Source: Planctomycetota bacterium (GTDB lineage: Bacteria > Planctomycetota > UBA1135 > UBA2386). From it: 64,000 bases of DNA. Below the pieces are notes generated by a model. It saw only the letters and a program-made list of their open reading frames with translations, was not told the DNA's origin and made no database searches. Below, piece after piece: positions 1 to 64,000 of the stretch. The stretch's first letter is position 1. Every line of letters begins with the position of its first letter. The stretch spans positions 62,001 to 126,000 of the forward strand of contig JADLFX010000060.1 of assembly GCA_020849665.1 (NCBI GenBank), given 5' to 3'. The position numbers were made by a program, and so were the translations under genes.

Positions 1-114
1 CAGGTTCGGGAGATGTTCGGAGCGAGGGGGAGGTCCGGACCACCAAGGCGGGGAGGGGCCACGGGAATCCCGTTCCAGGCCTGGGTTTGCGGTTTGAGGG
101 AAGCCGAAAGCTCC

Positions 115-140
115 GGAACATGCGCCGCATGCGCTCACGT
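115..140 (+). promoter_or_regulatory. Possible ECF-type promoter of the sigma factor gene
   Basis: GGAACA at 115-120 resembles the GGAAC -35 element recognised by many ECF sigma factors. TCACGT at 135-140 lies where a -10 could be, 14 nt downstream, and the sigma gene starts at 155. An odd palindrome (ACGGGA-A-TCCCGT, 61-73) lies upstream. Autoregulation is common in this family, but the spacing is short and the -10 is poor, so this is speculative. Confidence 0.2.
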
Positions 141-154
141 CCCAGGGCGCGACC

Positions 155-802
155 GTGGTGAACCAGCAGGATCCCGATCGCGACCTCGTGCGCCGCTGCC
201 AGGACGTGAACTCCGAGGAGTTCGAGGCAGCGTTTGCCGCCTTGTTCGCCAGGTACCGCGACCGGGTCTACTCCATCGCCTACCGGATCGTCGGCTCTGC
301 GACCGATGCCATGGACGTGGTGCAGGAGAGCTTCAGCCTCCTGTTCCGGAAGCTGGCCTCGTTCCGCCACGACGCGCTCTTCAGCACGTGGCTGTTCCGG
401 CTGGTGGTCAACTGCGCGATCGACCACCGCCGCTCGCAGGCCAGCGGCGCCTGGCGCCGGACCGGCTCCTTCGACCCGCAGGACGGCGGCAGCGAGTTCG
501 AGGACGGCGAGGCTCCGGCGCCCTTGGAGACCGCCGCCCAGCACGAGCTGGGGGACCACGTACAACGGGCACTGATGCGCCTGAACCCCAAGCTGAACGC
601 GATCCTCGTGCTGCGCTACCTGCAGGGCATGAGCTACGAGGAACTGCGCGACGTGCTGGGCATCTCGATGGGCACGGTCAAGTCGCGGCTGGCGCGCGCG
701 CACATCGCCATCGAGAAGGTGCTGGAGGGGTCGCTGGAGAAGTTCGGATACCACGCCGACCCGTCCGCGGTCCGGTCGCAGCGCTCGGAGGGCCTGGCAT
801 GA
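155..802 (+). CDS. RNA polymerase ECF-type sigma factor
   Basis: A sigma-70 family protein of 215 residues, the usual ECF size, that would direct RNA polymerase to stress promoters. Region 2 is visible around residues 30-95 (FSLLFRK, FSTWLFRLVVN, AIDHRR). Region 4 around residues 135-190 has the helix-turn-helix segment MSYEELRDVLGISMGTVKSR. A charged, low-complexity linker separates them. The start is GTG at 155, with a second GTG one codon later. The stop overlaps the ATG of the anti-sigma gene (ATGA at 799-802), so the two are probably translationally coupled. With the RseB-like gene downstream it forms a sigma/anti-sigma/modulator cassette. Confidence 0.93.
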   Translation: MVNQQDPDRDLVRRCQDVNSEEFEAAFAALFARYRDRVYSIAYRIVGSATDAMDVVQESFSLLFRKLASFRHDALFSTWLFRLVVNCAIDHRRSQASGAWRRTGSFDPQDGGSEFEDGEAPAPLETAAQHELGDHVQRALMRLNPKLNAILVLRYLQGMSYEELRDVLGISMGTVKSRLARAHIAIEKVLEGSLEKFGYHADPSAVRSQRSEGLA

Positions 803-1470
803 GCCCGCGCCCCTTCGCTTCCGCCTGCCGTGCGACGCTGGTCCGGCTCGCCGACCTGGCCGAGGCCGCCGCCGTGCCGAGCGAGGTCCGCGAGCATCTC
901 GAGTCGTGCGAGCGCTGCGCGCGCTCGGTCGCGGCGAGCCGCGCCCAGGTCGCCGCCCTGCGCGCCCTGCCCTGCCCCGCCGTGCCCGAGGCGCTGCGGG
1001 CGCCAGCCTTCCTCGAGTCGATTCAGGCCCGAGCCTTGGCGGACGCCGAGGCGCGCCTCGCCCCCCTACTGGGGGAGGTGATCACGCCGGTCGAGCCCCC
1101 GAGCGATCTCTCCTCGGTGGATCTGCAGGACAGCGTGGATCGCGGCGACGTGGCCCGCGCCCTCCGCCAGGCGCTACCGGAGCCGCTGGTGCCGGGCTGG
1201 ATCTGGTCGCGGATCCGTGCGGACCTGGACCAGCACCGCTCCGGGCTCCTGGTCCTGCATCGCCAACGGCGCATGCGCGTGGTGCGCCTGGCCGCTGCCG
1301 CCGCCATCGTCCTGGTGGCATCTTCGCTCCTGCTGCGCTATCTGGGGCGCCCACAAGGTGCCACGACCCAGGAGCAGCCCTATCTGGCGTTCGCCGAAGC
1401 GACCGAGCCCCTGGCCGAGGAGGCCTCACCCGTGTCCCTGGTCCGCATGCTTGCGCGCGACGCGAAGTAA
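799..1470 (+). CDS. Zinc-finger anti-sigma factor, single-pass membrane protein
   Basis: A 223-residue protein likely to hold the upstream ECF sigma factor at the membrane. The N-terminus has the zf-HC2 signature H33-x3-C37-x2-C40, with C10 as a possible further ligand. A long acidic, helical linker follows. One hydrophobic segment at about residues 161-182 (RLAAAAAIVLVASSLLL) predicts an inner-membrane span. A short outside tail of about 40 residues follows. The ATG at 799 overlaps the sigma factor stop by 4 nt. An open frame extends far upstream of 799, but that part is only the other reading frame of the sigma gene. Confidence 0.85.
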   Translation: MSPRPFASACRATLVRLADLAEAAAVPSEVREHLESCERCARSVAASRAQVAALRALPCPAVPEALRAPAFLESIQARALADAEARLAPLLGEVITPVEPPSDLSSVDLQDSVDRGDVARALRQALPEPLVPGWIWSRIRADLDQHRSGLLVLHRQRRMRVVRLAAAAAIVLVASSLLLRYLGRPQGATTQEQPYLAFAEATEPLAEEASPVSLVRMLARDAK

Positions 1471-1492
1471 CGGAACCCACCTGTCCTGACCG

Positions 1493-2587
1493 ATGACCAT
1501 GCAGACCATGCAGGAAGCCCCGAAGAGCTCGCCGCGCGGCATCGCCCCCGGCGCCCGGCTCGCGCTCTTCGCGGGCTTCCTCTCCTTCTGCGTGCTCGGG
1601 CAGGGCGTGGCGCCGGGGACCGCGCAGCCCTCGGTGACCGGGCAGGTCTTCGCGCCCCCGGCAGCGGTGCGCTTCGACCACATCGCGCGGGCGATGACCC
1701 AGGGCACCTACGTCATCGAGCAGACGCGCCGCGTGGTGGATCGCGCGGGATCCTTCGTGGGGGTGCGCGAGCGCTTCGTCCAGGACGGCTCGCTCAGCCC
1801 GGTGCGCTTCGAGTTGCGCTTCCAGGGCATCGAGACCGGCGACCTGACCGGTACCGAGTTCCAGGCGCGCATGCAGCGGCACCGCACGCACGCGCGCTTC
1901 CTGAACGACTTCCAGAGCTTCTACGTCCACGACGCTGCCCGCGCGGCTGCCAACTACGACCTCGTCTACCTGGGCGACAGCCGCCGGCTGGACCGCGCGG
2001 TGTACCGCTTCGAAGTCCGGCCGCGCGTGCTCGACCGGGCGAGCTGGGTGCTCGAGCTCGACACGGTCACCGGCTACCCGCTCTACCGCGGCGAACGTCT
2101 GCCCACGGGCGCGCTCGTATCCGAGGTGGTCGTGACGTCGTTCGCCACCGGCAGCGCGGCGGCCATCCCGACCAACGTGGTCTGGTGGGAACCGCTCATC
2201 CCGGTGCTGGACTTCCCGAGCCCGGCGGAGGGGATCACCCTGCTGAACGACGCACGGCTCTTCGTGCCGCAGCGGCTCGCGCTGCCCAGCGGGTATGCCC
2301 TGCACCAGTCGCGCGCGACGATGATGCCGTTCAACCGCGAGATCTCGTTCGTGCTCGTCTACTCGGACGGCATCGACACCCTCGTGGTGACCGAGAAGCC
2401 CATCCCCGGTACCCAGTCGGGGACCCCCGCCGAACAGGAGCACCGCGCGTTGCTCTACAGCGACCAGGGCATGACCCAGGCGCGCTTCTATCACAACACG
2501 GTGGAGTACCTGGTGGTCGGCCGGGGTGTGCGCGACGTGGTCCGGCGCGCCGCCGAGTCGGTGTACCGCGAGGCCGTCGGCCGCTGA
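1493..2587 (+). CDS. Exported RseB/MucB-like (LolA-fold) putative sigma-regulatory protein
   Basis: A 364-residue protein with a hydrophobic N-terminal export signal (about residues 20-45, LALFAGFLSFCVLG). The segment AMTQGTYVIEQTRRVVDRAGSF and the later YRFEVRPRVLDRASWVLELDTVTGYPLYR-type pattern resemble the N-terminal domain of RseB/MucB, which senses unfolded outer-membrane proteins or lipids and protects the anti-sigma factor from cleavage. A second conserved block near residues 220-330 could be the RseB C-terminal domain. It begins 22 nt after the anti-sigma gene, in the expected place for a sigma-E modulator. The family assignment rests on pattern and context, and homology is remote. 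Confidence 0.6.
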   Translation: MTMQTMQEAPKSSPRGIAPGARLALFAGFLSFCVLGQGVAPGTAQPSVTGQVFAPPAAVRFDHIARAMTQGTYVIEQTRRVVDRAGSFVGVRERFVQDGSLSPVRFELRFQGIETGDLTGTEFQARMQRHRTHARFLNDFQSFYVHDAARAAANYDLVYLGDSRRLDRAVYRFEVRPRVLDRASWVLELDTVTGYPLYRGERLPTGALVSEVVVTSFATGSAAAIPTNVVWWEPLIPVLDFPSPAEGITLLNDARLFVPQRLALPSGYALHQSRATMMPFNREISFVLVYSDGIDTLVVTEKPIPGTQSGTPAEQEHRALLYSDQGMTQARFYHNTVEYLVVGRGVRDVVRRAAESVYREAVGR

Positions 2588-2613
2588 GATCCGGCGCCTC
2601 CCCCGGACCGCAG

Positions 2614-2642
2614 CGCGGCCGGAGCGAAGCGCGACGGCCGCG
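2614..2642. terminator. GC-rich hairpin between convergent genes
   Basis: CGCGGCCG (2614-2621) and CGGCCGCG (2635-2642) form a perfect 8-bp stem with a 13-nt loop. It sits in the 94-bp gap where the RseB-like gene and the minus-strand methyltransferase converge. There is no U-tract, so factor-independent termination is uncertain. Confidence 0.35.
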
Positions 2643-2681
2643 TGCCCGGGCCGGCCGCACGCCTCGTGCCGCCGTGCAGGC

Positions 2682-3593
2682 TCAGGCCGGCCGTGCCACG
2701 AACATCGCGAAGTCGTCGCCCAGCACGCCGGCGCGCATCAACCGGTCCTCCTCGTGGAAGAGGGTGGCGAGCACGAGGTTGTGCTCCCAGTTGCGCGGCT
2801 CGTAGGTGTCGATCTGGTGCATGAGCACCGGCTGCAAGAGCCCACCCCCGGCGCTGGCGTAGCCGTCGATCGCGAAGCCGGCGGCTCTGCACGTGGACAG
2901 GATCTCGGCGGAGCGGACCGCCTCGGAGGGGTCGTGGGCGAGCATGAACCCGACCGGGATGCGATGCACCTCCCGGTGGTGGGGCTTGTGCCGCTCGGGC
3001 ACGAGATCGCGCAGGGCCCGCGATGCAGCCTCGATCTGCGCGTCCGGCCACTGGAAGCGGCTCGCACCCACGTACTCCTGCGCCAGCACGACACCGCCCG
3101 GGCGCAGGGCGCGGCGCACCTGGCTCCAGAACCCCTCCAGGGCCTCGACGTGGTGGATCGATCCCAGCCCGGTCACGATGTCGAACGAGGCTGGAGCCAG
3201 TTCCAGGCGGTTGAAGTCGCCGAACTCGAGGGTCAGGTTGCGGACCCCCTGGCGTTCGGCCTCGGCGCGTGCGGCGTCCAGGACCGAGGGCGTGATGTCG
3301 CAGGCCACGAAGTGGCGGTCGGGCAGCGCCCGCGCCATCGCCACTTCCTTCGCGGCGTTGCCGCAACCCGGGGAGAACACGCGGGCCCCCGGCCGCGTGC
3401 GATCCCGGATCTCGCCGATCACCGCGTCGAGGTGTCCCGTCAGGTTGCCGAACGCGCGCAGCGAGACGTAGGCCTGCAGCAGCGGGTGGGAGAGGAAGTT
3501 GTCGTGGGCGCCCGCGTCGGGAAGGGCGTGGCGCCCTGCCCAGAACGCCGCTGCCCGCTCCGTGGATCCGCCTTGGCCGGGTTCGCTCGCCAT
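2682..3593 (-). CDS. Class I SAM-dependent methyltransferase
   Basis: A 303-residue Rossmann-fold methyltransferase with unknown substrate. Motif I is VFSPGCGNAAKEVAMA (about residues 70-85). The post-I acidic segment is FVACDITPSVLDAA, and motif III-like RALRPGGVVLAQEY follows. The C-terminal third contains a His-rich HKPHHREVHRIPVGF stretch and a region that could form the substrate pocket. The ATG at 3593 is chosen because it precedes the conserved domain and lies 10 nt downstream of a -10-like element. The open frame upstream of it has no family character. No neighbouring pathway gene suggests its substrate. Confidence 0.8.
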   Translation of the reverse strand: MASEPGQGGSTERAAAFWAGRHALPDAGAHDNFLSHPLLQAYVSLRAFGNLTGHLDAVIGEIRDRTRPGARVFSPGCGNAAKEVAMARALPDRHFVACDITPSVLDAARAEAERQGVRNLTLEFGDFNRLELAPASFDIVTGLGSIHHVEALEGFWSQVRRALRPGGVVLAQEYVGASRFQWPDAQIEAASRALRDLVPERHKPHHREVHRIPVGFMLAHDPSEAVRSAEILSTCRAAGFAIDGYASAGGGLLQPVLMHQIDTYEPRNWEHNLVLATLFHEEDRLMRAGVLGDDFAMFVARPA

Positions 3594-3603
3594 CCGTGGC
3601 GAG

Positions 3604-3609
3604 AGTCTA
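3604..3609 (-). promoter_or_regulatory. -10-like element for a leaderless methyltransferase transcript
   Basis: On the minus strand TAGACT ends 10 nt before the ATG at 3593. The predicted transcript start would be within a few nucleotides of the start codon, and no Shine-Dalgarno sequence is present. No good -35 is visible. Confidence 0.4.
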
Positions 3610-3637
3610 GCGTGCCCCGGCGCGGCGCAGCGCGGGG

Positions 3638-3674
3638 TGTTGCGCGGGCGCAACAGGGATGCGCGGGCGCAACA
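3638..3674. repeat. 18-bp palindrome overlapping a 15-bp direct repeat (operator-like)
   Basis: TGTTGCGC-gg-GCGCAACA (3638-3655) is a perfect inverted repeat. The 15-mer TGCGCGGGCGCAACA occurs at 3641-3655 and again at 3660-3674. It lies in the gap between the minus-strand methyltransferase and the plus-strand small protein. This looks like a regulator-binding site, but the regulator is unknown. Confidence 0.4.
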
Positions 3675-3850
3675 TGCGTGCGGCGGGAATGCAACGCCGG
3701 GTGCGGGCCGGACGTGGACGACGCGCGGAGCCGCGTACCAGGACGCCCTTGCCATCGGCGCGCGCATGGACGATGGGAATCCGCGCGAGGGTGGCACGCT
3801 GCGTGCTTCCTGTGCTGGAGACTTCCCACCACGAGCGCCTGCGAGACGAC

Positions 3851-4279
3851 ATGGACGCCAACTTCGAGCCGAACCGCAACGACGCCTCCCCCGGCCTGGG
3901 CTCCGCAGAGTACCGGCAGCGCCTCCTCACCAAGTTGAACTGCCTGATCGCCGTGCTCGAGGTCGCGATCGCCAAGATCACGCGCAGCATGGACCTGCCA
4001 GGCGCCAACACCGAGCGGCTGCTCAAGATCCGCAGCAACCTCGAGAACACGCTGCAGATCTGCACGCGCGCCAAGGGTTCCCTGGAGAAGGCGCTCGACA
4101 CCCCGGCCGCCCGCAAGGAACCGACCCGTCTCCTGCCGCGGGTGATGACCTACCGCGACTATGTCGAGATGAGCTCCATCGACGAGTACCAGCGCTTCAA
4201 GGGCCTGCCCGCGATCTCCCCCGAAGACCTCCACAAGGTCGACTTCGACGAATTGTCCCGCAAGCTCTCCGGCAGCTGA
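3851..4279 (+). CDS. Small hypothetical protein, helical
   Basis: A 142-residue protein that I do not recognise. It is hydrophilic and helix-rich. Residues 25-75 (LLTKLNCLIAVLEVAIAKI and following) look amphipathic, possibly a short coiled coil. A C-terminal segment rich in D, E and Y follows. There is no signal peptide or membrane span. The ATG at 3851 is chosen as the first Met before the compositionally normal part; the upstream open frame is arginine-rich noise. A clear intrinsic terminator follows 48 nt after the stop, which supports it as a real monocistronic gene. Confidence 0.6.
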   Translation: MDANFEPNRNDASPGLGSAEYRQRLLTKLNCLIAVLEVAIAKITRSMDLPGANTERLLKIRSNLENTLQICTRAKGSLEKALDTPAARKEPTRLLPRVMTYRDYVEMSSIDEYQRFKGLPAISPEDLHKVDFDELSRKLSGS

Positions 4280-4326
4280 GCCGGAGAGCGTCCCCAGACT
4301 GCCTGGATTCCTTCCCTGTCCCGCAG

Positions 4327-4365
4327 CGAGAGGTGGCGATCCCGCCGTCACCTCTCGTTTTTTTT
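4327..4365 (+). terminator. Intrinsic terminator of the 3851-4279 gene
   Basis: CGAGAGGTG (4327-4335) pairs perfectly with CACCTCTCG (4349-4357), followed at once by eight T residues (4358-4365). This is a textbook Rho-independent terminator. Confidence 0.85.
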
Positions 4366-4444
4366 CCAGGCGCGCCGCGAACCACGCCCGTGCTGCCGCC
4401 CCGCTCCGTATCGTCTACTCCGCGTTGGAGCGCGGAGCACGAAC

Positions 4445-5032
4445 ATGGCACTTGCACGCACTGTTGCGGATCTCGACACCGAAGTAGGCATCTTGCGGCT
4501 CGTGGCGGAGGCGGGGCGGCTGACCGAGATCCGCTGGCGCCGCGCCGGTGAACGGTCCGCGGGTCCGCCCACGGGCGGCCTCCTGCGCAGCGTGGCCGCG
4601 GCGGTGAACGCCGCGCTGCGCGGGCGCGAGCCGCGCCTGGAACTCGATCTGGCCGGCCTGCCGCCCTTCCACCAGCGTGTACTCCGCGCGTTGCGCGAGG
4701 TGCCGCGCGGCTCGGTGATCCGCTACGCGGAACTGGCCGCGCGAGTGGGCTCGCCGCGCGCGGCGCGCGCCGTCGGTGATGCCATGCGCCGCAATCCGTT
4801 CCCGATCCTGATTCCCTGCCACCGCGTGGTCGCGCGCGGCGGGTTGGGCGGATTCGGGGGCGGCCTGGAGATCAAGCGGCGCCTGCTCCGCAGCGAGGGC
4901 GTGGATCTGGACTTCATCGGCGGCCGCGCGGTGGCCGATCTACGTCCCGAGGAACGGGATGAGCACGTCACTGCAAGTCAACGCCACCGAAACCGCCGCC
5001 ACGTCGCAAGGAAGCGTTCTCCTCGTCGATGA
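4445..5032 (+). CDS. ogt: Methylated-DNA--protein-cysteine S-methyltransferase (Ogt/MGMT family)
   Basis: Repairs O6-alkylguanine by suicidal alkyl transfer to an active-site cysteine. The catalytic PCHRVV motif is present (about residues 123-128), preceded by RAVGDAMRRNPFPILI and followed by GLGGFGGGLEIKRRLL, all typical of the DNA-binding and active-site domain. FHQRVLRALREVPRGSVIRYAELA matches the family helix upstream. The length of 195 is normal, but the last 35 residues are a basic tail read through the start of the next gene: the two frames overlap by 74 bp (4959-5032). The start ATG has GGAG 8 nt upstream. It is probably cotranscribed with the response regulator that follows. Confidence 0.92.
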   Translation: MALARTVADLDTEVGILRLVAEAGRLTEIRWRRAGERSAGPPTGGLLRSVAAAVNAALRGREPRLELDLAGLPPFHQRVLRALREVPRGSVIRYAELAARVGSPRAARAVGDAMRRNPFPILIPCHRVVARGGLGGFGGGLEIKRRLLRSEGVDLDFIGGRAVADLRPEERDEHVTASQRHRNRRHVARKRSPRR

Positions 5033-6329
5033 CGAGGTGACCACCCAGAAGCTCCTGTCGGAGCGACTCGCCCACGCCCAGTACTCCGTGACCACCGTGG
5101 GTACTGCGGGCGAGGCGCTCGCCGCCGCCCGGAAGGGTGACTTCGACGCGATCCTGCTCGACGTCATGCTGCCCGACAGCTCGGGCATCGATCTCCTGGG
5201 CAAGGTGAAGGGCGAGGGCATCGGTGCCTCGATCGTGATGATGTCGGGCCGCGGCGAGGCCGAGATCGTGGTGGGGGCCATGCGCCTGGGCGCGATGGAC
5301 TACCTCGTGAAGCCGATCGAGCCGGACAAGATGCTCGCCACGGTCGGGCTCGCGGTGCGTGCCGGCCGTCTGGATCGCGAGAACCGCCGGCTTCGCAAGA
5401 AGCTCAGCGACCTGACCGGCGGCAACGTCCTGGTCGGCATGAGCCCGGCGCTGCGGCGGCTGACCGGCGTGCTGAGCCGGGTGGCGGAGACCGACGCCAC
5501 GGTGCTGATCGAAGGCCGGCCGGGTTCGGGCAAGACCCTGGCCGCGCATCTGATCCAGGCCAACTGCAGGCGCAGCGCGGGCCCCTTCGTGACCGTGTTC
5601 GGCGACGCCTGGGTCGAGGAGAGCGTGGAAGCGAGCCTGCGCGAGGCCGAGCGCGGCATGCTGCTGATCGAGGACGTCGACCGCATGGGTGCGGGTGCGC
5701 AGGCACGTCTGGTGCGCTACCTGAAGGAGCGCCGGCCCGGGGACGGACAGGCGGGGCCCGACGTGCGCGTCGTGGCCACCACCTCGGCGCGGCTGCCGGA
5801 ACAGGTGGCGCGAGGCCGCTTTCGCGAGGACCTCTACTACCGCCTCAACGTGTTCCCGGTGGTGATCCCGTCGCTGCAGGAGCGGCGCGAGGACATCGCC
5901 CTCCTGGCCACGCACTTCCTCAAGCAGAGTGCGAAGGCGAACGGACTCGCCGAGAAGGGCTTCAGCGCTGCCGCCATGATCCTGCTCGAGACCCATCCCT
6001 GGCCGGGGAACGTGGCCCAGCTGCAGAACGCGGTCTTCCGTGCCCACGCGATGGCTGGCGGTGAGGCCATCGACCGCATGCACCTGCTGGGTCCCTCCAC
6101 CGGGATCGTCGCCGATCTCGACGAGGAGGTCCTGCCCCGGCGAGCCGAGAAGGACGACCAGAGCGTGCGCGAGGAGGACGTGCTCTCCTTCGAGCAGGAG
6201 GAGAAGCGGATCCTGTCGCGTGCCCTGCGCGCCACCAAGGGCAACGTCCGCCGCGCCGCCCAGCTGCTGCGGATCGGCCGGGCCACGCTGTACCGGAAGA
6301 TCCAGGTCTACAAGCTGCGCCTGAACTGA
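4959..6329 (+). CDS. NtrC-like response regulator lacking the GAFTGA loop
   Basis: A 456-residue protein. The receiver domain (residues 19-130) has acidic D24/D25, phospho-acceptor D68 and K118. The AAA+ domain (155-380) has Walker A G186-RPGSGK-T193. The C-terminal Fis-type helix-turn-helix (about 425-455) reads GNVRRAAQLLRIGRATLYRK. The stretch that should carry GAFTGA, the loop that touches sigma-54, is missing: GPFVTVFGDAWVEESVEASL runs almost directly into LLIEDVD. The Walker B acidic pair is E-D rather than the usual D-E. It therefore may not activate sigma-54 promoters and could work as a repressor or sigma-70 regulator. The histidine kinase at 7135 is the nearest candidate partner. 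Confidence 0.85.
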   Translation: MSTSLQVNATETAATSQGSVLLVDDEVTTQKLLSERLAHAQYSVTTVGTAGEALAAARKGDFDAILLDVMLPDSSGIDLLGKVKGEGIGASIVMMSGRGEAEIVVGAMRLGAMDYLVKPIEPDKMLATVGLAVRAGRLDRENRRLRKKLSDLTGGNVLVGMSPALRRLTGVLSRVAETDATVLIEGRPGSGKTLAAHLIQANCRRSAGPFVTVFGDAWVEESVEASLREAERGMLLIEDVDRMGAGAQARLVRYLKERRPGDGQAGPDVRVVATTSARLPEQVARGRFREDLYYRLNVFPVVIPSLQERREDIALLATHFLKQSAKANGLAEKGFSAAAMILLETHPWPGNVAQLQNAVFRAHAMAGGEAIDRMHLLGPSTGIVADLDEEVLPRRAEKDDQSVREEDVLSFEQEEKRILSRALRATKGNVRRAAQLLRIGRATLYRKIQVYKLRLN

Positions 6330-6407
6330 GGCGCGCCGGCGGCCGCGGGTGACCCGCCGAGCGGGCCGCCCTGGCGTCCTCGCGCGTGGACGGCGGGCCC
6401 CGCGGGT

Positions 6408-7073
6408 ATGGTCTGTGCCGCCCCGGTGCCGTCCTCCGCGAAGCTCCCGATCCTGCACCTGGACGACCATCTGGTGGTCGTCGACAAGCCGCCTGGGATC
6501 CTGGTGGTCCCGGCGCCGGGCCGTGGCGGCGCCACGGTGGTGGACCTGCTTGGTCGCCAGTTGGGGGAGCGCGTGTTCGCCGTGCATCGGCTGGACGAGG
6601 ACACGAGCGGCGCGCTGGTGCTCGCCCGCACCGAGGCGGCGCGCGCCGGGCTGGACCGGCTCTTCGCCGAGCACGGGGCGGCGCGGACCTACCACGCGCT
6701 CCTGAGCCACGCGCCGCAGCCGCCCGCCGGCCGGATCGAGTCGCGCCTCGCCGAGGGAACGGACGGGGTGGTGCGCTCGGTGCCGCGCGGGGGCGAGCGC
6801 GCGGTCACGCGCTATCGGACCCTGTGCCGGCGTGGTCGGTGGACGCTCGTGGAGGTGCAGCCGGAGACCGGCCGGCGCAACCAGATCCGCGTGCACATGG
6901 CGGAGCTGGGCTGCCCCCTGGTGGGGGACCGCAAGTACGGCTTCCGGGTGCGCGGCGGTCCTGCGGTGGGTCGGGTGATGCTGCACGCGGCGGTCCTGGA
7001 GTTCGACCACCCGGTGACCGGCGAGCGCATCGCGGTGCGCTGCGAGGCCCCCGAGGCCGAACTGCGACCCTGA
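6408..7073 (+). CDS. RluA-family RNA pseudouridine synthase
   Basis: Isomerises uridine to pseudouridine in rRNA or tRNA. The catalytic motif HRLDEDTSG is at residues 60-68 with the Asp nucleophile at D63. VVDKPPGILVVP (23-34) and the C-terminal TGRRNQIRVHMAELGCPLVGD block are family hallmarks. At 221 residues it lacks the N-terminal S4 domain, so it is a short RluA/RluC-type enzyme whose target base cannot be assigned. The start is the ATG at 6408. An in-frame GTG at 6426 is a possible alternative, because TATGGT at 6405-6410 could be a -10 element. Confidence 0.88.
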   Translation: MVCAAPVPSSAKLPILHLDDHLVVVDKPPGILVVPAPGRGGATVVDLLGRQLGERVFAVHRLDEDTSGALVLARTEAARAGLDRLFAEHGAARTYHALLSHAPQPPAGRIESRLAEGTDGVVRSVPRGGERAVTRYRTLCRRGRWTLVEVQPETGRRNQIRVHMAELGCPLVGDRKYGFRVRGGPAVGRVMLHAAVLEFDHPVTGERIAVRCEAPEAELRP

Positions 7074-7086
7074 GCCCCCCGGTGCA

Positions 7087-7113
7087 TGCACCGGCGGCGC
7101 GATCGCCGGTGCA
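7087..7113. repeat. GC-rich hairpin upstream of the histidine kinase
   Basis: TGCACCGGCG (7087-7096) and CGCCGGTGCA (7104-7113) form a perfect 10-bp stem with a 7-nt loop. The first arm is also part of the palindrome CCGGTGCATGCACCGG (7079-7094). It lies between the pseudouridine synthase stop and the kinase start. It may be a terminator without U-tract or an operator. Confidence 0.4.
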
Positions 7114-7119
7114 CGCGGG

Positions 7120-7125
7120 TAGACT
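7120..7125 (+). promoter_or_regulatory. -10-like element for a leaderless histidine kinase transcript
   Basis: TAGACT ends 9 nt before the GTG start at 7135. No Shine-Dalgarno sequence lies between them. The same hexamer precedes the methyltransferase gene at 3593. Confidence 0.4.
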
Positions 7126-7134
7126 CCCCGCCAC

Positions 7135-8517
7135 GTGAACGCGTCGCGGGAGCCAGGCCAGTACACGAAGGTTCCGGCGGACCCGGCCTTCTTCCCCGGC
7201 GTTCTCGCCGAGGCGATGCAATGGCTGGCGTTCCTGCCCGGGCTCGCCTGCCTGCTCTTCGTGAGCGTGGTCCTCGGCATCCACGGCTCGGCCACGTTCG
7301 AGGTGCATCTCTTCGACGGCGACCGCATCGCGCCGAGCGGGATCGGCCACGAACTCGGCACGGTGCCCGCGCTGCTGGCCGCGGCCGGCTTCCTGATGGC
7401 CCACGGCCGGGCGCGCGAGCGACGCCATCGTGCCGCCGCGCTCTGGTTCGCCGCCGCGCTGCAGGTGCTCGTGCTCCTGACCGCCATCCCACGCGGCGTG
7501 GACTCCACGTGGTGGATGCTGCAGCCGCTGCTCACGGTCCTGGTCGCGGTGATGCTCGGGGTCCGCCCGGGGCTCTGCACCGCGCTCGTGGGTGCCACGG
7601 CGGTCCTGGCGGCCGCGGCGCTGCAAGGCGCGGGGCACCTGGCGACCGGTGAGCTCGGCGGGCGCTGGTCGGTGGCGGCGACCGAGGCGGCGGTGATCCT
7701 GGGCAGCGGCGTGGTCGGCGGGCTGGTGCACGCGAGCCTGCAGCGCGCCCTGCATGCGGAGCTGGACCAACGGATGCGTCTGGCCGAGACCCTGGAGATC
7801 CTGGCGGAACGCGAGCGGCTCCTGGCCCACGCCATGCGCGTGACCACGCTCGGCGAGATGGCGGGGATGGTGGTGCACCAGCTCCGCAACCAGTTCCAGT
7901 TGATGATGGGGGTGGCGGCGCTGGGTCAGCGCGAGGCACCCGCGGCCAAGGACCACCGGTTCCGGCAGGTGCTCGACTCGCTGGCGCGGTGCAACGAGTA
8001 CGTGCAGCACCTGCTCGACCTCGCCCACCCCGACGAAGGGTCGATCCGCAAGTTCGACATGGTGGAATTCGTGGACGGGTTCGCCCGGGGTGTGCGGCCG
8101 GTGCTGCCCTCGGCGATCACGCTCTCCGCGGAGCTGCCCCAGGAACCGCTCGCCGTGCTGGTGAATCCACGTGGCCTCGAGCCGGCGCTGCTGAACCTCG
8201 TGCTCAACGCGCGGCGTGCGATGCGCGGGCGTGGGACGCTGCGGGTGCGGGTGGCGCGCGTGGGGGCCGCCGAGGTCGCGGTGGAGGTCGCCGACAGCGG
8301 CGAGGGGATTCCCGCCGCGAACCTCGCACGCATCTTCGAGCCCTTCTTCACGACCCGCCCGCCGGGCGAGGGGACGGGGCTCGGGCTGGCCGCGGTGCGG
8401 CGCTTCGTGCACGCCCAGGGTGGCAGGGTCGAGGTCGAGAGCGAGATCGGCAAGGGGAGCACGTTCCGCCTGGTCTTCCCCCTGGCCAGCGAGCGCGCCG
8501 GACGCGCTACAGGCTGA
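7135..8517 (+). CDS. Membrane sensor histidine kinase
   Basis: A 460-residue two-component sensor kinase. The N-terminal 200 residues hold about six hydrophobic helices with no large periplasmic domain, so it may sense a membrane or intramembrane signal. A coiled linker (205-230) leads to the H-box LGEMAGMVVHQLRNQ with phospho-acceptor H248. The N-box LNLVLNARRAM, G1 DSGEGIP, F-box FEPFFTTR and G2 GTGLGLA are all intact. The start is GTG at 7135, just downstream of a -10-like TAGACT. No response regulator is adjacent; the NtrC-like regulator 0.8 kb upstream is the nearest candidate partner. The 3' end overlaps the convergent frataxin-like gene by 11 bp. Confidence 0.9.
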   Translation: MNASREPGQYTKVPADPAFFPGVLAEAMQWLAFLPGLACLLFVSVVLGIHGSATFEVHLFDGDRIAPSGIGHELGTVPALLAAAGFLMAHGRARERRHRAAALWFAAALQVLVLLTAIPRGVDSTWWMLQPLLTVLVAVMLGVRPGLCTALVGATAVLAAAALQGAGHLATGELGGRWSVAATEAAVILGSGVVGGLVHASLQRALHAELDQRMRLAETLEILAERERLLAHAMRVTTLGEMAGMVVHQLRNQFQLMMGVAALGQREAPAAKDHRFRQVLDSLARCNEYVQHLLDLAHPDEGSIRKFDMVEFVDGFARGVRPVLPSAITLSAELPQEPLAVLVNPRGLEPALLNLVLNARRAMRGRGTLRVRVARVGAAEVAVEVADSGEGIPAANLARIFEPFFTTRPPGEGTGLGLAAVRRFVHAQGGRVEVESEIGKGSTFRLVFPLASERAGRATG

Positions 8518-8830
8518 TCGGGCGCTGCAGCTTCTGCGACAGGACCTCGGCCAGGATCCGGCGCAGGGGGCCGCGACCCTTGGTGTCGGTCCATTCCCCG
8601 GTGGCCTCGTCGCGCTGGAAGTGCCAGGCCTGGACGCCGGCGGCCAGCCAGATCTGATGCGCCGCGGTCTGGCGGTTCATGATGCAGCGGGTCCGATCGG
8701 CGAAGAGCATCGAGAGCACACCGATCGCCAGATCGCACTCCAGCTCGTCCGGATCGAAGTCGGAGAGCCTGGCCAGGATGGCCTCCATCTCCTGGTCCGC
8801 GGCCTTGGTGAACTCGATGTCGGTCTTCAT
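8507..8830 (-). CDS. cyaY: Frataxin/CyaY-like iron-binding protein
   Basis: A 107-residue protein matching the frataxin fold, which regulates or donates iron for iron-sulfur cluster assembly. The N-terminal helix is acidic (E6, D12, E14, E16, then DFDPDELECD). It is followed by the sheet strands GVLSMLFADRTRCIMNRQ and the hallmark HQIWLAAGVQAWHF, then W(T)D and a C-terminal helix. These correspond to the NRQ...HQ(V/I)WLA...YHF pattern of CyaY. The start ATG at 8830 is the Met before the acidic helix. A structured RNA and terminator lie about 180 nt upstream on the same strand. Frataxins are best known from Proteobacteria and eukaryotes, so its presence here is unusual. Confidence 0.75.
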   Translation of the reverse strand: MKTDIEFTKAADQEMEAILARLSDFDPDELECDLAIGVLSMLFADRTRCIMNRQTAAHQIWLAAGVQAWHFQRDEATGEWTDTKGRGPLRRILAEVLSQKLQRPISL

Positions 8831-9010
8831 CGCGCAGGGTGCCGGGAAGGGAAGTCCGGAGCGTAACGGTCCGGGCGGCACTCGACCTATGCCGTGGTCG
8901 ATCCGCCCGTGCGGCCGGGCCGGTCGGACCGCTCGCTGCTCGCCGCGACCCGCACCCATGGCGGTAGTGGTCCAGCGTGCGCCGAACCGCGCGTGTCCGG
9001 GCGAGCGCCG

Positions 9011-9053
9011 AAAAAAACAGCGGCCAGGGGTCTTGCGACCCCCGGCCACCGCT
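9011..9053 (-). terminator. Strong intrinsic terminator ending the structured RNA
   Basis: On the minus strand 9051-9037 pairs with 9032-9018 in a 15-bp stem closed by a GCAA (GNRA) tetraloop, followed by seven U residues (9017-9011). Three of the pairs are G-U wobbles that would be A-C mismatches on the plus strand, so the element works in the minus direction. Confidence 0.9.
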
Positions 9054-9159
9054 CGGTCCCGGCTTGCCCTCTCTCAAAGCAATCCAACCGGTCATCCCTG
9101 CTGCGACCGACTGGTGCCGGGACCGCTCGTCCCATGCACTGAAGTAGACGAACGACCCG
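9011..9159 (-). ncRNA. Candidate structured RNA with a compact three-way junction
   Basis: On the minus strand several nested helices can form. P0 is 9154-9147 with 9131-9124 (8 bp). P1 is 9125-9116 with 9063-9054 (10 bp, perfect). Inside P1 are P2, 9114-9104 with 9094-9084 (11 bp, 9-nt loop), and P3, 9082-9076 with 9070-9064 (7 bp, GAGAG loop). The junction linkers are only 1, 1 and 0 nt. A terminator follows directly. P2, P3 and the terminator contain eight G-U pairs that would be mismatches on the other strand, which gives the direction. P0 and P1 share 2 nt. It fits no riboswitch, 6S, SRP or tmRNA consensus that I know. It lies between the moxR terminator and cyaY, so it is either a small RNA or a cyaY leader. 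The 5' end is not defined. Confidence 0.65.
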
Positions 9160-9189
9160 AAAAAACTTTCCTCTTCGGCGAGGAAAGCT
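9160..9189 (-). terminator. Intrinsic terminator of the cysteine synthase-moxR unit
   Basis: On the minus strand CTTTCCTC (9187-9180), loop GCCGAA and GAGGAAAG (9173-9166) form a perfect 8-bp hairpin followed by six T residues (9165-9160). It lies 25 nt after the moxR stop codon and immediately upstream of the structured RNA. Confidence 0.85.
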
Positions 9190-9213
9190 GAGGCGCGGAT
9201 CCGCCGGCTCCGG

Positions 9214-10218
9214 TCACCGGGCGGCGCGTTCCGCCCGTTGGCGCCACCGTTTGAGGAGCTCTTCCACGCCGATGCCCTCGCTCTCGGCCTCGAAGCCGAG
9301 GACCACGCGGTGGCGGAGCGCCGGAAGCAACACCTCCTCCAGATCTTCCCGACCGACCGAGGGTCGGCCATCCAGGAGCGCGCGGACCTTGGCGCCCAGG
9401 ACGATGGCCTGGCCGGCGCGCGGGCTCGCGCCGTAGCGGACGAAGCGCCGGGTCTCCGGATCGGCGTCGGGGAGATCGGGGTGCGTGGCCAGCACGAGGT
9501 CGGCGACGAACGCCAGCAGGTGTTCGCCGCAGAGCACCTGACGGACCAGATGCTGGAACTCGACCAGCTCGGCGCCGCTCATCACCGCACGCAACGCCGG
9601 ATCGGCGACCTGCGTGGTTGCACCCAGGATCCGCACCAGCTCGGACGCGCTGGGGCTGGGCACGAGCAGCTTGAAGAAGAAGCGATCCAGCTGTGCCTCG
9701 GGGAGCGGGAAGGTCCCTTCCAGCTCGATCGGATTCTGCGTGGCGACCACGAGGAAGGGCTGCGGCAGCGCATGCGTGGTCCCGGCCAGGGTCACCGACG
9801 CCTCCTGCATCGCCTCGAGCAGCGCGGACTGGGTCTTCGGCGTGGCCCGGTTGATCTCGTCTGCGAGGACGAGATTCGCGAACACCGGCCCGGCCTGGAA
9901 GCGGAAGCTCCTCGCCCCGCCGTGCTCCTCCAGCACCTGCGTCCCGGTCACGTCCGACGGCATCAGGTCGGGCGTGAACTGGATGCGCGCGAAGTGGAGG
10001 CCCAGGCAGCGGGCCAGCGCCTTGACCAGCATGGTCTTGCCGAGGCCGGGCATGCCTTCCAGCAGCACATGGCCGCCGGCCAGCGCGGCGGTGAGCAGGT
10101 CGAGGAGCAATCGCTCCTGGCCGATCAGGACCTTGCCCACCTCCTGACGCAGGACGCCGATGCGCTGGCGCAGCTCGGCCACGCGTTGCTGCACGGCCTG
10201 GGCCCGGTCGACGCTCAC
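9214..10218 (-). CDS. MoxR-family AAA+ ATPase
   Basis: A 334-residue MoxR ATPase, a chaperone-like class that usually works with VWA- or DUF58-domain partners in metal-centre maturation or envelope assembly. Walker A is G55-MPGLGK-T62. Walker B is LADEINRATPKTQSALLEAM, sensor 1 VVATQNPIELEGTFPLPEAQLDRF, and the lid domain is C-terminal. The length is normal. The GTG start at 10218 overlaps the TGA of the cysteine synthase-like gene (GTGA), implying translational coupling. No VWA or DUF58 gene is adjacent, which is unusual for MoxR. An intrinsic terminator follows. Confidence 0.9.
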   Translation of the reverse strand: MSVDRAQAVQQRVAELRQRIGVLRQEVGKVLIGQERLLLDLLTAALAGGHVLLEGMPGLGKTMLVKALARCLGLHFARIQFTPDLMPSDVTGTQVLEEHGGARSFRFQAGPVFANLVLADEINRATPKTQSALLEAMQEASVTLAGTTHALPQPFLVVATQNPIELEGTFPLPEAQLDRFFFKLLVPSPSASELVRILGATTQVADPALRAVMSGAELVEFQHLVRQVLCGEHLLAFVADLVLATHPDLPDADPETRRFVRYGASPRAGQAIVLGAKVRALLDGRPSVGREDLEEVLLPALRHRVVLGFEAESEGIGVEELLKRWRQRAERAAR

Positions 10219-11153
10219 GCGGGTCTCCCCTCGCTGCAGAGTCCCGGGTGCTCGGCGAAGCGTTCACCGCTGTCGGGCAGGATGGCCACCACCAGCACCC
10301 CCTTGTTCTCGGCGCGCGCGGCGAGCTCCATGGCGCCGTGCAGGACGGCGCCGGACGCGGGTCCGATCAGGATCCCCTCGCGGGCCGCACAGGCGCGCAC
10401 CGCCGCCCAGGCATCCTCGTCGCGCACCGTGAGCACCTCGCTCAGGTCGCCGGCGTTCAGGATCTGGGGCACGAAGCCCGCGCCGATCCCGGGGATCGAG
10501 TGCTGTCCGGTAGGGCCGCCGCTCAGCACCGCGCAGCGCGCCGGTTCGACCGCCACGACGCGCACCGCGGCGCGCAGGTTGCGGAAGAACGTGAGACATC
10601 CGGCGGCCGTCCCGCCCGTGCCCACCGGGCAGACCACGAGGCCGACCTGGCCATCGGTGTCGTCCCAGATCTCGCGGGCGGTGGCCTCGTGTGCGCGGGC
10701 GTTGGCCCGGTTGGTGAACGGCTGCAGCATGATCGCATCGGGCGTCTGCTTGACGATCTGCTCGGCGCGTGCCATCGCGCCCGGCATGCCCTGGCTGGCC
10801 TCGGTCTGCACGATCTCGGCGCCGAGAGTGCGCAGCAGCTGCAGGCGGGTCGCCGGCGTCCCCTCCGGCAGGACCAGCACCACCCGGTAGCCTCGCCGCG
10901 CCCCCAGCATGGCCAGCGCCAGGCCGGTGTCGCCGCTGCTGGGCTCCACGACGGTGCCGCCCGGCTTCAGGTAGCCGGAGCGTTCGGCATGGTCGGCCAT
11001 GGCCAGGACCGCGCGGTCCTTGTTGCTGTGGCTGGGGCTGAGCGCCTCCAGCTTCGCGACGATCCGGCCGCCGCCACGTGGCGAGAGGGCACCCAGCTCG
11101 ACCAGGGGTGTGCGGCCGACCAGCCACGTGTAGTCGCGGGCGATGCGGGACAT
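10215..11153 (-). CDS. PLP-dependent cysteine synthase-like enzyme (CysM/CysK family)
   Basis: A 312-residue fold-type II PLP enzyme that joins O-acetylserine (or a related beta-substituted serine) with sulfide or thiosulfate. The PLP lysine lies in SHSNKDRAV (K45). The substrate loop is SSGDTGLALAM and the phosphate-binding loop is PVGTGGTAAG. The C-terminal IGPASGA segment is also typical. The SNKDR form resembles CysM and cystathionine beta-synthase catalytic domains more than CysK. The ATG at 11153 lies 9 nt after a near-consensus TACAAT, so the mRNA may be leaderless. The open frame that runs upstream is antisense to the TPR gene and is not part of this protein. It is coupled to moxR downstream. 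Confidence 0.88.
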   Translation of the reverse strand: MSRIARDYTWLVGRTPLVELGALSPRGGGRIVAKLEALSPSHSNKDRAVLAMADHAERSGYLKPGGTVVEPSSGDTGLALAMLGARRGYRVVLVLPEGTPATRLQLLRTLGAEIVQTEASQGMPGAMARAEQIVKQTPDAIMLQPFTNRANARAHEATAREIWDDTDGQVGLVVCPVGTGGTAAGCLTFFRNLRAAVRVVAVEPARCAVLSGGPTGQHSIPGIGAGFVPQILNAGDLSEVLTVRDEDAWAAVRACAAREGILIGPASGAVLHGAMELAARAENKGVLVVAILPDSGERFAEHPGLCSEGRPA

Positions 11154-11162
11154 GGGGCGCGC

Positions 11163-11168
11163 ATTGTA
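11163..11168 (-). promoter_or_regulatory. -10 element for a leaderless cysteine synthase transcript
   Basis: The minus strand reads TACAAT, 9 nt before the ATG at 11153. A CTTGTC about 16 nt further upstream could be a weak -35. It is the closest match to the TATAAT consensus among the start-proximal elements in this window. Confidence 0.5.
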
Positions 11169-11198
11169 GGAACCGATTCCCCGAGACAAGATCCACGA

Positions 11199-12302
11199 AT
11201 GCGGAAGCTCACCGGTCCGAGCGCCACCGTGCTCCTGCTGACCCTGACCGGTTGCTCCTCGCCTTCTGCCGACCCGGCCGCGCTGGCCGCGGACCTGCCG
11301 CCCGCGCGCGCGGTGAGTCCGCAGGAGCAGGCCGAATCCGCTGCCCTGGCGGCGGAGGCCATGGCCGCCGTCGATGCCGAAGACGCCGAGGCGGCCGAGT
11401 CGCTCGCGGAGCGGGCGCTGCAGCGCGCGCCACGTTCGGGGCGGGCCCGCGCCGCCCTGGGGCTGGCCCTGATGCTGCGTGCCCGCCGTTCCGATCCGCC
11501 GGACCTGGGTCTCTGGCACCGTGCCGAGGGAGAGCTGCGGCGCGCCGTGGCCCTGGACCCGCGCGACCCCGAGGTGGGCGTGGCCTATGCGCGGTTCCTG
11601 GAGGCCGAGGGCCACTGGAGCGCTGCGATCCAGGAGCTGGAACGCGCGCTGGCCGCGCAGCCGGAACATCGCGTGGCGCTGCGCCGGCTCGCGCGCCTGC
11701 GCTACGACGCGGGGGACGAGCGCGCCGCCAGCGCCGTACTGGTCCGGCTGCTGGCGCTGGAGCCCGGCGATGCGGAGGCCTCGTATCGGCTGGCCCAGTG
11801 CCGGCTGACGGTCGCGGGCACGCAGCCGCGCGAGGAAGACCAGATCGCGGGATTCACCGCGGCCGCCGCCGCGTTCGCGGCCTACCAGCGTCTCGCGCCG
11901 GCGGATGCCGACGGCTACCTGGGCGAGGCGCATGCGCGCCTGCAGCGCGCGGCGCTCCGCGCGGGCACGGGCCGGGAGGAGTACGAGGCCGTGCGTCGGC
12001 TCTACCGCCTCGCTGCCGAGCTGCGGCCCGGCGCTGCGGAGGCGTGGTTCGGGGCCGGGCTCGCCGCGGAACGCCTCGGCCAGATCGACGATGCGCACGC
12101 CGCGTGGCGCGAGGCGCTGCAGCGCGACCCGATGCACGTAGGCGCGATCCTGGCCCTGGCCGGGAGCCTGCAGGAGGCCGGGCGGCGCGACGCGGCGCTG
12201 CCTCTGTGGCAGCGCGCCTTGGGCATGGACCTGGACGGCGGCGAGCGGCGCCGGATCCAGGCGCTGCTGCGCGCCGCCGGGGCCCAGGGCGGCGACCGGT
12301 GA
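11199..12302 (+). CDS. TPR-repeat lipoprotein
   Basis: A 367-residue protein of unknown specific role. The N-terminus has a short lipoprotein signal ending in LTLTGCSS (lipid-modified Cys near residue 19). The remainder is alanine- and arginine-rich helical repeats that fit tetratricopeptide repeats: for example AESLAERALQRAPRSGRARAAL, AIQELERALAAQPEHRVAL, AAWREALQRDPMHVGAILAL and ALPLWQRALGMD. Such proteins usually scaffold envelope complexes. It is divergent from the cysteine synthase gene, with 45 bp between start codons, and converges on the nos operon. Confidence 0.75.
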   Translation: MRKLTGPSATVLLLTLTGCSSPSADPAALAADLPPARAVSPQEQAESAALAAEAMAAVDAEDAEAAESLAERALQRAPRSGRARAALGLALMLRARRSDPPDLGLWHRAEGELRRAVALDPRDPEVGVAYARFLEAEGHWSAAIQELERALAAQPEHRVALRRLARLRYDAGDERAASAVLVRLLALEPGDAEASYRLAQCRLTVAGTQPREEDQIAGFTAAAAAFAAYQRLAPADADGYLGEAHARLQRAALRAGTGREEYEAVRRLYRLAAELRPGAAEAWFGAGLAAERLGQIDDAHAAWREALQRDPMHVGAILALAGSLQEAGRRDAALPLWQRALGMDLDGGERRRIQALLRAAGAQGGDR

Positions 12303-12365
12303 CGCCGGGCAGCGCGCGGCCGGCCCCGGCACGCGGCGGATCGGCAGCGCCGGGCGGGGGCGTGC

Positions 12366-13043
12366 CTAGGCCATCGCCGGGCGCGTGCCGGCGGTGTTGA
12401 CCCGCGCCGAGTGCTTGCGGCCCTCCCACAGCGCGATCGCCGTGACCGCCCAGAGCCCGACCGCGAAGATCCCGATCATCCACGAGCCGGCGAGCGGCCA
12501 GCTGTTGGTGATGAAGTTCGCGACCTGCTTGGTGCCGAGGATCGCCGGCGTGAACGGCTCCACGTCCATCGGCGCCTTCTCGTCGAGGTCGTGGCCGAAG
12601 ACGTAGAGCATGTAGGCGAAGCGTCCGAGCGCGAAGCAGCTCACGTAGGCGGTCACCACCGACATGTCGACCAGCTGGCGGATGTTGCCCAGCGCCGCCG
12701 CGCGCAGGAGCAGGAGCGCCAGCCCGCCGATGGCGAAGGGCAGCCAGTTCAGGTCGACGAGCTCCTCGCGCACGATCTTGCGCATCCCGATGTAGTGGTT
12801 GAGGACGTTGATCTCCTCGAGGTCGCGACCCTCGTTGCCGCTCGCCAGCTTGTAGCTGTAGATGTCGAGGAAGAGCCCCTTGGGGTACTGCGGCGCCACC
12901 ATGCTGATGCGCCACAGAGGGAAGAGGAAGCTCAACGCCAGCGGCGCGATCAGCGTCAGGAGCAGGATCCGCACCTTGTTGGAGAGCGGGACGTTGAGGA
13001 ACTCGAAGAACGTCTGCGCGGAGGGATTGCTCTGCAGGGTCAT
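12366..13043 (-). CDS. Nos-operon membrane protein of unknown function
   Basis: A 225-residue integral membrane protein with about five hydrophobic segments (near residues 25-45, 100-115, 125-145, 175-205). The first is followed by an outside-type loop with APQYPKGL and NVLNHYIGMR, motifs I believe recur in unassigned proteins of clade II nos clusters. It is the last gene of the operon, 1 nt after nosY. The conserved loop and His could bind copper or heme, but that is a guess. The start ATG at 13043 directly precedes a short amphipathic segment. Confidence 0.65.
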   Translation of the reverse strand: MTLQSNPSAQTFFEFLNVPLSNKVRILLLTLIAPLALSFLFPLWRISMVAPQYPKGLFLDIYSYKLASGNEGRDLEEINVLNHYIGMRKIVREELVDLNWLPFAIGGLALLLLRAAALGNIRQLVDMSVVTAYVSCFALGRFAYMLYVFGHDLDEKAPMDVEPFTPAILGTKQVANFITNSWPLAGSWMIGIFAVGLWAVTAIALWEGRKHSARVNTAGTRPAMA

Positions 13044-13044
13044 G

Positions 13045-13884
13045 TCACACCAGATCGCCCTTGCGGAAGCGTTGCAGGGTCAGGAGCCAACACGTGCTGG
13101 CCAGCAGGAGCGGCCAGCCCAGTCCGAGGGCCAGCAGGCCCCCCGGACCGAGACGGTTGGCGAGGAAGAAGCCCACGGGGCCGAGCTGCCCCAGCTCGGG
13201 CTCCGCTCCGGCCAGGAGCGCGAGGCGCGCGTCCTGTACGGGGTTCAGGGCCGCGAGCGCGAACACCAGCAGCGGCCGGATCTGCCACTGGAGCATCATG
13301 CCGAGCAGGGCGAAGTCCAGCAGCGCCACGCCCAGGGCCCAGAGCAGCAGGAGGACCATGAGCGCCTTGGCCTGGTTGCGCACGTAGGTGCTCACCATCA
13401 GGCCGGCCGCCACCGAGGCCGCCAGCAGCGCGGTGCTCACGCCGAGGGTTCGCAGCACGAAGCCCCAGGGCACCGCCTGGCCGAACGCGAAGCGGCCGAC
13501 GAGCCCGAGCAGCGGCATGAGCACGACCAGGGGCAACACGAGGGTCAGGAGGCGCACGAGGGACACGGCCGAGAAGTAGGCGGTGCGCGTCACCGGATGG
13601 CTGAACCACAGCTCCAGGCTGCCGTCGTCGCGGCTGCGGTTCACGACCTGTCCGCTGGCCGTCAGGCCCAGCAGGGGCAGGAGCAGCACCAGGGCGTGGC
13701 TGAACGAGAGCAGCACGCGGCCCATGCCGGTGAAGCCGAGCACGCTCGACTCGCGCAGCCCCACCAGGACGAAGATCGACGAGAGCAGCAGGTACACGCC
13801 CAGGCAGAACCAGAGCCAGCGCGAGCGCAGCACCTCCGCCGCCTCCAGACGGGCGATGGCCGTGGCCTGCCGCAGCGCGCTCAT
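13045..13884 (-). CDS. nosY: NosY-type ABC transporter permease
   Basis: A 279-residue ABC-2 type permease with about six membrane helices (for example FCLGVYLLLSSIFVLVGL and LMVLLLLWALGVALLDFALL). The cytoplasmic NRSRDDGSLELWFSHPVTR segment is characteristic of NosY, where the element after TM2 engages the ATPase. With NosF and NosD it forms the complex needed to mature the CuZ cluster of N2O reductase. The ATG at 13884 overlaps the nosL stop by 4 nt, showing tight coupling. Confidence 0.88.
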   Translation of the reverse strand: MSALRQATAIARLEAAEVLRSRWLWFCLGVYLLLSSIFVLVGLRESSVLGFTGMGRVLLSFSHALVLLLPLLGLTASGQVVNRSRDDGSLELWFSHPVTRTAYFSAVSLVRLLTLVLPLVVLMPLLGLVGRFAFGQAVPWGFVLRTLGVSTALLAASVAAGLMVSTYVRNQAKALMVLLLLWALGVALLDFALLGMMLQWQIRPLLVFALAALNPVQDARLALLAGAEPELGQLGPVGFFLANRLGPGGLLALGLGWPLLLASTCWLLTLQRFRKGDLV

Positions 13885-14336
13885 TGGTTGCCCTTGCGCG
13901 TGCGGGCCAGCGCCTTGGCCTCGAACGCCTCGAACGGGATCGCGCCCGGAGCGCCGGCGTCGACCGCGCCGTAGCCGAAGCCCATCGGGGTCGGCGTGAT
14001 CGGCACGAACCCGGCCTTGTCCAGGATCACCCAGCGATCCTCGTGCAGGTGCCGGAAGTAGATCGCGTGCACGTCCAGGCGTTCGGCCGCGAGATGCTCG
14101 GCCAGGCAGCCCGGATCGTCGTAGAAGTGCACGTCGCCGCCGCGCGTCTGCAGCTGGGCGGCGAAGCGCGGCTCGCCCACGTGCATCTTGCAGAACACGC
14201 ACGCCTGCTTGTCGAACACCGGTGTGACCGGGCCCGCCGGCGGCTGCTCGGAGAGGAACGCCGCGATGCCCACGGCGGCGGCCACGCCGGCGCCGACCAG
14301 GATCGCGAACCACAGCGCGGGATTGCCCTTCTTCAT
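13881..14336 (-). CDS. nosL: NosL-family copper chaperone
   Basis: A 151-residue protein that would deliver Cu(I) for NosZ maturation. The metal site C46-VF-C49-K-M51 corresponds to the NosL C-x2-C-x-M type motif. Further conserved parts are FYDDPGCLAEHL and the PITPTPMGFGYGAV segment near the C-terminus. Unlike canonical lipoprotein NosL, the N-terminus is an uncleaved-looking hydrophobic anchor (residues 8-28) with no lipobox. It overlaps nosF by 4 nt and nosY by 4 nt. Confidence 0.9.
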   Translation of the reverse strand: MKKGNPALWFAILVGAGVAAAVGIAAFLSEQPPAGPVTPVFDKQACVFCKMHVGEPRFAAQLQTRGGDVHFYDDPGCLAEHLAAERLDVHAIYFRHLHEDRWVILDKAGFVPITPTPMGFGYGAVDAGAPGAIPFEAFEAKALARTRKGNQ

Positions 14337-15214
14337 GTCTGCCTGGGCTCGTTGGGGTTGAGGGTCTCGATGTCGCGCACCACGACGTCACGCAGTTCTG
14401 GACCGAAGCGGGTGGTGAGTTCGCGCAGCAGCTCGATGCGTTCGCCGTTGCGCAGTCCGCGCGCCCACCAGCCGCTCGCGCCGCGCTGGAAGCCGTTCTC
14501 CGCCAGCCACGACTCGGGTCCGGGTCCCGCGGTGAGGATCTCGAGCCGGCCGCCGGCGTTGCCGCGCAGGTACTCGTTGGCCGGGCCGCGGAAGCGGACC
14601 CGGCCCTCGTTCAGGACCACGACGCTGTCCACGAGGTGGCGGATCTCCTCCAGGCGGTGCGAGCAGAGGATCACGGTGGGGCGCTCGCCGAGGGCCTCGA
14701 CCAGGTCGAAGAAGTTCTGGCGGGCGCGCGGGTCGAGACTGGCCGTCGGCTCGTCGAGCACCAGGAGCGCCGGGCGGCTCGCGAGGGCCAGGGCGATGAG
14801 CAGCTTCTGCCGCATGCCGCCAGAGAGGTTGCGGAACGGCCGGTCGGCGACCGCGGCGAGGTCCAGCTCCAACGCCCGGCACGGCGCCGCGATCGCCTCC
14901 GGCGCGAGGCAGCGCAGCGCCGCCACGGCCGTCACGATCTCGCGCACCGGCGCACCCAGGCGCGGGGCGATCTGCGGCACGTAGGCGATGCGCGATGCGA
15001 GGCTGGGGCGGTCGACCAGCGGGTCGAGTCCGTCCAGCGCGACGGTCCCCTCGTACGCCAGCATGCCCATCAGCACGCGCGTGAGCGTCGACTTGCCCGA
15101 GCCGTTGGGGCCGATCAGGGCCGTGCGGGTGCCCGACTCCAGCGTCAGGTCGACCTCGGCGAGGGCGCGGACCCCGCCGAAGCGCTTGGTCAGCCCGTGG
15201 ATCTCAACGCGCAT
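14333..15214 (-). CDS. nosF: NosF-type ABC transporter ATPase
   Basis: A 293-residue ABC ATPase that powers the NosDFY maturation complex. Walker A is G35-PNGSGK-S42, the Q-loop segment AYVPQIAPRLG, the signature LSGGMRQKL, Walker B LLVLDEPTASLD and the H-loop ILCSHR. The C-terminal 70 residues after the ATPase core form a small accessory domain. The ATG at 15214 is chosen because the ATPase fold begins at once (VEIHGLTKRFGG). It overlaps the nosD 3' end by 11 nt and nosL by 4 nt. Confidence 0.92.
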   Translation of the reverse strand: MRVEIHGLTKRFGGVRALAEVDLTLESGTRTALIGPNGSGKSTLTRVLMGMLAYEGTVALDGLDPLVDRPSLASRIAYVPQIAPRLGAPVREIVTAVAALRCLAPEAIAAPCRALELDLAAVADRPFRNLSGGMRQKLLIALALASRPALLVLDEPTASLDPRARQNFFDLVEALGERPTVILCSHRLEEIRHLVDSVVVLNEGRVRFRGPANEYLRGNAGGRLEILTAGPGPESWLAENGFQRGASGWWARGLRNGERIELLRELTTRFGPELRDVVVRDIETLNPNEPRQT

Positions 15215-16529
15215 GGCTCGGCTCCTGCGCCGGGCGGACCCGCGGCTGCGCATCGATCAGGAGGGTCTTGGGGCGGAAGATCGGCATGACCTTGCCGGTC
15301 AGGTCGACGAGGAAGAGCGTCGGCGTGCCGTGGAAGAACGCGAGCTCGGGGTACTTGCTGGTGAGTTGTCCGGACAGGCTGCGGACCTCGTACGGCAGGT
15401 CGCCGACGCCGTCGCCGTCCAGGTCGTAGCCCTGGTAGTCGTCCCACGCGTTGCCGATCCACTCGGCCTCGCGGGCGTCGGTCCCGCCGTCGACGCGGAC
15501 CTGGTTCTGGTTGTCCCGGAACGAGTTGTCGGCGAACCGGTTGCGCGCCGCGCCGCCGTGGAACGAGACCGCCGTCTCGCTCAGGCGGATCAGGTTGGCC
15601 TCGATCCGGTTGTGTTCCGCGCGGTCCAGGGGCGAGGTGTCCACGAACACCCCGATGGTGTTCGCGAGGAGGCGGTTCTTCTCGATCACGAGGTTGCCCG
15701 ATTCCTTGAGCCCGATGCCGATCCCGGCGGCCCCGGAGCAACGCGAGATCAGGTTGCCGCGCAGCTGCACGTCGTGGCTGTACATCACGAACACGCCGAC
15801 GACGTTGCCGACGTAGTGGTTGCCTTCGACGAGATTCTGGCGGCTGTACATGAAGTGCGTGCCGTAGCGGCCGCCGAACACCGTGTTGCGCAGGAGCCGC
15901 GCACGGTCCGAGTACCAGACCACCATGTCGCGTCCGTCGTGGACGACGTTGGCTTCGATGACGCAGTCCTTGGTCTCCCAGAGCCGGATGGTGTCGCCGC
16001 GCAGCCCCATGGCCGGATCGCCGGTGCCGCGCACGTCGTTGCCGCGCAGGACGGCGCGCTGCGCCTTCTCCACCAGGATCCCGAAGAGCGCCTCGCGGAT
16101 GCCGACGCCCTCCACCAGGACGTCGTCGGCGCCCACGTGGATGGCGGCATCCAGGAGGTCGAAGCGTCCCCCACTGCCGTCCACGGTGAAGCCCATCAGC
16201 CGGGTGCCGCGCCCCTCGACCTTGATGGTGGTGCCTTCGCGACGGCTGGTGACCACCGCCTGCGCCGGCCCCCAGAGCGTGAGGTTCCTGGCGATCACGA
16301 TCGGTCCCTGGTGCGTGCCGGGCTCCAGCCAGAGCGTGGCTCCGTCACGTGCCGCATCGATCGCCGCCTGGAGGTCGGTGCCGGCGGGGACCGGCGTGCC
16401 GCCATCGGGCCGCGGCGGCGTGCTGCGCACGCCCCGCGCCGGCTCCGCGTCCTCCATGCGGCACGCGGCCAGTGCCAACGTGCACGCAAACAGGAGCTTG
16501 GCGCGGGGAGAGCGGATCATCGTGGTCAC
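15204..16529 (-). CDS. nosD: NosD, periplasmic beta-helix copper-maturation protein
   Basis: A 441-residue right-handed beta-helix protein that shuttles copper between NosL and NosZ as part of the NosDFY complex. The N-terminus is a lipoprotein-type signal with lipobox LAAC (about residues 20-23), rather than the plain Sec signal often seen. Repeats such as NRLLANTIGVFVDTS and NLIRLSETAVSFHG form the helix rungs. The segment WDDYQGYDLDGDGVGDLPY is a NosD hallmark. The GTG at 16529 is annotated; an ATG at 16520, three codons later, is an equally good start. A strong hairpin lies just upstream in the nosZ-nosD gap. Confidence 0.92.
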   Translation of the reverse strand: MTTMIRSPRAKLLFACTLALAACRMEDAEPARGVRSTPPRPDGGTPVPAGTDLQAAIDAARDGATLWLEPGTHQGPIVIARNLTLWGPAQAVVTSRREGTTIKVEGRGTRLMGFTVDGSGGRFDLLDAAIHVGADDVLVEGVGIREALFGILVEKAQRAVLRGNDVRGTGDPAMGLRGDTIRLWETKDCVIEANVVHDGRDMVVWYSDRARLLRNTVFGGRYGTHFMYSRQNLVEGNHYVGNVVGVFVMYSHDVQLRGNLISRCSGAAGIGIGLKESGNLVIEKNRLLANTIGVFVDTSPLDRAEHNRIEANLIRLSETAVSFHGGAARNRFADNSFRDNQNQVRVDGGTDAREAEWIGNAWDDYQGYDLDGDGVGDLPYEVRSLSGQLTSKYPELAFFHGTPTLFLVDLTGKVMPIFRPKTLLIDAQPRVRPAQEPSHAR

Positions 16530-16540
16530 CAGGTCAGGGT

Positions 16541-16576
16541 ACCGGTCCGCCCGCCCCTGTGGGCGGGCAGACCGGT
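16541..16576 (-). promoter_or_regulatory. Stable intercistronic hairpin between nosZ and nosD
   Basis: Positions 16541-16556 pair with 16576-16561 in a 16-bp stem with a four-nucleotide loop. The single imperfect position (16548/16569) is a G-U wobble on the minus strand and an A-C mismatch on the plus strand, so it acts in nos mRNA. It has no U-tract. It may stabilise the nosZ 3' end or attenuate read-through into nosDFLY. Confidence 0.55.
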
Positions 16577-16621
16577 GTGGGCGCGTTCGCGCCGGGGGCC
16601 GGGGGCCCCGTGCAGGCTAGC

Positions 16622-18586
16622 TCACTTGGTCGGTTCGACCAGGAGGTAGCCGGCCATCTCGAGGTGCAGGGCCGAGCAGAACTCGGTGCAGTAGAACGGG
16701 AACACGCCCGCGCGATCCGCCACGAAGCTCACGTCGCAGTGGCGGCCCGGCTCGATGCTCAGGTTGATGTTGTACGAGCCGACGGCGAACCCGTGCGTGG
16801 CGTCGTAGGCCTGCTCGACGCTGGTGATGTGCAGGTGCACCTTGTCACCCTGCTTCACCCGCACGATGTCCGGGGTGAAGTGGCTGCGCACGGCGGTCAT
16901 GTAGACGTGCACGCCGTCGTCCTTGCGCTCGATCCGTTCCTGCTTGGCCAGGGTGGCGTGCGGCGACTTCTCGTGGGTGATCGGGTTCAGTCCCACCGGG
17001 CTGTAGATGTCGATCGCCTTGATCTTGTCGGCCTTGATCATCTGGGCGTAGTGCGGCTCGCCCAGCGGGATCGGCATGTCGTAGAGCAGCTTCATCTCGG
17101 TGCCTGCCGAGAGGTCGATGAGCTGGAAGTTCTGGGGCAGCAGCGGCCCGACCTTGGAGAAGCGGTCGATCGCCCACTTGTTCATGCCGACCAGGAACCT
17201 GCCGTCCGGGCTCACGGTGTCGCCCTCGGCGGCCGTCAGGTGGCCGACGTTGTAGTGCATGGGGATCTTGTGCACGACCTTGAGATCCTTCAGCGACCAC
17301 TTGGCGATCACCGACTCGATGAACACCGACGTGTAGGCGTGGCCTGCGTTGTCGTAGACCGTGTGCAGGGGGCCGAGCCCGATCTCGCACTGGCCGCGGA
17401 TCGACTCCTTGAAGTCCAGGATCGGCACGCCGTACGGGTCCTTGCCGATGAACTTCTTGGCCTCGGTGAGGGCCTTGATCTTCTCGATCGAGTAGACGGT
17501 CGTGTGCGTGTCGAGCTTGCCGCCGACCACGATGTCCTTGCCGTCCGGAGTGACGTCCACGCCGTGCGGGCTCTTCGGCTCGGGCACGAAGTAGAGCACG
17601 CCCTCGGCCGCGGCCACGTCCAGGGGCAGCACCTTCATCCCGGCGATGGTCTTGGTCCTGCCGGCCTTCACCAGCTCCTCGGCCTTGCGCCAGTTGATGC
17701 AGTGCAGGTAGTCCATGTCGTTCTGCGACGCGCCCGATTCCAGGGCCGGCTTGCCTTCGAGGACGCCGCCGTAGGCTCGCTCGCTGTTGAGGCAGTTCAT
17801 GAAGGCCCAGCCGTCGCTGGCCAGCTTGCCCGAGTCCGCCAGGTCCTGCATGTAGGGGGGCAGTTCGATCGCGAAGGAGTTGGCCCGGTCGAGCAGGCCC
17901 TTGGCCCGGTCGAAGCGCCAGAAGATCGCGGCACCGCGGTACACGTCGTTGAACTGCTCGATCGGCGCGTAGCCGCCGCCGAGCGGTGCCGGGTACTGCG
18001 AGGTCTCGATCACGTACTCGGTGTTCGGCGTGACGAACGCCGCGCCGTGGTCGGACTGGATCAGCTCGGTGGTGACGATCTGCCGGGTCATGAAGTCCTT
18101 GAGGCTGACCACGGCCAGACGGGCGTTGGCCTTGTCGCCGACGAAGATGAACTCGCCGTCGTAGTCGCCCTTGGTCTCGCTGAGGGCGGGGTGGTGCATG
18201 TCGCCCCACTCCACGCGCTTGCCGAAGCGGTTGCCGCCGTCCAGCACGTCCTCGGTGGCTTCGTCGCCGTACGCGTAGCCCTGCCAGGGCTCCGGCGTGA
18301 ACACGCCGATGTACTTGAGGATGCGCATGCTGGGCACGCCGATCACGATCAGGTTCCCGCCGTGTCCGCCGGACGCGAAGATCAGGTACTCGTCGTGCTT
18401 GCCCGTGGGGGTGTAGGTCTTGAGCGCCGCGGTCACGTCGTCCTCGCTGAGGCCGCGTGCCTGCATGAGGCTGGCGAGGTCGGCGCCTCCGGTGCCGGGG
18501 GCCTGGCTGCCGCCGCAGGCGGCGAGGGTGAAGAGGCCGGCCAGGGCGAGGAATCGCGCTGGGTGCGAGACGGACTGGTTCTGCAT
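16622..18586 (-). CDS. nosZ: Nitrous oxide reductase, clade II (Sec/lipoprotein) type
   Basis: Reduces N2O to N2 at the tetranuclear CuZ site using electrons delivered to CuA. The 654-residue protein starts with a lipoprotein signal (lipobox L21-A-A-C24) and has no twin-arginine motif, the hallmark of clade II enzymes. CuZ ligands include D129-MHHP; other His-rich loops (HGVDVTPDG, MHYNVGH, LGEPHYAQ) follow in propeller order. The C-terminal cupredoxin domain carries the CuA site C633-TEF-C637-SAL-H641-LE-M644. GGAG lies 8 nt before the ATG. It is 36 nt downstream of the cytochrome c gene. Confidence 0.97.
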   Translation of the reverse strand: MQNQSVSHPARFLALAGLFTLAACGGSQAPGTGGADLASLMQARGLSEDDVTAALKTYTPTGKHDEYLIFASGGHGGNLIVIGVPSMRILKYIGVFTPEPWQGYAYGDEATEDVLDGGNRFGKRVEWGDMHHPALSETKGDYDGEFIFVGDKANARLAVVSLKDFMTRQIVTTELIQSDHGAAFVTPNTEYVIETSQYPAPLGGGYAPIEQFNDVYRGAAIFWRFDRAKGLLDRANSFAIELPPYMQDLADSGKLASDGWAFMNCLNSERAYGGVLEGKPALESGASQNDMDYLHCINWRKAEELVKAGRTKTIAGMKVLPLDVAAAEGVLYFVPEPKSPHGVDVTPDGKDIVVGGKLDTHTTVYSIEKIKALTEAKKFIGKDPYGVPILDFKESIRGQCEIGLGPLHTVYDNAGHAYTSVFIESVIAKWSLKDLKVVHKIPMHYNVGHLTAAEGDTVSPDGRFLVGMNKWAIDRFSKVGPLLPQNFQLIDLSAGTEMKLLYDMPIPLGEPHYAQMIKADKIKAIDIYSPVGLNPITHEKSPHATLAKQERIERKDDGVHVYMTAVRSHFTPDIVRVKQGDKVHLHITSVEQAYDATHGFAVGSYNINLSIEPGRHCDVSFVADRAGVFPFYCTEFCSALHLEMAGYLLVEPTK

Positions 18587-18622
18587 GTGTCGAACTCCGG
18601 GGAAGGGTCGAGGACTAGGCGG

Positions 18623-19057
18623 TCACTTGGCGAGGTTCCGGACGTGCTCCACCAAGGCATCCAGAACCTTCGGGGTGCCCTTCAATTGCGGCTGGGCCGG
18701 CATCATCGGACTCTTGCCGACGGCCACCCCGCCCATGGTGATCACGTTCCGGATGTGGTCGTCGCTGATGGTCTTCTGCCATTCCGCGTTGCTGAGGTCG
18801 CGCGGCTTGGGATCCAGGGCCGCGGAACCCGGGCCATCGCCCTTGCCCTGCATCCCGTGGCAGGTGAAGCAGATGGTCTCGAAGGTCTTCTTGGCTTCTG
18901 CGCGGTCGGCGGCACTGATCTTGGAGGCCGCGACGGGCTTCTTGGGCGCGCCGAGAGGCTGGGTGCCGCCGTCGTCGCCGCTGCAGGCGGCCACGCCGAT
19001 CAGGAAGCAGGAGGCAAGGACTACGAGGAGGGGTGCGGAGAGAGGATTCGGCTGCAT
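18623..19057 (-). CDS. Monoheme cytochrome c lipoprotein of the nos operon
   Basis: A 144-residue cytochrome c. The lipobox GVAAC predicts lipidation at C25. A disordered linker follows, then the heme motif C63-FT-C66-H67, with the axial Met in the KSPMMP segment (M118 or M119). It is the first gene of the operon, directly upstream of nosZ, and is the likely electron donor to CuA in place of a NosR-type route; no nosR is present. The ATG at 19057 is chosen as the Met just before the signal peptide. A further 17 codons upstream are open but arginine-rich. Confidence 0.9.
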   Translation of the reverse strand: MQPNPLSAPLLVVLASCFLIGVAACSGDDGGTQPLGAPKKPVAASKISAADRAEAKKTFETICFTCHGMQGKGDGPGSAALDPKPRDLSNAEWQKTISDDHIRNVITMGGVAVGKSPMMPAQPQLKGTPKVLDALVEHVRNLAK

Positions 19058-19091
19058 GATGCTTCGGTTGCGGGAGCGCCCTTGGCGCGGA

Positions 19092-19097
19092 TCTATA
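19092..19097 (-). promoter_or_regulatory. Possible -10 element of the nos operon
   Basis: The minus strand reads GCATATAGATCC, giving a TATAGA hexamer about 35 nt before the cytochrome c ATG. It is one of the few AT-rich spots in the region. No clear FNR or NnrR palindrome is visible, although AACATCTGTTGTT (19118-19130) is loosely symmetrical. Confidence 0.3.
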
Positions 19098-19306
19098 TGC
19101 GCCGACAACGGATCGGAACATCTGTTGTTTCACCCGTCGGGCGTTTCGGGTCCGCATGGCTGACGCCAACGGAAGGATTCCCAGGGAAGGGCCAGTGCAG
19201 CCCGCGGTACGGCCCATCCCGGCGTCTTGAAAGGAAGTGCGGCTGCCGGCGTTCGCAGCGGGACGGCGTCCCGCGCCCCAGCCCCAGCCCCCAGCCTGCC
19301 CGGCCC

Positions 19307-19567
19307 ATGCAGATCGACCCCCAACGTTCCGTGCCCGACCTCGTGGGCGAGATGCCCTGGGCGCGCTGGATCTTCGTCAGCTACGGCCTCGACGTCGCCG
19401 CCTGGGGTGTGTCGTTGGAGGTTGCCTGCGTGCGTGCCGGTGTGCCCCTGGCCACCGTACTGGTGGCGCTGGAGCAGGCGCACCCGGCCACGCCTCCCCG
19501 ATCCCCGCGCCGCACCTCCGTCCTGTCGGGGGTCCCCCGGTGGTCTGCGTTCTCGAACCTGCCATGA
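19307..19567 (+). CDS. DUF542/ScdA_N-like small protein without the cysteine pair
   Basis: An 86-residue protein. Residues 5-58 (SVPDLVGEMPWARWIFVSYGLD, then SLEVACVRAGVPLATVLVAL) match the ScdA_N (DUF542) domain that forms the N-terminus of RIC/YtfE iron-sulfur repair proteins. The usual Cys-Cys-Gly-Gly after GID is replaced by V30-A31-A32-W33-G34, so the redox cysteines are gone. The stop codon overlaps the hemerythrin start (ATGA), so the two halves of a normally fused protein are made as separate, coupled products. The gene is divergent from the nos operon. Confidence 0.7.
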   Translation: MQIDPQRSVPDLVGEMPWARWIFVSYGLDVAAWGVSLEVACVRAGVPLATVLVALEQAHPATPPRSPRRTSVLSGVPRWSAFSNLP

Positions 19568-20037
19568 AGCGCGATCCGCGCCTGCACGGCCTCTCGAACG
19601 ACCACCACACCGGCCTCCTCCTGGCCCAGCGGATCCGTACGGCATCTGCCAAGGGGGGCATCGACCAGGAGTTCGTCCGGCAGGTCGCGGGCGAGTTCCG
19701 GGCGCAGGTGGAGGTGCACTTCACGGTGGAGGAGCGCTGCCTGCTGCCCGCGCTCCGCGCCGTGGGGGAGGGCGCCCACGCCGACCGGCTGCAGCGGGAG
19801 CACGACCAGCTCTGCGCCCTGATCCACGAGGCCGAACGGGATCCGCAGAAGCTCGACGCGTTCGCGACCCTCCTGCACGACCACATCCGGCACGAGGAGC
19901 GCGAGGTGTTCCCGCTCGCCGAGGCCAGGTGTGCGCCGCAGGACCTGGACAGGATCGGCGTGGAGCGGCCGCACTTCCCCGCCAAGGGCACCAAGGGGGG
20001 GTCGGCGCAGGTCTCCTGGCAGGATCCGTTCGCGTAG
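19564..20037 (+). CDS. Hemerythrin HHE-domain protein (RIC-like C-terminal half)
   Basis: A 157-residue four-helix di-iron protein. Candidate ligands appear in order: H14/H15 (SNDHHTG), H52 with E56 (VHFTVEER), H80 (QREHDQL), and a H105/H107/H110 cluster with E114 (LHDHIRHEEREVF). This matches the hemerythrin-like domain of RIC/YtfE, which repairs nitrosylated or oxidised iron-sulfur centres. It starts inside the stop of the DUF542-like gene. With the nos operon adjacent, a role in nitrosative-stress repair is a reasonable inference. A general O2- or NO-binding function is the alternative. Confidence 0.82.
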   Translation: MKRDPRLHGLSNDHHTGLLLAQRIRTASAKGGIDQEFVRQVAGEFRAQVEVHFTVEERCLLPALRAVGEGAHADRLQREHDQLCALIHEAERDPQKLDAFATLLHDHIRHEEREVFPLAEARCAPQDLDRIGVERPHFPAKGTKGGSAQVSWQDPFA

Positions 20038-20088
20038 CGGCTCGGGGCGGTCGGCAGCCGTGTGTCCGCCGGCCTGCCGGGAGCCGGG

Positions 20089-20862
20089 TCACGCGCCGAG
20101 GATCGAGTACCCCGAATCGACGTAGATCACCTGCCCCGTGATGCCGCGGGACAGGTGCGAGAGCAGGAAGAGGGCCGTGTTGCCGACGTCCTCCTGGGTG
20201 ACGTTGCGGCGCAGGGGCGCCTTCTCGGCCATGCTCTGGTGCAGGGAGCTGAAGTCCGAGACGCCCATCGCGGAGAGCGTCTTGATGGGTCCGGCGGAGA
20301 TCGCGTTCACCCGGACTCCTCTGGGGCCCAGGTCGTTGGCGAGGTAGCGCACGCTCGACTCCAGCGCCGCCTTGGCCACGCCCATGACGTTGTAGTTCGG
20401 CACGACCTTCTCGGCGCCGTAGTAGCTGAGCGTGACCACGCCCGCCTCGCGGCCTTCCATCAGCGGCGCCGCGTGGCGGCACATCTCCACGAGCGAGTAG
20501 GCCGAGACCTGCTGGGCGATCGCGTAGCCCTCCCAGGAGGTGTTGACGAACTGGCCGCCGAGCTCCTCGCGCCTCGCGAAGGCGATGCAGTGCACCAGGG
20601 CGTCCACGTGCCCGAACTCCTTGGCGATGCCGGCGAAGTACGACTCGGTCTGGCCGGGAACGGTCACGTCGCAGGGCGCGACGTAGGCGGGTTGCGGCAG
20701 GTCTGCGACCAGCTTGCGCACGCCGTCCTCCATGCGCTCGTTCTGGTAGTTGAGCGCCAGCTTCGCGCCGTGGTCGGCCAGGGCCTGGGTGATGCCCCAA
20801 GCGATCGAGCGCTTGTTGGCCACGCCGAAGATCACCGCCACCTTGCCGTCCATCAGGCCCAT
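20089..20862 (-). CDS. fabI: Enoyl-[acyl-carrier-protein] reductase (NADH), FabI
   Basis: Catalyses the last reduction in each cycle of type II fatty acid synthesis. The 257-residue SDR protein has the FabI cofactor signature GVANKRSIAWGI (residues 13-24). The catalytic pair is Y157-x6-K164, with the second conserved Tyr at Y147. CDVTVPG and NAISAGPIKTLSAMGV are also typical. The ATG at 20862 has GGAG 7 nt upstream. The gene is monocistronic and convergent with the hemerythrin gene. Confidence 0.96.
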   Translation of the reverse strand: MGLMDGKVAVIFGVANKRSIAWGITQALADHGAKLALNYQNERMEDGVRKLVADLPQPAYVAPCDVTVPGQTESYFAGIAKEFGHVDALVHCIAFARREELGGQFVNTSWEGYAIAQQVSAYSLVEMCRHAAPLMEGREAGVVTLSYYGAEKVVPNYNVMGVAKAALESSVRYLANDLGPRGVRVNAISAGPIKTLSAMGVSDFSSLHQSMAEKAPLRRNVTQEDVGNTALFLLSHLSRGITGQVIYVDSGYSILGA

Positions 20863-20990
20863 GGTCTTGCTCCGTGCCGCCCCGGTTCCGGGGAGGCGCG
20901 GGAGGATACCCGCGGGGCGAGGGTGGTTCGAACCTGCGCGGCGGGCCGGGCGGGGATTGGGTCCGGCCCCTGGTTCGGGCACGCGAGCGC

Positions 20991-22040
20991 TCAGGGTCCG
21001 CGCCCGAGCCGCGCGAACGTCTTGCGGCTCGTGGTCGACCACGGGACCGTCTGGTCCTCGGGCAGGGCCTCGAGCAGGGGCGCGCGCGCCCGCGCCAGGC
21101 AGGTGGCGCCGTGGACGGTCAGCTCGATCCGGTGCCGGGTGATCGCGTGGCGGACCGTGGCCAGGACCGGTCCGAGCACCACCTGGAGTCCCAGCGCCGC
21201 GCGGAACGCCGCCGCCAGATCCGTGCCCTGCGCGTGGTCCTGGAGGATGCCGAGACCCGGCAGCTCGACCTGGCCCTCGTTGATCTCGCCCGCCGGGATC
21301 CGCCGTCCCAGGACCAGGCCCCCGCCGCGATCCACGAGGACCGCGTGGGTCCGGATCGCGATCGGCCGAGGCCGTGCCGCCCGTCGCGGGAGCTCGGCCT
21401 GCGCGTGGGTCCGTCGCGCCACGCAGTCCGCGGCGATGGGGCACTCGGCGCAGCGCGGGCCGCGCGGCAGGCACACCGTGGCGCCCAGTTCCATCAGCGC
21501 CTGGTTGAAGTCGCCGGCGCGGCCGCGATCCAGCCATGCCTCGACCGTGCCGCGCACCTGCGCGGCGCCCGCGCCGCGCTTGACGTCGCTCACGATTCCG
21601 CGGTGCCGGGCCACGACCCGCTCCACGTTGCCGTCGATCGCGGGCAACGCGTGGCCGAAGGCGATCGAGGCGATGGCGCCCTGTGTGTAGGCCCCGATCC
21701 CGGGCAGCTCCGCCAGTTGCCCGGGCGCGCGGGGCACCACGCCGCGATGCTCGGCCACCACGGCCTGCGCGCCGCGCTGGAGCAGTCGGGCGCGCCGGTA
21801 GTAGCCCAGGCCGCGCCAGGCCCGGAGCACGTCGTCCTCGCTCGCCCCCGCGAACGCTGCCGGTGTGGGGTAGCTGGCGAGGAAGCGCTCGAAATGGCCG
21901 CGCACGGCCTCCACGCGCGTCTGCTGCAGCATCACCTCGCTGACCCAGATGGCCCACGGGTCCTTGGTGCGGCGCCACGGGAGATCGCGTCGGGCGCGGT
22001 CGTACCAGTCCAGGAGCCGGGTGCGGATCAGGGGAGCCAT
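20991..22040 (-). CDS. mutY: Adenine DNA glycosylase MutY
   Basis: Removes adenine mispaired with 8-oxoguanine. In the 349-residue protein, SEVMLQQTRVEAV carries the catalytic E35. The helix-hairpin-helix ELPGIGAYTQGAIASIAFG is followed by D136 in AIDGNVERVVAR. The 4Fe-4S cluster cysteines are C190, C197, C200 and C206 (spacing 6-2-5). The C-terminal NUDIX-like 8-oxoG recognition domain is present (residues 230-349). The ATG at 22040 is chosen because the family domain begins at once; the open frame above it has no conserved features. Divergent from the helicase gene. Confidence 0.95.
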   Translation of the reverse strand: MAPLIRTRLLDWYDRARRDLPWRRTKDPWAIWVSEVMLQQTRVEAVRGHFERFLASYPTPAAFAGASEDDVLRAWRGLGYYRRARLLQRGAQAVVAEHRGVVPRAPGQLAELPGIGAYTQGAIASIAFGHALPAIDGNVERVVARHRGIVSDVKRGAGAAQVRGTVEAWLDRGRAGDFNQALMELGATVCLPRGPRCAECPIAADCVARRTHAQAELPRRAARPRPIAIRTHAVLVDRGGGLVLGRRIPAGEINEGQVELPGLGILQDHAQGTDLAAAFRAALGLQVVLGPVLATVRHAITRHRIELTVHGATCLARARAPLLEALPEDQTVPWSTTSRKTFARLGRGP

Positions 22041-22203
22041 CTGCAGCCGGGAGTGGAACGCGGGCAGGGGCGATGCGGCAAGGGTGGGAATCGGGAGCGA
22101 AACCGGCCCGCTCGTTCCACTCCAGTGGGCAGACGCATCCGCCCCGGCCGGACCCTCGGTCAGGCCGTTCCGGGCGCCCCGGCGAAGGACCTCGACCGGT
22201 TCC

Positions 22204-25200
22204 ATGATGACCTCCGAGCAGCGGCGCGGCGACCGACCGTCCGCACCACGATCCGACGCCCTCGCACAGCCTCATGTGCTGGCGGCTCTGTGGCAGGGGC
22301 ACGTTCCTCGCGGCCTCACGCGGGAGCGCGGCGGGATCGTCGCCGAGGCTCCCGAAGTCCGGCGGGAACCTGGAACGGCGGGCCAGACCGGACCGGGTGC
22401 CGGAGGCGCAGCGGCCGATCCGTCCGCGCGACAGGAGCGGTGGGAACAGGCGCTGGAGAGCCTCTGTGCCCAGGTGGCGCCGCGGGCCAGGCGCGCGGCG
22501 CCGCCTGTGCCGGGCGGGATCGTCTACGTGCTCCAGGTGCCGGACGGAACCGGGGCCGCAGACGTGCTCGTCGAGGTCTGCGCCCCGGCATCGCGGGGGG
22601 AAGCGTCGGGGAGCCCGCGTCTGGTGCCCGTGGAGCTGAGCGTCGGCGCACTGGCAGAGCTGCCGGATCCCCTGGATCGCGAGATCCTCTCCGCATGGCT
22701 GCTGCCTCGCGCCTGCCGCCCGGAATGGACGCAGGTCGCGCCTCCGGGGCCGAACCCGGGGTTGGACCCGGTGTTCCGAGTGCCGCCCGCCGCGGCCGCG
22801 CCCCTGCTGCGGAGGTTGGCGGATGCGGGCCGTCTCGCCACGCGCGGAACGGACCGGCGGATCCGGAAGGTCGCGTCGTTCGACTCCGGGCCCCCCTGGA
22901 ACCTGGTGCTGGGGCTGTCGTCCGCCGATGGCAGTGCGCGCGTCCGGCTCCGGGTCCAGCTGCGTCGTGCGTCGATCGAGCGCGACCTGGACGGCGTGGA
23001 ACCGCTGGCCGGAGCCGGCCTGCTGGTGGACGGAGAGACCCTGGCCGAGTTGCGGCCCGCAGGCGGCCTCGGCTCCGCGCTCCTGGAACTCGCGCGAGCA
23101 GGCATCGAGGTGCCGCGCGCGGAATGCGCGCGCCTGCTGGGTCGGCTGCTGCGACTCCCCCTGGACCTGGTTCCCGCGGTCGATGAACGACTCGGCATCG
23201 GCGTACAGCGGCCGGAGCCGCAGCCGCGCCTGCGTCTGCACCCAGGCGCCGAGGCAGCGCCGCGCGGGCAGCGGCCGACCCCGCGGTCGCTGCGAGCTGC
23301 GCTGGCCTTCTACTACGGCGAGCATCTGGTCACCGCCGAGGCGGCGCAGCCAGCCTTCGTGAACCTCGCACCGCCCGCCCTGGTGCTGCGGGATCCGCTG
23401 CGCGAACGCGCCGCGGAGGAGCGCCTCCGCGAACTCGGCGCCGAGGCGCGAGGACGATGGACGTACCGCATCCCGGTCGAGCGCCTGGAAGCGATGGTGC
23501 GGCACCTCGCCGGCATCGGCTGGCTCCTGGAGGGTGCAGGCAGAGTCGTGCGCGTGCCCAGGACGCCAAGAGCCGCGGTGCGCTGGGGGATCGACTGGTT
23601 CGACCTGCAGCTGGAAGTCGACTATGGCGAGGTCAGCGTCGCGGTGCAGGACCTGATCGCCGCCTTCGCGCGCGGCGAGACGTACGTCCGCCTCGCCGAC
23701 GGCAGCGTCGGGCTCCTCCCCGCGGAGTGGCTGCGGCGGCTGACGCCGTGGCTCCAGTTGGCGACCAGCGCCGAGGGGCGGTTCCGGTTCCGCCCCAACC
23801 AGGGAGTCCTCCTCGACGCCCTGCTCGCCGAGGCAGGGGCCGAGCTCGTGGGCAGCGATGCGCGGTTCACGCGCTGGCGCGCAGCACTGCGCCGGTTCCG
23901 CAGGGTCGCCCGCATCCGTGCCCCCGCGGACTTCCACGCCCAGCTGCGCCCGTACCAGGAGTACGCGCTGGGCTGGTTCGCGTTCCTGCGCCGGTTCGGC
24001 ATGGGCGGCTGTCTGGCGGATGACATGGGGCTGGGCAAGACCGTGCAGATCCTCGCGCTCCTCGCGCAGCGCCGATCGCGCCCCGAGGGGCGCGTCCGCG
24101 GGGCGGGGGACGAACCGGGGGACACCGAGCGGCGCCCGAGTCTGGTCGTCGCGCCGCGCAGCGTGATCTTCCACTGGCGGCGCGAGGCCGAGCGGTTCGT
24201 ACCCGGGCTGCGGGTCCTGGAGCACAGGGGCAATGCGTGCAGCACGCGCCTGGCCGAGCTGCGCTCGGCCGACCTCGTACTCATCACGTACGGCACGCTG
24301 CGGCGGGGTGCGGCGAGCCTCTGCGCCCTGCACTTCGACTACGTGATCCTCGACGAGGCGCAGGCGATCAAGAACCCTGCCACGGAGGCCGCCAAGGCAG
24401 CCCGACTCCTGCGGGCAAGGCACCGGATCGTGCTGACCGGCACGCCGATCGAGAACCGCCTCGACGACCTCTGGAGCCTCTTCGAGTTCCTCAACCCCGG
24501 CATGCTGGGCAGCGTGCGGGCGTTCCGCGAGGCGATGCACGGTGCCCGCAGGCACGGCGTCTCGAAGCGCCTGCGCACGCTGCTGAGGCCCTTCCTCCTG
24601 CGCCGGACCAAGTCGCAGGTCGCGCCGGAGCTGCCCGCACGCACGGAGCAGGTGCTCGCGGTGGAACTGGACGAGGCCCAGCGGCGCTTCTACGACGAGC
24701 TCAGGCAGGGCGTGCGCGACTCGCTGCTGACCAAGCTCGATCAGGTGGGCGTGGCCGCCGCCCAGATCCATGTCTTGCACGCCCTCCTGCGCCTGCGGCA
24801 AGCGGCCTGCCATCCGGGGCTGGTGGAGGAGCGGCGCAAGGCCCTGGGCAGCGCCAAGCTGGACGCCCTCCTGGAGCGGCTCCGCGCGGTGCGCGCGGCG
24901 GGACGCAAGGCCCTGGTCTTCTCGCAGTTCACCACCATGCTCGGTCTCCTGCGCGAGCGTCTGGATGCGGCGGAGGTCACGTACGCCTACCTCGACGGCG
25001 CGACCGACGACCGGGAATCCTGCGTGCGACGGTTCCAGGACGACCCTGCCTGCGGCGTCTTCCTGATCAGCCTGCACGCCGGCGGGTTCGGCCTCAACCT
25101 GACCGCCGCCGAGTACGTCTTCCTCCTCGACCCGTGGTGGAACCCCGCCGTGGAGGCACAGGCGATCGATCGCGCGCACCGCATCGGCCAGACGCGGGCC

Positions 25201-25356
25201 GTGTTCGCCTGCCGCATCATCGCCAAGGACACCGTGGAGGATCGCATCCTCGAACTGCAGGAACGCAAGCGGGCCCTGGCGCAGGCGATCTTCGCGGAGG
25301 ATCGGGCCGGCATGCGTGCATTGACGCGGGACGACGTGGCGGCGCTGCTCGCGTGA
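22204..25356 (+). CDS. SNF2-family helicase-like ATPase
   Basis: A 1050-residue Swi2/Snf2 (Rad54/HepA-type) DNA translocase. Helicase motif I is D606-DMGLGK-T613 and motif II is D717-EAQ. LTGTPIENRLDDLWSLFEFLNPG and LLRPFLLRRTKSQVAPELP are family landmarks. The C-terminal lobe has LVFSQFTTML, LISLHAGGFGLNL and the final IDRAHRIGQTR motif. The N-terminal 560 residues are an arginine- and alanine-rich region with bacterial SNF2-associated character and no zinc-binding SWIM motif that I can see. No restriction, methylase or other defence genes are adjacent, so a repair or transcription role is more likely. Confidence 0.92.
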   Translation: MMTSEQRRGDRPSAPRSDALAQPHVLAALWQGHVPRGLTRERGGIVAEAPEVRREPGTAGQTGPGAGGAAADPSARQERWEQALESLCAQVAPRARRAAPPVPGGIVYVLQVPDGTGAADVLVEVCAPASRGEASGSPRLVPVELSVGALAELPDPLDREILSAWLLPRACRPEWTQVAPPGPNPGLDPVFRVPPAAAAPLLRRLADAGRLATRGTDRRIRKVASFDSGPPWNLVLGLSSADGSARVRLRVQLRRASIERDLDGVEPLAGAGLLVDGETLAELRPAGGLGSALLELARAGIEVPRAECARLLGRLLRLPLDLVPAVDERLGIGVQRPEPQPRLRLHPGAEAAPRGQRPTPRSLRAALAFYYGEHLVTAEAAQPAFVNLAPPALVLRDPLRERAAEERLRELGAEARGRWTYRIPVERLEAMVRHLAGIGWLLEGAGRVVRVPRTPRAAVRWGIDWFDLQLEVDYGEVSVAVQDLIAAFARGETYVRLADGSVGLLPAEWLRRLTPWLQLATSAEGRFRFRPNQGVLLDALLAEAGAELVGSDARFTRWRAALRRFRRVARIRAPADFHAQLRPYQEYALGWFAFLRRFGMGGCLADDMGLGKTVQILALLAQRRSRPEGRVRGAGDEPGDTERRPSLVVAPRSVIFHWRREAERFVPGLRVLEHRGNACSTRLAELRSADLVLITYGTLRRGAASLCALHFDYVILDEAQAIKNPATEAAKAARLLRARHRIVLTGTPIENRLDDLWSLFEFLNPGMLGSVRAFREAMHGARRHGVSKRLRTLLRPFLLRRTKSQVAPELPARTEQVLAVELDEAQRRFYDELRQGVRDSLLTKLDQVGVAAAQIHVLHALLRLRQAACHPGLVEERRKALGSAKLDALLERLRAVRAAGRKALVFSQFTTMLGLLRERLDAAEVTYAYLDGATDDRESCVRRFQDDPACGVFLISLHAGGFGLNLTAAEYVFLLDPWWNPAVEAQAIDRAHRIGQTRAVFACRIIAKDTVEDRILELQERKRALAQAIFAEDRAGMRALTRDDVAALLA

Positions 25357-25470
25357 ACCGTTCGCAGTGCTCCGTCGCAGTGCCCGGACCCGTGCCGGAG
25401 CGTGCGGTGCTGCGGGATGCGGGCCGGGCGTTGCACGCGGGCGAACCGCCATGGTCTGATCGTGGCTGCG

Positions 25471-26820
25471 ATGCGCACTGGCACGGACCCCGGCACCACG
25501 GCGAGCGCACCGCGCCCCCGCGTGCTGGTGATCGCGGAGGCGGCCAATCCCGAGTGGCAGAGCGTGCCCCTGGTGGGGTGGTCGCACGCCGACGCCCTGC
25601 GCGAGGTGGCCGACGTGCACCTCGTCACCCAGGTGCGGAATCGGGACGCGATCGTCCGCGCGGGGTTGGTCGAGGGCCGCGACTTCACGGCCATCGACTC
25701 CGAGCGCGTGGCGCGGCCGCTCTGGCACCTCACGCGCCTGCTGCCCGGAGGCTGGACCACGTCGATGGCCGCCTACCTGCCCGCCTACCTGTACTTCGAG
25801 CGGCTGGTGTGGCGGCGGTTCGGCGCGGACATCCGGGCGGGGCGCTACGACGTCGTGCACCGGCTGACGCCGCTCTCGCCGACGGTGCCGAGCCCGATCG
25901 CCGCGCGGTGCCGGAAGGCGGGCGTCCCATTCGTGCTCGGCCCGCTGAACGGAGGGCTGCCCTGGCCGCGCAACTTCGACCAGGAGCGGCGGCGCGAGCG
26001 GGAGTGGCTCAGCTACGTGCGCGGCGCCTACAAGCTGGTGCCCGGATACCGGCGCACCCGGGAGAACGCAGCGGCCATCGTCGTGGCGTCGCGTGCCACG
26101 CTCGAGCAGGTGCCGGAGCGATGGCGCAGCAAGTGCGTCTACATCCCGGAGAACGGGCTGGACGAACGACGCTTCCATGCGCGGCGCGAGCGGCCCGGCG
26201 GCGGACCGTTGGCCATCGTGTTCGTGGGCAGGCTGGTCCCCTACAAGGGTCCGGACCTGCTCCTGGAGGCGGTGGATCCGCTCCTGCGCGAGGATCGCGC
26301 CCGGCTGACGATCGTGGGGGACGGGCCGCTGCTGGCGTCGATGCGCGCGGCGGCGTCCGAACGCGGCGTGCAGGACAAGGTGCGCTTCACCGGCTGGGTC
26401 GACCACCAGCAGGTCCAGCATCTGCTCGCAGCGGCCGACGTGTTCGCGTTTCCCAGCATCCGTGAGTTCGGCGGCGCCGCGCCGCTGGAGGCGATGGCCG
26501 TCGGAGTGCCGGCGATCGTCGTGGACTACGGCGGCCCCGGAGAGATCGTGACCGAGGACACCGGCTGGCTCCTGCCGCTCGGCACGCGCGCGAACCTGGC
26601 CGCGGGGCTGCGCGCGCTGCTGACCAGCTTGTGCGCGGACCGCGACGCGATCGAGCGGCGCGCGCAGGCCGCCTTGCAGCGGGCGTGGAACTGGTTCGCG
26701 TGGCGCGTCAAGGCGCGCCAGACCCTGGAGGTGTACCGCTGGGTGCTCGGCCGGCGGCCAGACCGCCCTGAGTTCGGCATGCCCTTCGCGGGGGTCGGCA
26801 CCGCGCTCGCGCGCCCCTGA
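25471..26820 (+). CDS. Family 4 glycosyltransferase (GT-B)
   Basis: A 449-residue GT-B glycosyltransferase. The N-terminal domain begins PRVLVIAEAANPEW. The C-terminal domain has VFVGRLVPYKGPDLLLEAV, LTIVGDGPLL, VRFTGWVDHQQVQHLLAAADVFAFPS and the nucleotide-sugar motif EFGGAAPLEAMAVGVPAIV, which is the E-x7-E type. It likely transfers a sugar to a surface polysaccharide or glycolipid. The donor and acceptor cannot be told. The ATG at 25471 is used; a GTG at 25462 is in frame. No other polysaccharide genes are adjacent. Confidence 0.85.
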   Translation: MRTGTDPGTTASAPRPRVLVIAEAANPEWQSVPLVGWSHADALREVADVHLVTQVRNRDAIVRAGLVEGRDFTAIDSERVARPLWHLTRLLPGGWTTSMAAYLPAYLYFERLVWRRFGADIRAGRYDVVHRLTPLSPTVPSPIAARCRKAGVPFVLGPLNGGLPWPRNFDQERRREREWLSYVRGAYKLVPGYRRTRENAAAIVVASRATLEQVPERWRSKCVYIPENGLDERRFHARRERPGGGPLAIVFVGRLVPYKGPDLLLEAVDPLLREDRARLTIVGDGPLLASMRAAASERGVQDKVRFTGWVDHQQVQHLLAAADVFAFPSIREFGGAAPLEAMAVGVPAIVVDYGGPGEIVTEDTGWLLPLGTRANLAAGLRALLTSLCADRDAIERRAQAALQRAWNWFAWRVKARQTLEVYRWVLGRRPDRPEFGMPFAGVGTALARP

Positions 26821-26821
26821 T

Positions 26822-26845
26822 CCCACCGCGCGGCGGACCGGTGGG
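26822..26845. terminator. Hairpin between convergent genes
   Basis: CCCACCG (26822-26828) and CGGTGGG (26839-26845) form a perfect stem with a 10-nt loop between the plus-strand glycosyltransferase and the minus-strand CopD-like gene. No U-tract follows. Confidence 0.4.
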
Positions 26846-26860
26846 TGGCGATCCTCGCGG

Positions 26861-27310
26861 CTAGCCGCCCAAGGCGCGCGTGTGGTGCAGGACCGCGTTC
26901 AGGGCGACGACCAGACCCAGCACCGCAGCGAGCTTCGCCCGCCGCGCCCGGCCGGCGAGGTCGGGTCCGCCGTCCGGCGCGCGGGTGATCGCGAGGGCGA
27001 GATGGAACACGAAGAGCGCGAGCACCAGCTTGCTGTGCAGCAGTGCGGTGTAGATGCCGCGACCACCCAGCCAGCCCACGCCGTGCGGCGGAGCCCACTT
27101 GAGCAACCCGGTGCCGAGCAGCAGCAGCACCGCGGCGATGGTCACCCAGCGGGCGCGGGCGCGGAGCGTGGCGAGGAACTCCGCCCGCTCCTGTTGCAGG
27201 CGCTGCGCCGCCGGCAGCACCGTGAACCCCATGGCGAAGAGCCCGCCGACCCCCAGGATCGCGCCAAGGAGATGCCCGTAGTCCACCAGGGCGCGCAGGA
27301 GTGGCGTCAT
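26861..27310 (-). CDS. Small CopD/DUF2269-like membrane protein
   Basis: A 149-residue protein with four predicted membrane helices (near residues 10-32, 55-75, 88-108, 125-143). The HLLGAILGVGG start, KWAPPHGVGWL loop and LHSKLVLALFVFHLAL helix resemble CopD-like or DUF2269 proteins, some of which bind heme or copper through membrane histidines. Here H13, H92 and H98 are candidates. The ATG overlaps the stop of the CinA-like gene (ATGA), so the pair is coupled. The function is unknown. Confidence 0.65.
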   Translation of the reverse strand: MTPLLRALVDYGHLLGAILGVGGLFAMGFTVLPAAQRLQQERAEFLATLRARARWVTIAAVLLLLGTGLLKWAPPHGVGWLGGRGIYTALLHSKLVLALFVFHLALAITRAPDGGPDLAGRARRAKLAAVLGLVVALNAVLHHTRALGG

Positions 27311-28143
27311 CACTCGCCGGTCTCGTGGCTCCGCGGGGCCGCGGTCTTCGCGTCCAGCCCGAGGCGGGCGCGCAGCTCGTGCTCGGCCCGGTCCAGGATC
27401 GCGCTCAGGTTCCGTTCGTCGTACGACTCGCCGAAGAGCTTGATCTGGATCGTCAGGCGTTCGCCGCTGCCCTGCACCTGCGCGTGGGTGTGCACTCCGG
27501 GGTGGCGGCGGGTGATCTCGGCCAGCGGCCTCGCGATCGCGGACTCGTCCCGGCCGGGATACTCGATCGTGCGCGAACGCCGCACCGCGCCGCCGCCCTC
27601 CGCCACGAGCACGGGCGCCACGTAGAGGTGGAAGAGCCGCTGCATCTCCTCCGCCACCCCAGGCAGCAGGAACCACGTCGTGGTACCGGTCTTCAGCCGC
27701 ACCATCGGCGCCATGCCGATCGGGTTCTCGTAGCAGATCGAACCCTCGGGCACGTGCGCCATGCGCATCCGGGTCTCGTTGAGGGTGGGTTCGTCGACCA
27801 CGCCCTTGGCGAAGAGCCGGCGGTACGAGACGGTCAGCATCTCGAGGGCGCGCTGGTCGAGGTGCAGGCCCACGCCCGCCGCCTTGGCCAGGGCCTGCCG
27901 GGTGATGTCCTCGTGCCCGGGGCCCATCCCGCCGGTGGTCAGGACCACGGAAGGCTTGAGTTCCAACGCGGCACGGAACGCGGCGACCATCTCGGCCTCC
28001 ACGTCGTCGAGCACCTGGATGGTGCGGACCCGGTAGCCCAGATTGCTCACGTGGCTGGCCAGGAAATTGGCGTTTCGATCGAGGACGAGACCCTCGAGAA
28101 GCTCGCGCCCGATGCAGAACAGGATCGCGCTCTTGTCGGTCAC
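27310..28143 (-). CDS. CinA-like/molybdopterin-binding domain protein
   Basis: A 277-residue protein with a MoaB/Mog-type fold: GRELLEGLVLDRNANFLAS, VLTTGGMGPGHEDITRQALA and the later PENPIG-like region (CYENPIGMAP) with LLPGVAEEMQRLF. This corresponds to the N-terminal COG1058 part of CinA, a nicotinamide mononucleotide or ADP-ribose pyrophosphatase family; the C-terminal deamidase domain is absent. The GTG at 28143 is chosen because AAGGAA lies about 9 nt upstream. Divergent from gyrA and coupled to the CopD-like gene. Confidence 0.8.
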   Translation of the reverse strand: MTDKSAILFCIGRELLEGLVLDRNANFLASHVSNLGYRVRTIQVLDDVEAEMVAAFRAALELKPSVVLTTGGMGPGHEDITRQALAKAAGVGLHLDQRALEMLTVSYRRLFAKGVVDEPTLNETRMRMAHVPEGSICYENPIGMAPMVRLKTGTTTWFLLPGVAEEMQRLFHLYVAPVLVAEGGGAVRRSRTIEYPGRDESAIARPLAEITRRHPGVHTHAQVQGSGERLTIQIKLFGESYDERNLSAILDRAEHELRARLGLDAKTAAPRSHETGE

Positions 28144-28290
28144 GGTTGGGGTTCCTTCGGGGATCCGGACCAGGGTGGGGACTGGACGGCGGACATGGCA
28201 GAGCGAAGCCGAACCCATGGTTGATGGCAACCATCAGGGGGGCGAAGATTCCCCGTCCGGACGCCTGGAGCTGACCGGACCCGAATCGCC

Positions 28291-30780
<2,490 letters not shown>

Positions 30781-30784
30781 AGCG

Positions 30785-31231
30785 ATGGCCGAGTACTTCG
30801 CGCGACTCCAGGCGGACATGAAGACGGCGATGAAGGCCAGGGACGAGCTCCGCCTGCGGGTCGCCCGCATGCTGGTCGCCGCGATCAAGAAGGAGCAGAT
30901 CGACCGCGCCAAGGACGACCTCGGCGCGGACGCCGAGCTCGACATCCTGCGCAAGGCCGTGAAGACCCGCCGCGAGAGCGTCGACCAGGCACAGAAGCTG
31001 GGTCGCCAGGACGTCGTCCAGGCCGAGGCCGCGGAGATCGCGGTGATCGAGGCCTACCTGCCCGCGACCCTGAGCGGGGATGCCCTGCTCGCCAAGGTGC
31101 GCGAGGTCGCCCAGGCGATCGGCTACACCGGGGCCAAGGACACCGGGCGCTTCATGAAGGAATGGATGGCGCGGCACAAGGCGCTCGCCGACGGCCGGGA
31201 CGTGCAGGAGGCCCTCAAGCGCCTCGGCTGA
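30785..31231 (+). CDS. yqeY: GatB/YqeY domain protein
   Basis: A 148-residue YqeY-family protein, related to the tRNA-binding tail domain of GatB amidotransferase; its exact role is unsettled. Family features: the N-terminal helix MKTAMKARDELRLRVARMLVAAIKK, KTRRESVDQAQKLGRQD in the middle, IEAYLPATLS and the final GAKDTGRFMKEWMARHK. A Shine-Dalgarno GAGGTGA lies just before the ATG and overlaps the gyrA stop, so it is cotranscribed with gyrA. Confidence 0.9.
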   Translation: MAEYFARLQADMKTAMKARDELRLRVARMLVAAIKKEQIDRAKDDLGADAELDILRKAVKTRRESVDQAQKLGRQDVVQAEAAEIAVIEAYLPATLSGDALLAKVREVAQAIGYTGAKDTGRFMKEWMARHKALADGRDVQEALKRLG

Positions 31232-31339
31232 GCCGCGAGGCCTCCCGTTGCCGCCGTTCCGAGGTCGATAGAGGGCGAGGCTTCCTGTCGCGCGCCATCC
31301 GGTTTGACTCGGGCCCTTGGACGCACCACCCAGCCTGCG

Positions 31340-32332
31340 ATGACGAACCAGCCGCACCAGGACGCGCCTGCGCCGCGCAATCCGCCGGGATCGCGCTACT
31401 GCATCGTCATCCCGTGTCGGGACGAGGAGGACACCCTGGAGCGGACCGTGCGCTCGCTCGCGGCGCAGACCACGGCGCCGGATCTGGTCGTGATCGTCGA
31501 CGACGGCTCCACCGACCGCACGCCCGAGATCTGCGCGCGACTGGCAGGGGAGTTCGCGTTCGTGCGCGTGCTGCGGCGCCAGGACCGCGGCAGGCGCAGC
31601 GTCGGTCCCGGCGTGATCGACGCGTTCTACGACGGCCTCGCCACGTTCGACGTCGGCCGCTACGACTTCGTGTGCAAGCTCGACGCCGATCTCGAGATGC
31701 CGCCGCGCTACTTCGCGCGCATCCTCGAGCGCATGGCGGCGGACCCGCGGATCGGCGCGATGTCCGGGCGGCCCTATTACCAGCGCCCGGGCCCGAACGG
31801 GCTCGAGATGGTGCCCGAGCCGTGCGGGATCGACGTGTGCGTCGGCGCGACCAAGTTCTACCGGCGCGCGTGCTTCGAGGCGATCGGCGGCTTCGTCCGC
31901 GCGGTCATGTGGGACGGCATCGACGCCCACACCTGCCGGATGCTCGGCTGGAGGAACTTCGCCGACGAGGACCCCGAGCTGCGCTATCTGCACCTGCGCC
32001 CCATGGGTTCCAGCGACCACAACGTGTACCGCGGCCGGGTGCGCTGGGGCCGGGGGCAGTGGTTCATGGGCACCGGCGCGCTCTTCATCCTGGCCAGCGC
32101 CACCAACCGCATCCTCACGCCGCCGATCCTGGTCGGCAGCGTCCTGATGCTCTTCGGCTACGTCTCGGCGTGGTGGCGAGGCGAGCCGCGCTACGACCGG
32201 CCGGGCTTCCGGACCTTCCTGCGCCGCTACCAGCGCCTGGCGCTGCTCAAGGGCAAGCGCCGGGCGATGGAGATGGTGCTGGACGCGGGGCCTCGCGCGG
32301 ACCCGGGCCCCGCCGCTCAGGGCTTGAGGTAG
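31340..32332 (+). CDS. Family 2 glycosyltransferase
   Basis: A 330-residue GT-A glycosyltransferase. It has CIVIPCRDEEDTLERTVRSL, the nucleotide-binding VDDGSTD and the metal-binding DADLEM motif. The acceptor region is FVRAVMWDGIDAHTCRMLGW. One hydrophobic segment near residues 255-285 (GALFILASATNRI, ILVGSVLMLFGYV) suggests membrane attachment. It overlaps the 3' end of the convergent beta-helix gene by 16 bp. It could modify exopolysaccharide or secreted proteins; the substrate is unknown. Confidence 0.85.
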   Translation: MTNQPHQDAPAPRNPPGSRYCIVIPCRDEEDTLERTVRSLAAQTTAPDLVVIVDDGSTDRTPEICARLAGEFAFVRVLRRQDRGRRSVGPGVIDAFYDGLATFDVGRYDFVCKLDADLEMPPRYFARILERMAADPRIGAMSGRPYYQRPGPNGLEMVPEPCGIDVCVGATKFYRRACFEAIGGFVRAVMWDGIDAHTCRMLGWRNFADEDPELRYLHLRPMGSSDHNVYRGRVRWGRGQWFMGTGALFILASATNRILTPPILVGSVLMLFGYVSAWWRGEPRYDRPGFRTFLRRYQRLALLKGKRRAMEMVLDAGPRADPGPAAQGLR

Positions 32333-34338
32333 GCGCCCCGGGCAGAGGCGCCGCCGCGCGGGCGCAACAGGCCGTCGAAGTCGTCCCAGAGGCCGGGCAC
32401 CTGGACGCCGTTGCCCAGGAACGGGCTCTGCGTGGTGGGCCGCAGGTTGTGCGGCGGCGCCGCCAGGAGCGGATCCGAGGTGATGCTGCCGGCACCCTTC
32501 CCCAGCGCGGTCCACTGGGCGAAGGTCCAGGTGCGCGTGCCGCCGTTGCCCTTCTCCGCGGCGTAGCTGCGGGCGCGCGGGCCGTAGAAGAGGTTGTTGC
32601 TCTCGGTCAGCTGGTCGAGGCGGAAGCCGGGCGTGACGCCCACGAACGCCGTGGTCGAGCTGGACGAGTTGGGCGCGTAGAGCACGTTGTTCCAGCAGCG
32701 GATGTTCGTGCCGTTCTGCGCCTCGATCAGCAGGAACTGGGTGTCGGTGAACGACGCGTTCGGCATGTGCGCCGCCGTGTTGTTGTAGATCGAGATGTCG
32801 TCCGGCGTGGGCACGCCGTTCCCGTACTCCCACACCCACACCGCGGTGGTCCAGGGGCTGCGCGTGCCCATCCGGAACACGTTGTTGCGCACGGTCATCT
32901 GCCGGGCGCAGAACATCAGCATGATCTGGGTCTGGTCCTGCGACGCCACGTCCTCCAGGAAGGTGTTGCGCTCGACGATGCCGTTCACGAGCACGTCCGT
33001 GGAGTACCGGTCCTTGGGCGCGATGCACACCGACCACGCCTGGCCGCGGAACGAGTTCTCGCACACCTGGAAGTCGCGCGTCGGCTCGTTGGTCAGGGAG
33101 TGGATCTTCAGGATCTGGCGGTTCGGGTTGTTGCCGTAGCCGGCGTCCCAGATGGTGTTGCCCCGGACCACGCCCTTCACGATCTGCCACAGCCGTGCGG
33201 CGTGCGAGTTGCGCGTGCGCTGCAGGTCGTTGCCCACCAACGCGAACCGGTGGCCGCCCGTGTAGACCAGATGGTCCTGACACTCGGTCACGGTGCACTC
33301 GAAGAGCGCGATGTCCTCGACCGTCTTCACGAACGGACTCGCGCCGATCCCCACCCACAGCTTCGAGTAGTTGCAGCGCAGGTAGAGCCAGTCGCTGCAG
33401 TCCACGGCGCTGAAGAAGCTGTTGGCGGTGCCGGACTGGTTCTGGAAGTCGTACGTGCCGCGGATGTCGAGGTCGACGAAGCGCAGGCCCTTCGCCTCGC
33501 CGGCGTAGAACATCTCGGCCGGACCGTTCCACTGGATGACGGGCTTGGGTCCGCTGCCGAACGCGCCGAAGAGGATCGGCCTGCCCTGCGTGGCGAACGG
33601 GAAGCTGTACTTCCGGTCGCTCGCGAACGAGTCCCCGCGCCGGAACAGGACCCGGACCGCAGCGGGGCCGGCGCTGGAGAGCTGGAGCGCCAGGAGTTGG
33701 ATCACGCGGTCGTAGGTGCGGACCGCCGCGCCCTCGGACCTGCCGTTGTTGACGTCGTCGCCCTGCGAGGAGGAGCAGTAGAGCGTCACGCCGGAGAAGG
33801 GATTCACCCGCACCTTGGCCGTGCTGGTGCCGGTCTTGCCCGAAGGGTCGGCGACCTTCAGGGAGATCGTGTACTCGCCCGGATTCTCGTACACGTAGGC
33901 GCCCACGAAGCCCGAGTGCTTGTTCCAGCGTGCCAGGGGCCCCTGGGGATCGCCGAAGTCCCATTCGAAGCGCGCGTCGTGCAGCCTCGGGACGCCGGGC
34001 GTGGCCATGCCGTCCACGAACACGTAGAGCGGCGCGACGCCGGTCAGACGGTTGGCCTGGATCACCGGCTTGAGCCCGTCGTCGGGAGCCGGGGCGGGCA
34101 GCGCCGTGCGCAAGGGCTGCGGACCCCCGACCGCCAGCTCCGGTGCGGCGGCGCGCGGCGCGGCGATCGGAGGGAGGACGGCGCGCGCGGCGGAGTTCGT
34201 CGCGGGCGTAGCGGTCGCAGCGGCCACTGGGACGCTCTCGGCGTCGGGGAGGGTGGGGAACGCTGCCAGAGCCAGCGTGCCTGCCCCGGCGAGCGCCAGG
34301 ACAGGGAGTAGGAGCCGATGCGTGGATCGCGGATGCAT
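32317..34338 (-). CDS. Secreted PKD-domain/right-handed beta-helix protein, copy 1
   Basis: A 673-residue exported protein. A signal sequence (RLLLPVLALAGAGTLALAAF) is followed by a Pro/Ala-rich linker. A PKD-like domain follows (GVAPLYVFVDGMATPGVPRL, WDFGDPQGPLARW, YVYENPGEYTISLKV). The C-terminal 450 residues are an Asn-rich beta-helix resembling pectate-lyase-like folds (NTIWDAGYGNNPNRQIL, NNVFRMGTRSPWTTAV). The catalytic activity is unknown. The central region is nearly identical to the gene at 43191 on the opposite strand. An alternative GTG start at 34581 has GGAGGG 6 nt upstream and would add a second hydrophobic segment, so the true N-terminus is uncertain. Confidence 0.8.
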   Translation of the reverse strand: MHPRSTHRLLLPVLALAGAGTLALAAFPTLPDAESVPVAAATATPATNSAARAVLPPIAAPRAAAPELAVGGPQPLRTALPAPAPDDGLKPVIQANRLTGVAPLYVFVDGMATPGVPRLHDARFEWDFGDPQGPLARWNKHSGFVGAYVYENPGEYTISLKVADPSGKTGTSTAKVRVNPFSGVTLYCSSSQGDDVNNGRSEGAAVRTYDRVIQLLALQLSSAGPAAVRVLFRRGDSFASDRKYSFPFATQGRPILFGAFGSGPKPVIQWNGPAEMFYAGEAKGLRFVDLDIRGTYDFQNQSGTANSFFSAVDCSDWLYLRCNYSKLWVGIGASPFVKTVEDIALFECTVTECQDHLVYTGGHRFALVGNDLQRTRNSHAARLWQIVKGVVRGNTIWDAGYGNNPNRQILKIHSLTNEPTRDFQVCENSFRGQAWSVCIAPKDRYSTDVLVNGIVERNTFLEDVASQDQTQIMLMFCARQMTVRNNVFRMGTRSPWTTAVWVWEYGNGVPTPDDISIYNNTAAHMPNASFTDTQFLLIEAQNGTNIRCWNNVLYAPNSSSSTTAFVGVTPGFRLDQLTESNNLFYGPRARSYAAEKGNGGTRTWTFAQWTALGKGAGSITSDPLLAAPPHNLRPTTQSPFLGNGVQVPGLWDDFDGLLRPRGGASARGAYLKP

Positions 34339-34786
34339 GGGACCTGGGTGGGGGAGGGTGGAGAGGAAGCTCCGCCCGACCACTGCCGGCGATTCGCTCG
34401 CCACGGCACGGCAGGAGACTGCCCCTCCAGAGCCTTGCCCCGGGCCCCAGGTGTGGTGCGCCTGGCTCGGGAACCGCTGCTCCGCAGAGATGGTGAAGCT
34501 CGTGGCGATCAGGACCAGCGCCTGAAATACCGTGAGCCGCATCCGCTCGAACCGCTCGGTCAGATCGAAGCTGCGCGTCACGCGCACCCTCCAATACTGG
34601 CCGTGCTTCCTGGGTGGCTCGACTTGGTATCAGGTGAACACTTGAAGGGACGGGTCCCGGCGCGCAAGCCGGGATCGCCACGCCACTTCCCCGCGGAGTG
34701 TTTTTCTTTCGGCGCCAGGGATTCTCCGAGCCGCGTTCCGGCCCTCCCGCTCTCGCAAGGATGCGCGCGCAGCGACGCGAAGTGAA
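34339..34786 (-). other. 448-bp gap between NUDIX and beta-helix copy 1
   Basis: No independent gene is supported here. The lower third may be coding if the beta-helix gene starts at GTG 34581, where a good Shine-Dalgarno (GGAGGG) is present. A small hairpin (CCCGGC/GCCGGG, around 34657-34675) may end NUDIX transcription. No U-tract is seen. Confidence 0.4.
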
Positions 34787-35359
34787 TCACGACCCAGGTT
34801 CTCTCGCCGGTGCCCGCACCTGCGAATCCAGATCATGGAAGTAGAGGGCCGCCACGACCAGGGCGTGGTCGATCCCACCGGCGCGCACGAGACCCGGCAC
34901 CTCGGCCAGCGGGACCTCCACGACCTCGATGTCTTCGCCCGAGTCCATCTCCAGCTCCCCGACCCTGGCACAGCCGCACGCCAGATAGGTGTGGCAGACG
35001 TTGCCGAACAGCGCCGGGTTGGGGCGCACGCGGCCCAGAGGACGCAGCTCGCGTGCCGCGTAGCCGGTCTCCTCGCGGAGTTCGCGCGCGGCGGCCAGGG
35101 CGGGGTCCTCGCCCCGGTGGATCAGTCCGCCGGGGATCTCCAGGGTGAAAGTCTCGGTGCCGTGCCGGTACTGGCGCACCAGGATGAGCCGGCCCTCGTC
35201 GGTCACCGGCACCACGTTGACCCAGTCCTCGGTGCGGATCAGGAAGAACCCCAGGTCCTGCCCGGTGCGAGGCGAGCGGCGCCGCGCCTTCACGACATCG
35301 AAGACCTTGTAGCGGGCCAGCGTCTCCTCGTTCAGGTGCTCCCAGGGCTGCAGCGGCAT
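34787..35359 (-). CDS. NUDIX hydrolase, ADP-ribose pyrophosphatase-like
   Basis: A 190-residue NUDIX enzyme likely to hydrolyse ADP-ribose or another nucleoside diphosphate derivative. The box G78-x5-E84-x7-R92-E-L-R-E-E-T-G-Y100 is complete. The preceding LILVRQYRHGTETFTLEIPGG and following PNPALFGNVCHTYLA resemble the NudF/ADPRase subgroup. The ATG at 35359 lies 7 nt after a -10-like TATCGT, so a leaderless mRNA is possible. It follows the carboxypeptidase-regulatory/phosphatase-like pair after 32 nt. Confidence 0.9.
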   Translation of the reverse strand: MPLQPWEHLNEETLARYKVFDVVKARRRSPRTGQDLGFFLIRTEDWVNVVPVTDEGRLILVRQYRHGTETFTLEIPGGLIHRGEDPALAAARELREETGYAARELRPLGRVRPNPALFGNVCHTYLACGCARVGELEMDSGEDIEVVEVPLAEVPGLVRAGGIDHALVVAALYFHDLDSQVRAPAREPGS

Positions 35360-35366
35360 CCCGCCG

Positions 35367-35372
35367 ACGATA
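35367..35372 (-). promoter_or_regulatory. -10-like element for a leaderless NUDIX transcript
   Basis: The minus strand has TATCGT ending 7 nt before the NUDIX ATG. The same hexamer precedes sixA at 51822. Confidence 0.4.
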
Positions 35373-35391
35373 CCCGCGGGCCGCGCAGGGC

Positions 35392-36366
35392 TCAGGGTTT
35401 CACCAGCTCCCGCGTGTGCAGCAGGTCCCCGCCGGCGTCCCGGAACTCGATCGCAAGGCGCCGGCCGTCGAAGCGGAACCACACGAACCCGCCGCCCGCG
35501 TGCTGGAAGCGGGTGAGCGGCCCGCGTCGGGCGGGCCCGGCCGTGTCCGCCCCGGCACCCGCGCCGCTCAGGACATGGAGCGTGGCCGATCCCGCCTCGA
35601 TCAGCTCCAGCCATTCGCGGTCGGAGGCGATGTAGACGTCCACCTTGTGGCGCTCCAGGTACGCGCCCAGCCGATCGCGGAAGAGCTGCGCCTCGAGGCC
35701 GTCGCTGCGCTCCTTGCCCTCGGCGTAGAACGAGCGATGGCCGAACACGATCTTCCAGTCCGCCTTGGACTGCTCCAGCGGGTGCACCACGAGGCGCTGC
35801 GCCGCGCGTGTGGCCCCCACGTGCGCGGGACCCACGAGGCTCGTGGTGTCGGCGGCGAAGAAGTGGAACGTGCGGCCATGCGCCCGGACCTGGAAGTCGT
35901 AGGCGAAGCTCTGCATCGTCCACCGGCGGTTGGTCTTGCCGTACTCGATCTGCGCCGCGACGTCGCCCTTGAGGTCGGCGGGGCCCAGGGCAGGGTAGAA
36001 CGGGACCGCGAGCGCCACGGGGTCGTAGACCTCTTCGAAGCGGCTGCGCCAGAGCGGGTCCCGGGCGCTGGCGACTCCCTGTGGCCGGAAGCCATCGCCC
36101 AGGAGGAGCACGAAGTCGAGCGGACCGGTGGGAGCCAGGCGGGCCAGCGTGTCCGCGACCCGGCGCTGGCCCGGTCCGCCGCTGCCCCAGTTGCCCAGTG
36201 CCGCGAACACCAGGTCCGCGACGTCACCCCCGGTTCGCGGCGCAGTGGCCGTGGCGGGCGAGGTGCCCGGATCCGGGCGGGTGCCGGGCCGTGTCGCGCC
36301 CGCGGACGGATCCTGGCCGCAGGCGGAACTGAGCAGGAGAACTACCAGCCAGGCTCGCATGGTCAT
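35392..36366 (-). CDS. Degenerate purple-acid-phosphatase-like lipoprotein
   Basis: A 324-residue exported protein (lipobox LSSAC, C16) with the layout of TRAP-type metallophosphoesterases but with most metal ligands altered. GDWG is G58-N59-W-G. GDNFY is G90-D91-G-F-R94, which loses the Tyr. LGNHD is L127-G-P129-A130-D. The first GH site is kept (FGH210RS). The last GHxH is A247-S-D-R250. It is probably catalytically dead or has a changed function. The ATG overlaps the stop of the upstream carboxypeptidase-regulatory gene (ATGA), so the two are coupled and may form an envelope complex. Confidence 0.7.
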   Translation of the reverse strand: MTMRAWLVVLLLSSACGQDPSAGATRPGTRPDPGTSPATATAPRTGGDVADLVFAALGNWGSGGPGQRRVADTLARLAPTGPLDFVLLLGDGFRPQGVASARDPLWRSRFEEVYDPVALAVPFYPALGPADLKGDVAAQIEYGKTNRRWTMQSFAYDFQVRAHGRTFHFFAADTTSLVGPAHVGATRAAQRLVVHPLEQSKADWKIVFGHRSFYAEGKERSDGLEAQLFRDRLGAYLERHKVDVYIASDREWLELIEAGSATLHVLSGAGAGADTAGPARRGPLTRFQHAGGGFVWFRFDGRRLAIEFRDAGGDLLHTRELVKP

Positions 36367-38060
36367 CGTCGCGTGCGCAGAACCAGATCCCGATGGGTGC
36401 GGCCGAGTGTAGCGACGATCGCCACACCATCTTCGGGCTGGTTGCTGCCGTCCACGGCCACCACGCGCACCGGACCCTCGGCCGGATGTTCGACCAGGAA
36501 GCTCCCGTCCGCGCCGCTGAGCGCCACCTGATTGGCCGCGACGGTGCCGCCCTCGAGGATCCGCCGCCCCGCGATCCCGCCCGGGACCTGCACCGGACCC
36601 TCCGCCAGGACGCGCACGGGCACGCCGGCGCGCGGCGACCCGTCGGGACCGAGCACGCGGCCGCTGGCCAGTGCCACGAGGCCCGCGCGGACCCGGGCCT
36701 CGGGATCGGCAGGCAGCAGGTCGTAGGCGCTCGGCGCGCCGGCGGTGTCCACGCTCTCGAAGTACGGCATGCAGCCGGTTGCCAGGATGCGCACGCGCAC
36801 CTCGCCGCCCGGGAGTTCGGCGGCGAAGCGTCCGTGCGCGTCGGTCCGGGTCTCCACGGGCGTCGTGTCGTCCTCGTGCAGGCTCACGGCCACGCGAGCG
36901 TCCGCCACTGGGGTCAGCCCAGGCCGCAGGCGCACGACCCCGGCGAGGCGGACCCTGGGGCGGGCGGTCAGGCGGATCTCGACGGGTTCCTGCCCCGGCC
37001 GGACGTTCTCGAGGACCCGGGACACGAAGCGGGGATGCTCGACGCGCACTCGGACCGGCGCCGCGTCCAGGCCGTCGAGCGCGAAGGTGCCGTCCGCTCC
37101 CGCCCTGGTCTCGCTCGCGCCGAAGGGGCCGTCCGCCACGGCCACCTGGGCCTCGGCCACGGGCTCGCCATCCGCGGCGCGCACGATCCGTCCGGCCAGC
37201 ACCAGGGGAGCCTGCAGGCGGAGGAGCAGGGGAGACTCCTGGTTCAGGGGAACGAAGAACTCCGCGCGGCCCAGCGCACCGCGCTCGTCGCGGGCGACCA
37301 CGCGGTAGCGCCCGGTCTGCGAGAAGCGCACGACGACCTCGCCGCCGGCACGGAACAGGGTCGCGTCGCTCGCGGCCCCCAGGTGGTGCGGGTCCGCGCT
37401 CGCGCCCGGCGCGGTGATCAGGCGCACGTGGCGTTCCCACGCGTCGCGCAGGCCCGCCGGCAGCGCGCCGCGCAGCATCGCACGTTCGCGCGGCACCCCG
37501 CCCTGCGGCGGCGGCTCGTCGAGGGAGACGATCCGGAACTCGACCGCGCGCGCCGGCTGGGCCCCGGGGTCCTCGAAGCGCATCCGGAACGGAAGCGTGT
37601 AGCGGTCGGGCCAGAGCCGCACCTCGACGGACGTGCCGGCGGCGGCCCGCGTGGCCGCCGCGAACCCGGGGTCCAGCATGCTCACGCAGGTCTCCAGATG
37701 GCCCGCGGCGCGGAAAGCCAGCTCCTGCAGCTGTCGCCCCGCGACCAGGGCGTGGCCGGCGGAGTCGCTGCGCGCGAGGACCTCCGTGCCGCCCTGCTGG
37801 CGGACTTCCACGTCCGCGAGCGGCGCGCCGTTCTCGGCGTTGCGGAAGAACAGGCGCAGGGCCGCTTCCGCCGGGGCCCCCGGAGTCCGGTCGCCGCGCG
37901 GCTGCGGCGCTGCGTCCCCGGCGCCCGTCGAGGTGGCAGGGACCGCGTGGCCGCCGCCCCCGGGATCCGGGGCGGGCGGCCCGGCGCCGCCCAGGCCGTA
38001 GCGCAGCGCGAGCGCGATCAGCACCAGGGCCGCGGCCAGCAGGACGACGCGCTTGCCCAC
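36363..38060 (-). CDS. Membrane-anchored carboxypeptidase-regulatory-like domain protein
   Basis: A 565-residue protein with one N-terminal membrane anchor (residues 4-22, RVVLLAAALVLIALALR), a Pro/Gly-rich linker and several beta-sandwich repeats of the carboxypeptidase regulatory type. Typical repeat cores: PLADVEVRQQGGTEVLARSD, LAGRIVRAADGEPVAEAQV, ADGTFALDGLDAAPVRVRV and ASGRVLGPDGSPRAGVPVRV. No enzymatic motif is visible. The start is GTG at 38060. It probably works as an outside-facing scaffold with the coupled phosphatase-like protein. Two similar proteins occur at 48282 and 55073. Confidence 0.75.
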   Translation of the reverse strand: MGKRVVLLAAALVLIALALRYGLGGAGPPAPDPGGGGHAVPATSTGAGDAAPQPRGDRTPGAPAEAALRLFFRNAENGAPLADVEVRQQGGTEVLARSDSAGHALVAGRQLQELAFRAAGHLETCVSMLDPGFAAATRAAAGTSVEVRLWPDRYTLPFRMRFEDPGAQPARAVEFRIVSLDEPPPQGGVPRERAMLRGALPAGLRDAWERHVRLITAPGASADPHHLGAASDATLFRAGGEVVVRFSQTGRYRVVARDERGALGRAEFFVPLNQESPLLLRLQAPLVLAGRIVRAADGEPVAEAQVAVADGPFGASETRAGADGTFALDGLDAAPVRVRVEHPRFVSRVLENVRPGQEPVEIRLTARPRVRLAGVVRLRPGLTPVADARVAVSLHEDDTTPVETRTDAHGRFAAELPGGEVRVRILATGCMPYFESVDTAGAPSAYDLLPADPEARVRAGLVALASGRVLGPDGSPRAGVPVRVLAEGPVQVPGGIAGRRILEGGTVAANQVALSGADGSFLVEHPAEGPVRVVAVDGSNQPEDGVAIVATLGRTHRDLVLRTRR

Positions 38061-38086
38061 GAGCCCGTCCTAGCGCCGGCGCGCGG

Positions 38087-38584
38087 TCACTTCGCCGGCT
38101 CGGGGTTGCGGATGGCCACGCCCGAGGCGAGGAAGGTCAGTTCCTTCCGCGGAGCCGTGACCTTCGCGGCCTCCTCCTTCTTGCCGGCGTCCTCCAGGTA
38201 GTGCTTCTGCTGCTCCACGGAGATCTCCTTCTCCTCGAGCAAGCCCTCCAGCACCACCTGCCGGCCGGCGGAGTCCTTGGGCACGAAGAAGCCGTAGTCC
38301 TTGAAGCGGACGCGGATCTTCTGGCTGGCGTCGCCGACCATCATCCAGCAGCCCTTCACCTGGCAGACCTCGCCGATCTCGCCGCTGACCCGGACCGGCT
38401 TGCCCGAGTACTCGGCGGGCCTGGCCAGGGCCTGGGGCATCGCCACGGTCTCGCCGGCGGTCACGCCTGCGCCGAAGTGGGTGTAGAGCTTCTCGTCCAG
38501 CTTGCCGCCCGAGGCGTCGGCGGGCTTGGAGCAGGCGGCGAGGGCCAGGGCGAGGAGGGAGCAGAGCAGGAGGCGTGGTTCCAT
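38087..38584 (-). CDS. DUF4920-like lipoprotein
   Basis: A 165-residue exported lipoprotein (lipobox LALAAC near residue 18). The central block SGKPVRVSGEIGEVCQVKGCWM and IRVRFKDYGFFVPKDSAGR match the DUF4920 type of OB-fold-like domain. The two Cys of the C-x4-C pattern may bind a metal or form a disulfide. It ends with a charged Lys/Glu-rich helix. The function is unknown. Its transcript faces away from the OPT transporter genes, with 166 bp between the two starts. Confidence 0.7.
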   Translation of the reverse strand: MEPRLLLCSLLALALAACSKPADASGGKLDEKLYTHFGAGVTAGETVAMPQALARPAEYSGKPVRVSGEIGEVCQVKGCWMMVGDASQKIRVRFKDYGFFVPKDSAGRQVVLEGLLEEKEISVEQQKHYLEDAGKKEEAAKVTAPRKELTFLASGVAIRNPEPAK

Positions 38585-38750
38585 GGTTCTGGGGATCGAA
38601 CGGGGCCGGGAGTCTACCCGCGCCCCCCGCGGACCGGCATGGGGCGCGAGGGCTGCGGCATCGCCGGGCGCCGGGTCGCGCTGTGTCTCCGCTGCGGAGG
38701 CCCCGCTAGCATCCGGGCGTTCCCTCGCCCGAACCCACAGGCAGGACCCT

Positions 38751-40850
38751 TTGGCCCACACCCCGCCCGAGCCGGAAGCGAAACCCGAGGCTTCCGAGTT
38801 CCAGCCGTACGTCCCTCCCGAGCAGACGATCCCCGAGTTCTCGCTGAAGGCGATCCTCTTCGGCGCGCTCTTCGGCATCGTGTTCGGCGCCTCGACCGTG
38901 TACCTGGCGCTGCGCGCGGGTCTGACCGTGTCGGCCTCGATCCCCATCGCGGTCCTGGCGATCTCGGTCCTGCGGCCGCTGCGCGCGACGATCCTGGAGA
39001 ACAACATCGTCCAGACGATCGGCTCGGCCGGCGAATCGGTGGCCGCGGGCGTGGCGTTCACGATCCCGGCGCTGCTCCTCCTTTCGCCCGAGGCCGGGGG
39101 CAAGGTGTACTTCGAGTACATCCAGATCATGACGCTCGCCGCCGCGGGCGGCATCCTCGGCACGCTCTTCATGGTGCCGTTGCGGCGCTCGCTGATCGTG
39201 GCCGAGCATGGCAACCTGCCCTACCCCGAGGGCACCGCCTGCGCCGACGTGCTGATCGCCGGCGAGAAGGGCGGCAAGATGGCCGGGTTCGTGTTCGGGG
39301 GGGTGATCGTCGCCTTCGTCCACAAGGTCGCCTACAGCGTGTTCGGCCTGTGGCGCGAGACGGTGGCCTACGTCACGCCGTTCAAGACCGCCGCCGGCGC
39401 CAAGTCGGCGTTCCCGAACGCGACATTCTCCGCGGACCTCACGCCCGAGTACCTCGGCGTTGGCTACATCCTCGGCCCGAAGGTGGGCGGGATCATGGTG
39501 GCCGGCGGCGTGCTCTCCTACATCGTGCTGATCCCGTTGCTCACGCTCCTCCTGCCAGAGGGCAAGGTCGTACAGGACCTGTTGGCCCAGGGAGTTCCGC
39601 AGAGCACGATCGACGGCTACGGCGAGGTCAAGCGCTACTACGAAGCGTACATCCGCTTCATCGGCGCCGGCGCGGTGACCATGGCAGGGATCATCACTCT
39701 CCTCAAGACGCTCCCGACCATCTGGCGCTCGCTGCGCGATTCGTTCGCGGCGCTGCGCGCTGGCGGCGGCGGCGGTGGCCTCAGCCGCACCGAGCGTGAC
39801 ATCCCGATCACCTGGGTGATCCTGGGCTCCATCGGTCTGGTCGGCGTGCTCGCCCTGTTGCCGATCCTGCCGGGCAGTTTCGGCGGCCGCGCGGTGATGG
39901 CCGTGTTGATGCTGGTGTTCGGGTTCTTCTTCGTCACCGTCAGCTCGCGCATCGTCGGGCTGATCGGCTCGTCGTCGAATCCGATCTCTGGCATGACCAT
40001 CGCCACGCTGCTCGGTACCTCCCTGGTGTTCGTCAGCCTGGGGATGGGAGGCAAGGTGAACGAGCCGATCGCGCTCTGCGTGGGGGCGATCGTGTGCATC
40101 GCGGCGGCCAACGCCGGCGCGACCAGCCAGGACCTGAAGACCGGATTCCTCGTGGGCGCGACGCCGGTCAAGCAGCAGGTCGGCCTCGTGATCGGCGTCC
40201 TGGTCTCCACGGTCGTGATCGGGGCCACGATCATGCTGATCAACGACGTCTACGCGCCGAAGGGCGCCGACGGGCTCTACCTGCAGGACGCGGCGGGGAA
40301 CCGGCTGCCCGGCATCGGCGCCGACAAGTTCCCGGCGCCCCAGGCCAACCTGATGGCCACGGTGATCAAGGGCGTGATGTCGCAGAACCTGCCCTGGGGC
40401 TACATCCTGGTCGGCGCCGGCCTCGCGCTGATGGTGTTCCTCTGCGGCGTGTCCCCCCTGGCCTGGGCCGTCGGCGCCTACCTGCCCCTCGGCACCACCA
40501 TGCCGATCTTCTTTGGCGGCCTGATGCGTGGCCTCACCGACAAGCTGCGTGGCGAGAAGCTCGAGAGCGAGCTGGCTCCAGGGATGCTGTTCGCCACGGG
40601 ACTTGTGGCCGGTGGCGCGTTGACGGGCGTCGCTTCCGGTGCGCTCAAGGCCATCCCTTCGACTGACGGCGCAGGCAAGGAGACCGATCTGCTCGCCAAG
40701 CTGCTCGGGCCCGGCGAGCACTGGCTGGCCACGATGGGTGAGCGGTGGCCGGGCTTCGGCGACGTACTGAGCCTCGCCGTGTTCGGAGCCATGACCACCG
40801 CGCTGGTGGTGATCGGACGCAAGAAGCTCGCGTCGGGAGTGGGAGCGTGA
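38751..40850 (+). CDS. OPT-family oligopeptide/metal transporter, first copy
   Basis: A 699-residue OPT-family transporter with about 14-16 hydrophobic helices, expected to import oligopeptides or metal chelates. Family patterns include QTIGSAGESVAAGVAFTIPA, GNLPYPEGTACADVL, SNPISGMTIATLLGTSLV and ANAGATSQDLKTGFLVGATP. No ATG fits: the best start is TTG at 38751, preceded by GCAGGA, because the frame further up overlaps the divergent lipoprotein. The second OPT gene follows after 1 nt, suggesting a two-gene operon and perhaps a heteromer. Confidence 0.9.
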   Translation: MAHTPPEPEAKPEASEFQPYVPPEQTIPEFSLKAILFGALFGIVFGASTVYLALRAGLTVSASIPIAVLAISVLRPLRATILENNIVQTIGSAGESVAAGVAFTIPALLLLSPEAGGKVYFEYIQIMTLAAAGGILGTLFMVPLRRSLIVAEHGNLPYPEGTACADVLIAGEKGGKMAGFVFGGVIVAFVHKVAYSVFGLWRETVAYVTPFKTAAGAKSAFPNATFSADLTPEYLGVGYILGPKVGGIMVAGGVLSYIVLIPLLTLLLPEGKVVQDLLAQGVPQSTIDGYGEVKRYYEAYIRFIGAGAVTMAGIITLLKTLPTIWRSLRDSFAALRAGGGGGGLSRTERDIPITWVILGSIGLVGVLALLPILPGSFGGRAVMAVLMLVFGFFFVTVSSRIVGLIGSSSNPISGMTIATLLGTSLVFVSLGMGGKVNEPIALCVGAIVCIAAANAGATSQDLKTGFLVGATPVKQQVGLVIGVLVSTVVIGATIMLINDVYAPKGADGLYLQDAAGNRLPGIGADKFPAPQANLMATVIKGVMSQNLPWGYILVGAGLALMVFLCGVSPLAWAVGAYLPLGTTMPIFFGGLMRGLTDKLRGEKLESELAPGMLFATGLVAGGALTGVASGALKAIPSTDGAGKETDLLAKLLGPGEHWLATMGERWPGFGDVLSLAVFGAMTTALVVIGRKKLASGVGA

Positions 40851-40851
40851 C

Positions 40852-42948
40852 GTGAGCGACCCTGGGACGGCCTTCCGCCCCCAGGTCGCCTCCGGGGAGC
40901 GGCAGCCGGAGTTCACCCTCCGCGCGCTGCTCCTCGGCTCGTTCCTCGGCATCGTCTTCGGCGCGTCCTCGACCTACCTCGCCCTGCGGGTCGGGTTGAC
41001 GGTCGCGGCCACCGTGCCGATCGCGGTGCTGGCGATCGCGCTCCTGCGCCCGCGCCCCGGCACCCGCGCGATCCTGGAGCACACCACGGCGCAGACCGCG
41101 GGCTCGGCCGGGGAGTCGATCGCCGCGGGCATCGCGTTCACGGTGCCGGCCCTGATCTTCCTCGGGCACCCGATGGAGGTGTCGCTCACCACCCTGATCG
41201 CGTTCACGGGCGGGGTGCTGGGCGTGCTGATGATGGTGCCGCTGCGCCGCTACCTGATCGTGAAGGAGCACGGCACGCTGCGCTACCCGGAGGGGCGCGC
41301 CAGCGCGGAGATCCTGGCCGCAGGCGAACGCGCCGGCGCCTCGGCCCGCAAGGTGTTCGTGGGCATGGGCCTCGGCCTCGCGCTGAAGGCCGTCGTGAAC
41401 GTCCTCGGCGGCGTGAAGCAGTACGTCGGTGCCTCGCTCGGCTTCTTCAAGGGCGCCTCGGTGGCGTGCGCGGTCGATCCGGCGCTGCTCGGCGTGGGCT
41501 ACATCATCGGCTACCGCATCGCACTGATGATGGTGGCCGGCAGCCTGCTGGCCAGCTTCGTGCTGGTGCCGATGATCGTGCTCTTCAGCGAGGGGCGCGC
41601 CACGCCGCTGCCGCCGGCGCCGTCCCTGCCGGAGTCCTTCGCCGACGCGGCCGGGTGGGCCTGGAATCACTACGTGCGCCACATCGGCGCGGGCGCGGTG
41701 GCCGCAGGCGGGCTCTTCGCACTGGGGCGCGCGCTGCCACAGATCGTCGCGGCGCTGCGCGGGATGTTCGCCAGCGTGCGTGGCGGCAGCGCGGCCGGCA
41801 CGGAGCGCACCGATCGCGACACGCCCGCGCCCGTCCTCCTGGCGGGTGTCCTGGCGATGGCGCTCGTGATCTGGGTGGTGCCGGTGTTCGAAGCCGACCT
41901 CCTGGCCACCGGGCTCGTGCTGGTCTTCGCGTTCCTGTTCTGCGTCGTCGCCTCGCGCATCACCGGCGAGGTGGGCACGTCGTCGATGCCGCTCTCGGGC
42001 ATGACCATCGCGGTGCTCATGGGCACCTGCGGGCTCTTCCTGGTGAGCGGCCGCGGCGGAACCGGCAACGCGCCCCTCGCCCTGGTGATCGGCGCGATCG
42101 TGTGCGTCGCGCTCTCCAACGCCGGCACCTGCAGCCAGGACCTGAAGACCGGGTTCCTCACCGGCGCGACGCCGTTCCGCCAGCAGGGCGCGCTCCTGGT
42201 GGGCGTGCTCACGTCCGTGCTCGCGGTCGGCTGGACGGCGTACCTCCTGAACGAGGCCGAGACGCGCGAGGTGGCGGTGACGCAGCCGTTCGCCGTGCCG
42301 GCGGGGCGCGTGGCCGAGGCGGCGACGGTGACCGGCAAGGGCGACGGCCGGACCTACCGCTTCGTCCGGCTCGACGCGGCCGAGGTGCCACAGGGCGCGG
42401 CGTCGGGCAACTACCTGGTCGACCCCGGCTCGCTCCAGGCCGTGGCGCTGCGCGAGGACGGGATCGGCAGCGGCCGCCTGCTCGCGCCCCAGGCCCGCCT
42501 GATGAGCGTGGTGGTCGACGGGCTCCTGGGCGGCCGGCTGCCCTGGGACCTGATCCTCATCGGCGTCGCCATCGCGGTGTTCATCGAGCTGATGGGCTTC
42601 CGCTCGCTCACCTTCGCGGTGGGGGTGTACCTGCCCCTGGATTCCACGCTGCCGGTGTTCCTCGGCGGGCTGGCCCGCCGCATCGCAGACCGGGTCTACC
42701 GGCGCGAGCCGGATGCCGAGGAGGAGCCGGAGGGCACCCTCTTCTGCTCGGGCCTGATCGCTGGGGCGAGCATCCTGGGGATCCTCGCCGCGCTGCAGGG
42801 GTTCCTGCCCGACTTCGATCCCGACACGGGTCTCGTGGCGCGGCTGGCCCTGCTCGCCGCTGCACCCTTCGCCCAGAGCGACCTCTTCGGCTGGCTGGTG
42901 CTCGCCGGGCTCGGCGCCGTGATCGTGCGGGCTGCGCGGGCGAAGTAG
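40852..42948 (+). CDS. OPT-family oligopeptide/metal transporter, second copy
   Basis: A 698-residue paralogue of the preceding transporter with the same order of motifs (QTAGSAGESIAAGIAFTVPA, GTLRYPEGRASAEIL, SSMPLSGMTIAVLMGTCGL, SNAGTCSQDLKTGFLTGATP). It differs by an insertion of about 70 polar residues near residues 465-540 (from NEAETREVAVTQPF to VALREDG), probably an outside loop domain absent in the first copy. The GTG at 40852 lies 1 nt after the first gene's stop. Tandem divergent paralogues suggest different substrates or a paired transporter. Confidence 0.9.
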   Translation: MSDPGTAFRPQVASGERQPEFTLRALLLGSFLGIVFGASSTYLALRVGLTVAATVPIAVLAIALLRPRPGTRAILEHTTAQTAGSAGESIAAGIAFTVPALIFLGHPMEVSLTTLIAFTGGVLGVLMMVPLRRYLIVKEHGTLRYPEGRASAEILAAGERAGASARKVFVGMGLGLALKAVVNVLGGVKQYVGASLGFFKGASVACAVDPALLGVGYIIGYRIALMMVAGSLLASFVLVPMIVLFSEGRATPLPPAPSLPESFADAAGWAWNHYVRHIGAGAVAAGGLFALGRALPQIVAALRGMFASVRGGSAAGTERTDRDTPAPVLLAGVLAMALVIWVVPVFEADLLATGLVLVFAFLFCVVASRITGEVGTSSMPLSGMTIAVLMGTCGLFLVSGRGGTGNAPLALVIGAIVCVALSNAGTCSQDLKTGFLTGATPFRQQGALLVGVLTSVLAVGWTAYLLNEAETREVAVTQPFAVPAGRVAEAATVTGKGDGRTYRFVRLDAAEVPQGAASGNYLVDPGSLQAVALREDGIGSGRLLAPQARLMSVVVDGLLGGRLPWDLILIGVAIAVFIELMGFRSLTFAVGVYLPLDSTLPVFLGGLARRIADRVYRREPDAEEEPEGTLFCSGLIAGASILGILAALQGFLPDFDPDTGLVARLALLAAAPFAQSDLFGWLVLAGLGAVIVRAARAK

Positions 42949-43190
42949 GCGCTCGCGGTCGCGACGCGGGACGCGCGGTCGGCGCTGTCCAGGATCGGGA
43001 TGCGGAATGTGCCGGAACGAGGTCCCGGGCGCTCCTGCCCAGGTCTGAGACGCCGCGGCGCCGTTGCGGCCATGCCAGGCGCGCGCGGGCGACTCCCTCC
43101 TGCCGGTCTCGTTTCGCGCAGATGCCTCGCTACGATACCGCGCCCCCTCGACGCCTCCAGGGGTGGAAGCAGACGGCCGAGATCTCCCGC

Positions 43191-45143
43191 ATGACGCGCA
43201 TTCCCTGTTCCACACCTCGGCCGTCGGCCTGGCGTACCGGCACCCGCCGGTTGGCACCTGTGATCTTCGCGGGCCTGTTCGCGTTCCTGACCGCGTGCGG
43301 CAGCGGCGGTTCTGCTGCCGGCGGCGCCGGCGGCGGTGGCGGCGGTGGTGGCGGTGGTGGTGGCGGTGGCGGCGGTGGCGGCACCGGCCTGAGCCCGGTG
43401 ATCACCGCGAACCGCCTGAGCGGCGTGGCGCCTCTCTACGTGTTCGTGGACGCGATGGCGACCTCTGGCGTCGCCAGACTCCATGACGCCCGCTTCGACT
43501 GGGACTTCGGCGACCCCCAGGGTCCGCTGGCCCGCTGGAACACCCACTCCGGGTTCGTGGGCGCCTACGTCTACGAGAACCCGGGCACGTACACGATCAC
43601 GCTGAGGGTGCAGGATCCTTCGGGCAAGGGCGGCACGACCACCGCCGAGGTGCAGGTCGCGCCGTTCACCGGCACCACGCTCTATGCCTCCAGCTCGCAG
43701 GGCAACGACGCCAACGACGGCACGAGCGAGGCCAGGGCGGTGCGCACCTACGACCGTGCGATCCAGCTCCTGTCCACGCGGCTGAGCACGCGCGGCACGG
43801 CGTCGGTCCGCCTGCTCTTCCGCCGCTCGGACACGTTCTCCTCGTCGACCAAGTACGAGTTCCCGTTCGCCGTGCAGGGCCAGCCGATCCTGCTGGGTGC
43901 CTACGGCAGCGGGCCCAAGCCCATCATCCAGTGGAACGGTCCGGCCGAGATGTACTACGGCGGCGAGGTGAAGGGCCTGCGCTTCGTCGACCTCGACATC
44001 CGCGGCAACTACGACTTCCAGAACCAGTCCGGCACCGCCAACAGCTTCTTCAGCGCCGTGGACTGCAGCGACTGGCTCTACCTGCGCTGCAGCTACTCCA
44101 AGATGTGGGTGGGGATCGGCGCGAGTCCGTTCGTGAAGACGGTCGAGGACATCGCGCTCTTCGAGTGCACGGTGACCGAGTGTCAGGACCATCTGGTCTA
44201 CACGGGCGGCCACCGGTTCGCGTTGGTGGGCAACGACCTGCAACGCACCCGCAACTCGCATGCGACGCGCCTGTGGCAGATCGTGAAGGGCGTGGTCCGG
44301 GGCAACACCATCTGGGACGCCGGCTACGGCAACAACCCGAACCGGCAGATCCTGAAGATCCACTCCCTGACCAACGAGCCGACGCGCGACTTCCAGGTGT
44401 GCGAGAACTCGTTCCGCGGCCAAGCGTGGTCGGTGTGCATCGCGCCCAAGGACCGGTACTCCACGGACGTGCTCGTGAACGGCATCGTGGAGCGCAACCT
44501 CTTCCTTGAGGACGTGGCGTCGCAGGACCAGACCCAGGTCATGCTGATGTTCTGCGCCCGGCAGATGACGGTGCGCAACAACGTGTTCCGGATGGGCACG
44601 CGCAGCCCCTGGACCACCGCGGTGTGGGTGTGGGAGTACGGCAACGGCGTGCCCACGCCGGACGACATCTCGATCTACGGCAACACGGCCGCGCACATGC
44701 CGAACGCGTCGTTCACCGACACCCAGTTCCTGCTGATCGAGGCGCCCAACGGCTCCAACATCCGCTGCTGGAACAACGTGCTCTACGCGCCGAACTCGTC
44801 CAGTTCGACCACGGCGTTCCTGGGCATCACGCCCGGCTTCCGCCTGGACCAGCTGACCGAGAGCAACAACCTCTTCTACGGCCCGCGCGTCAGCAACTAC
44901 GTCGCGGAGAAGGGCGGCGGCACCCGCACCTGGACCCTGGCGCAGTGGAGCGCGCTGGGCAAGGGCGTGGACAGCCTCCTCTCGGATCCGCGCCTGGTCG
45001 CGCCGCCCACCGACCTGCGGCCGAGCGCGCAGAGTCCGTTCCTGCAGTCGGGAGTGCTGATCCCCGGCCTCTGGGACGACTACCTCGGCGTGGGCCGCTC
45101 GCGCACCGCGAACCCGGCGATGGGCGCGTACGCGACCCCATGA
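43191..45143 (+). CDS. Secreted PKD/beta-helix lipoprotein, copy 2, with an 18-Gly run
   Basis: A 650-residue lipoprotein (LTACGSG lipobox) whose signal is followed by a poly-glycine spacer of 18 residues (43329-43382), then the same PKD-like and beta-helix domains as the gene at 32317. About 270 central residues (from GLRFVDLDIRG to LFYGPR) differ at only about a dozen sites. The N-terminus, PKD domain and last 70 residues differ much more. In a 100-nt stretch compared by eye (44273-44372) only one base differs from copy 1. The function is unknown; polysaccharide binding or cleavage is possible. Confidence 0.82.
   Translation: MTRIPCSTPRPSAWRTGTRRLAPVIFAGLFAFLTACGSGGSAAGGAGGGGGGGGGGGGGGGGGGTGLSPVITANRLSGVAPLYVFVDAMATSGVARLHDARFDWDFGDPQGPLARWNTHSGFVGAYVYENPGTYTITLRVQDPSGKGGTTTAEVQVAPFTGTTLYASSSQGNDANDGTSEARAVRTYDRAIQLLSTRLSTRGTASVRLLFRRSDTFSSSTKYEFPFAVQGQPILLGAYGSGPKPIIQWNGPAEMYYGGEVKGLRFVDLDIRGNYDFQNQSGTANSFFSAVDCSDWLYLRCSYSKMWVGIGASPFVKTVEDIALFECTVTECQDHLVYTGGHRFALVGNDLQRTRNSHATRLWQIVKGVVRGNTIWDAGYGNNPNRQILKIHSLTNEPTRDFQVCENSFRGQAWSVCIAPKDRYSTDVLVNGIVERNLFLEDVASQDQTQVMLMFCARQMTVRNNVFRMGTRSPWTTAVWVWEYGNGVPTPDDISIYGNTAAHMPNASFTDTQFLLIEAPNGSNIRCWNNVLYAPNSSSSTTAFLGITPGFRLDQLTESNNLFYGPRVSNYVAEKGGGTRTWTLAQWSALGKGVDSLLSDPRLVAPPTDLRPSAQSPFLQSGVLIPGLWDDYLGVGRSRTANPAMGAYATP
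43329..43382 (+). repeat. GGC/GGT trinucleotide tract encoding 18 glycines
   Basis: Eighteen consecutive Gly codons, all GGC or GGT, lie just after the lipid-attachment Cys of beta-helix copy 2. It serves as a flexible tether and is a likely slippage hotspot. Copy 1 has a Pro/Ala linker in the same place. Confidence 0.9.
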
Positions 45144-45157
45144 GCTGAGTCGATCGC

Positions 45158-45175
45158 ACCCGGCGCACGCCGGGT
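45158..45175. terminator. Hairpin after beta-helix copy 2
   Basis: ACCCGGC and GCCGGGT form a short GC stem 15 nt after the stop codon. No U-tract is present. Confidence 0.35.
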
Positions 45176-45182
45176 CCCACGA

Positions 45183-45215
45183 GCGGGCGCGCGGGGGCGG
45201 ACCTCGCGCGCCCGC
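45183..45215. terminator. Long GC hairpin in the convergent gap
   Basis: GCGGGCGCGCG (45183-45193) and CGCGCGCCCGC (45205-45215) form a perfect 11-bp stem with an 11-nt loop between beta-helix copy 2 (+) and the glycosyltransferase (-). It is probably bidirectional. Confidence 0.45.
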
Positions 45216-45243
45216 CGTGCGTACCGGGGCGCCGGGCCCGGCC

Positions 45244-46476
45244 TCAGCCGGTGACTGCGCATGCGGCACGGATGTGGGCCGCCAGCTTCGCGGCCTCGCG
45301 GCGCACGTCGTGCATCTCCTCCACCAGGGCGCGCCCGCGCGCGCCCATCGCGGTGAGCCGCACCGGGTCGGTGCCGAGCACCCGTTCCAGGACCGCGGCC
45401 AGCTCCTCGGCGCTGCCCGCGGTCACGAGCCACCCGCTCTCCCCATCGCGCACCAGCTCGGGGATGCCCGCGATCCGCGTGGCCACCACCGGCCGACCGC
45501 GCGCGAATGCCTCCATCAGCACGACCGGCAGTCCCTCGGCGAAGCTGGACATGACCAGGGCGCGGGAACGGTCGATCTGCTCCCGCGTGGCGTCGCCGGC
45601 CTGCCAGCCGAGCAGACGGACGCGGGTTCCGAGCCCGGCGGCGGCGATCCGCGCCTCCAGCTCGGGGCGCAGGGGGCCCTCACCCACGATCGCCAGCTCG
45701 AACGCGATGCCGCGGGCGGCCAGCATCCCGGCCGCCTCGAGGAGGACGGGCAGGCCCTTCGCCGCCGCCAGGCGGCCGACCCAGCACAGCTTCGGGCTCG
45801 CGGGCACGTCCGAGGGCGGGGCGCCCAGGAACCCGCGGTCGACCCCGCAGCGCACGACGTGGATCCTGCTCCAGTCCTCGGTGCGGCTCCAGCGGCACAG
45901 CTGGCTGCGCCCGAACGTGCTGATCGCCACGGCGAAGCGCGCGTGGCGGACCTTCTCGCCCAGCGAGAGGGCCGCCGGCCGGTCGAACTCGTCCGGGCCG
46001 TGCACGGTCATGCTGTAGCCGGGCCCGCCGAGTCGGGCGCAGAGCAGCGCCACCGCCGCGGAGTTGGTGCCGAAGTGCGCATGCACGTGTTCGACGCCTT
46101 GGCGCGATAGCCAGCCGCGCAGGAGGCACGCCTCCAGGAGGTAGGCGGCATGCGCCAGGAGACCGCGTGGCGACTGGCGGGCCAGCCGCCACGCCGTCAC
46201 GGCGGCACGCAGGAACCGCCCGGGCCGCGTGCAGAGGTCGCGGAGTCCGGCGCCGAGGAGCGCCGCGAGCCCAGCCTCCAGGACGCAGTGGGTGCGCTCC
46301 CGCTCGGCGAGGTCCTCGGCGTCGACCAGCCGGGCCGCCCGCCGGATCGTGAAGCGGAGCACCGGCAGCCCTTGGGACTCGAGCGCCTGGATCTCGCGGC
46401 GGATGAAGGTGTGGCTGGGGCTCGGGTACTGGTTCACCAGGTACGCGAGCCGCGGGCCTGAGACGGGGCTGGTCAC
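45244..46476 (-). CDS. Family 4 glycosyltransferase
   Basis: A 410-residue GT-B glycosyltransferase. The N-terminus reads LAYLVNQYPSPSHTFIRREI, seen in exopolysaccharide colanic-acid-type enzymes. VHAHFGTNSAAVALL and the C-terminal CWVGRLAAAKGLPVLLEAA, LAIVGEGPLRPELE, VRLLGWQ and SFAEGLPVVLMEAFARGRPVV are classic GT4 motifs. The start is GTG at 46476, 9 nt after a -10-like TACCAT. It is the third glycosyltransferase in the window but none are clustered together. The sugar substrates are unknown. Confidence 0.9.
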   Translation of the reverse strand: MTSPVSGPRLAYLVNQYPSPSHTFIRREIQALESQGLPVLRFTIRRAARLVDAEDLAERERTHCVLEAGLAALLGAGLRDLCTRPGRFLRAAVTAWRLARQSPRGLLAHAAYLLEACLLRGWLSRQGVEHVHAHFGTNSAAVALLCARLGGPGYSMTVHGPDEFDRPAALSLGEKVRHARFAVAISTFGRSQLCRWSRTEDWSRIHVVRCGVDRGFLGAPPSDVPASPKLCWVGRLAAAKGLPVLLEAAGMLAARGIAFELAIVGEGPLRPELEARIAAAGLGTRVRLLGWQAGDATREQIDRSRALVMSSFAEGLPVVLMEAFARGRPVVATRIAGIPELVRDGESGWLVTAGSAEELAAVLERVLGTDPVRLTAMGARGRALVEEMHDVRREAAKLAAHIRAACAVTG

Positions 46477-46485
46477 GTCGGGCGG

Positions 46486-46491
46486 ATGGTA
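46486..46491 (-). promoter_or_regulatory. -10-like element for a leaderless glycosyltransferase transcript
   Basis: Minus-strand TACCAT ends 9 nt before the GTG start at 46476. No Shine-Dalgarno sequence is present. Confidence 0.35.
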
Positions 46492-46534
46492 GCTGCGGGT
46501 CGTGCGGCGATCCCGGTTCCTGCCGCGCCCCGGC

Positions 46535-47059
46535 TCACGCGGGAGCCAGCGCGCGGATCGCCGCTTCGAGCGCCGCCTCCAGCGCCTGGTTGGCGCCGCG
46601 GCAGGCCTCGAGCACCTCGCGCGAGTGCTGCACGTAGCCGGCGCGCTTGGTCTCGCTGAAGCCGTTCATGTCGGTCAGGTTGTCGAGCCGGTCGGCGAGC
46701 TTGATCGCCTTGGCCTCGACTCCGGCGTGGCGGATCCGCTCGTTGGCCTCGCGGCGCCGTTCCCGCTTGGGCAGCCTCGTGTCGCCCGAGAGCGCGCTGA
46801 CCAGGTCCGCGACCCGCTCGCCGAAGCGGCGCGCGAGGGTCTCGTACTCGCAGTCGGTGTCCTCGATCAGGTCGTGCAGGAGCGCGGCGATCAGAACGTC
46901 GTGGTCCTGGACGCCGCCGATGGTGCGCAGGCTCTCGGCAACGCGCAGCGGGTGCGCGATGTACGGCGAGCCGTCGGCGCGGGTCTGATGGTGGTGCTTC
47001 TGCATCGCGAAGAGCACCGCGTCCACGTAGCGGCGATGGGGTTGCTGGAGGCTGGTCAT
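46535..47059 (-). CDS. HD-domain hydrolase, SpoT/MESH1-like
   Basis: A 174-residue single-domain HD hydrolase that resembles the (p)ppGpp hydrolase half of SpoT/RelA. The segments RYVDAVLFAMQKHHHQTRADGSPYIAHPLRVAE-like start, L61-HDLIED and ADRLDNL give the metal-binding H, HD and D residues (H36, H62, D63, and the D in ADRLDN). No synthetase, TGS or ACT domains are present, so it is a small alarmone hydrolase. The ATG at 47059 is the Met before the conserved region. Confidence 0.82.
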   Translation of the reverse strand: MTSLQQPHRRYVDAVLFAMQKHHHQTRADGSPYIAHPLRVAESLRTIGGVQDHDVLIAALLHDLIEDTDCEYETLARRFGERVADLVSALSGDTRLPKRERRREANERIRHAGVEAKAIKLADRLDNLTDMNGFSETKRAGYVQHSREVLEACRGANQALEAALEAAIRALAPA

Positions 47060-47078
47060 GGAACGCAGGAGGCGCCTT

Positions 47079-48155
47079 TCATACCCGATCGCCGTCCAGG
47101 CGCAGGCCCGTGACCGGGTCGAAGGCGTGCAGGGACTCGGCGGCGAACGCGAACCCGGCTTCGTGGCCGGCGAGTCCGGGCGCATGACCGCGAGCCCACG
47201 CCACGACGGTCTCGGACCCGCACTGGACCCTGGCCAGCGTCTCGTGGCCGAGGGCCTCGACGGCCAGGACCGCGGCGCGCACGCGCAGGCCTTCGCCGCC
47301 CAGCACGAGGTCCTGCGGCCGCAGGCCCAGCACCAGCTCGCCCTCGCGGCGCGGCACGGCGACCTCGATTCCCAGGCAGCGTGCGCGACCGCCGCGCGCG
47401 ACCACGCGCAGCAGGTTCATCGGCGGCGAGCCGAGGAAGCCGGCCACGAAGAGGTTGGCGGGTCGCGCGTAGATCTCCGCCGGCGTGCCGTACTGCTGCA
47501 GGCGGCCCCGGTCGAGCACGGCGATCCGCTCGCCGAGCACCATCGCCTCGGCCTGATCGTGGGTCACGTAGAGCATGGTGGTGCCGAGCCTCCGGTGCAG
47601 CGCCTGGATCGTGCCGCGCAGCTCGACCCGCAGCCGGGCGTCCAGGTTGGACAGGGGCTCGTCGAAGAGGAACGCCTTGGGCTCGCGCACCAGCGCGCGG
47701 GCCAGGGCCACCCGCTGCTGCTGGCCGCCGCTCAGGTGGCGCGGCCGCCGTCCCAGCAGATCACCGAGCCCCAGCTCTGCGGCGACCTCCCGCACCCGCT
47801 GCTGGCGGGCGCCACGGCGCAGGCCCCGCATCCGCAGGGGGAACGCGATGTTCTCCTCGACGGTCATGTGCGGATAGAGGGCGTAGTTCTGGAACACGAA
47901 CGCCACGTCGCGGGCGCGCGGGTCGACGTCGTTCATCACCCTGCCGGCGAAGCGGATCGTCCCCGCGTCGATGGCCTCCAGGCCGGCGATACAGCGCAGG
48001 GTCGTGGACTTGCCGCACCCGGAGGGCCCGAGGAGCACGCAGAGCCGGCCGTCCTGGATCTCGAGGCTGAGGTCGTCGATCGCGGCGCGATCCCCGCCGA
48101 AGCGCCGCGTGACATGGTCCAGCTCGATCCGCACCAGGGGCCAGGATACGGGCAC
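47079..48155 (-). CDS. MalK/UgpC-type ABC transporter ATPase, orphan
   Basis: A 358-residue ABC ATPase of the sugar-importer class. Walker A is G43-PSGCGK-S50. FQNYALYPHMTVEENI, the signature LSGGQQQRVALARAL, Walker B FLFDEPLSNLDARLR and YVTHDQAEAM follow, as does a C-terminal TOBE-type domain with LGLRPQDL. The start GTG at 48155 has a strong GGGAGG 5 nt upstream; a GTG at 48134 is the alternative. No permease or binding-protein genes are next to it, so it probably serves transporters encoded elsewhere. Confidence 0.9.
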   Translation of the reverse strand: MPVSWPLVRIELDHVTRRFGGDRAAIDDLSLEIQDGRLCVLLGPSGCGKSTTLRCIAGLEAIDAGTIRFAGRVMNDVDPRARDVAFVFQNYALYPHMTVEENIAFPLRMRGLRRGARQQRVREVAAELGLGDLLGRRPRHLSGGQQQRVALARALVREPKAFLFDEPLSNLDARLRVELRGTIQALHRRLGTTMLYVTHDQAEAMVLGERIAVLDRGRLQQYGTPAEIYARPANLFVAGFLGSPPMNLLRVVARGGRARCLGIEVAVPRREGELVLGLRPQDLVLGGEGLRVRAAVLAVEALGHETLARVQCGSETVVAWARGHAPGLAGHEAGFAFAAESLHAFDPVTGLRLDGDRV

Positions 48156-48281
48156 GGTGGCCTCCCGGCGCCCGGTCCAATGCCGCGCCAGGCCTGCGGT
48201 GGGCTGTCCCCGCCCGGGTTTCCGAATAGGCTCTGGCCTGCCCGTAACGGGCCCGGCCTTTCCAGCGGCCACACACTCGCC

Positions 48282-51200
48282 ATGCGCTCCTCGGGAACCC
48301 CCCTGATCGTCGCCTTCGTGCTGCTCCTGGCAGGCCTCGGTGCCTGGTACTTCCTCGGCACCAAGGATCCCGCCGTCGACCCGCTGCCGGTGGCCGCGAG
48401 CCAGGCGCCGGCGGAGACCCAGCCTCTCGCCCTGCAGGCGGCCGGCGCCACGGCACGCGAGGCGACGGGCGAGCCGGCGCGGCCGCGCACGGCTCTGGAG
48501 CGCACCGAGCGGGGCGATCTGGACGCGGAGTTCTCCAAGCTCATGGCCGGGTTCCGCGGCCGCGTGGTGACGGGGAAGGGGCAGGCCGCCGCGCAGTGCA
48601 AGGTGAAGCTCTATCGCGGCGATCCGGAGATGGTGCTCGCGGACCTGGCGCTGGTCGCCGAGGGGGGCGTGAACGAGCCCAAGGTCGATGCCGGGGAGGC
48701 GACCACGGACGAGGAGGGGCGCTTCGAGATCCTGGGCACGTGGCCGCGATCGTTCCATCTGCTGATGGCCGACGCCGGAGGCGAGAACCCCACGCCCCGC
48801 GTGGTCGAGCAGATCCCCGGACCGGGTGAGATCGTCGACCTCGGCGACATCGCCCTGCGCGACGGGGCGGTCGTCACCGGACTCGTCGTCGATCGCGACG
48901 GGAATCCCCTCGCCGGAGCGCTGGTGCGCGCGCTCGACATCCCGGGCGCGCTGGTCGGTCCGGTCCCGATCGACCGCTTCGATCCGAGCGGCGCCCTGGT
49001 CGTGCGCGAGGGCTCCAAGACCCTGGTCATGCAGATGCCGCCCTATGCCAAGCGGCTCTGGGACGAGCTGCCGATCCCGCGCACGCTGAGCGGGACCGAT
49101 GGCCGGTTCCGCCTGACCGGCGTGCCCGAGGGCACGGTGATGTTCGCGGTGAACGCGCGGGACCACGCCACGTACCTGCAGCCGGCGCTGAAGCTCAAGG
49201 CCGGGCAGACCCGCGACCTGGGCACGGTCCGGATGCGCGAGGGCGAGACCATCGTGGGGCGGGTCGTCGACACCGAGGGCAAGCCGGTGGCAGGGGCCGA
49301 GGTGATGGTCGGGCCGCGCAGCATGATGATCCCGGTCGACTTCATGATCCCGGTGGGCCGCAGCGACGCCGATGGGCGCTTCCAGATGCTCGGCTTCCCC
49401 AGCGGACAGGTGTCCGGCATCGCGCGGCGGGACGGCGAGGCGTGGACCGTCACGGAGCCCAAGCCGACGGCCGGGGAGCTGGTGATCCAGCTGCCGAGCA
49501 CGCACACGCTCACGCTGACCGTGCGCGCCAAGGGCGGCGCGAAGGTCGGGGACCTGCGCCTCTCCCTGGTGCAGAGCGACGACGAGAGCCGGGGCGGAGC
49601 CGCGGTGTTCGGGGTCGGGACGCCGATCGCGATCGACGCGCGCCGGAAGACCCTCGACGACGGGCGCATCCAGATCGAGCGGCTGGTCCCGGCCTTCTAC
49701 GTGGTCCGTTGTCGCGCCGCCGGATTCGTCCCCGAGGACGTCGTGGTGCGCGTGGACAAGGACACGACCAAGGAGATCGAACTGGATCCCGAGCGGCGCA
49801 TCCAGCTGACCGTCGTGCGCGCGCCGAGCGGCAAGCCCGGGGCGCGCGCCGCCGTGTACGTGGAGGGCGGGGTGGGCGACGGGATGCCGGTGCGGGCCGG
49901 CACCACCGATGCCGCCGGGCAGCTCCTGCTCCCCATCGACCCTTCGCGCACACGCACGGACGTGTCGGCCTCGCACCCGGCGTTCGGCGTCTACCACGGC
50001 AAGGTCGACGCCAAGACCGAGGCGCTCACGATCACCATGTCGGAGCCGGGTTCGGTCGAGGGCGTGCTCACCGAGGACGGGCGCGAGCCGACGCCCGGCA
50101 AGTGGACCGTCGCGGTGAGCCCGCGCGGCGGCATGCAGAACGGCGCCATCCCGGTGCTGCCCGCCCTGGCCACGCCGGACGCCAAGGGACGGTTCCGGCT
50201 CACCGGTCTGCGTCCGGGGAGCTACCGGGCCGAGGTGATCGAGTCGCTCAAGGTGCTGACCTCGTTCTCGTCGCTGATGAGTTTCGGCCGCGCGTCGTAC
50301 TTCATGTCCGACCGGCAGCGCGTCGAGTTCGAGATCCGCTCCGGCGAGATCGCCTCGGTGCAGCTCGACGCGACCAAGCGGATGGAAGCGGCTCCGGACA
50401 AGGGGGCGCGGCTCTTCGGCACGGCCACCATCAACGGCGCGCCGGCGCAGGGCTTCGTGCTCACCGGCTGGGCCGACCGGCGCGTGGTGGCGCAGGTCGA
50501 CGCCGCGGGCCGCTTCGACTGCGGGATCGTGGCTGCCGGATCGCACCACTTCCAACTGCAGGACGCCAACGAGCGCGAGCCCTGGGGCAGCTCGCTCTGG
50601 TCGAGGAACGTCGAGATCAAGGTGGGCGAGGACCAGGAGCTGGAGATCGCCATCGTGACCGGTGCGGCCAGCGGCACCGTGTGGCTCCCCGACGGGACCC
50701 CGGGCCGGGGCATGATGGTCTCGGCCAGCGGCTCGCAGCCGCCGAGAGACCCCAAGGACCCCAAGGCGCAGGCGCGGCAGTCCTTCGTCAACCTCCGCAC
50801 GCAGACCGACGAGAACGGCCGCTTCGAATTCCAGCGGCTGCCCGTCGGCGCCTACAGCTTCAGCGCCCATGGCGAGTCCGCCCGGGGCAACAGCGGCGGC
50901 GTGACCATCGAGGCGGGCGGGATCGCCAGCGTGGAGATCAAGGTCGCGCGCACGTTCCGGGTGCGCGGCAAGGTCGACATGACGGCCCTGGGCGGCAAGC
51001 GGAAGGGCTGGGTGAACCTCAACTGGACGCGCACCGAGAGCGGCTCGCGCCACAGCCAGGGTGCCGGCCTGCGCGACGACGGCACCTTCGACATGCAGGG
51101 CCTGGCGGCCGGGACCTACGAGGTCGAGCTCCGCGTGTGGGAGGAAGTCGTGCAGGAGTCCGGCGGCAGCCGGTGGAAGGAGAGCGACACGTACTGGAAG

Positions 51201-51293
51201 CACGACGGCACCTTCCTGATCCGCGACAAGGATCTGGACGACGTGCTGATCGTCCCCAGGGTCGCCGAGAATCCGCGGAAGCCCCCCCGCTGA
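48282..51293 (+). CDS. Large membrane-anchored carboxypeptidase-regulatory-like repeat protein
   Basis: A 1003-residue protein with one N-terminal membrane segment (residues 8-24, PLIVAFVLLLAGLGAWYF), a low-complexity Pro/Ala linker, then about eight beta-sandwich repeats of the carboxypeptidase-regulatory or Cna-B type. Recurrent cores read like VTGLVVDRDGNPLAGALV, IVGRVVDTEGKPVAGAEV and DENGRFEFQRLPVGAYSFS. There is no catalytic motif. It probably projects outside the cytoplasmic membrane as a scaffold. The short final segment is charged, with no C-terminal sorting signal. The start ATG is 126 bp from the divergent ABC ATPase start. Confidence 0.8.
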   Translation: MRSSGTPLIVAFVLLLAGLGAWYFLGTKDPAVDPLPVAASQAPAETQPLALQAAGATAREATGEPARPRTALERTERGDLDAEFSKLMAGFRGRVVTGKGQAAAQCKVKLYRGDPEMVLADLALVAEGGVNEPKVDAGEATTDEEGRFEILGTWPRSFHLLMADAGGENPTPRVVEQIPGPGEIVDLGDIALRDGAVVTGLVVDRDGNPLAGALVRALDIPGALVGPVPIDRFDPSGALVVREGSKTLVMQMPPYAKRLWDELPIPRTLSGTDGRFRLTGVPEGTVMFAVNARDHATYLQPALKLKAGQTRDLGTVRMREGETIVGRVVDTEGKPVAGAEVMVGPRSMMIPVDFMIPVGRSDADGRFQMLGFPSGQVSGIARRDGEAWTVTEPKPTAGELVIQLPSTHTLTLTVRAKGGAKVGDLRLSLVQSDDESRGGAAVFGVGTPIAIDARRKTLDDGRIQIERLVPAFYVVRCRAAGFVPEDVVVRVDKDTTKEIELDPERRIQLTVVRAPSGKPGARAAVYVEGGVGDGMPVRAGTTDAAGQLLLPIDPSRTRTDVSASHPAFGVYHGKVDAKTEALTITMSEPGSVEGVLTEDGREPTPGKWTVAVSPRGGMQNGAIPVLPALATPDAKGRFRLTGLRPGSYRAEVIESLKVLTSFSSLMSFGRASYFMSDRQRVEFEIRSGEIASVQLDATKRMEAAPDKGARLFGTATINGAPAQGFVLTGWADRRVVAQVDAAGRFDCGIVAAGSHHFQLQDANEREPWGSSLWSRNVEIKVGEDQELEIAIVTGAASGTVWLPDGTPGRGMMVSASGSQPPRDPKDPKAQARQSFVNLRTQTDENGRFEFQRLPVGAYSFSAHGESARGNSGGVTIEAGGIASVEIKVARTFRVRGKVDMTALGGKRKGWVNLNWTRTESGSRHSQGAGLRDDGTFDMQGLAAGTYEVELRVWEEVVQESGGSRWKESDTYWKHDGTFLIRDKDLDDVLIVPRVAENPRKPPR

Positions 51294-51297
51294 GGCG

Positions 51298-51822
51298 TCA
51301 CTCCAGGTGCTTGCGGAGCGCCCGCGCGAACTTGTGCGGGAGCGCGAAGAGCAGCTCGCCGAGCATCCCCTGCGGCTCCTCGACCTCGACCGCGACCAGC
51401 ATGCCCTTGCGCAGCGGGATCGCGGCATGGTCGCCGCCGGTCACGAGCAGCCCCAGAAGCCGGCCCAGGTGGGGCTCGTGGCCGACCAGGACGAACGGCC
51501 CCGCCGCGGCGTCGCCCAGGAGTTCGCCGCGCAGGAGATCCAACGCCTGATGGGGATCGGCCTCGGGCGTGAGCACCTTCAGCTCCTCGATGCCGGGCTC
51601 GAGCTCGAGCGACTCGCGCAGGATCTGGGCGGTCTCCAGCGCGCGCAGATAGGGCGAGCTCAGCAGGCGCGCGGGCGGCTCGCGCATCGCCAGCCGGAAC
51701 GCGGGCATCGACTCGCGCAACCGCTCATGGCCTTCCTTGGTCAGGCGGCGCAGGCGGTCTTCCCTGGGCCCCGACGGGCCGAGGTCCTCGGCGACCCCGT
51801 GGCGAAGCAGATAGACCAGCAC
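51298..51822 (-). CDS. sixA: SixA-type phosphohistidine phosphatase
   Basis: A 174-residue histidine phosphatase superfamily enzyme that would remove phosphate from phosphohistidine proteins. The catalytic R7-H8-G9 motif lies at the N-terminus (LVYLLRHG). LLSSPYLRALETAQIL and VLVGHEPHLGRLLGLL provide the other conserved Arg and His. The start is GTG at 51822, 6 nt after a TATCGT element. It is downstream of rpiA on the same strand but separated by 144 bp containing a hairpin region. Confidence 0.9.
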   Translation of the reverse strand: MLVYLLRHGVAEDLGPSGPREDRLRRLTKEGHERLRESMPAFRLAMREPPARLLSSPYLRALETAQILRESLELEPGIEELKVLTPEADPHQALDLLRGELLGDAAAGPFVLVGHEPHLGRLLGLLVTGGDHAAIPLRKGMLVAVEVEEPQGMLGELLFALPHKFARALRKHLE

Positions 51823-51828
51823 ATCCGG

Positions 51829-51834
51829 ACGATA
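51829..51834 (-). promoter_or_regulatory. -10-like element for a leaderless sixA transcript
   Basis: Minus-strand TATCGT ends 6 nt before the GTG at 51822, so the predicted start of transcription coincides with the start codon. Confidence 0.4.
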
Positions 51835-51860
51835 GCCGGTCGGGTCGGGCGAGGAAGTGC

Positions 51861-51927
51861 GCCGCGGCGGCGGAGTGTTGCGTGGGAGTCAAGTCGAGAC
51901 CGGAACCGCCGCCGCGGCCACAACACT
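51861..51927 (-). repeat. Two mutually exclusive inverted repeats between rpiA and sixA
   Basis: GCCGCGGCGGCGG (51861-51873) pairs perfectly with 51906-51918. AGTGTTG (51874-51880) pairs with CAACACT (51921-51927). The two pairings interleave, and the 0-2 nt linkers make a simple pseudoknot unlikely, so they compete. It lies 27 nt upstream of the sixA -10-like element and 40 nt after rpiA. Confidence 0.45.
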
Positions 51928-51966
51928 ACGCGGGCACGAAGGTGCGAGGCTCGGCTTTGTCCCGGC

Positions 51967-52653
51967 TCACCATGTGCGCACCCGGCCCTGGCCGTCGCCC
52001 ACGTACACGCGGCCCGCCATCCCGACGAAGAGACCGTGGTCGATGACGCTCGGGATCCTGTGCAGGGACTCGCCCAGGCCGCCCGGATCCGGGATCCCGC
52101 CGAAGTGGCAGTCCAGGATCCGGTTGCCCTGGTCGGTGACGAAGGGATGCCCCTCCTTGTCCTTGCGCAGCACGACCTGCGCCCCGAGTTCACGGACGCG
52201 TGCCGCAGCCTGGCGCAGTCCGAAGGGCAGCACCTCCACGGGCAGGGCGAAGGCGTTGCCGAGGACCGGGACGATCTTGTCGTGGCTCACGATCACCACC
52301 ATCTCGCGGGCCGCGGCCGCGACGATCCGCTCGCGCAGCAGGGCGCCGCCGCCGCCCTTGATCATGTCCTTGCGTCCGTCGATCTCGTCGGCGCCGTCGA
52401 TCGCCAGATCCAGGCGGTCCACGCTCTCCAGGTCGCCCAGCGGGATCCCCAGTGCCGTCGCACGGCGGCGTGTGTCCTCGCTGGTCGGGAAGCCCACGAA
52501 GGAGAGGCCCTCGTCCTGGATCCGCTCCGCGAGGCGCTCCAGCAGGAAGCGGACGGTCGAGCCGGTGCCGAGGCCGATCAGCTGGCCACTGCGCACGAGC
52601 TCGGCGGCAGCGCGACCTGCGGCACGCTTGCCTGCCTGGGCGGGGTCGGTCAT
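51967..52653 (-). CDS. rpiA: Ribose-5-phosphate isomerase A
   Basis: Interconverts ribose 5-phosphate and ribulose 5-phosphate in the pentose phosphate pathway. The 228-residue protein has all RpiA landmarks: IGLGTGSTVRFLLE, FPTSEDTRRRA, LAIDGADEIDGRKDMIKGGGGALLRERIV with the catalytic Asp and Glu, and SHDKIVPVLG, plus the C-terminal TDQGNRILDCHF. The ATG at 52653 is 6 nt after a TATCTT element, consistent with a leaderless mRNA. Divergent from feoB. Confidence 0.96.
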   Translation of the reverse strand: MTDPAQAGKRAAGRAAAELVRSGQLIGLGTGSTVRFLLERLAERIQDEGLSFVGFPTSEDTRRRATALGIPLGDLESVDRLDLAIDGADEIDGRKDMIKGGGGALLRERIVAAAAREMVVIVSHDKIVPVLGNAFALPVEVLPFGLRQAAARVRELGAQVVLRKDKEGHPFVTDQGNRILDCHFGGIPDPGGLGESLHRIPSVIDHGLFVGMAGRVYVGDGQGRVRTW

Positions 52654-52659
52654 GGTGCG

Positions 52660-52665
52660 AAGATA
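52660..52665 (-). promoter_or_regulatory. -10-like element for a leaderless rpiA transcript
   Basis: Minus-strand TATCTT ends 6 nt before the rpiA ATG. No Shine-Dalgarno sequence is present and the -35 region is not recognisable. Confidence 0.4.
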
Positions 52666-52820
52666 CCGGCGGAGCAGGTGTTGGCGCGCTTCGCGTGGTG
52701 CGTGGCGGACCCCGGAACCGCCGGGACCTCGGGCTTGCCCCGCGGGGCATCCCCTAGCAGAATGCGCGGCTCCTCCTGAGATCAAGTCTCACGGAGACCC
52801 CTCTCCCCCACCCCGCATCC

Positions 52821-54848
52821 GTGTCCGCTTCACTCCTCTCCACGGCCCGGCACGCACCCCCAGTGATCCTGGTCGGGCAGCCGAATGTCGGGAAGAGTGC
52901 CCTCTTCGCGTCCCTGACCGGGGTCGGAGCGATCGTCTCCAACTACCCGGGCACGACGGTCACGATCACGCGAGGCACGTGGCGGCTGGCTCCCGACCGC
53001 GCCGTGGTCGTGAAGGACACGCCGGGCGCCTACAGCCTCCTGCCCATCACCGACGAGGAGCGCATCGCCCGGGACTGCCTCTTCGAGGTGCCTCCAGGCG
53101 CGGTCCTCCACGTGGTCGACGCCAAGAACCTGGAGCGTGCCCTGCCCACGACCCTCGAACTCCTGGACGCGGCACTTCCCGTGATCCTGGTCGTGAACAT
53201 GGTCGACGAGGCGCGTGCCCAGGGTTTCCAGCTGGACAGCGTCGCGCTGGCCCGCCGCCTGGGCTGCCCGGTGGTCGAGACCGTGGCGATCGACCACGTG
53301 GGCCTCGATCGCCTGCGCGAGGAGGTGGTGCGGATGCTCGACCACCCGCCGCACATCGACCGCGAACCCGGCCGCCTCTGGATCGAGGAGTTCGGGCCTG
53401 CCGTCACACGCCTGGCGGAGGCCGCGAGACGCGAGAACGACCTGCCGCCCTGCATGTCCACGGTGCTCGCGGCCGCGGCGGCGCTGCGCGGCGGCCGCAA
53501 CCTGGCCGAACGGGCCGGCTTCCCCGAGGAGCTGCTGGCCGAGGCCCGGCGCGAGGTGCAGGGCCGCGTCGGCGGGATCCCCGCGGTGGCGGGCGTGCTG
53601 ATCCTGCGCGCCCGCGCGCGCGTGCTGCTCGAGGGGATCTACCAGCCCCCGCGCACCCGCGTGGAGGACCTGCGCCACCGGCTCGGTCTCCTGCTCGCCC
53701 ACCCGGTCTGGGGGCTGCCGGTGCTGATCGGCGTGCTCTACCTGGGCTTCTACCTGCTCGTCGGCACGTTCGCGGCCGGCACGGTGGTGGGCTTCCTGGA
53801 GGAGGACGTGTTCGGCTCGCTCGGCGCCGACGGCACCTGGGAGGGGGGCTACGTGAATCCCCTCCTCGACTCGCTGGTCCGCTCGGCGCTGCCCTGGGAC
53901 TGGCTGGCCGCGCTCTTCGTCGGCACCTACGGGATCTTCACCCTCGGCATCACCTACGCGCTGGCGCTGGTCCTGCCCGTGGTGGGGGCGTTCTTCGTGG
54001 TGTTCTCCCTGGTCGAGGACTCCGGCTACTTCCCGCGGCTCGCGCTGCTCTGCGACCGCGTCTTCAAGCAGATCGGCCTGAACGGCCGCGCGGTGATCAC
54101 CATGGTCCTGGGGCTGGGCTGCGCCACCATGGCCACGGTCACCACGCGCACCATGGAGACGCGGCGGGAGCGGTTCCTCGCGACGATGCTCCTGGTGCTG
54201 GCGATTCCCTGCTCGGCGCAGCTCGGGCTCATCTCGGCGCTGCTGGCGGCGCGTGGGTTCGGCCTGTGGGCGTCCTACGTCGGCTGCCTCGTCGCGATCT
54301 TCTTCCTGGTCGGCTGGCTCGCGGCGCGCATCCTGCCTGGCGGCAACGCGACGTTCCACATGGCCATGCCGCCGCTGCGGGTGCCGCGCATCCGCAACGT
54401 GCTGGGCAAGACCTGGCTTCGCCTCAAGTGGTACTTCCTCGAGGTCGTGCCGCTCTTCCTGTGGGCGAGCGTGATCCTGTGGGCCTTCGACCTCACCGGT
54501 GCGCTCGGCGCGATCAAGTCGGCGATGGAGCCGGCCATGGGCCTGCTGGGCCTCCCCGTCAGCGCCGCCGAGTCGTTCCTGGTGGGCTTCTTCCGGCGCG
54601 ACTTCGGCGCGGCGGGGCTCTTCCAGCTCGCGACGCAGGAGGGGGGCCAGGTGGAGCTCGGCACGCGCCCGCTCCTGGTCGGCTCGGTCACGCTCACGCT
54701 CTTCGTGCCGTGCGTGGCCAGCTTCATGATGATGTGCAAGGAGCGCGGCTGGCGGGCAGGACTCGCGATCTTCACGGTGGTGACCGCGTTCGCGTTCGCC
54801 GCCGGCGCGGGACTCAACCAGCTCCTGCTGGCCCTGGGCTGGGAGTGA
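52821..54848 (+). CDS. feoB: Ferrous iron transport protein B
   Basis: GTP-gated Fe(II) importer of the inner membrane. In the 675-residue protein, the N-terminal G domain has G1 G19-QPNVGK-S26, G3 D66-TPG69 and G4 N126-MVD129. A helical linker and about eight membrane segments follow, with the conserved Gate-type segments LGCATMATVTTRTM and FLVGFFRRDFGAAGLF. Gate cysteines fall in GLGCATM and IPCSAQL. The start is GTG at 52821. feoA follows after 4 nt, the reverse of the usual feoA-feoB order. Confidence 0.95.
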   Translation: MSASLLSTARHAPPVILVGQPNVGKSALFASLTGVGAIVSNYPGTTVTITRGTWRLAPDRAVVVKDTPGAYSLLPITDEERIARDCLFEVPPGAVLHVVDAKNLERALPTTLELLDAALPVILVVNMVDEARAQGFQLDSVALARRLGCPVVETVAIDHVGLDRLREEVVRMLDHPPHIDREPGRLWIEEFGPAVTRLAEAARRENDLPPCMSTVLAAAAALRGGRNLAERAGFPEELLAEARREVQGRVGGIPAVAGVLILRARARVLLEGIYQPPRTRVEDLRHRLGLLLAHPVWGLPVLIGVLYLGFYLLVGTFAAGTVVGFLEEDVFGSLGADGTWEGGYVNPLLDSLVRSALPWDWLAALFVGTYGIFTLGITYALALVLPVVGAFFVVFSLVEDSGYFPRLALLCDRVFKQIGLNGRAVITMVLGLGCATMATVTTRTMETRRERFLATMLLVLAIPCSAQLGLISALLAARGFGLWASYVGCLVAIFFLVGWLAARILPGGNATFHMAMPPLRVPRIRNVLGKTWLRLKWYFLEVVPLFLWASVILWAFDLTGALGAIKSAMEPAMGLLGLPVSAAESFLVGFFRRDFGAAGLFQLATQEGGQVELGTRPLLVGSVTLTLFVPCVASFMMMCKERGWRAGLAIFTVVTAFAFAAGAGLNQLLLALGWE

Positions 54849-54852
54849 GCGC

Positions 54853-55101
54853 ATGCTCCTCGCCTCCTTGAGCGACGTGCGGCTGAGTGAGCTGGCCAGG
54901 GGCGACACGGCCCTGGTCCTGGGATTCGTGACCAGCGACGAGGGCGCCATCCGCAAGCTCCTGGCGCTCGGACTCGCCCCGGGCGACGAGATCCGGGTGC
55001 TGGCCACCTGGCCGGCGTTCCTCCTGGAGCTCGGGGTGAACAGCTACGCTCTCGACCGTGAGCTCGCGTCGCATGTCCTGGTCGCGCGGCGACCCCGCTG
55101 A
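54853..55101 (+). CDS. feoA: FeoA-domain protein
   Basis: An 82-residue SH3-like FeoA protein that assists FeoB. The pattern LSDVRLSELARGDTALVLGF, then IRKLLALGLAPGDEIRVLA and LLELGVNSYALDRELASHVLV matches the FeoA core. It directly follows feoB. The next gene probably starts inside its 3' end (ATG at 55073), so the three are likely one operon. Confidence 0.9.
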   Translation: MLLASLSDVRLSELARGDTALVLGFVTSDEGAIRKLLALGLAPGDEIRVLATWPAFLLELGVNSYALDRELASHVLVARRPR

Positions 55102-56320
55102 GGTGCGGATCTCCCCGGCGGCGCGCCTGCGCGTGGCCGCGAAGACCACGTGGTGGCAGCGCCTGCCGGTCACGCTCAAGGTGGGGCTACCCCTGGTCCT
55201 CCTGCTCGCGGCCGGGCTCGAGCTGAAGCGCATCTTCCTGGACGTGAGGGTCAGGCTCCGGGTGCTGGACACCGCCGGCGTGGCCGTGCCGCGGGCCCTC
55301 CTCGAGTTCTTCCCACTCGCCGAGGGACCGCACGAGCCCTCGCCGCCGGACCTGCTCGGCCGGCTGCCCTGGGACCTCCAGTCGCCGCCAGAGATCGGCC
55401 GCGCGCTGCTCGGTCAGGAGGGCCTGGTGCGCGCCTCGGCGCCGGGTCTGGGAATCGACTTCGCGTTCGCCGCGGCGGACGGACAGGTGCACGACCTGGT
55501 GCTCGGCCCGCCCCGCGACCTGGAGGGCCAGGTGCGCGACGGTTCGTTGCTCCCGGCGCGCGGCGCGCGGGTCGTGGCGTTCGGCGGCGGACAGCGCGGC
55601 GTGCCGCTGGTGGAGGCCGTGACCGACGCGGAGGGCCGGTTCCGACTGCAGGGCATGTCGGGGCGGCACGACCGGGTCTGGGTGCGCGTGCTGCACGCCG
55701 GCCACGCGATCGCCGAACAGAACCGCTTCTACGCGGACGAGGCCGAGCTCCGGTTCGACCTGTTGCCGACGCGGCCGGTGCAGGGTCGGCTCGAGTTCCC
55801 GGCGCAGGTGGACCCCGCCGGACTGCGGGTGCTCGCCTACAAGGTGCCCGGGGTGTCCGCCCAGGTCGGCCCGGACGGGAGGTTCGTGCTCGACCACCTG
55901 CCGCCGCCGCCCACCACGGTCCGCCTGCTCGTGCACGGCCTGCCGCTCGGCTGGACCCACCGCCTGACCGTCGTGTCCCCGGGGGACGACGGCGTCGTGC
56001 TCGTCGTGCAGCGTGGCGCGACCGTGTCGGGATCGGTGGTGGAGGACGGATCGAACCGCCTCGTCCCCCACGCGATGGTGATGCACGGGCACGGGCCGCG
56101 CGGGCAGGTCATGGTGCACGCAGACCAGTACGGCCGCTTCCAGCTGGCCGACCTGCCGCAGGGCATGGTCGAGATCGAGGCCTACGTGCCCGCCCGCCCG
56201 CCGGAGCGGATCCTGGTGACCGAATCGGCGCCGGCGCTCCGGCCGCCCCGCACCGGGGTCCTGCGCCTGGAACTCAAGGACGGCGCCGGGGCCAGCGGCG
56301 TGATGGTGCCGGTGCGCTGA
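55073..56320 (+). CDS. Membrane-anchored carboxypeptidase-regulatory-like protein linked to feoAB
   Basis: A 415-residue protein with a cytoplasmic-type N-terminus of about 35 residues, one membrane segment (LKVGLPLVLLLAAGLEL) and an outside region of beta-sandwich repeats (DTAGVAVPRALLEF, DAEGRFRLQGMSGRHDRVWV, RGATVSGSVVEDGSNRLVPH, YGRFQLADLPQGMVEIEAYV). No metal-binding or catalytic motif is evident. The ATG at 55073 overlaps feoA by 29 bp; a GTG at 55058 is also in frame. Its place in the feo operon hints at an envelope partner in iron uptake, but this is only context. Confidence 0.72.
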   Translation: MSWSRGDPAEVRISPAARLRVAAKTTWWQRLPVTLKVGLPLVLLLAAGLELKRIFLDVRVRLRVLDTAGVAVPRALLEFFPLAEGPHEPSPPDLLGRLPWDLQSPPEIGRALLGQEGLVRASAPGLGIDFAFAAADGQVHDLVLGPPRDLEGQVRDGSLLPARGARVVAFGGGQRGVPLVEAVTDAEGRFRLQGMSGRHDRVWVRVLHAGHAIAEQNRFYADEAELRFDLLPTRPVQGRLEFPAQVDPAGLRVLAYKVPGVSAQVGPDGRFVLDHLPPPPTTVRLLVHGLPLGWTHRLTVVSPGDDGVVLVVQRGATVSGSVVEDGSNRLVPHAMVMHGHGPRGQVMVHADQYGRFQLADLPQGMVEIEAYVPARPPERILVTESAPALRPPRTGVLRLELKDGAGASGVMVPVR

Positions 56321-56351
56321 GCACTTCGCTGCGGCGCCCGGCGGCCCGGGC

Positions 56352-57209
56352 TCAAGTGCGGCCCGGCGCCGCGTGCGGTTCGACGTGCACGTGCACCTCG
56401 AGGATCGAGCCGTCGTTGGCGAGCACGGCGCCTTCGACGCGGTGCGCGAGTTCGTGTGCGTCGGCGACCGAGAGCTCCCCGTCGACCTGCAGGATCATGT
56501 CGACCCGGTGCGAGCCGCCCAGCGGCTGCACGCGCACCTGCGTCACGGCGATCACTCCCGGCACGGCGGCGGCCAGCCGGCTCACCGTCCGGGTGAGCTC
56601 GGGCGGGGCCTCGTGCATCAGGATCGCGGTGTTGTCGCGCACGGGCTTGAGCCCGAGGAGGAAGATGTAGACGCCGATCGCCGTGGCGGCGATCGCGTCG
56701 AACGCCGGCCAGCCGAGGTTCGCGACCAGGATGCCGAGCAACGCCACGAGGCTCGCGAACACGTCGGCGCGATGGTCGCGCGCCGACGCCAGGAGCGTGG
56801 GCGAGTTGTTGCGCCGGCCGACCGTCATCGAGACGCGGTACAGGACCTCCTTCACCCCTGCGGTGACCAGGGTGGCCCAGATCGCGAACCGGTCCGGAGC
56901 CACCCTCTCCGGGTCGACCACCGCAGCCACCAGCCCGTCCACGAAGATGAACGCGCCGGTGGCGCAGATCATCCCGCCGATCAGGAGGCCCGCGAGGGTC
57001 TCGGCGTTGCCATGGCCGTAGGGGTGGTCCTCGTCCGGCGGCCGCGCGCCGTAGCGGAACGCCAGCCACGCCACCAGGGTCGCGACCACGTCGCCCGTGG
57101 AGTTGAACGCGTCGGCGATCAGCGCGCGGGATCCGGCCAGCGCCCCGACCACGAACTTCATGATCGCCAGGGCGATGTTGCAGAGCAGCGCGGCCAGCTG
57201 GACGCTCAC
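56352..57209 (-). CDS. Cation diffusion facilitator transporter
   Basis: A 285-residue CDF-family exporter of divalent metals (Zn, Fe, Mn or Cd). About six membrane helices are seen. TM2 contains ALIADAFNSTGDV and TM5 contains SARDHRADVFAS, which hold the metal-binding Asp and His residues. HPYGHGNAETLAGL is a family loop. The C-terminal cytoplasmic domain (HEAPPELTRTV onward) ends with a His-rich LEVHVHVEPH tail. The TM2 site has D/N/D rather than H/D, so specificity may not be Zn. GTG start at 57209. Confidence 0.9.
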   Translation of the reverse strand: MSVQLAALLCNIALAIMKFVVGALAGSRALIADAFNSTGDVVATLVAWLAFRYGARPPDEDHPYGHGNAETLAGLLIGGMICATGAFIFVDGLVAAVVDPERVAPDRFAIWATLVTAGVKEVLYRVSMTVGRRNNSPTLLASARDHRADVFASLVALLGILVANLGWPAFDAIAATAIGVYIFLLGLKPVRDNTAILMHEAPPELTRTVSRLAAAVPGVIAVTQVRVQPLGGSHRVDMILQVDGELSVADAHELAHRVEGAVLANDGSILEVHVHVEPHAAPGRT

Positions 57210-57217
57210 GCGTGCGA

Positions 57218-57225
57218 GCTATAGT
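57218..57225. promoter_or_regulatory. Palindromic bidirectional -10 element for two divergent leaderless genes
   Basis: The sequence AGCTATAGT reads TATAGT on the plus strand (57220-57225, 9 nt before the ATG at 57235) and TATAGC on the minus strand (57223-57218, 8 nt before the GTG at 57209). Only 25 bp separate the two start codons, so both transcripts would begin almost at their start codons. A weak plus-strand -35 (TGGACG) lies 15 bp upstream. Confidence 0.5.
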
Positions 57226-57234
57226 CCGCCGGCC

Positions 57235-57708
57235 ATGGCGCTGGCAATCCGCGGTGTGCCCTTTCTGCTCGTGCTCGCGCTCGTGACTCCGCGTGCGCAG
57301 GATCCCGCATCGCAGCCGTCGCCCCAGACGCAGACCCGGCCGGCCCCGCAGGGCCGCCCACCGATCGCCGGCTGGTACGTGCTCAAGCAGGTCGTGCGAC
57401 CGCGTGACCCGAACACCGCCGGAACGCGCGGCTACCTGGTCGTCGGCGAGCACCATCTCTCCCTCCACCTGCACGGCAAGAGCGCGGACCCGCGCTTCCC
57501 GCTCCTGCAGTCCGGGTTCCGCCGCTACCAGCTGGTGGGCGACAAGCTGGTCACGACGGGACTGATGGGGATCGCCAACCGGCCCGACGGCACGGTCCTG
57601 GTGGAGGGCCCGGGGTTGGTGGAGGAGCGGCGCTGCCAACAGATCGGCACGCTGCTGCGCGTGTACCAGGGACCCGACACGTACATGGACTTCGAGCGGA
57701 TCGAGTGA
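57235..57708 (+). CDS. Small exported hypothetical protein
   Basis: A 157-residue protein with a Sec-type signal (LAIRGVPFLLVLALVTPRAQ, likely cleaved near residue 22), a Pro/Gln-rich linker, then a small beta-rich domain (GWYVLKQVVRPRD, YLVVGEHHLSLHLHG, RYQLVGDKLVTTGLMG, YQGPDTYMDFERIE). I do not recognise the family; it resembles small lipocalin-like periplasmic domains in strand spacing only. It shares a two-way promoter region with the CDF transporter. Confidence 0.55.
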   Translation: MALAIRGVPFLLVLALVTPRAQDPASQPSPQTQTRPAPQGRPPIAGWYVLKQVVRPRDPNTAGTRGYLVVGEHHLSLHLHGKSADPRFPLLQSGFRRYQLVGDKLVTTGLMGIANRPDGTVLVEGPGLVEERRCQQIGTLLRVYQGPDTYMDFERIE

Positions 57709-57712
57709 GTGC

Positions 57713-59284
57713 TCAGGGCCGCGCGCGCAGGCGCTGCAGGAGCGTGCTGAGCTCGCGGCCGCCCAGGGCGTAGTGGGCGGTGCAGAACACCGCCACGCCC
57801 GCCGCCACCGGCACCGCGACCTCCACGAGCGCGCGCGCGAGGCGTCCCTCCGCGTGCAGCACGCTCTTCAGCGCCAGCACCACCACGGCCATCGCCAGGC
57901 TCGCGCCCACGACGCGCAGCAGCGGCTTGAGCGGCGCGCGGGCGCCGGGACAGAGCGCGTCGAAACGGCGGCGCAGCAGCAGGGCGTTGAGGCCGCTGGT
58001 CAGGCTGGTGGCGAGCGTGAGGCCCGGCACGCCGAGCCCCACGCCCAGCACGAAGACCAGGTTCAGGCCGAGGTTGACCACCAGGAGCAGCATGGCCACC
58101 CGTGCCGGGGTGCGCAGGTCGCCGAGGGCGTAGAGCGCACGCGCATAGAGCTGGGTCATGCCCAGGAACGGCAGCCCGGCCACCAGGAGCATCGTGGTCC
58201 ACGACGACACCCGCACGTCGTCGGCGCGGAACGCGCCGTGCTGGAACGTGACCGCGAGGAACTCTGGCGTGATCGCGATCAGACCCAGCGCCGCGGGCAC
58301 GGTCAGGAAGAGCGTGCCGTGCAGGTTGGCGTGCATCCTGGCGCGCAGCTCCGGGAACTCGCGTCGCACCGCCAGCACCGCAAGGTGTGCGAACACCGCC
58401 GTGGCGAGGGCCAGGGACGTGAGCGCGTGCGGGAACTGGATCAGTCGGTTGGCCAGGTAGACGTGGGTGTTGGCACCGGGGCCGACGCAGTACTCGGCGA
58501 TCAACTGGTCGAGCAGGCTGCTCACCTGGTTCATCGACATGCCGAGCATGGTCGGGGCCATGGCCACGAAGACCGAGCGCGCCTCCTCGCCGCGCGCCGG
58601 CCAGCGCGGGGCCGCGGCGCAGCCCTTGCGGCGCAGCAGCCACAGGTTGGCGAGCACCTGCAGCACGCCCCCGGCCGTGAGCGCCACGCTCAGCAGGATC
58701 GCGAGCCGCACCTGGTCGGTGCCGATCAGCGCCGGGATCGCGAGCAGGGCGCCGATCCACACGACGTTCAGGAGCACCGGGGCGGCGGCCGGTAGCGCGA
58801 AGAGACCCAGGGTGTTGAGCGCGCCCGCGTAGATCGCGCTCATGCAGATCGGGACCGTGTACGGGAACAGGATCGCCAGCAGGGTGAGGAGCAGCCCGCC
58901 GCGCTCGTCCGCGCCCACGCCCGGACCACCGGTCAGGCCCAGCCACTGCGGCGGCAGGAGCAGGCAGATCCCGCACACCGCCGCCGCGACCACGCCGAGC
59001 CCGAGCAGCAGGGCGCCGGTCACGCCGCCCAGGAGGCGCCGTGCGGGGTCGCGTCCGTCGCGCGTCAGCGTGGCGGCGAAGCGTGGCACGAACGCCGCGG
59101 AGAGCGCCCCCTCGCCGAAGAGCCGGCGCAGGAGGTTGGGGAACATCCACGCGAGGTTGAACACGCCCATCACCCAGCCGCTGCCGAGCATGTGCAGCAT
59201 CACGCTGTCACGGATCAGCCCGAGCACGCGCGAGAGCAGCGTGAGCGAGGAGATGGCGGAGGCGGCCTTGAGCGTGGCGGTCAC
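57713..59284 (-). CDS. murJ: Lipid II flippase MurJ
   Basis: Flips lipid-linked peptidoglycan precursors across the inner membrane. The 523-residue protein has about 14 helices and MurJ landmarks: SSLTLLSRVLGLIRDSVM, FNLAWMFPNLLRRLFGEGALSAAFVP, IAEYCVGPGANTHVYLANRL, FQHGAF and LYALGDLRTP. The start is GTG at 59284, right before the conserved N-terminal helix. The longer open frame upstream is basic and not conserved. Convergent with the 57235 gene with a 4-bp gap. Confidence 0.94.
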   Translation of the reverse strand: MTATLKAASAISSLTLLSRVLGLIRDSVMLHMLGSGWVMGVFNLAWMFPNLLRRLFGEGALSAAFVPRFAATLTRDGRDPARRLLGGVTGALLLGLGVVAAAVCGICLLLPPQWLGLTGGPGVGADERGGLLLTLLAILFPYTVPICMSAIYAGALNTLGLFALPAAAPVLLNVVWIGALLAIPALIGTDQVRLAILLSVALTAGGVLQVLANLWLLRRKGCAAAPRWPARGEEARSVFVAMAPTMLGMSMNQVSSLLDQLIAEYCVGPGANTHVYLANRLIQFPHALTSLALATAVFAHLAVLAVRREFPELRARMHANLHGTLFLTVPAALGLIAITPEFLAVTFQHGAFRADDVRVSSWTTMLLVAGLPFLGMTQLYARALYALGDLRTPARVAMLLLVVNLGLNLVFVLGVGLGVPGLTLATSLTSGLNALLLRRRFDALCPGARAPLKPLLRVVGASLAMAVVVLALKSVLHAEGRLARALVEVAVPVAAGVAVFCTAHYALGGRELSTLLQRLRARP

Positions 59285-59537
59285 GGGGCGCCGGGAGGAT
59301 GGCCGATGCCGGGAGGCGAAGCCAGGACGGCCGGCGCCGCCGGTGGCGCACGCCCGCATCCGCGCTGCGGCCGTCGCAGGGGCACGCTCCCGGGAGCTGC
59401 CGCGCCCGCGGCGCACCGGACCCGAATCCGCCCCGGCGTCCTTGCCAGCGCGCATTGCCGGACCGGGACTGGGCACGCGGCGCGGTCCGGTGAAGAATCC
59501 CCGACGCCAGCCCGTCCCGTTCCCGCCGCGTCCGCAC

Positions 59538-61331
59538 ATGTCCATCCCGAAGCTGCTTCCCTTCCTCCTGACCGCGCTCGCCGCCGCACAGGATCCCGGC
59601 ACCACCTACCGCTTCCGCGTGCGGGGTCTCGACCCGCATCAGGCGCACGAGCTGGAGGCGCGCTACGACATCCTGCACAGCGCGAACCGCGACGGTTCGT
59701 ACGACGTGTGCGTGGCGCCCGAGGACAAGGACGAGTTCCTGCGCGCCGTGCCGCAGGCCGTGCTGGTCGATCGCGGCAGGCCCTACGCGCAGATCGTCGC
59801 CGAGCAGCAGGGACCGCTCGCACCCGACGCCAACTACTTCACGGTCGCCGAGGTGCTCCAGAAGATGGACCAGCTGGCCGGTCTCTACCCGGGGCTCGCG
59901 CGCCGCGTCGACCTCGCCACCATCCCGGGCGCGGCCAAGACCCACAACGGCCAGTCGCTGTGGGCGCTGAAGGTCTCCGACGCGGTGGCGAACGACGAGG
60001 ACGAGCCCGCGATCCTGATCGTGGGCCAGCACCACGCGCGCGAGCTCAATGCCCCGTACATGGTGATCCAGGCGATGGAGCGCCTGCTCTCCGGCTACGC
60101 CAGCGATCCCACGCTCAAGTCCGTGGTGGACGGCTGCGAGCTCTGGTTCGTGCCCACCGTCAACCCAGACGGTGTGGACCACGTCTGGAACGTCGACAGC
60201 CTCTGGCGGAAGAACCGCCGCAACAACGGCTCCAGCTACGGCGTCGACAACAACCGCAACTATGCGACGCTGTGGGGCCTCTGCGGCTCGTCGACCACGC
60301 CGAGTTCCGAGACCTATCGCGGGCCGTCCGCCGCCAGCGAGCCGGAGACCCAGACGATGGCCGCCCTCGTCGCGCACGTGCGTCCCGAGGTGTATCTGGA
60401 CTTCCACAGCTACGGCCAGGAGGTGCTGCGCACCTACGCGCCCTGCGCAACGGTGAACCCGACCATCGCCGCGTTCCTGCAGCGCTACGTGGACGACCTG
60501 CGTGCGCCGATGACCTACAACAACCGTGCGCCCTCGGGCTCGGGCGAAGCCCCCGAGGACCACTGGGTCCGCAGCGGCACGCTCTCGTTCCTGATCGAGG
60601 TGGGGACGTCGTTCCAGCCGGTGTTCTCGGTCACCCAGACCGAAGAGGCGCGGGTGTGGCCAGGGATCCGCCGTGCGCTCACCGCCTGGCGGCCGGCCGT
60701 GCGCGGGCACGTGCGATCGGTGAGCGGGCTCGCACCGCTGGCGGCGACGATCACCTTCGCGCCCGGACTCTTCTCCCACGGAGAGCAGACCGTGGCGCGC
60801 GCACGCGACGGCCGCTTCGGACTGTGGCTGCCTCTGGGGACGTGGCAGGTGACGTTCACGGCCGCGGGGCACCAGCCCTACACCAAGACCGTCACGGTCA
60901 GCGCCTACGACACGCCGCAGACCCTGGAGGTCGACCTCGAGCCCATCTGGAGCGCGGCCGCCCTGGCGAAGCAGGGATCGGATCGCGTCGGTACGACCAC
61001 GCAGCTCACCTACACCAGCGCGGGCGACGGTGGCGAGGCCTACTGGGTGGCGCTCTCCGGCGGCACGACGCCGGGGATCCCGCTGAACAACCGCACCATC
61101 CCCCTGAACCTGGACGGGATCCTGATCGCCTCGGCCACGCCGGGAGCCGTGCTGGCCAACAACGTCGGGATCCTGCCCGCCAGCGGCCAGGCCGTGGCCG
61201 CCTTCGCGATCCCGCCCATCCCGGCGCTCGCCGGGATCACTCTCTACGCGGGCGGGATCACCCTGGGACCCGGCTACGCATCACAGGTGAAGAAGTTCAG
61301 TCCGGCGCTGGCGATCCAGATCCAGCCCTAG
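59538..61331 (+). CDS. Secreted M14-family zinc carboxypeptidase
   Basis: A 597-residue exported metallocarboxypeptidase. A signal peptide of about 17 residues is followed by a pro-like region (20-95) and the M14 domain. The zinc ligands are H166 and E169 (GQHHARE) and H290 (YLDFHSYG), with catalytic E354 (FLIEVG). NRNYATLWG and VNPDGVDHVW hold substrate-binding residues. The C-terminal 240 residues form a carboxypeptidase-regulatory-like domain (RGHVRSVSGLAPLAATITF) and a further beta domain. It probably degrades extracellular peptides. ATG at 59538. Confidence 0.92.
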   Translation: MSIPKLLPFLLTALAAAQDPGTTYRFRVRGLDPHQAHELEARYDILHSANRDGSYDVCVAPEDKDEFLRAVPQAVLVDRGRPYAQIVAEQQGPLAPDANYFTVAEVLQKMDQLAGLYPGLARRVDLATIPGAAKTHNGQSLWALKVSDAVANDEDEPAILIVGQHHARELNAPYMVIQAMERLLSGYASDPTLKSVVDGCELWFVPTVNPDGVDHVWNVDSLWRKNRRNNGSSYGVDNNRNYATLWGLCGSSTTPSSETYRGPSAASEPETQTMAALVAHVRPEVYLDFHSYGQEVLRTYAPCATVNPTIAAFLQRYVDDLRAPMTYNNRAPSGSGEAPEDHWVRSGTLSFLIEVGTSFQPVFSVTQTEEARVWPGIRRALTAWRPAVRGHVRSVSGLAPLAATITFAPGLFSHGEQTVARARDGRFGLWLPLGTWQVTFTAAGHQPYTKTVTVSAYDTPQTLEVDLEPIWSAAALAKQGSDRVGTTTQLTYTSAGDGGEAYWVALSGGTTPGIPLNNRTIPLNLDGILIASATPGAVLANNVGILPASGQAVAAFAIPPIPALAGITLYAGGITLGPGYASQVKKFSPALAIQIQP

Positions 61332-61736
61332 CCGCACTCGAGGCCGCCCGCCGGACGCGACCACACGGCCGCCTGCGCCGGCGTCGTCCGGCTCCCCCGT
61401 CGGTCCCCGACCGCAGGCCGCCATCCGCCCCCGGTCGCCGCGCTCGACCGGCGTGCCGGCGCGGCGACGAGCCGGCCGGGGCCGGGCCGGACGCTTGCGG
61501 CGGTGCTGCGGAAGCGCGCTCGCGTCTTGCCGCCTCGCCATGGGCCGATCGAGTCCGGACGCCCACCGGCCGGAGTCCCGAAGGTTGCCGCCCCGCGCGG
61601 CCGTGGCTACCGTTCGGCGCTCCCCGTCCGGGCCCTCCCCCTCCCGGTACGACCGGGGTCGCACCCCTGTCGGGTGCGCGTGTCCTGGTGGGCGCGCCCC
61701 GGACTGTGTGATTCGAGCTGGCTGACGGATGGCACC
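61332..61736 (+). other. 405-bp gap upstream of citrate synthase
   Basis: No gene or structured RNA is supported. Frames here are arginine- and proline-rich with no family character. TACCGT at 61607 is one possible promoter -10 for the citrate synthase gene. I see no terminator with a U-tract after the carboxypeptidase. Confidence 0.4.
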
Positions 61737-62870
61737 ATGAGCGTGAGCAAGGCGGCCCCCAAGGGTGGTCTGGAAGGCATCGTCGCGGGCGATTCCGCGA
61801 TCGGGTACCTCGACGGCGAGAAGGGCGAGCTGCGCTATTGCGGCTACCTGATCAAGGACCTCGCCGACCACTCCAACTTCGTCGAGACGGTCTGGCTGCT
61901 CTGGCACCTGGAGCTGCCCAACAAGGCCCAGCTCGAGGAGTTGCGCACCTCGTTGCTGGCGGAGCGAGCGCTGCCCGGGATCGTCTACGACGTGCTGAAG
62001 ACGGTGGCCCAGCACCAGGAGCCGATGGACGCGCTGCGCACCGCGGTGTCGGCGATGTCCGCGGACGACGTGCCGGGCGAGGTGACCGACCGGCGCAGCA
62101 ACCTGCGGCGTGGCATCCGACTCACCGCCAAGTTCCCGACGATCATCGCCGCACACGAGCGCCTGCGGCAGGGCAAGAAGCCGCTCGAGCCCCGCAGCGA
62201 CCTGAGCCATGCCGGCAACTTCCTCTACATGCTCACCGGCGAGGTCCCGCATCCGGAGGAGGAGCGGATGTTCGACACCTGCCTGGTGCTGCACGCCGAG
62301 CACGGCTTCAACGCGTCGACCTTCGCCGCGCGGGTCACGGCCGCCACCCTGGCCGATCTCTACGCGGCGATCACCAGCGCGATCGGCACGCTCAAGGGGC
62401 CCCTGCACGGCGGCGCCAACACCGCCGTCATGCAGATGCTGCTGGAGATGGGCAGCGTCGCCAACGTCGAGCCGTACCTGGACCGCATCCTCGCCCGGGG
62501 CGGCAAGGTGATGGGCTTCGGCCATCGCGTGTACAAGGTGATGGACCCGCGCGCGTTGATCCTGAAGGACTTCTCGCAACGCCTGGCCAAGGTCAAGAAC
62601 GAGCCGCGCTGGTACGAGATGTCGGCGAAGCTCGAGGCGCTGATGAAGGCGCGCAAGGGCATCGACGTGAACGTCGATTTCTTCTCGGCCTCGACCTACT
62701 ACTACATGGGGATCCGGCCCGAGCTCTACACCACGATCTTCGCCCTCAGCCGCATCGCCGGCTGGGTCGCGCACGTCCTGGAGCAGTACGGGAACAACCG
62801 CCTGATCCGGCCCGAGGCCAACTGGATCGGCGCGGCGCCGCGGCCCTACGTCCCCTTGGGCCAGCGCTGA
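61737..62870 (+). CDS. gltA: Citrate synthase
   Basis: Condenses acetyl-CoA and oxaloacetate, the entry to the TCA cycle. The 377-residue enzyme is the short (type I) form. The catalytic residues are H224 in GPLHGGAN, H263 in MGFGHRVYK and D314 in NVDFFSA. DLSHAGNFLYMLTG and the C-terminal ANWIGAAPRPYVPL are also conserved. The ATG at 61737 fits the family N-terminus (GLEGIVAGDSAIGYLDGE). The ApaH-like gene starts 5 nt after the stop. Confidence 0.96.
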   Translation: MSVSKAAPKGGLEGIVAGDSAIGYLDGEKGELRYCGYLIKDLADHSNFVETVWLLWHLELPNKAQLEELRTSLLAERALPGIVYDVLKTVAQHQEPMDALRTAVSAMSADDVPGEVTDRRSNLRRGIRLTAKFPTIIAAHERLRQGKKPLEPRSDLSHAGNFLYMLTGEVPHPEEERMFDTCLVLHAEHGFNASTFAARVTAATLADLYAAITSAIGTLKGPLHGGANTAVMQMLLEMGSVANVEPYLDRILARGGKVMGFGHRVYKVMDPRALILKDFSQRLAKVKNEPRWYEMSAKLEALMKARKGIDVNVDFFSASTYYYMGIRPELYTTIFALSRIAGWVAHVLEQYGNNRLIRPEANWIGAAPRPYVPLGQR

Positions 62871-62874
62871 GCGG

Positions 62875-63507
62875 TTGAGCGGGCGCAGGATCTTCCTCGG
62901 CGACATCCAGGGCTGCCTGGAGCCGCTGCAGCGCCTCCTCGCGGCGGCCGGGTATGTCCGAGGCCGCGATCGCCTCCATCCGGTGGGCGACATGGTCAAC
63001 AAGGGGCCGGACTCGGAAGGGGTCCTGCGCCAGCTGATCGATCTCGACGCGGAGCCGGTCCTGGGCAATCACGACCTCTGGTGGCTCGCGCAGGGCCTGC
63101 CGGCGGATCCCGCGCTGCGCGGCTGGCTCGAGCGCCAGCCCATCGCGCGCCTCTTCCCGGACGTCCTGCTGATCCATGCCGGCGTGCACCCGCACTGGTC
63201 CGAGGAGCACGTGGTGGAGCTGCGCGGCGCCGAGATCGAGTTCGCCACCAACGTGCGCTACTGCACCGCCGACGGCGAACGACCGGCCTCCGACTGGCCG
63301 CCGCCGCCGCCGCCGTTCCTGCCCTGGGACGCGTTCTACCACGGCCGCCGGCGCGTGGTGTTCGGGCACTGGGCACGCCGCGGACTCACCCGTACGGACA
63401 AGGTGATCGGCCTCGACACCGGCTGCGTCTACGGCGGCCGGCTCAGCGCGTGGATCGCCGAGGAGGACCGCCTCGTGCAGGTGCCGGGCCTGGCCCGGCA
63501 GTGCTGA
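62875..63507 (+). CDS. ApaH-like metallophosphatase
   Basis: A 210-residue metallophosphoesterase resembling bis(5'-nucleosyl)-tetraphosphatase ApaH. All metal and phosphate motifs are intact: GDIQG (residues 9-13), GDMVNKGPDS, GNHD, LIHAGVHP and FGHWA, then GLDTGCVYGG. It is shorter than E. coli ApaH (about 280). The TTG start at 62875, 5 nt after citrate synthase, indicates cotranscription. Substrate could be diadenosine tetraphosphate or a phosphoprotein. Confidence 0.88.
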   Translation: MSGRRIFLGDIQGCLEPLQRLLAAAGYVRGRDRLHPVGDMVNKGPDSEGVLRQLIDLDAEPVLGNHDLWWLAQGLPADPALRGWLERQPIARLFPDVLLIHAGVHPHWSEEHVVELRGAEIEFATNVRYCTADGERPASDWPPPPPPFLPWDAFYHGRRRVVFGHWARRGLTRTDKVIGLDTGCVYGGRLSAWIAEEDRLVQVPGLARQC

Positions 63508-63517
63508 GCGTGGCGTC

Positions 63518-64000
63518 TCAGAGCAGCCCTTCGGCGCGCAGGCTCTCGGCCAGGAGCGGCTGCAGCAGCTCGGCCAGATCGCGGTTGGCATAGCCCACGA
63601 ACGCCACGCTGGTGCTGGTGTCGAGCGGCGCGTCGAGCGCCGACCCGTCCGGCGCTGTGACGATGCACCCCGCCTCCTGCGCGCAGAGCGCCGTGCAGAG
63701 GTCGTACGGGCGCGCGCACAGCGAGTGGGTGACGCCAAGGGCGCGGTGCACCAGTGGCCGGGCGTCGAGCACGAAGCGGTCGTGGCCGAAGGCGAGTTCC
63801 GCGAGCTGGCCGCCGTTGCAGATGTACTGGTCGGTGTAGACCTCGCAGCGCGACGGATCCCAGGGTCCCAGCGCACGCTCCAGGAAGCGCTCCTCCAGTC
63901 GGGCCGTGCGCTCCTTGCCGCCGCGGAAGAAGCTCACCACCGAGGCGAAACCGCCGCGCAGCGTCGTGGCGCGCGACGGGCGGGGCTGGATGGCGCTGCG
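63518..64000 (-). CDS. Inositol monophosphatase-like protein, 5' end outside the window
   Basis: The open frame runs off the window end; about 160 C-terminal residues are seen. ARPYDLCTALCAQEAGCIVTAPDG followed by ALDAPLDT and VAFVGYANRDLAELL matches the C-terminal part of inositol monophosphatase/FBPase-like enzymes (the PYD, EAGG and GANP positions; here EAGC replaces EAGG). The metal-binding DxxD motifs would lie outside the window. A GTG at 63940 is in frame but the protein clearly continues upstream. Confidence 0.6.
   Translation of the reverse strand, partial: RSAIQPRPSRATTLRGGFASVVSFFRGGKERTARLEERFLERALGPWDPSRCEVYTDQYICNGGQLAELAFGHDRFVLDARPLVHRALGVTHSLCARPYDLCTALCAQEAGCIVTAPDGSALDAPLDTSTSVAFVGYANRDLAELLQPLLAESLRAEGLL

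Follow-up and report, generated by a model that had tools for sequence, protein, structure and literature searches.

A conserved structured RNA gene with a putative ECF-type promoter between moxR and a frataxin-like gene in a family of Planctomycetota

The locus and its predicted fold

The window, by which we mean the whole 64,000-nucleotide stretch of Planctomycetota DNA analysed here, carries on its minus strand a moxR-type ATPase gene, a predicted small RNA and a frataxin/CyaY-like gene, whose ATG, at 8821, lies about 190 nt past the terminator of the RNA. The features of the locus, in order along the minus strand, are as follows.

9214 to 10218, minus strand: moxR-type AAA ATPase gene, the upstream neighbour (Pfam AAA_3, E 6e-64)
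9164 to 9171, minus strand: putative -35 element GGAAAGTT, ECF-type, with GGAA in nearly all of 35 members
9144 to 9150, minus strand: putative -10 element CGTCTAC (core CGTC), with CGT...AC nearly invariant
9011 to 9137, minus strand: predicted small RNA, about 127 nt long, starting at the inferred +1 (G of GCAUGGG) and running through the U-tract
9126 to 9137, minus strand: 5' tail GCAUGGGACGAG, unpaired and conserved more strongly than any other part; a candidate seed or protein site
9116 to 9125, minus strand: 5' arm of P1, with double compensatory changes at 10 of the 13 family P1 pairs
9084 to 9114, minus strand: P2 hairpin, with double compensatory changes at 11 of 12 pairs and a size that differs among members
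9064 to 9082, minus strand: P3 hairpin with the conserved GAGAGGGC (9066-9073)
9054 to 9063, minus strand: 3' arm of P1, on the same basis as the 5' arm
9011 to 9053, minus strand: intrinsic terminator with a 17-bp stem, GCAA loop and U7
8507 to 8821, minus strand: frataxin/CyaY-like gene, the downstream neighbour (Pfam Frataxin_Cyay, E 4e-18)

An earlier note had described four helices and a terminator on the minus strand, and the minimum-energy fold of 9005-9170 reproduces them. This fold has an energy of -89 kcal/mol (z -5.8), which none of 200 dinucleotide shuffles equals, whereas the plus strand of the same interval folds more weakly (z -2.5). The note's proposal of a directional structured RNA is supported. 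It consists of P0 (8 bp), P1 (10 bp), P2 (11-12 bp with one bulge) and P3 (7 bp with a GAGAG loop), joined by linkers of 1, 1 and 0 nt. For the predicted transcript at 9010-9137, the z-score is -6.7, or -3.9 if the terminator is removed. The +1 position was deduced from the position of the -10 box, and the covariance model described below matches 9010-9137 of the minus strand with 78 bits.

Conservation and covariation among relatives

A BLAST search with the structured stretch gave matches in 20 of 61 related genomes, all of them from the window's own family (f1), and the part that aligned was the 5' end. Using a covariance model built from 19 members, we searched 34 family f1 genomes and found the RNA in 33 of them, at a single locus per genome. 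Its orientation is constant, moxR lies upstream wherever the contig reaches, and the order moxR, RNA, frataxin-like gene holds in every member with enough contig. The one exception, genome G006 (L149), has lost the RNA but kept moxR and frataxin, which there lie about 60 nt apart.

The consensus derived from 31 members contains 13 pairs in P1, 12 in P2 and 14 in the terminator. We found double-sided changes at 30 of these 39 pairs (10 of 13 in P1, 11 of 12 in P2 and 9 of 14 in the terminator). The alignment holds 191 double-change cells compared with 49 in shuffles, and none of 500 shuffles reached 191. Paired cells make up 95.3% of the total versus 76.9% in shuffles, and the 14 family-wide terminator pairs are 98.4% paired. 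Shifting the partners by 1-3 columns abolishes the covariation signal. Although the alignment had been fitted to the model, MAFFT without such fitting led to the same picture. We rank this evolutionary evidence, namely the compensatory changes in P1, P2 and the terminator, above the folding energy as support for the structure. The earlier note had suggested a covariance search across relatives, and in nearly all of them the pairings prove to be kept by compensating changes, so that the note's own refuting case, pairings broken without compensation, did not arise. Conservation, covariation and the terminator are thereby established, and the comparison of sequences indicates that the minus-strand structure is genuine and constitutes an RNA gene undescribed before, whose transcription we infer.

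The 5' tail GCAUGGGACGAG is invariant in 19 sequences (alignment A1) and near-invariant in 31. It is unpaired, and it is conserved independently of the changing P1 partner. The tails of L086 and L090 deviate from it. The second conserved motif, GAGAGGGC, is present in 28 of 31 members, but the P3 stem around it is not conserved: in the window and its closest branch a small hairpin is formed around GAGAGGGC, while most other members have a 3' bulge here that is largely unpaired. The three-way junction reported earlier therefore exists in the window, but it is a local form of what is otherwise a helix bearing a 3' bulge, P3 being confined to the window's close branch. What nearly all members share is the unpaired 5' GCAUGGGACGAG, and most share GAGAGGGC as well. 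We rejected a local 5' hairpin, GGGAC with GUCCC, as a switch against P1: the partner is lost in 9 of 31 members, and GGGAC mostly stays. In two genomes (G014, L089, 2418-2638; G022, L093, 2362-2556) the RNA is enlarged to about 195-220 nt by extra hairpins in the region of P2 and the bulge.

Outside family f1, a shorter form of the RNA occurs in family f6, where at least 4 of the 8 genomes carry a homologue next to the moxR orthologue. These homologues lie directly downstream of moxR in G049, G135, G052, G046 and perhaps G055, and consist of a tail (GCAAAGGACGAG or GCAAGGGAC), one hairpin and a terminator. The gene that follows in G135, G052 and G046 is convergently oriented, with its end a short distance past the terminator; the RNA is thus tied to the moxR side of the locus, not to frataxin. 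Matches of the covariance model in family f8 were discarded, since those inspected were not beside moxR or frataxin and were chance terminators.

Promoter and neighbouring genes

In all 31 family members, a GGAAAGTT-like and a CGTCTAC-like box are separated by exactly 13 variable bases. The boxes end 6-7 nt before the tail, the bipartite promoter being placed 13-15 nt before it. Members score 10-15 of 15 on this promoter, and the maximum among 2000 shuffles is 10. The exact bipartite motif occurs in 10 of 34 genomes, once per genome and at the RNA locus, and a reversed control gave 0 matches. In family f6, the homologues in G052 and G046 keep the spacing, but their boxes are weaker, scoring 8 and 11 of 15. 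This geometry is established. Published ECF sigma signatures place CGTC at positions -13 to -10 and have GGAACTT as the -35 sequence (PMC3397946); counted from these, +1 falls on the G of GCAUGGG (9137) or on the base preceding it. Judged by its sequence, the promoter is of ECF form. Against this, a search for a regulon sharing the promoter found the exact motif only at the RNA locus, and no excess when one mismatch was allowed; without copies elsewhere, the box could also be read by another sigma factor.

The position of the promoter changes how two of the elements described earlier are read. The pairing called P0 is present in the window, where CGTC of the -10 box pairs with GACG of the tail. 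However, it is not an RNA helix, because its upstream arm is the -10 box and hence promoter DNA; outside that box P0 is not maintained: its three outer pairs are retained by 18, 27 and 14, respectively, of the 35 members. Likewise, the hairpin at 9160-9184 with its T run, which had been taken for the moxR terminator and does resemble one, overlaps the conserved -35 box. By inspection of the alignment it is not conserved there, and it appears to be particular to the window genome.

A probable trans-acting small RNA, its rivals and known systems

The combination of exposed, conserved purine-rich segments with a terminator and a stress-type promoter points to a trans-acting small RNA. We give a probability of roughly 0.6 to the reading that this is a free-standing, probably ECF-controlled, trans-acting small RNA; its transcription, ECF control and base pairing we infer. 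It probably regulates other genes and is induced by stress. Of the two functions offered in the earlier note, a small RNA or a leader controlling cyaY, the former is now the most likely. In the mechanism we propose, an ECF-type (stress) RNA polymerase would start near 9137 on the minus strand, and transcription would stop at the RNA's own intrinsic terminator near 9011. The nearly invariant, purine-rich 5' tail GCAUGGGACGAG would stay unpaired and exposed, and the conserved P1/P2 arm would present GAGAGGGC as a second exposed motif, followed by the stable 3' terminator hairpin. The tail would then most likely pair with mRNAs at pyrimidine-rich sites of translation start and repress them in the manner of sigma-E-dependent small RNAs. 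More tentatively, as a possibility we would not favour at present, the RNA may be a noncoding arm of the Planctomycetota envelope-stress (ECF) response, separate in origin from its proteobacterial and fusobacterial counterparts, whose 5' tail covers leaderless or near-leaderless starts and silences secreted and envelope proteins.

The search for targets included one apparent success that a control removed. The perfect complement of the tail is CTCGTCCCATGC; 15 of its 30 matches in family f1 coincide with start codons, and the genes concerned mostly encode secreted proteins. However, in family f8, which is without the RNA, CTCGTCCCATGC matches occur at a similar density, and 10 of 30 that were sampled fall on start codons. 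We therefore dropped these matches as evidence of targets: the pattern characterises start sites throughout the order and does not demonstrate targets, though start sites of this type would be natural targets. Over about 0.86 Mb from genomes that carry the RNA, GTCCC was not enriched ahead of start codons. Nor was the bulge complement TTGCCCTCTCG enriched. As a separate observation, CTCGTCCC-ATG-C lies exactly at the start codons of secreted proteins and lipoproteins (L118-L148 in f1, L215-L244 in f8); it is found order-wide, before non-homologous genes and in genomes with and without the RNA, and is unexplained.

The main rival is a protein-binding decoy whose exposed GGA motifs titrate a CsrA/RsmA-like protein, as the RNAs RsmX/Y/Z do. 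It is the main rival because unpaired GGA is about twice as frequent as in shuffles: 35 members hold 48 such motifs where 22.9 are expected, in two recurrent places. The sites lie in the 5' tail (AUGGGACG), in the terminator loop (CUGGGAGA) and, in some members, in the apex loop. However, there are usually only two sites per RNA, the one in the terminator loop is absent from several members including the window, and GAGAGGGC is conserved although it is not a CsrA site. A tblastn search for CsrA and Hfq gave no match within the limited part of genome sequence searched. On balance, we consider a decoy unlikely.

Less likely again is that the RNA originates from a 3' UTR: it would be released from the moxR mRNA by processing and lack a promoter, and the terminator would serve moxR. 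Its place directly after moxR in every case, in two families, would fit such an origin, as would the fact that no other conserved moxR terminator was seen. Nevertheless, the two promoter boxes located between moxR and the RNA are conserved and keep an invariant spacing, which makes processing from moxR improbable.

The second function offered in the earlier note, a cis-acting leader or attenuator of cyaY with a regulated terminator, is largely refuted, and we regard it as very improbable. The RNA is on the same strand as cyaY, and in almost all family relatives its terminator lies 27-180 nt before that gene. Even so, the RNA ends in its own terminator, genome G006 retains moxR and cyaY without it, and the f6 homologues are followed by convergent genes. 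Moreover, cyaY has promoter-like boxes: a CATCAT box lies shortly before its ATG in 12 of 31 relatives (0.4% in shuffles), and 9 of these 12 have TTGNNN 16-17 nt upstream. The independence of the RNA from cyaY is thus established. The arrangement TTGNNN-N16/17-CATCAT shortly before the ATG, seen in the frataxin upstream regions (L033-L052 and L083-L094), also suggests that mRNAs in this lineage may be near-leaderless.

Finally, a leaderless mRNA encoding a small protein from the AUG at RNA nucleotide 3 has next to no probability: in spite of the near-invariant AUG GGA CGA by the predicted start and long open frames in some members, the alignment refutes it, as the frame shifts among members, the ORFs range from 8 to 232 codons, L086 has no AUG and the stems covary.

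A 2022 survey lists only 8 Rfam small RNA families in the whole Planctomycetes-Verrucomicrobia-Chlamydiae group (PMC9029176). Small RNAs are scarcely known beyond the model phyla, and the present RNA adds a well-delimited, single-copy case that is near-universal in one family and whose putative promoter, 5' end, fold and terminator are all legible from sequence. Through it one can ask directly whether the ECF stress responses of the phylum include a noncoding arm, and how a small RNA could act on leaderless mRNAs.

The earlier note knew no RNA family with this layout and had proposed an Rfam scan; Rfam 15 (4227 families) gives no match in the window at the gathering threshold or at E <= 1. In five relatives, searched at E up to 1, the only match is a 24-bit chance match to CRISPR-DR29 in L053. 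Like 6S RNA (RF00013), the present RNA is a single-copy structured RNA of similar size, but it fails the 6S covariance model and ends in an intrinsic terminator. We rejected an identity with 6S RNA, as there is no RF00013 match in the window and 6S-like candidates lie at other loci. Those candidates (L107-L114), just under the Rfam threshold, are found at another locus in 17 of 34 family f1 genomes. RsmX/Y/Z and CsrB/C resemble the present RNA in having stem-loops with unpaired GGA and a terminator, but they carry several GGA sites, whereas it has two, not all conserved, together with other conserved motifs.

The working analogues are the sigma-E-dependent small RNAs RybB and MicA of Enterobacteria and FoxI and FoxJ of Fusobacterium. 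These belong to a different phylum, and we claim no sequence relation or common family. The FoxI/FoxJ seed is a C stretch whereas the exposed motif here is purine-rich, and the promoter of the present RNA was found only at its own locus. Like the RNA predicted here, however, they are short stand-alone RNAs with an ECF-type promoter, an intrinsic terminator and an exposed conserved region. The position of FoxJ, a sigma-E small RNA of about 156 nt, led to its being first misannotated as a 5' UTR (PMC11005410), a case similar to that of the RNA described here.
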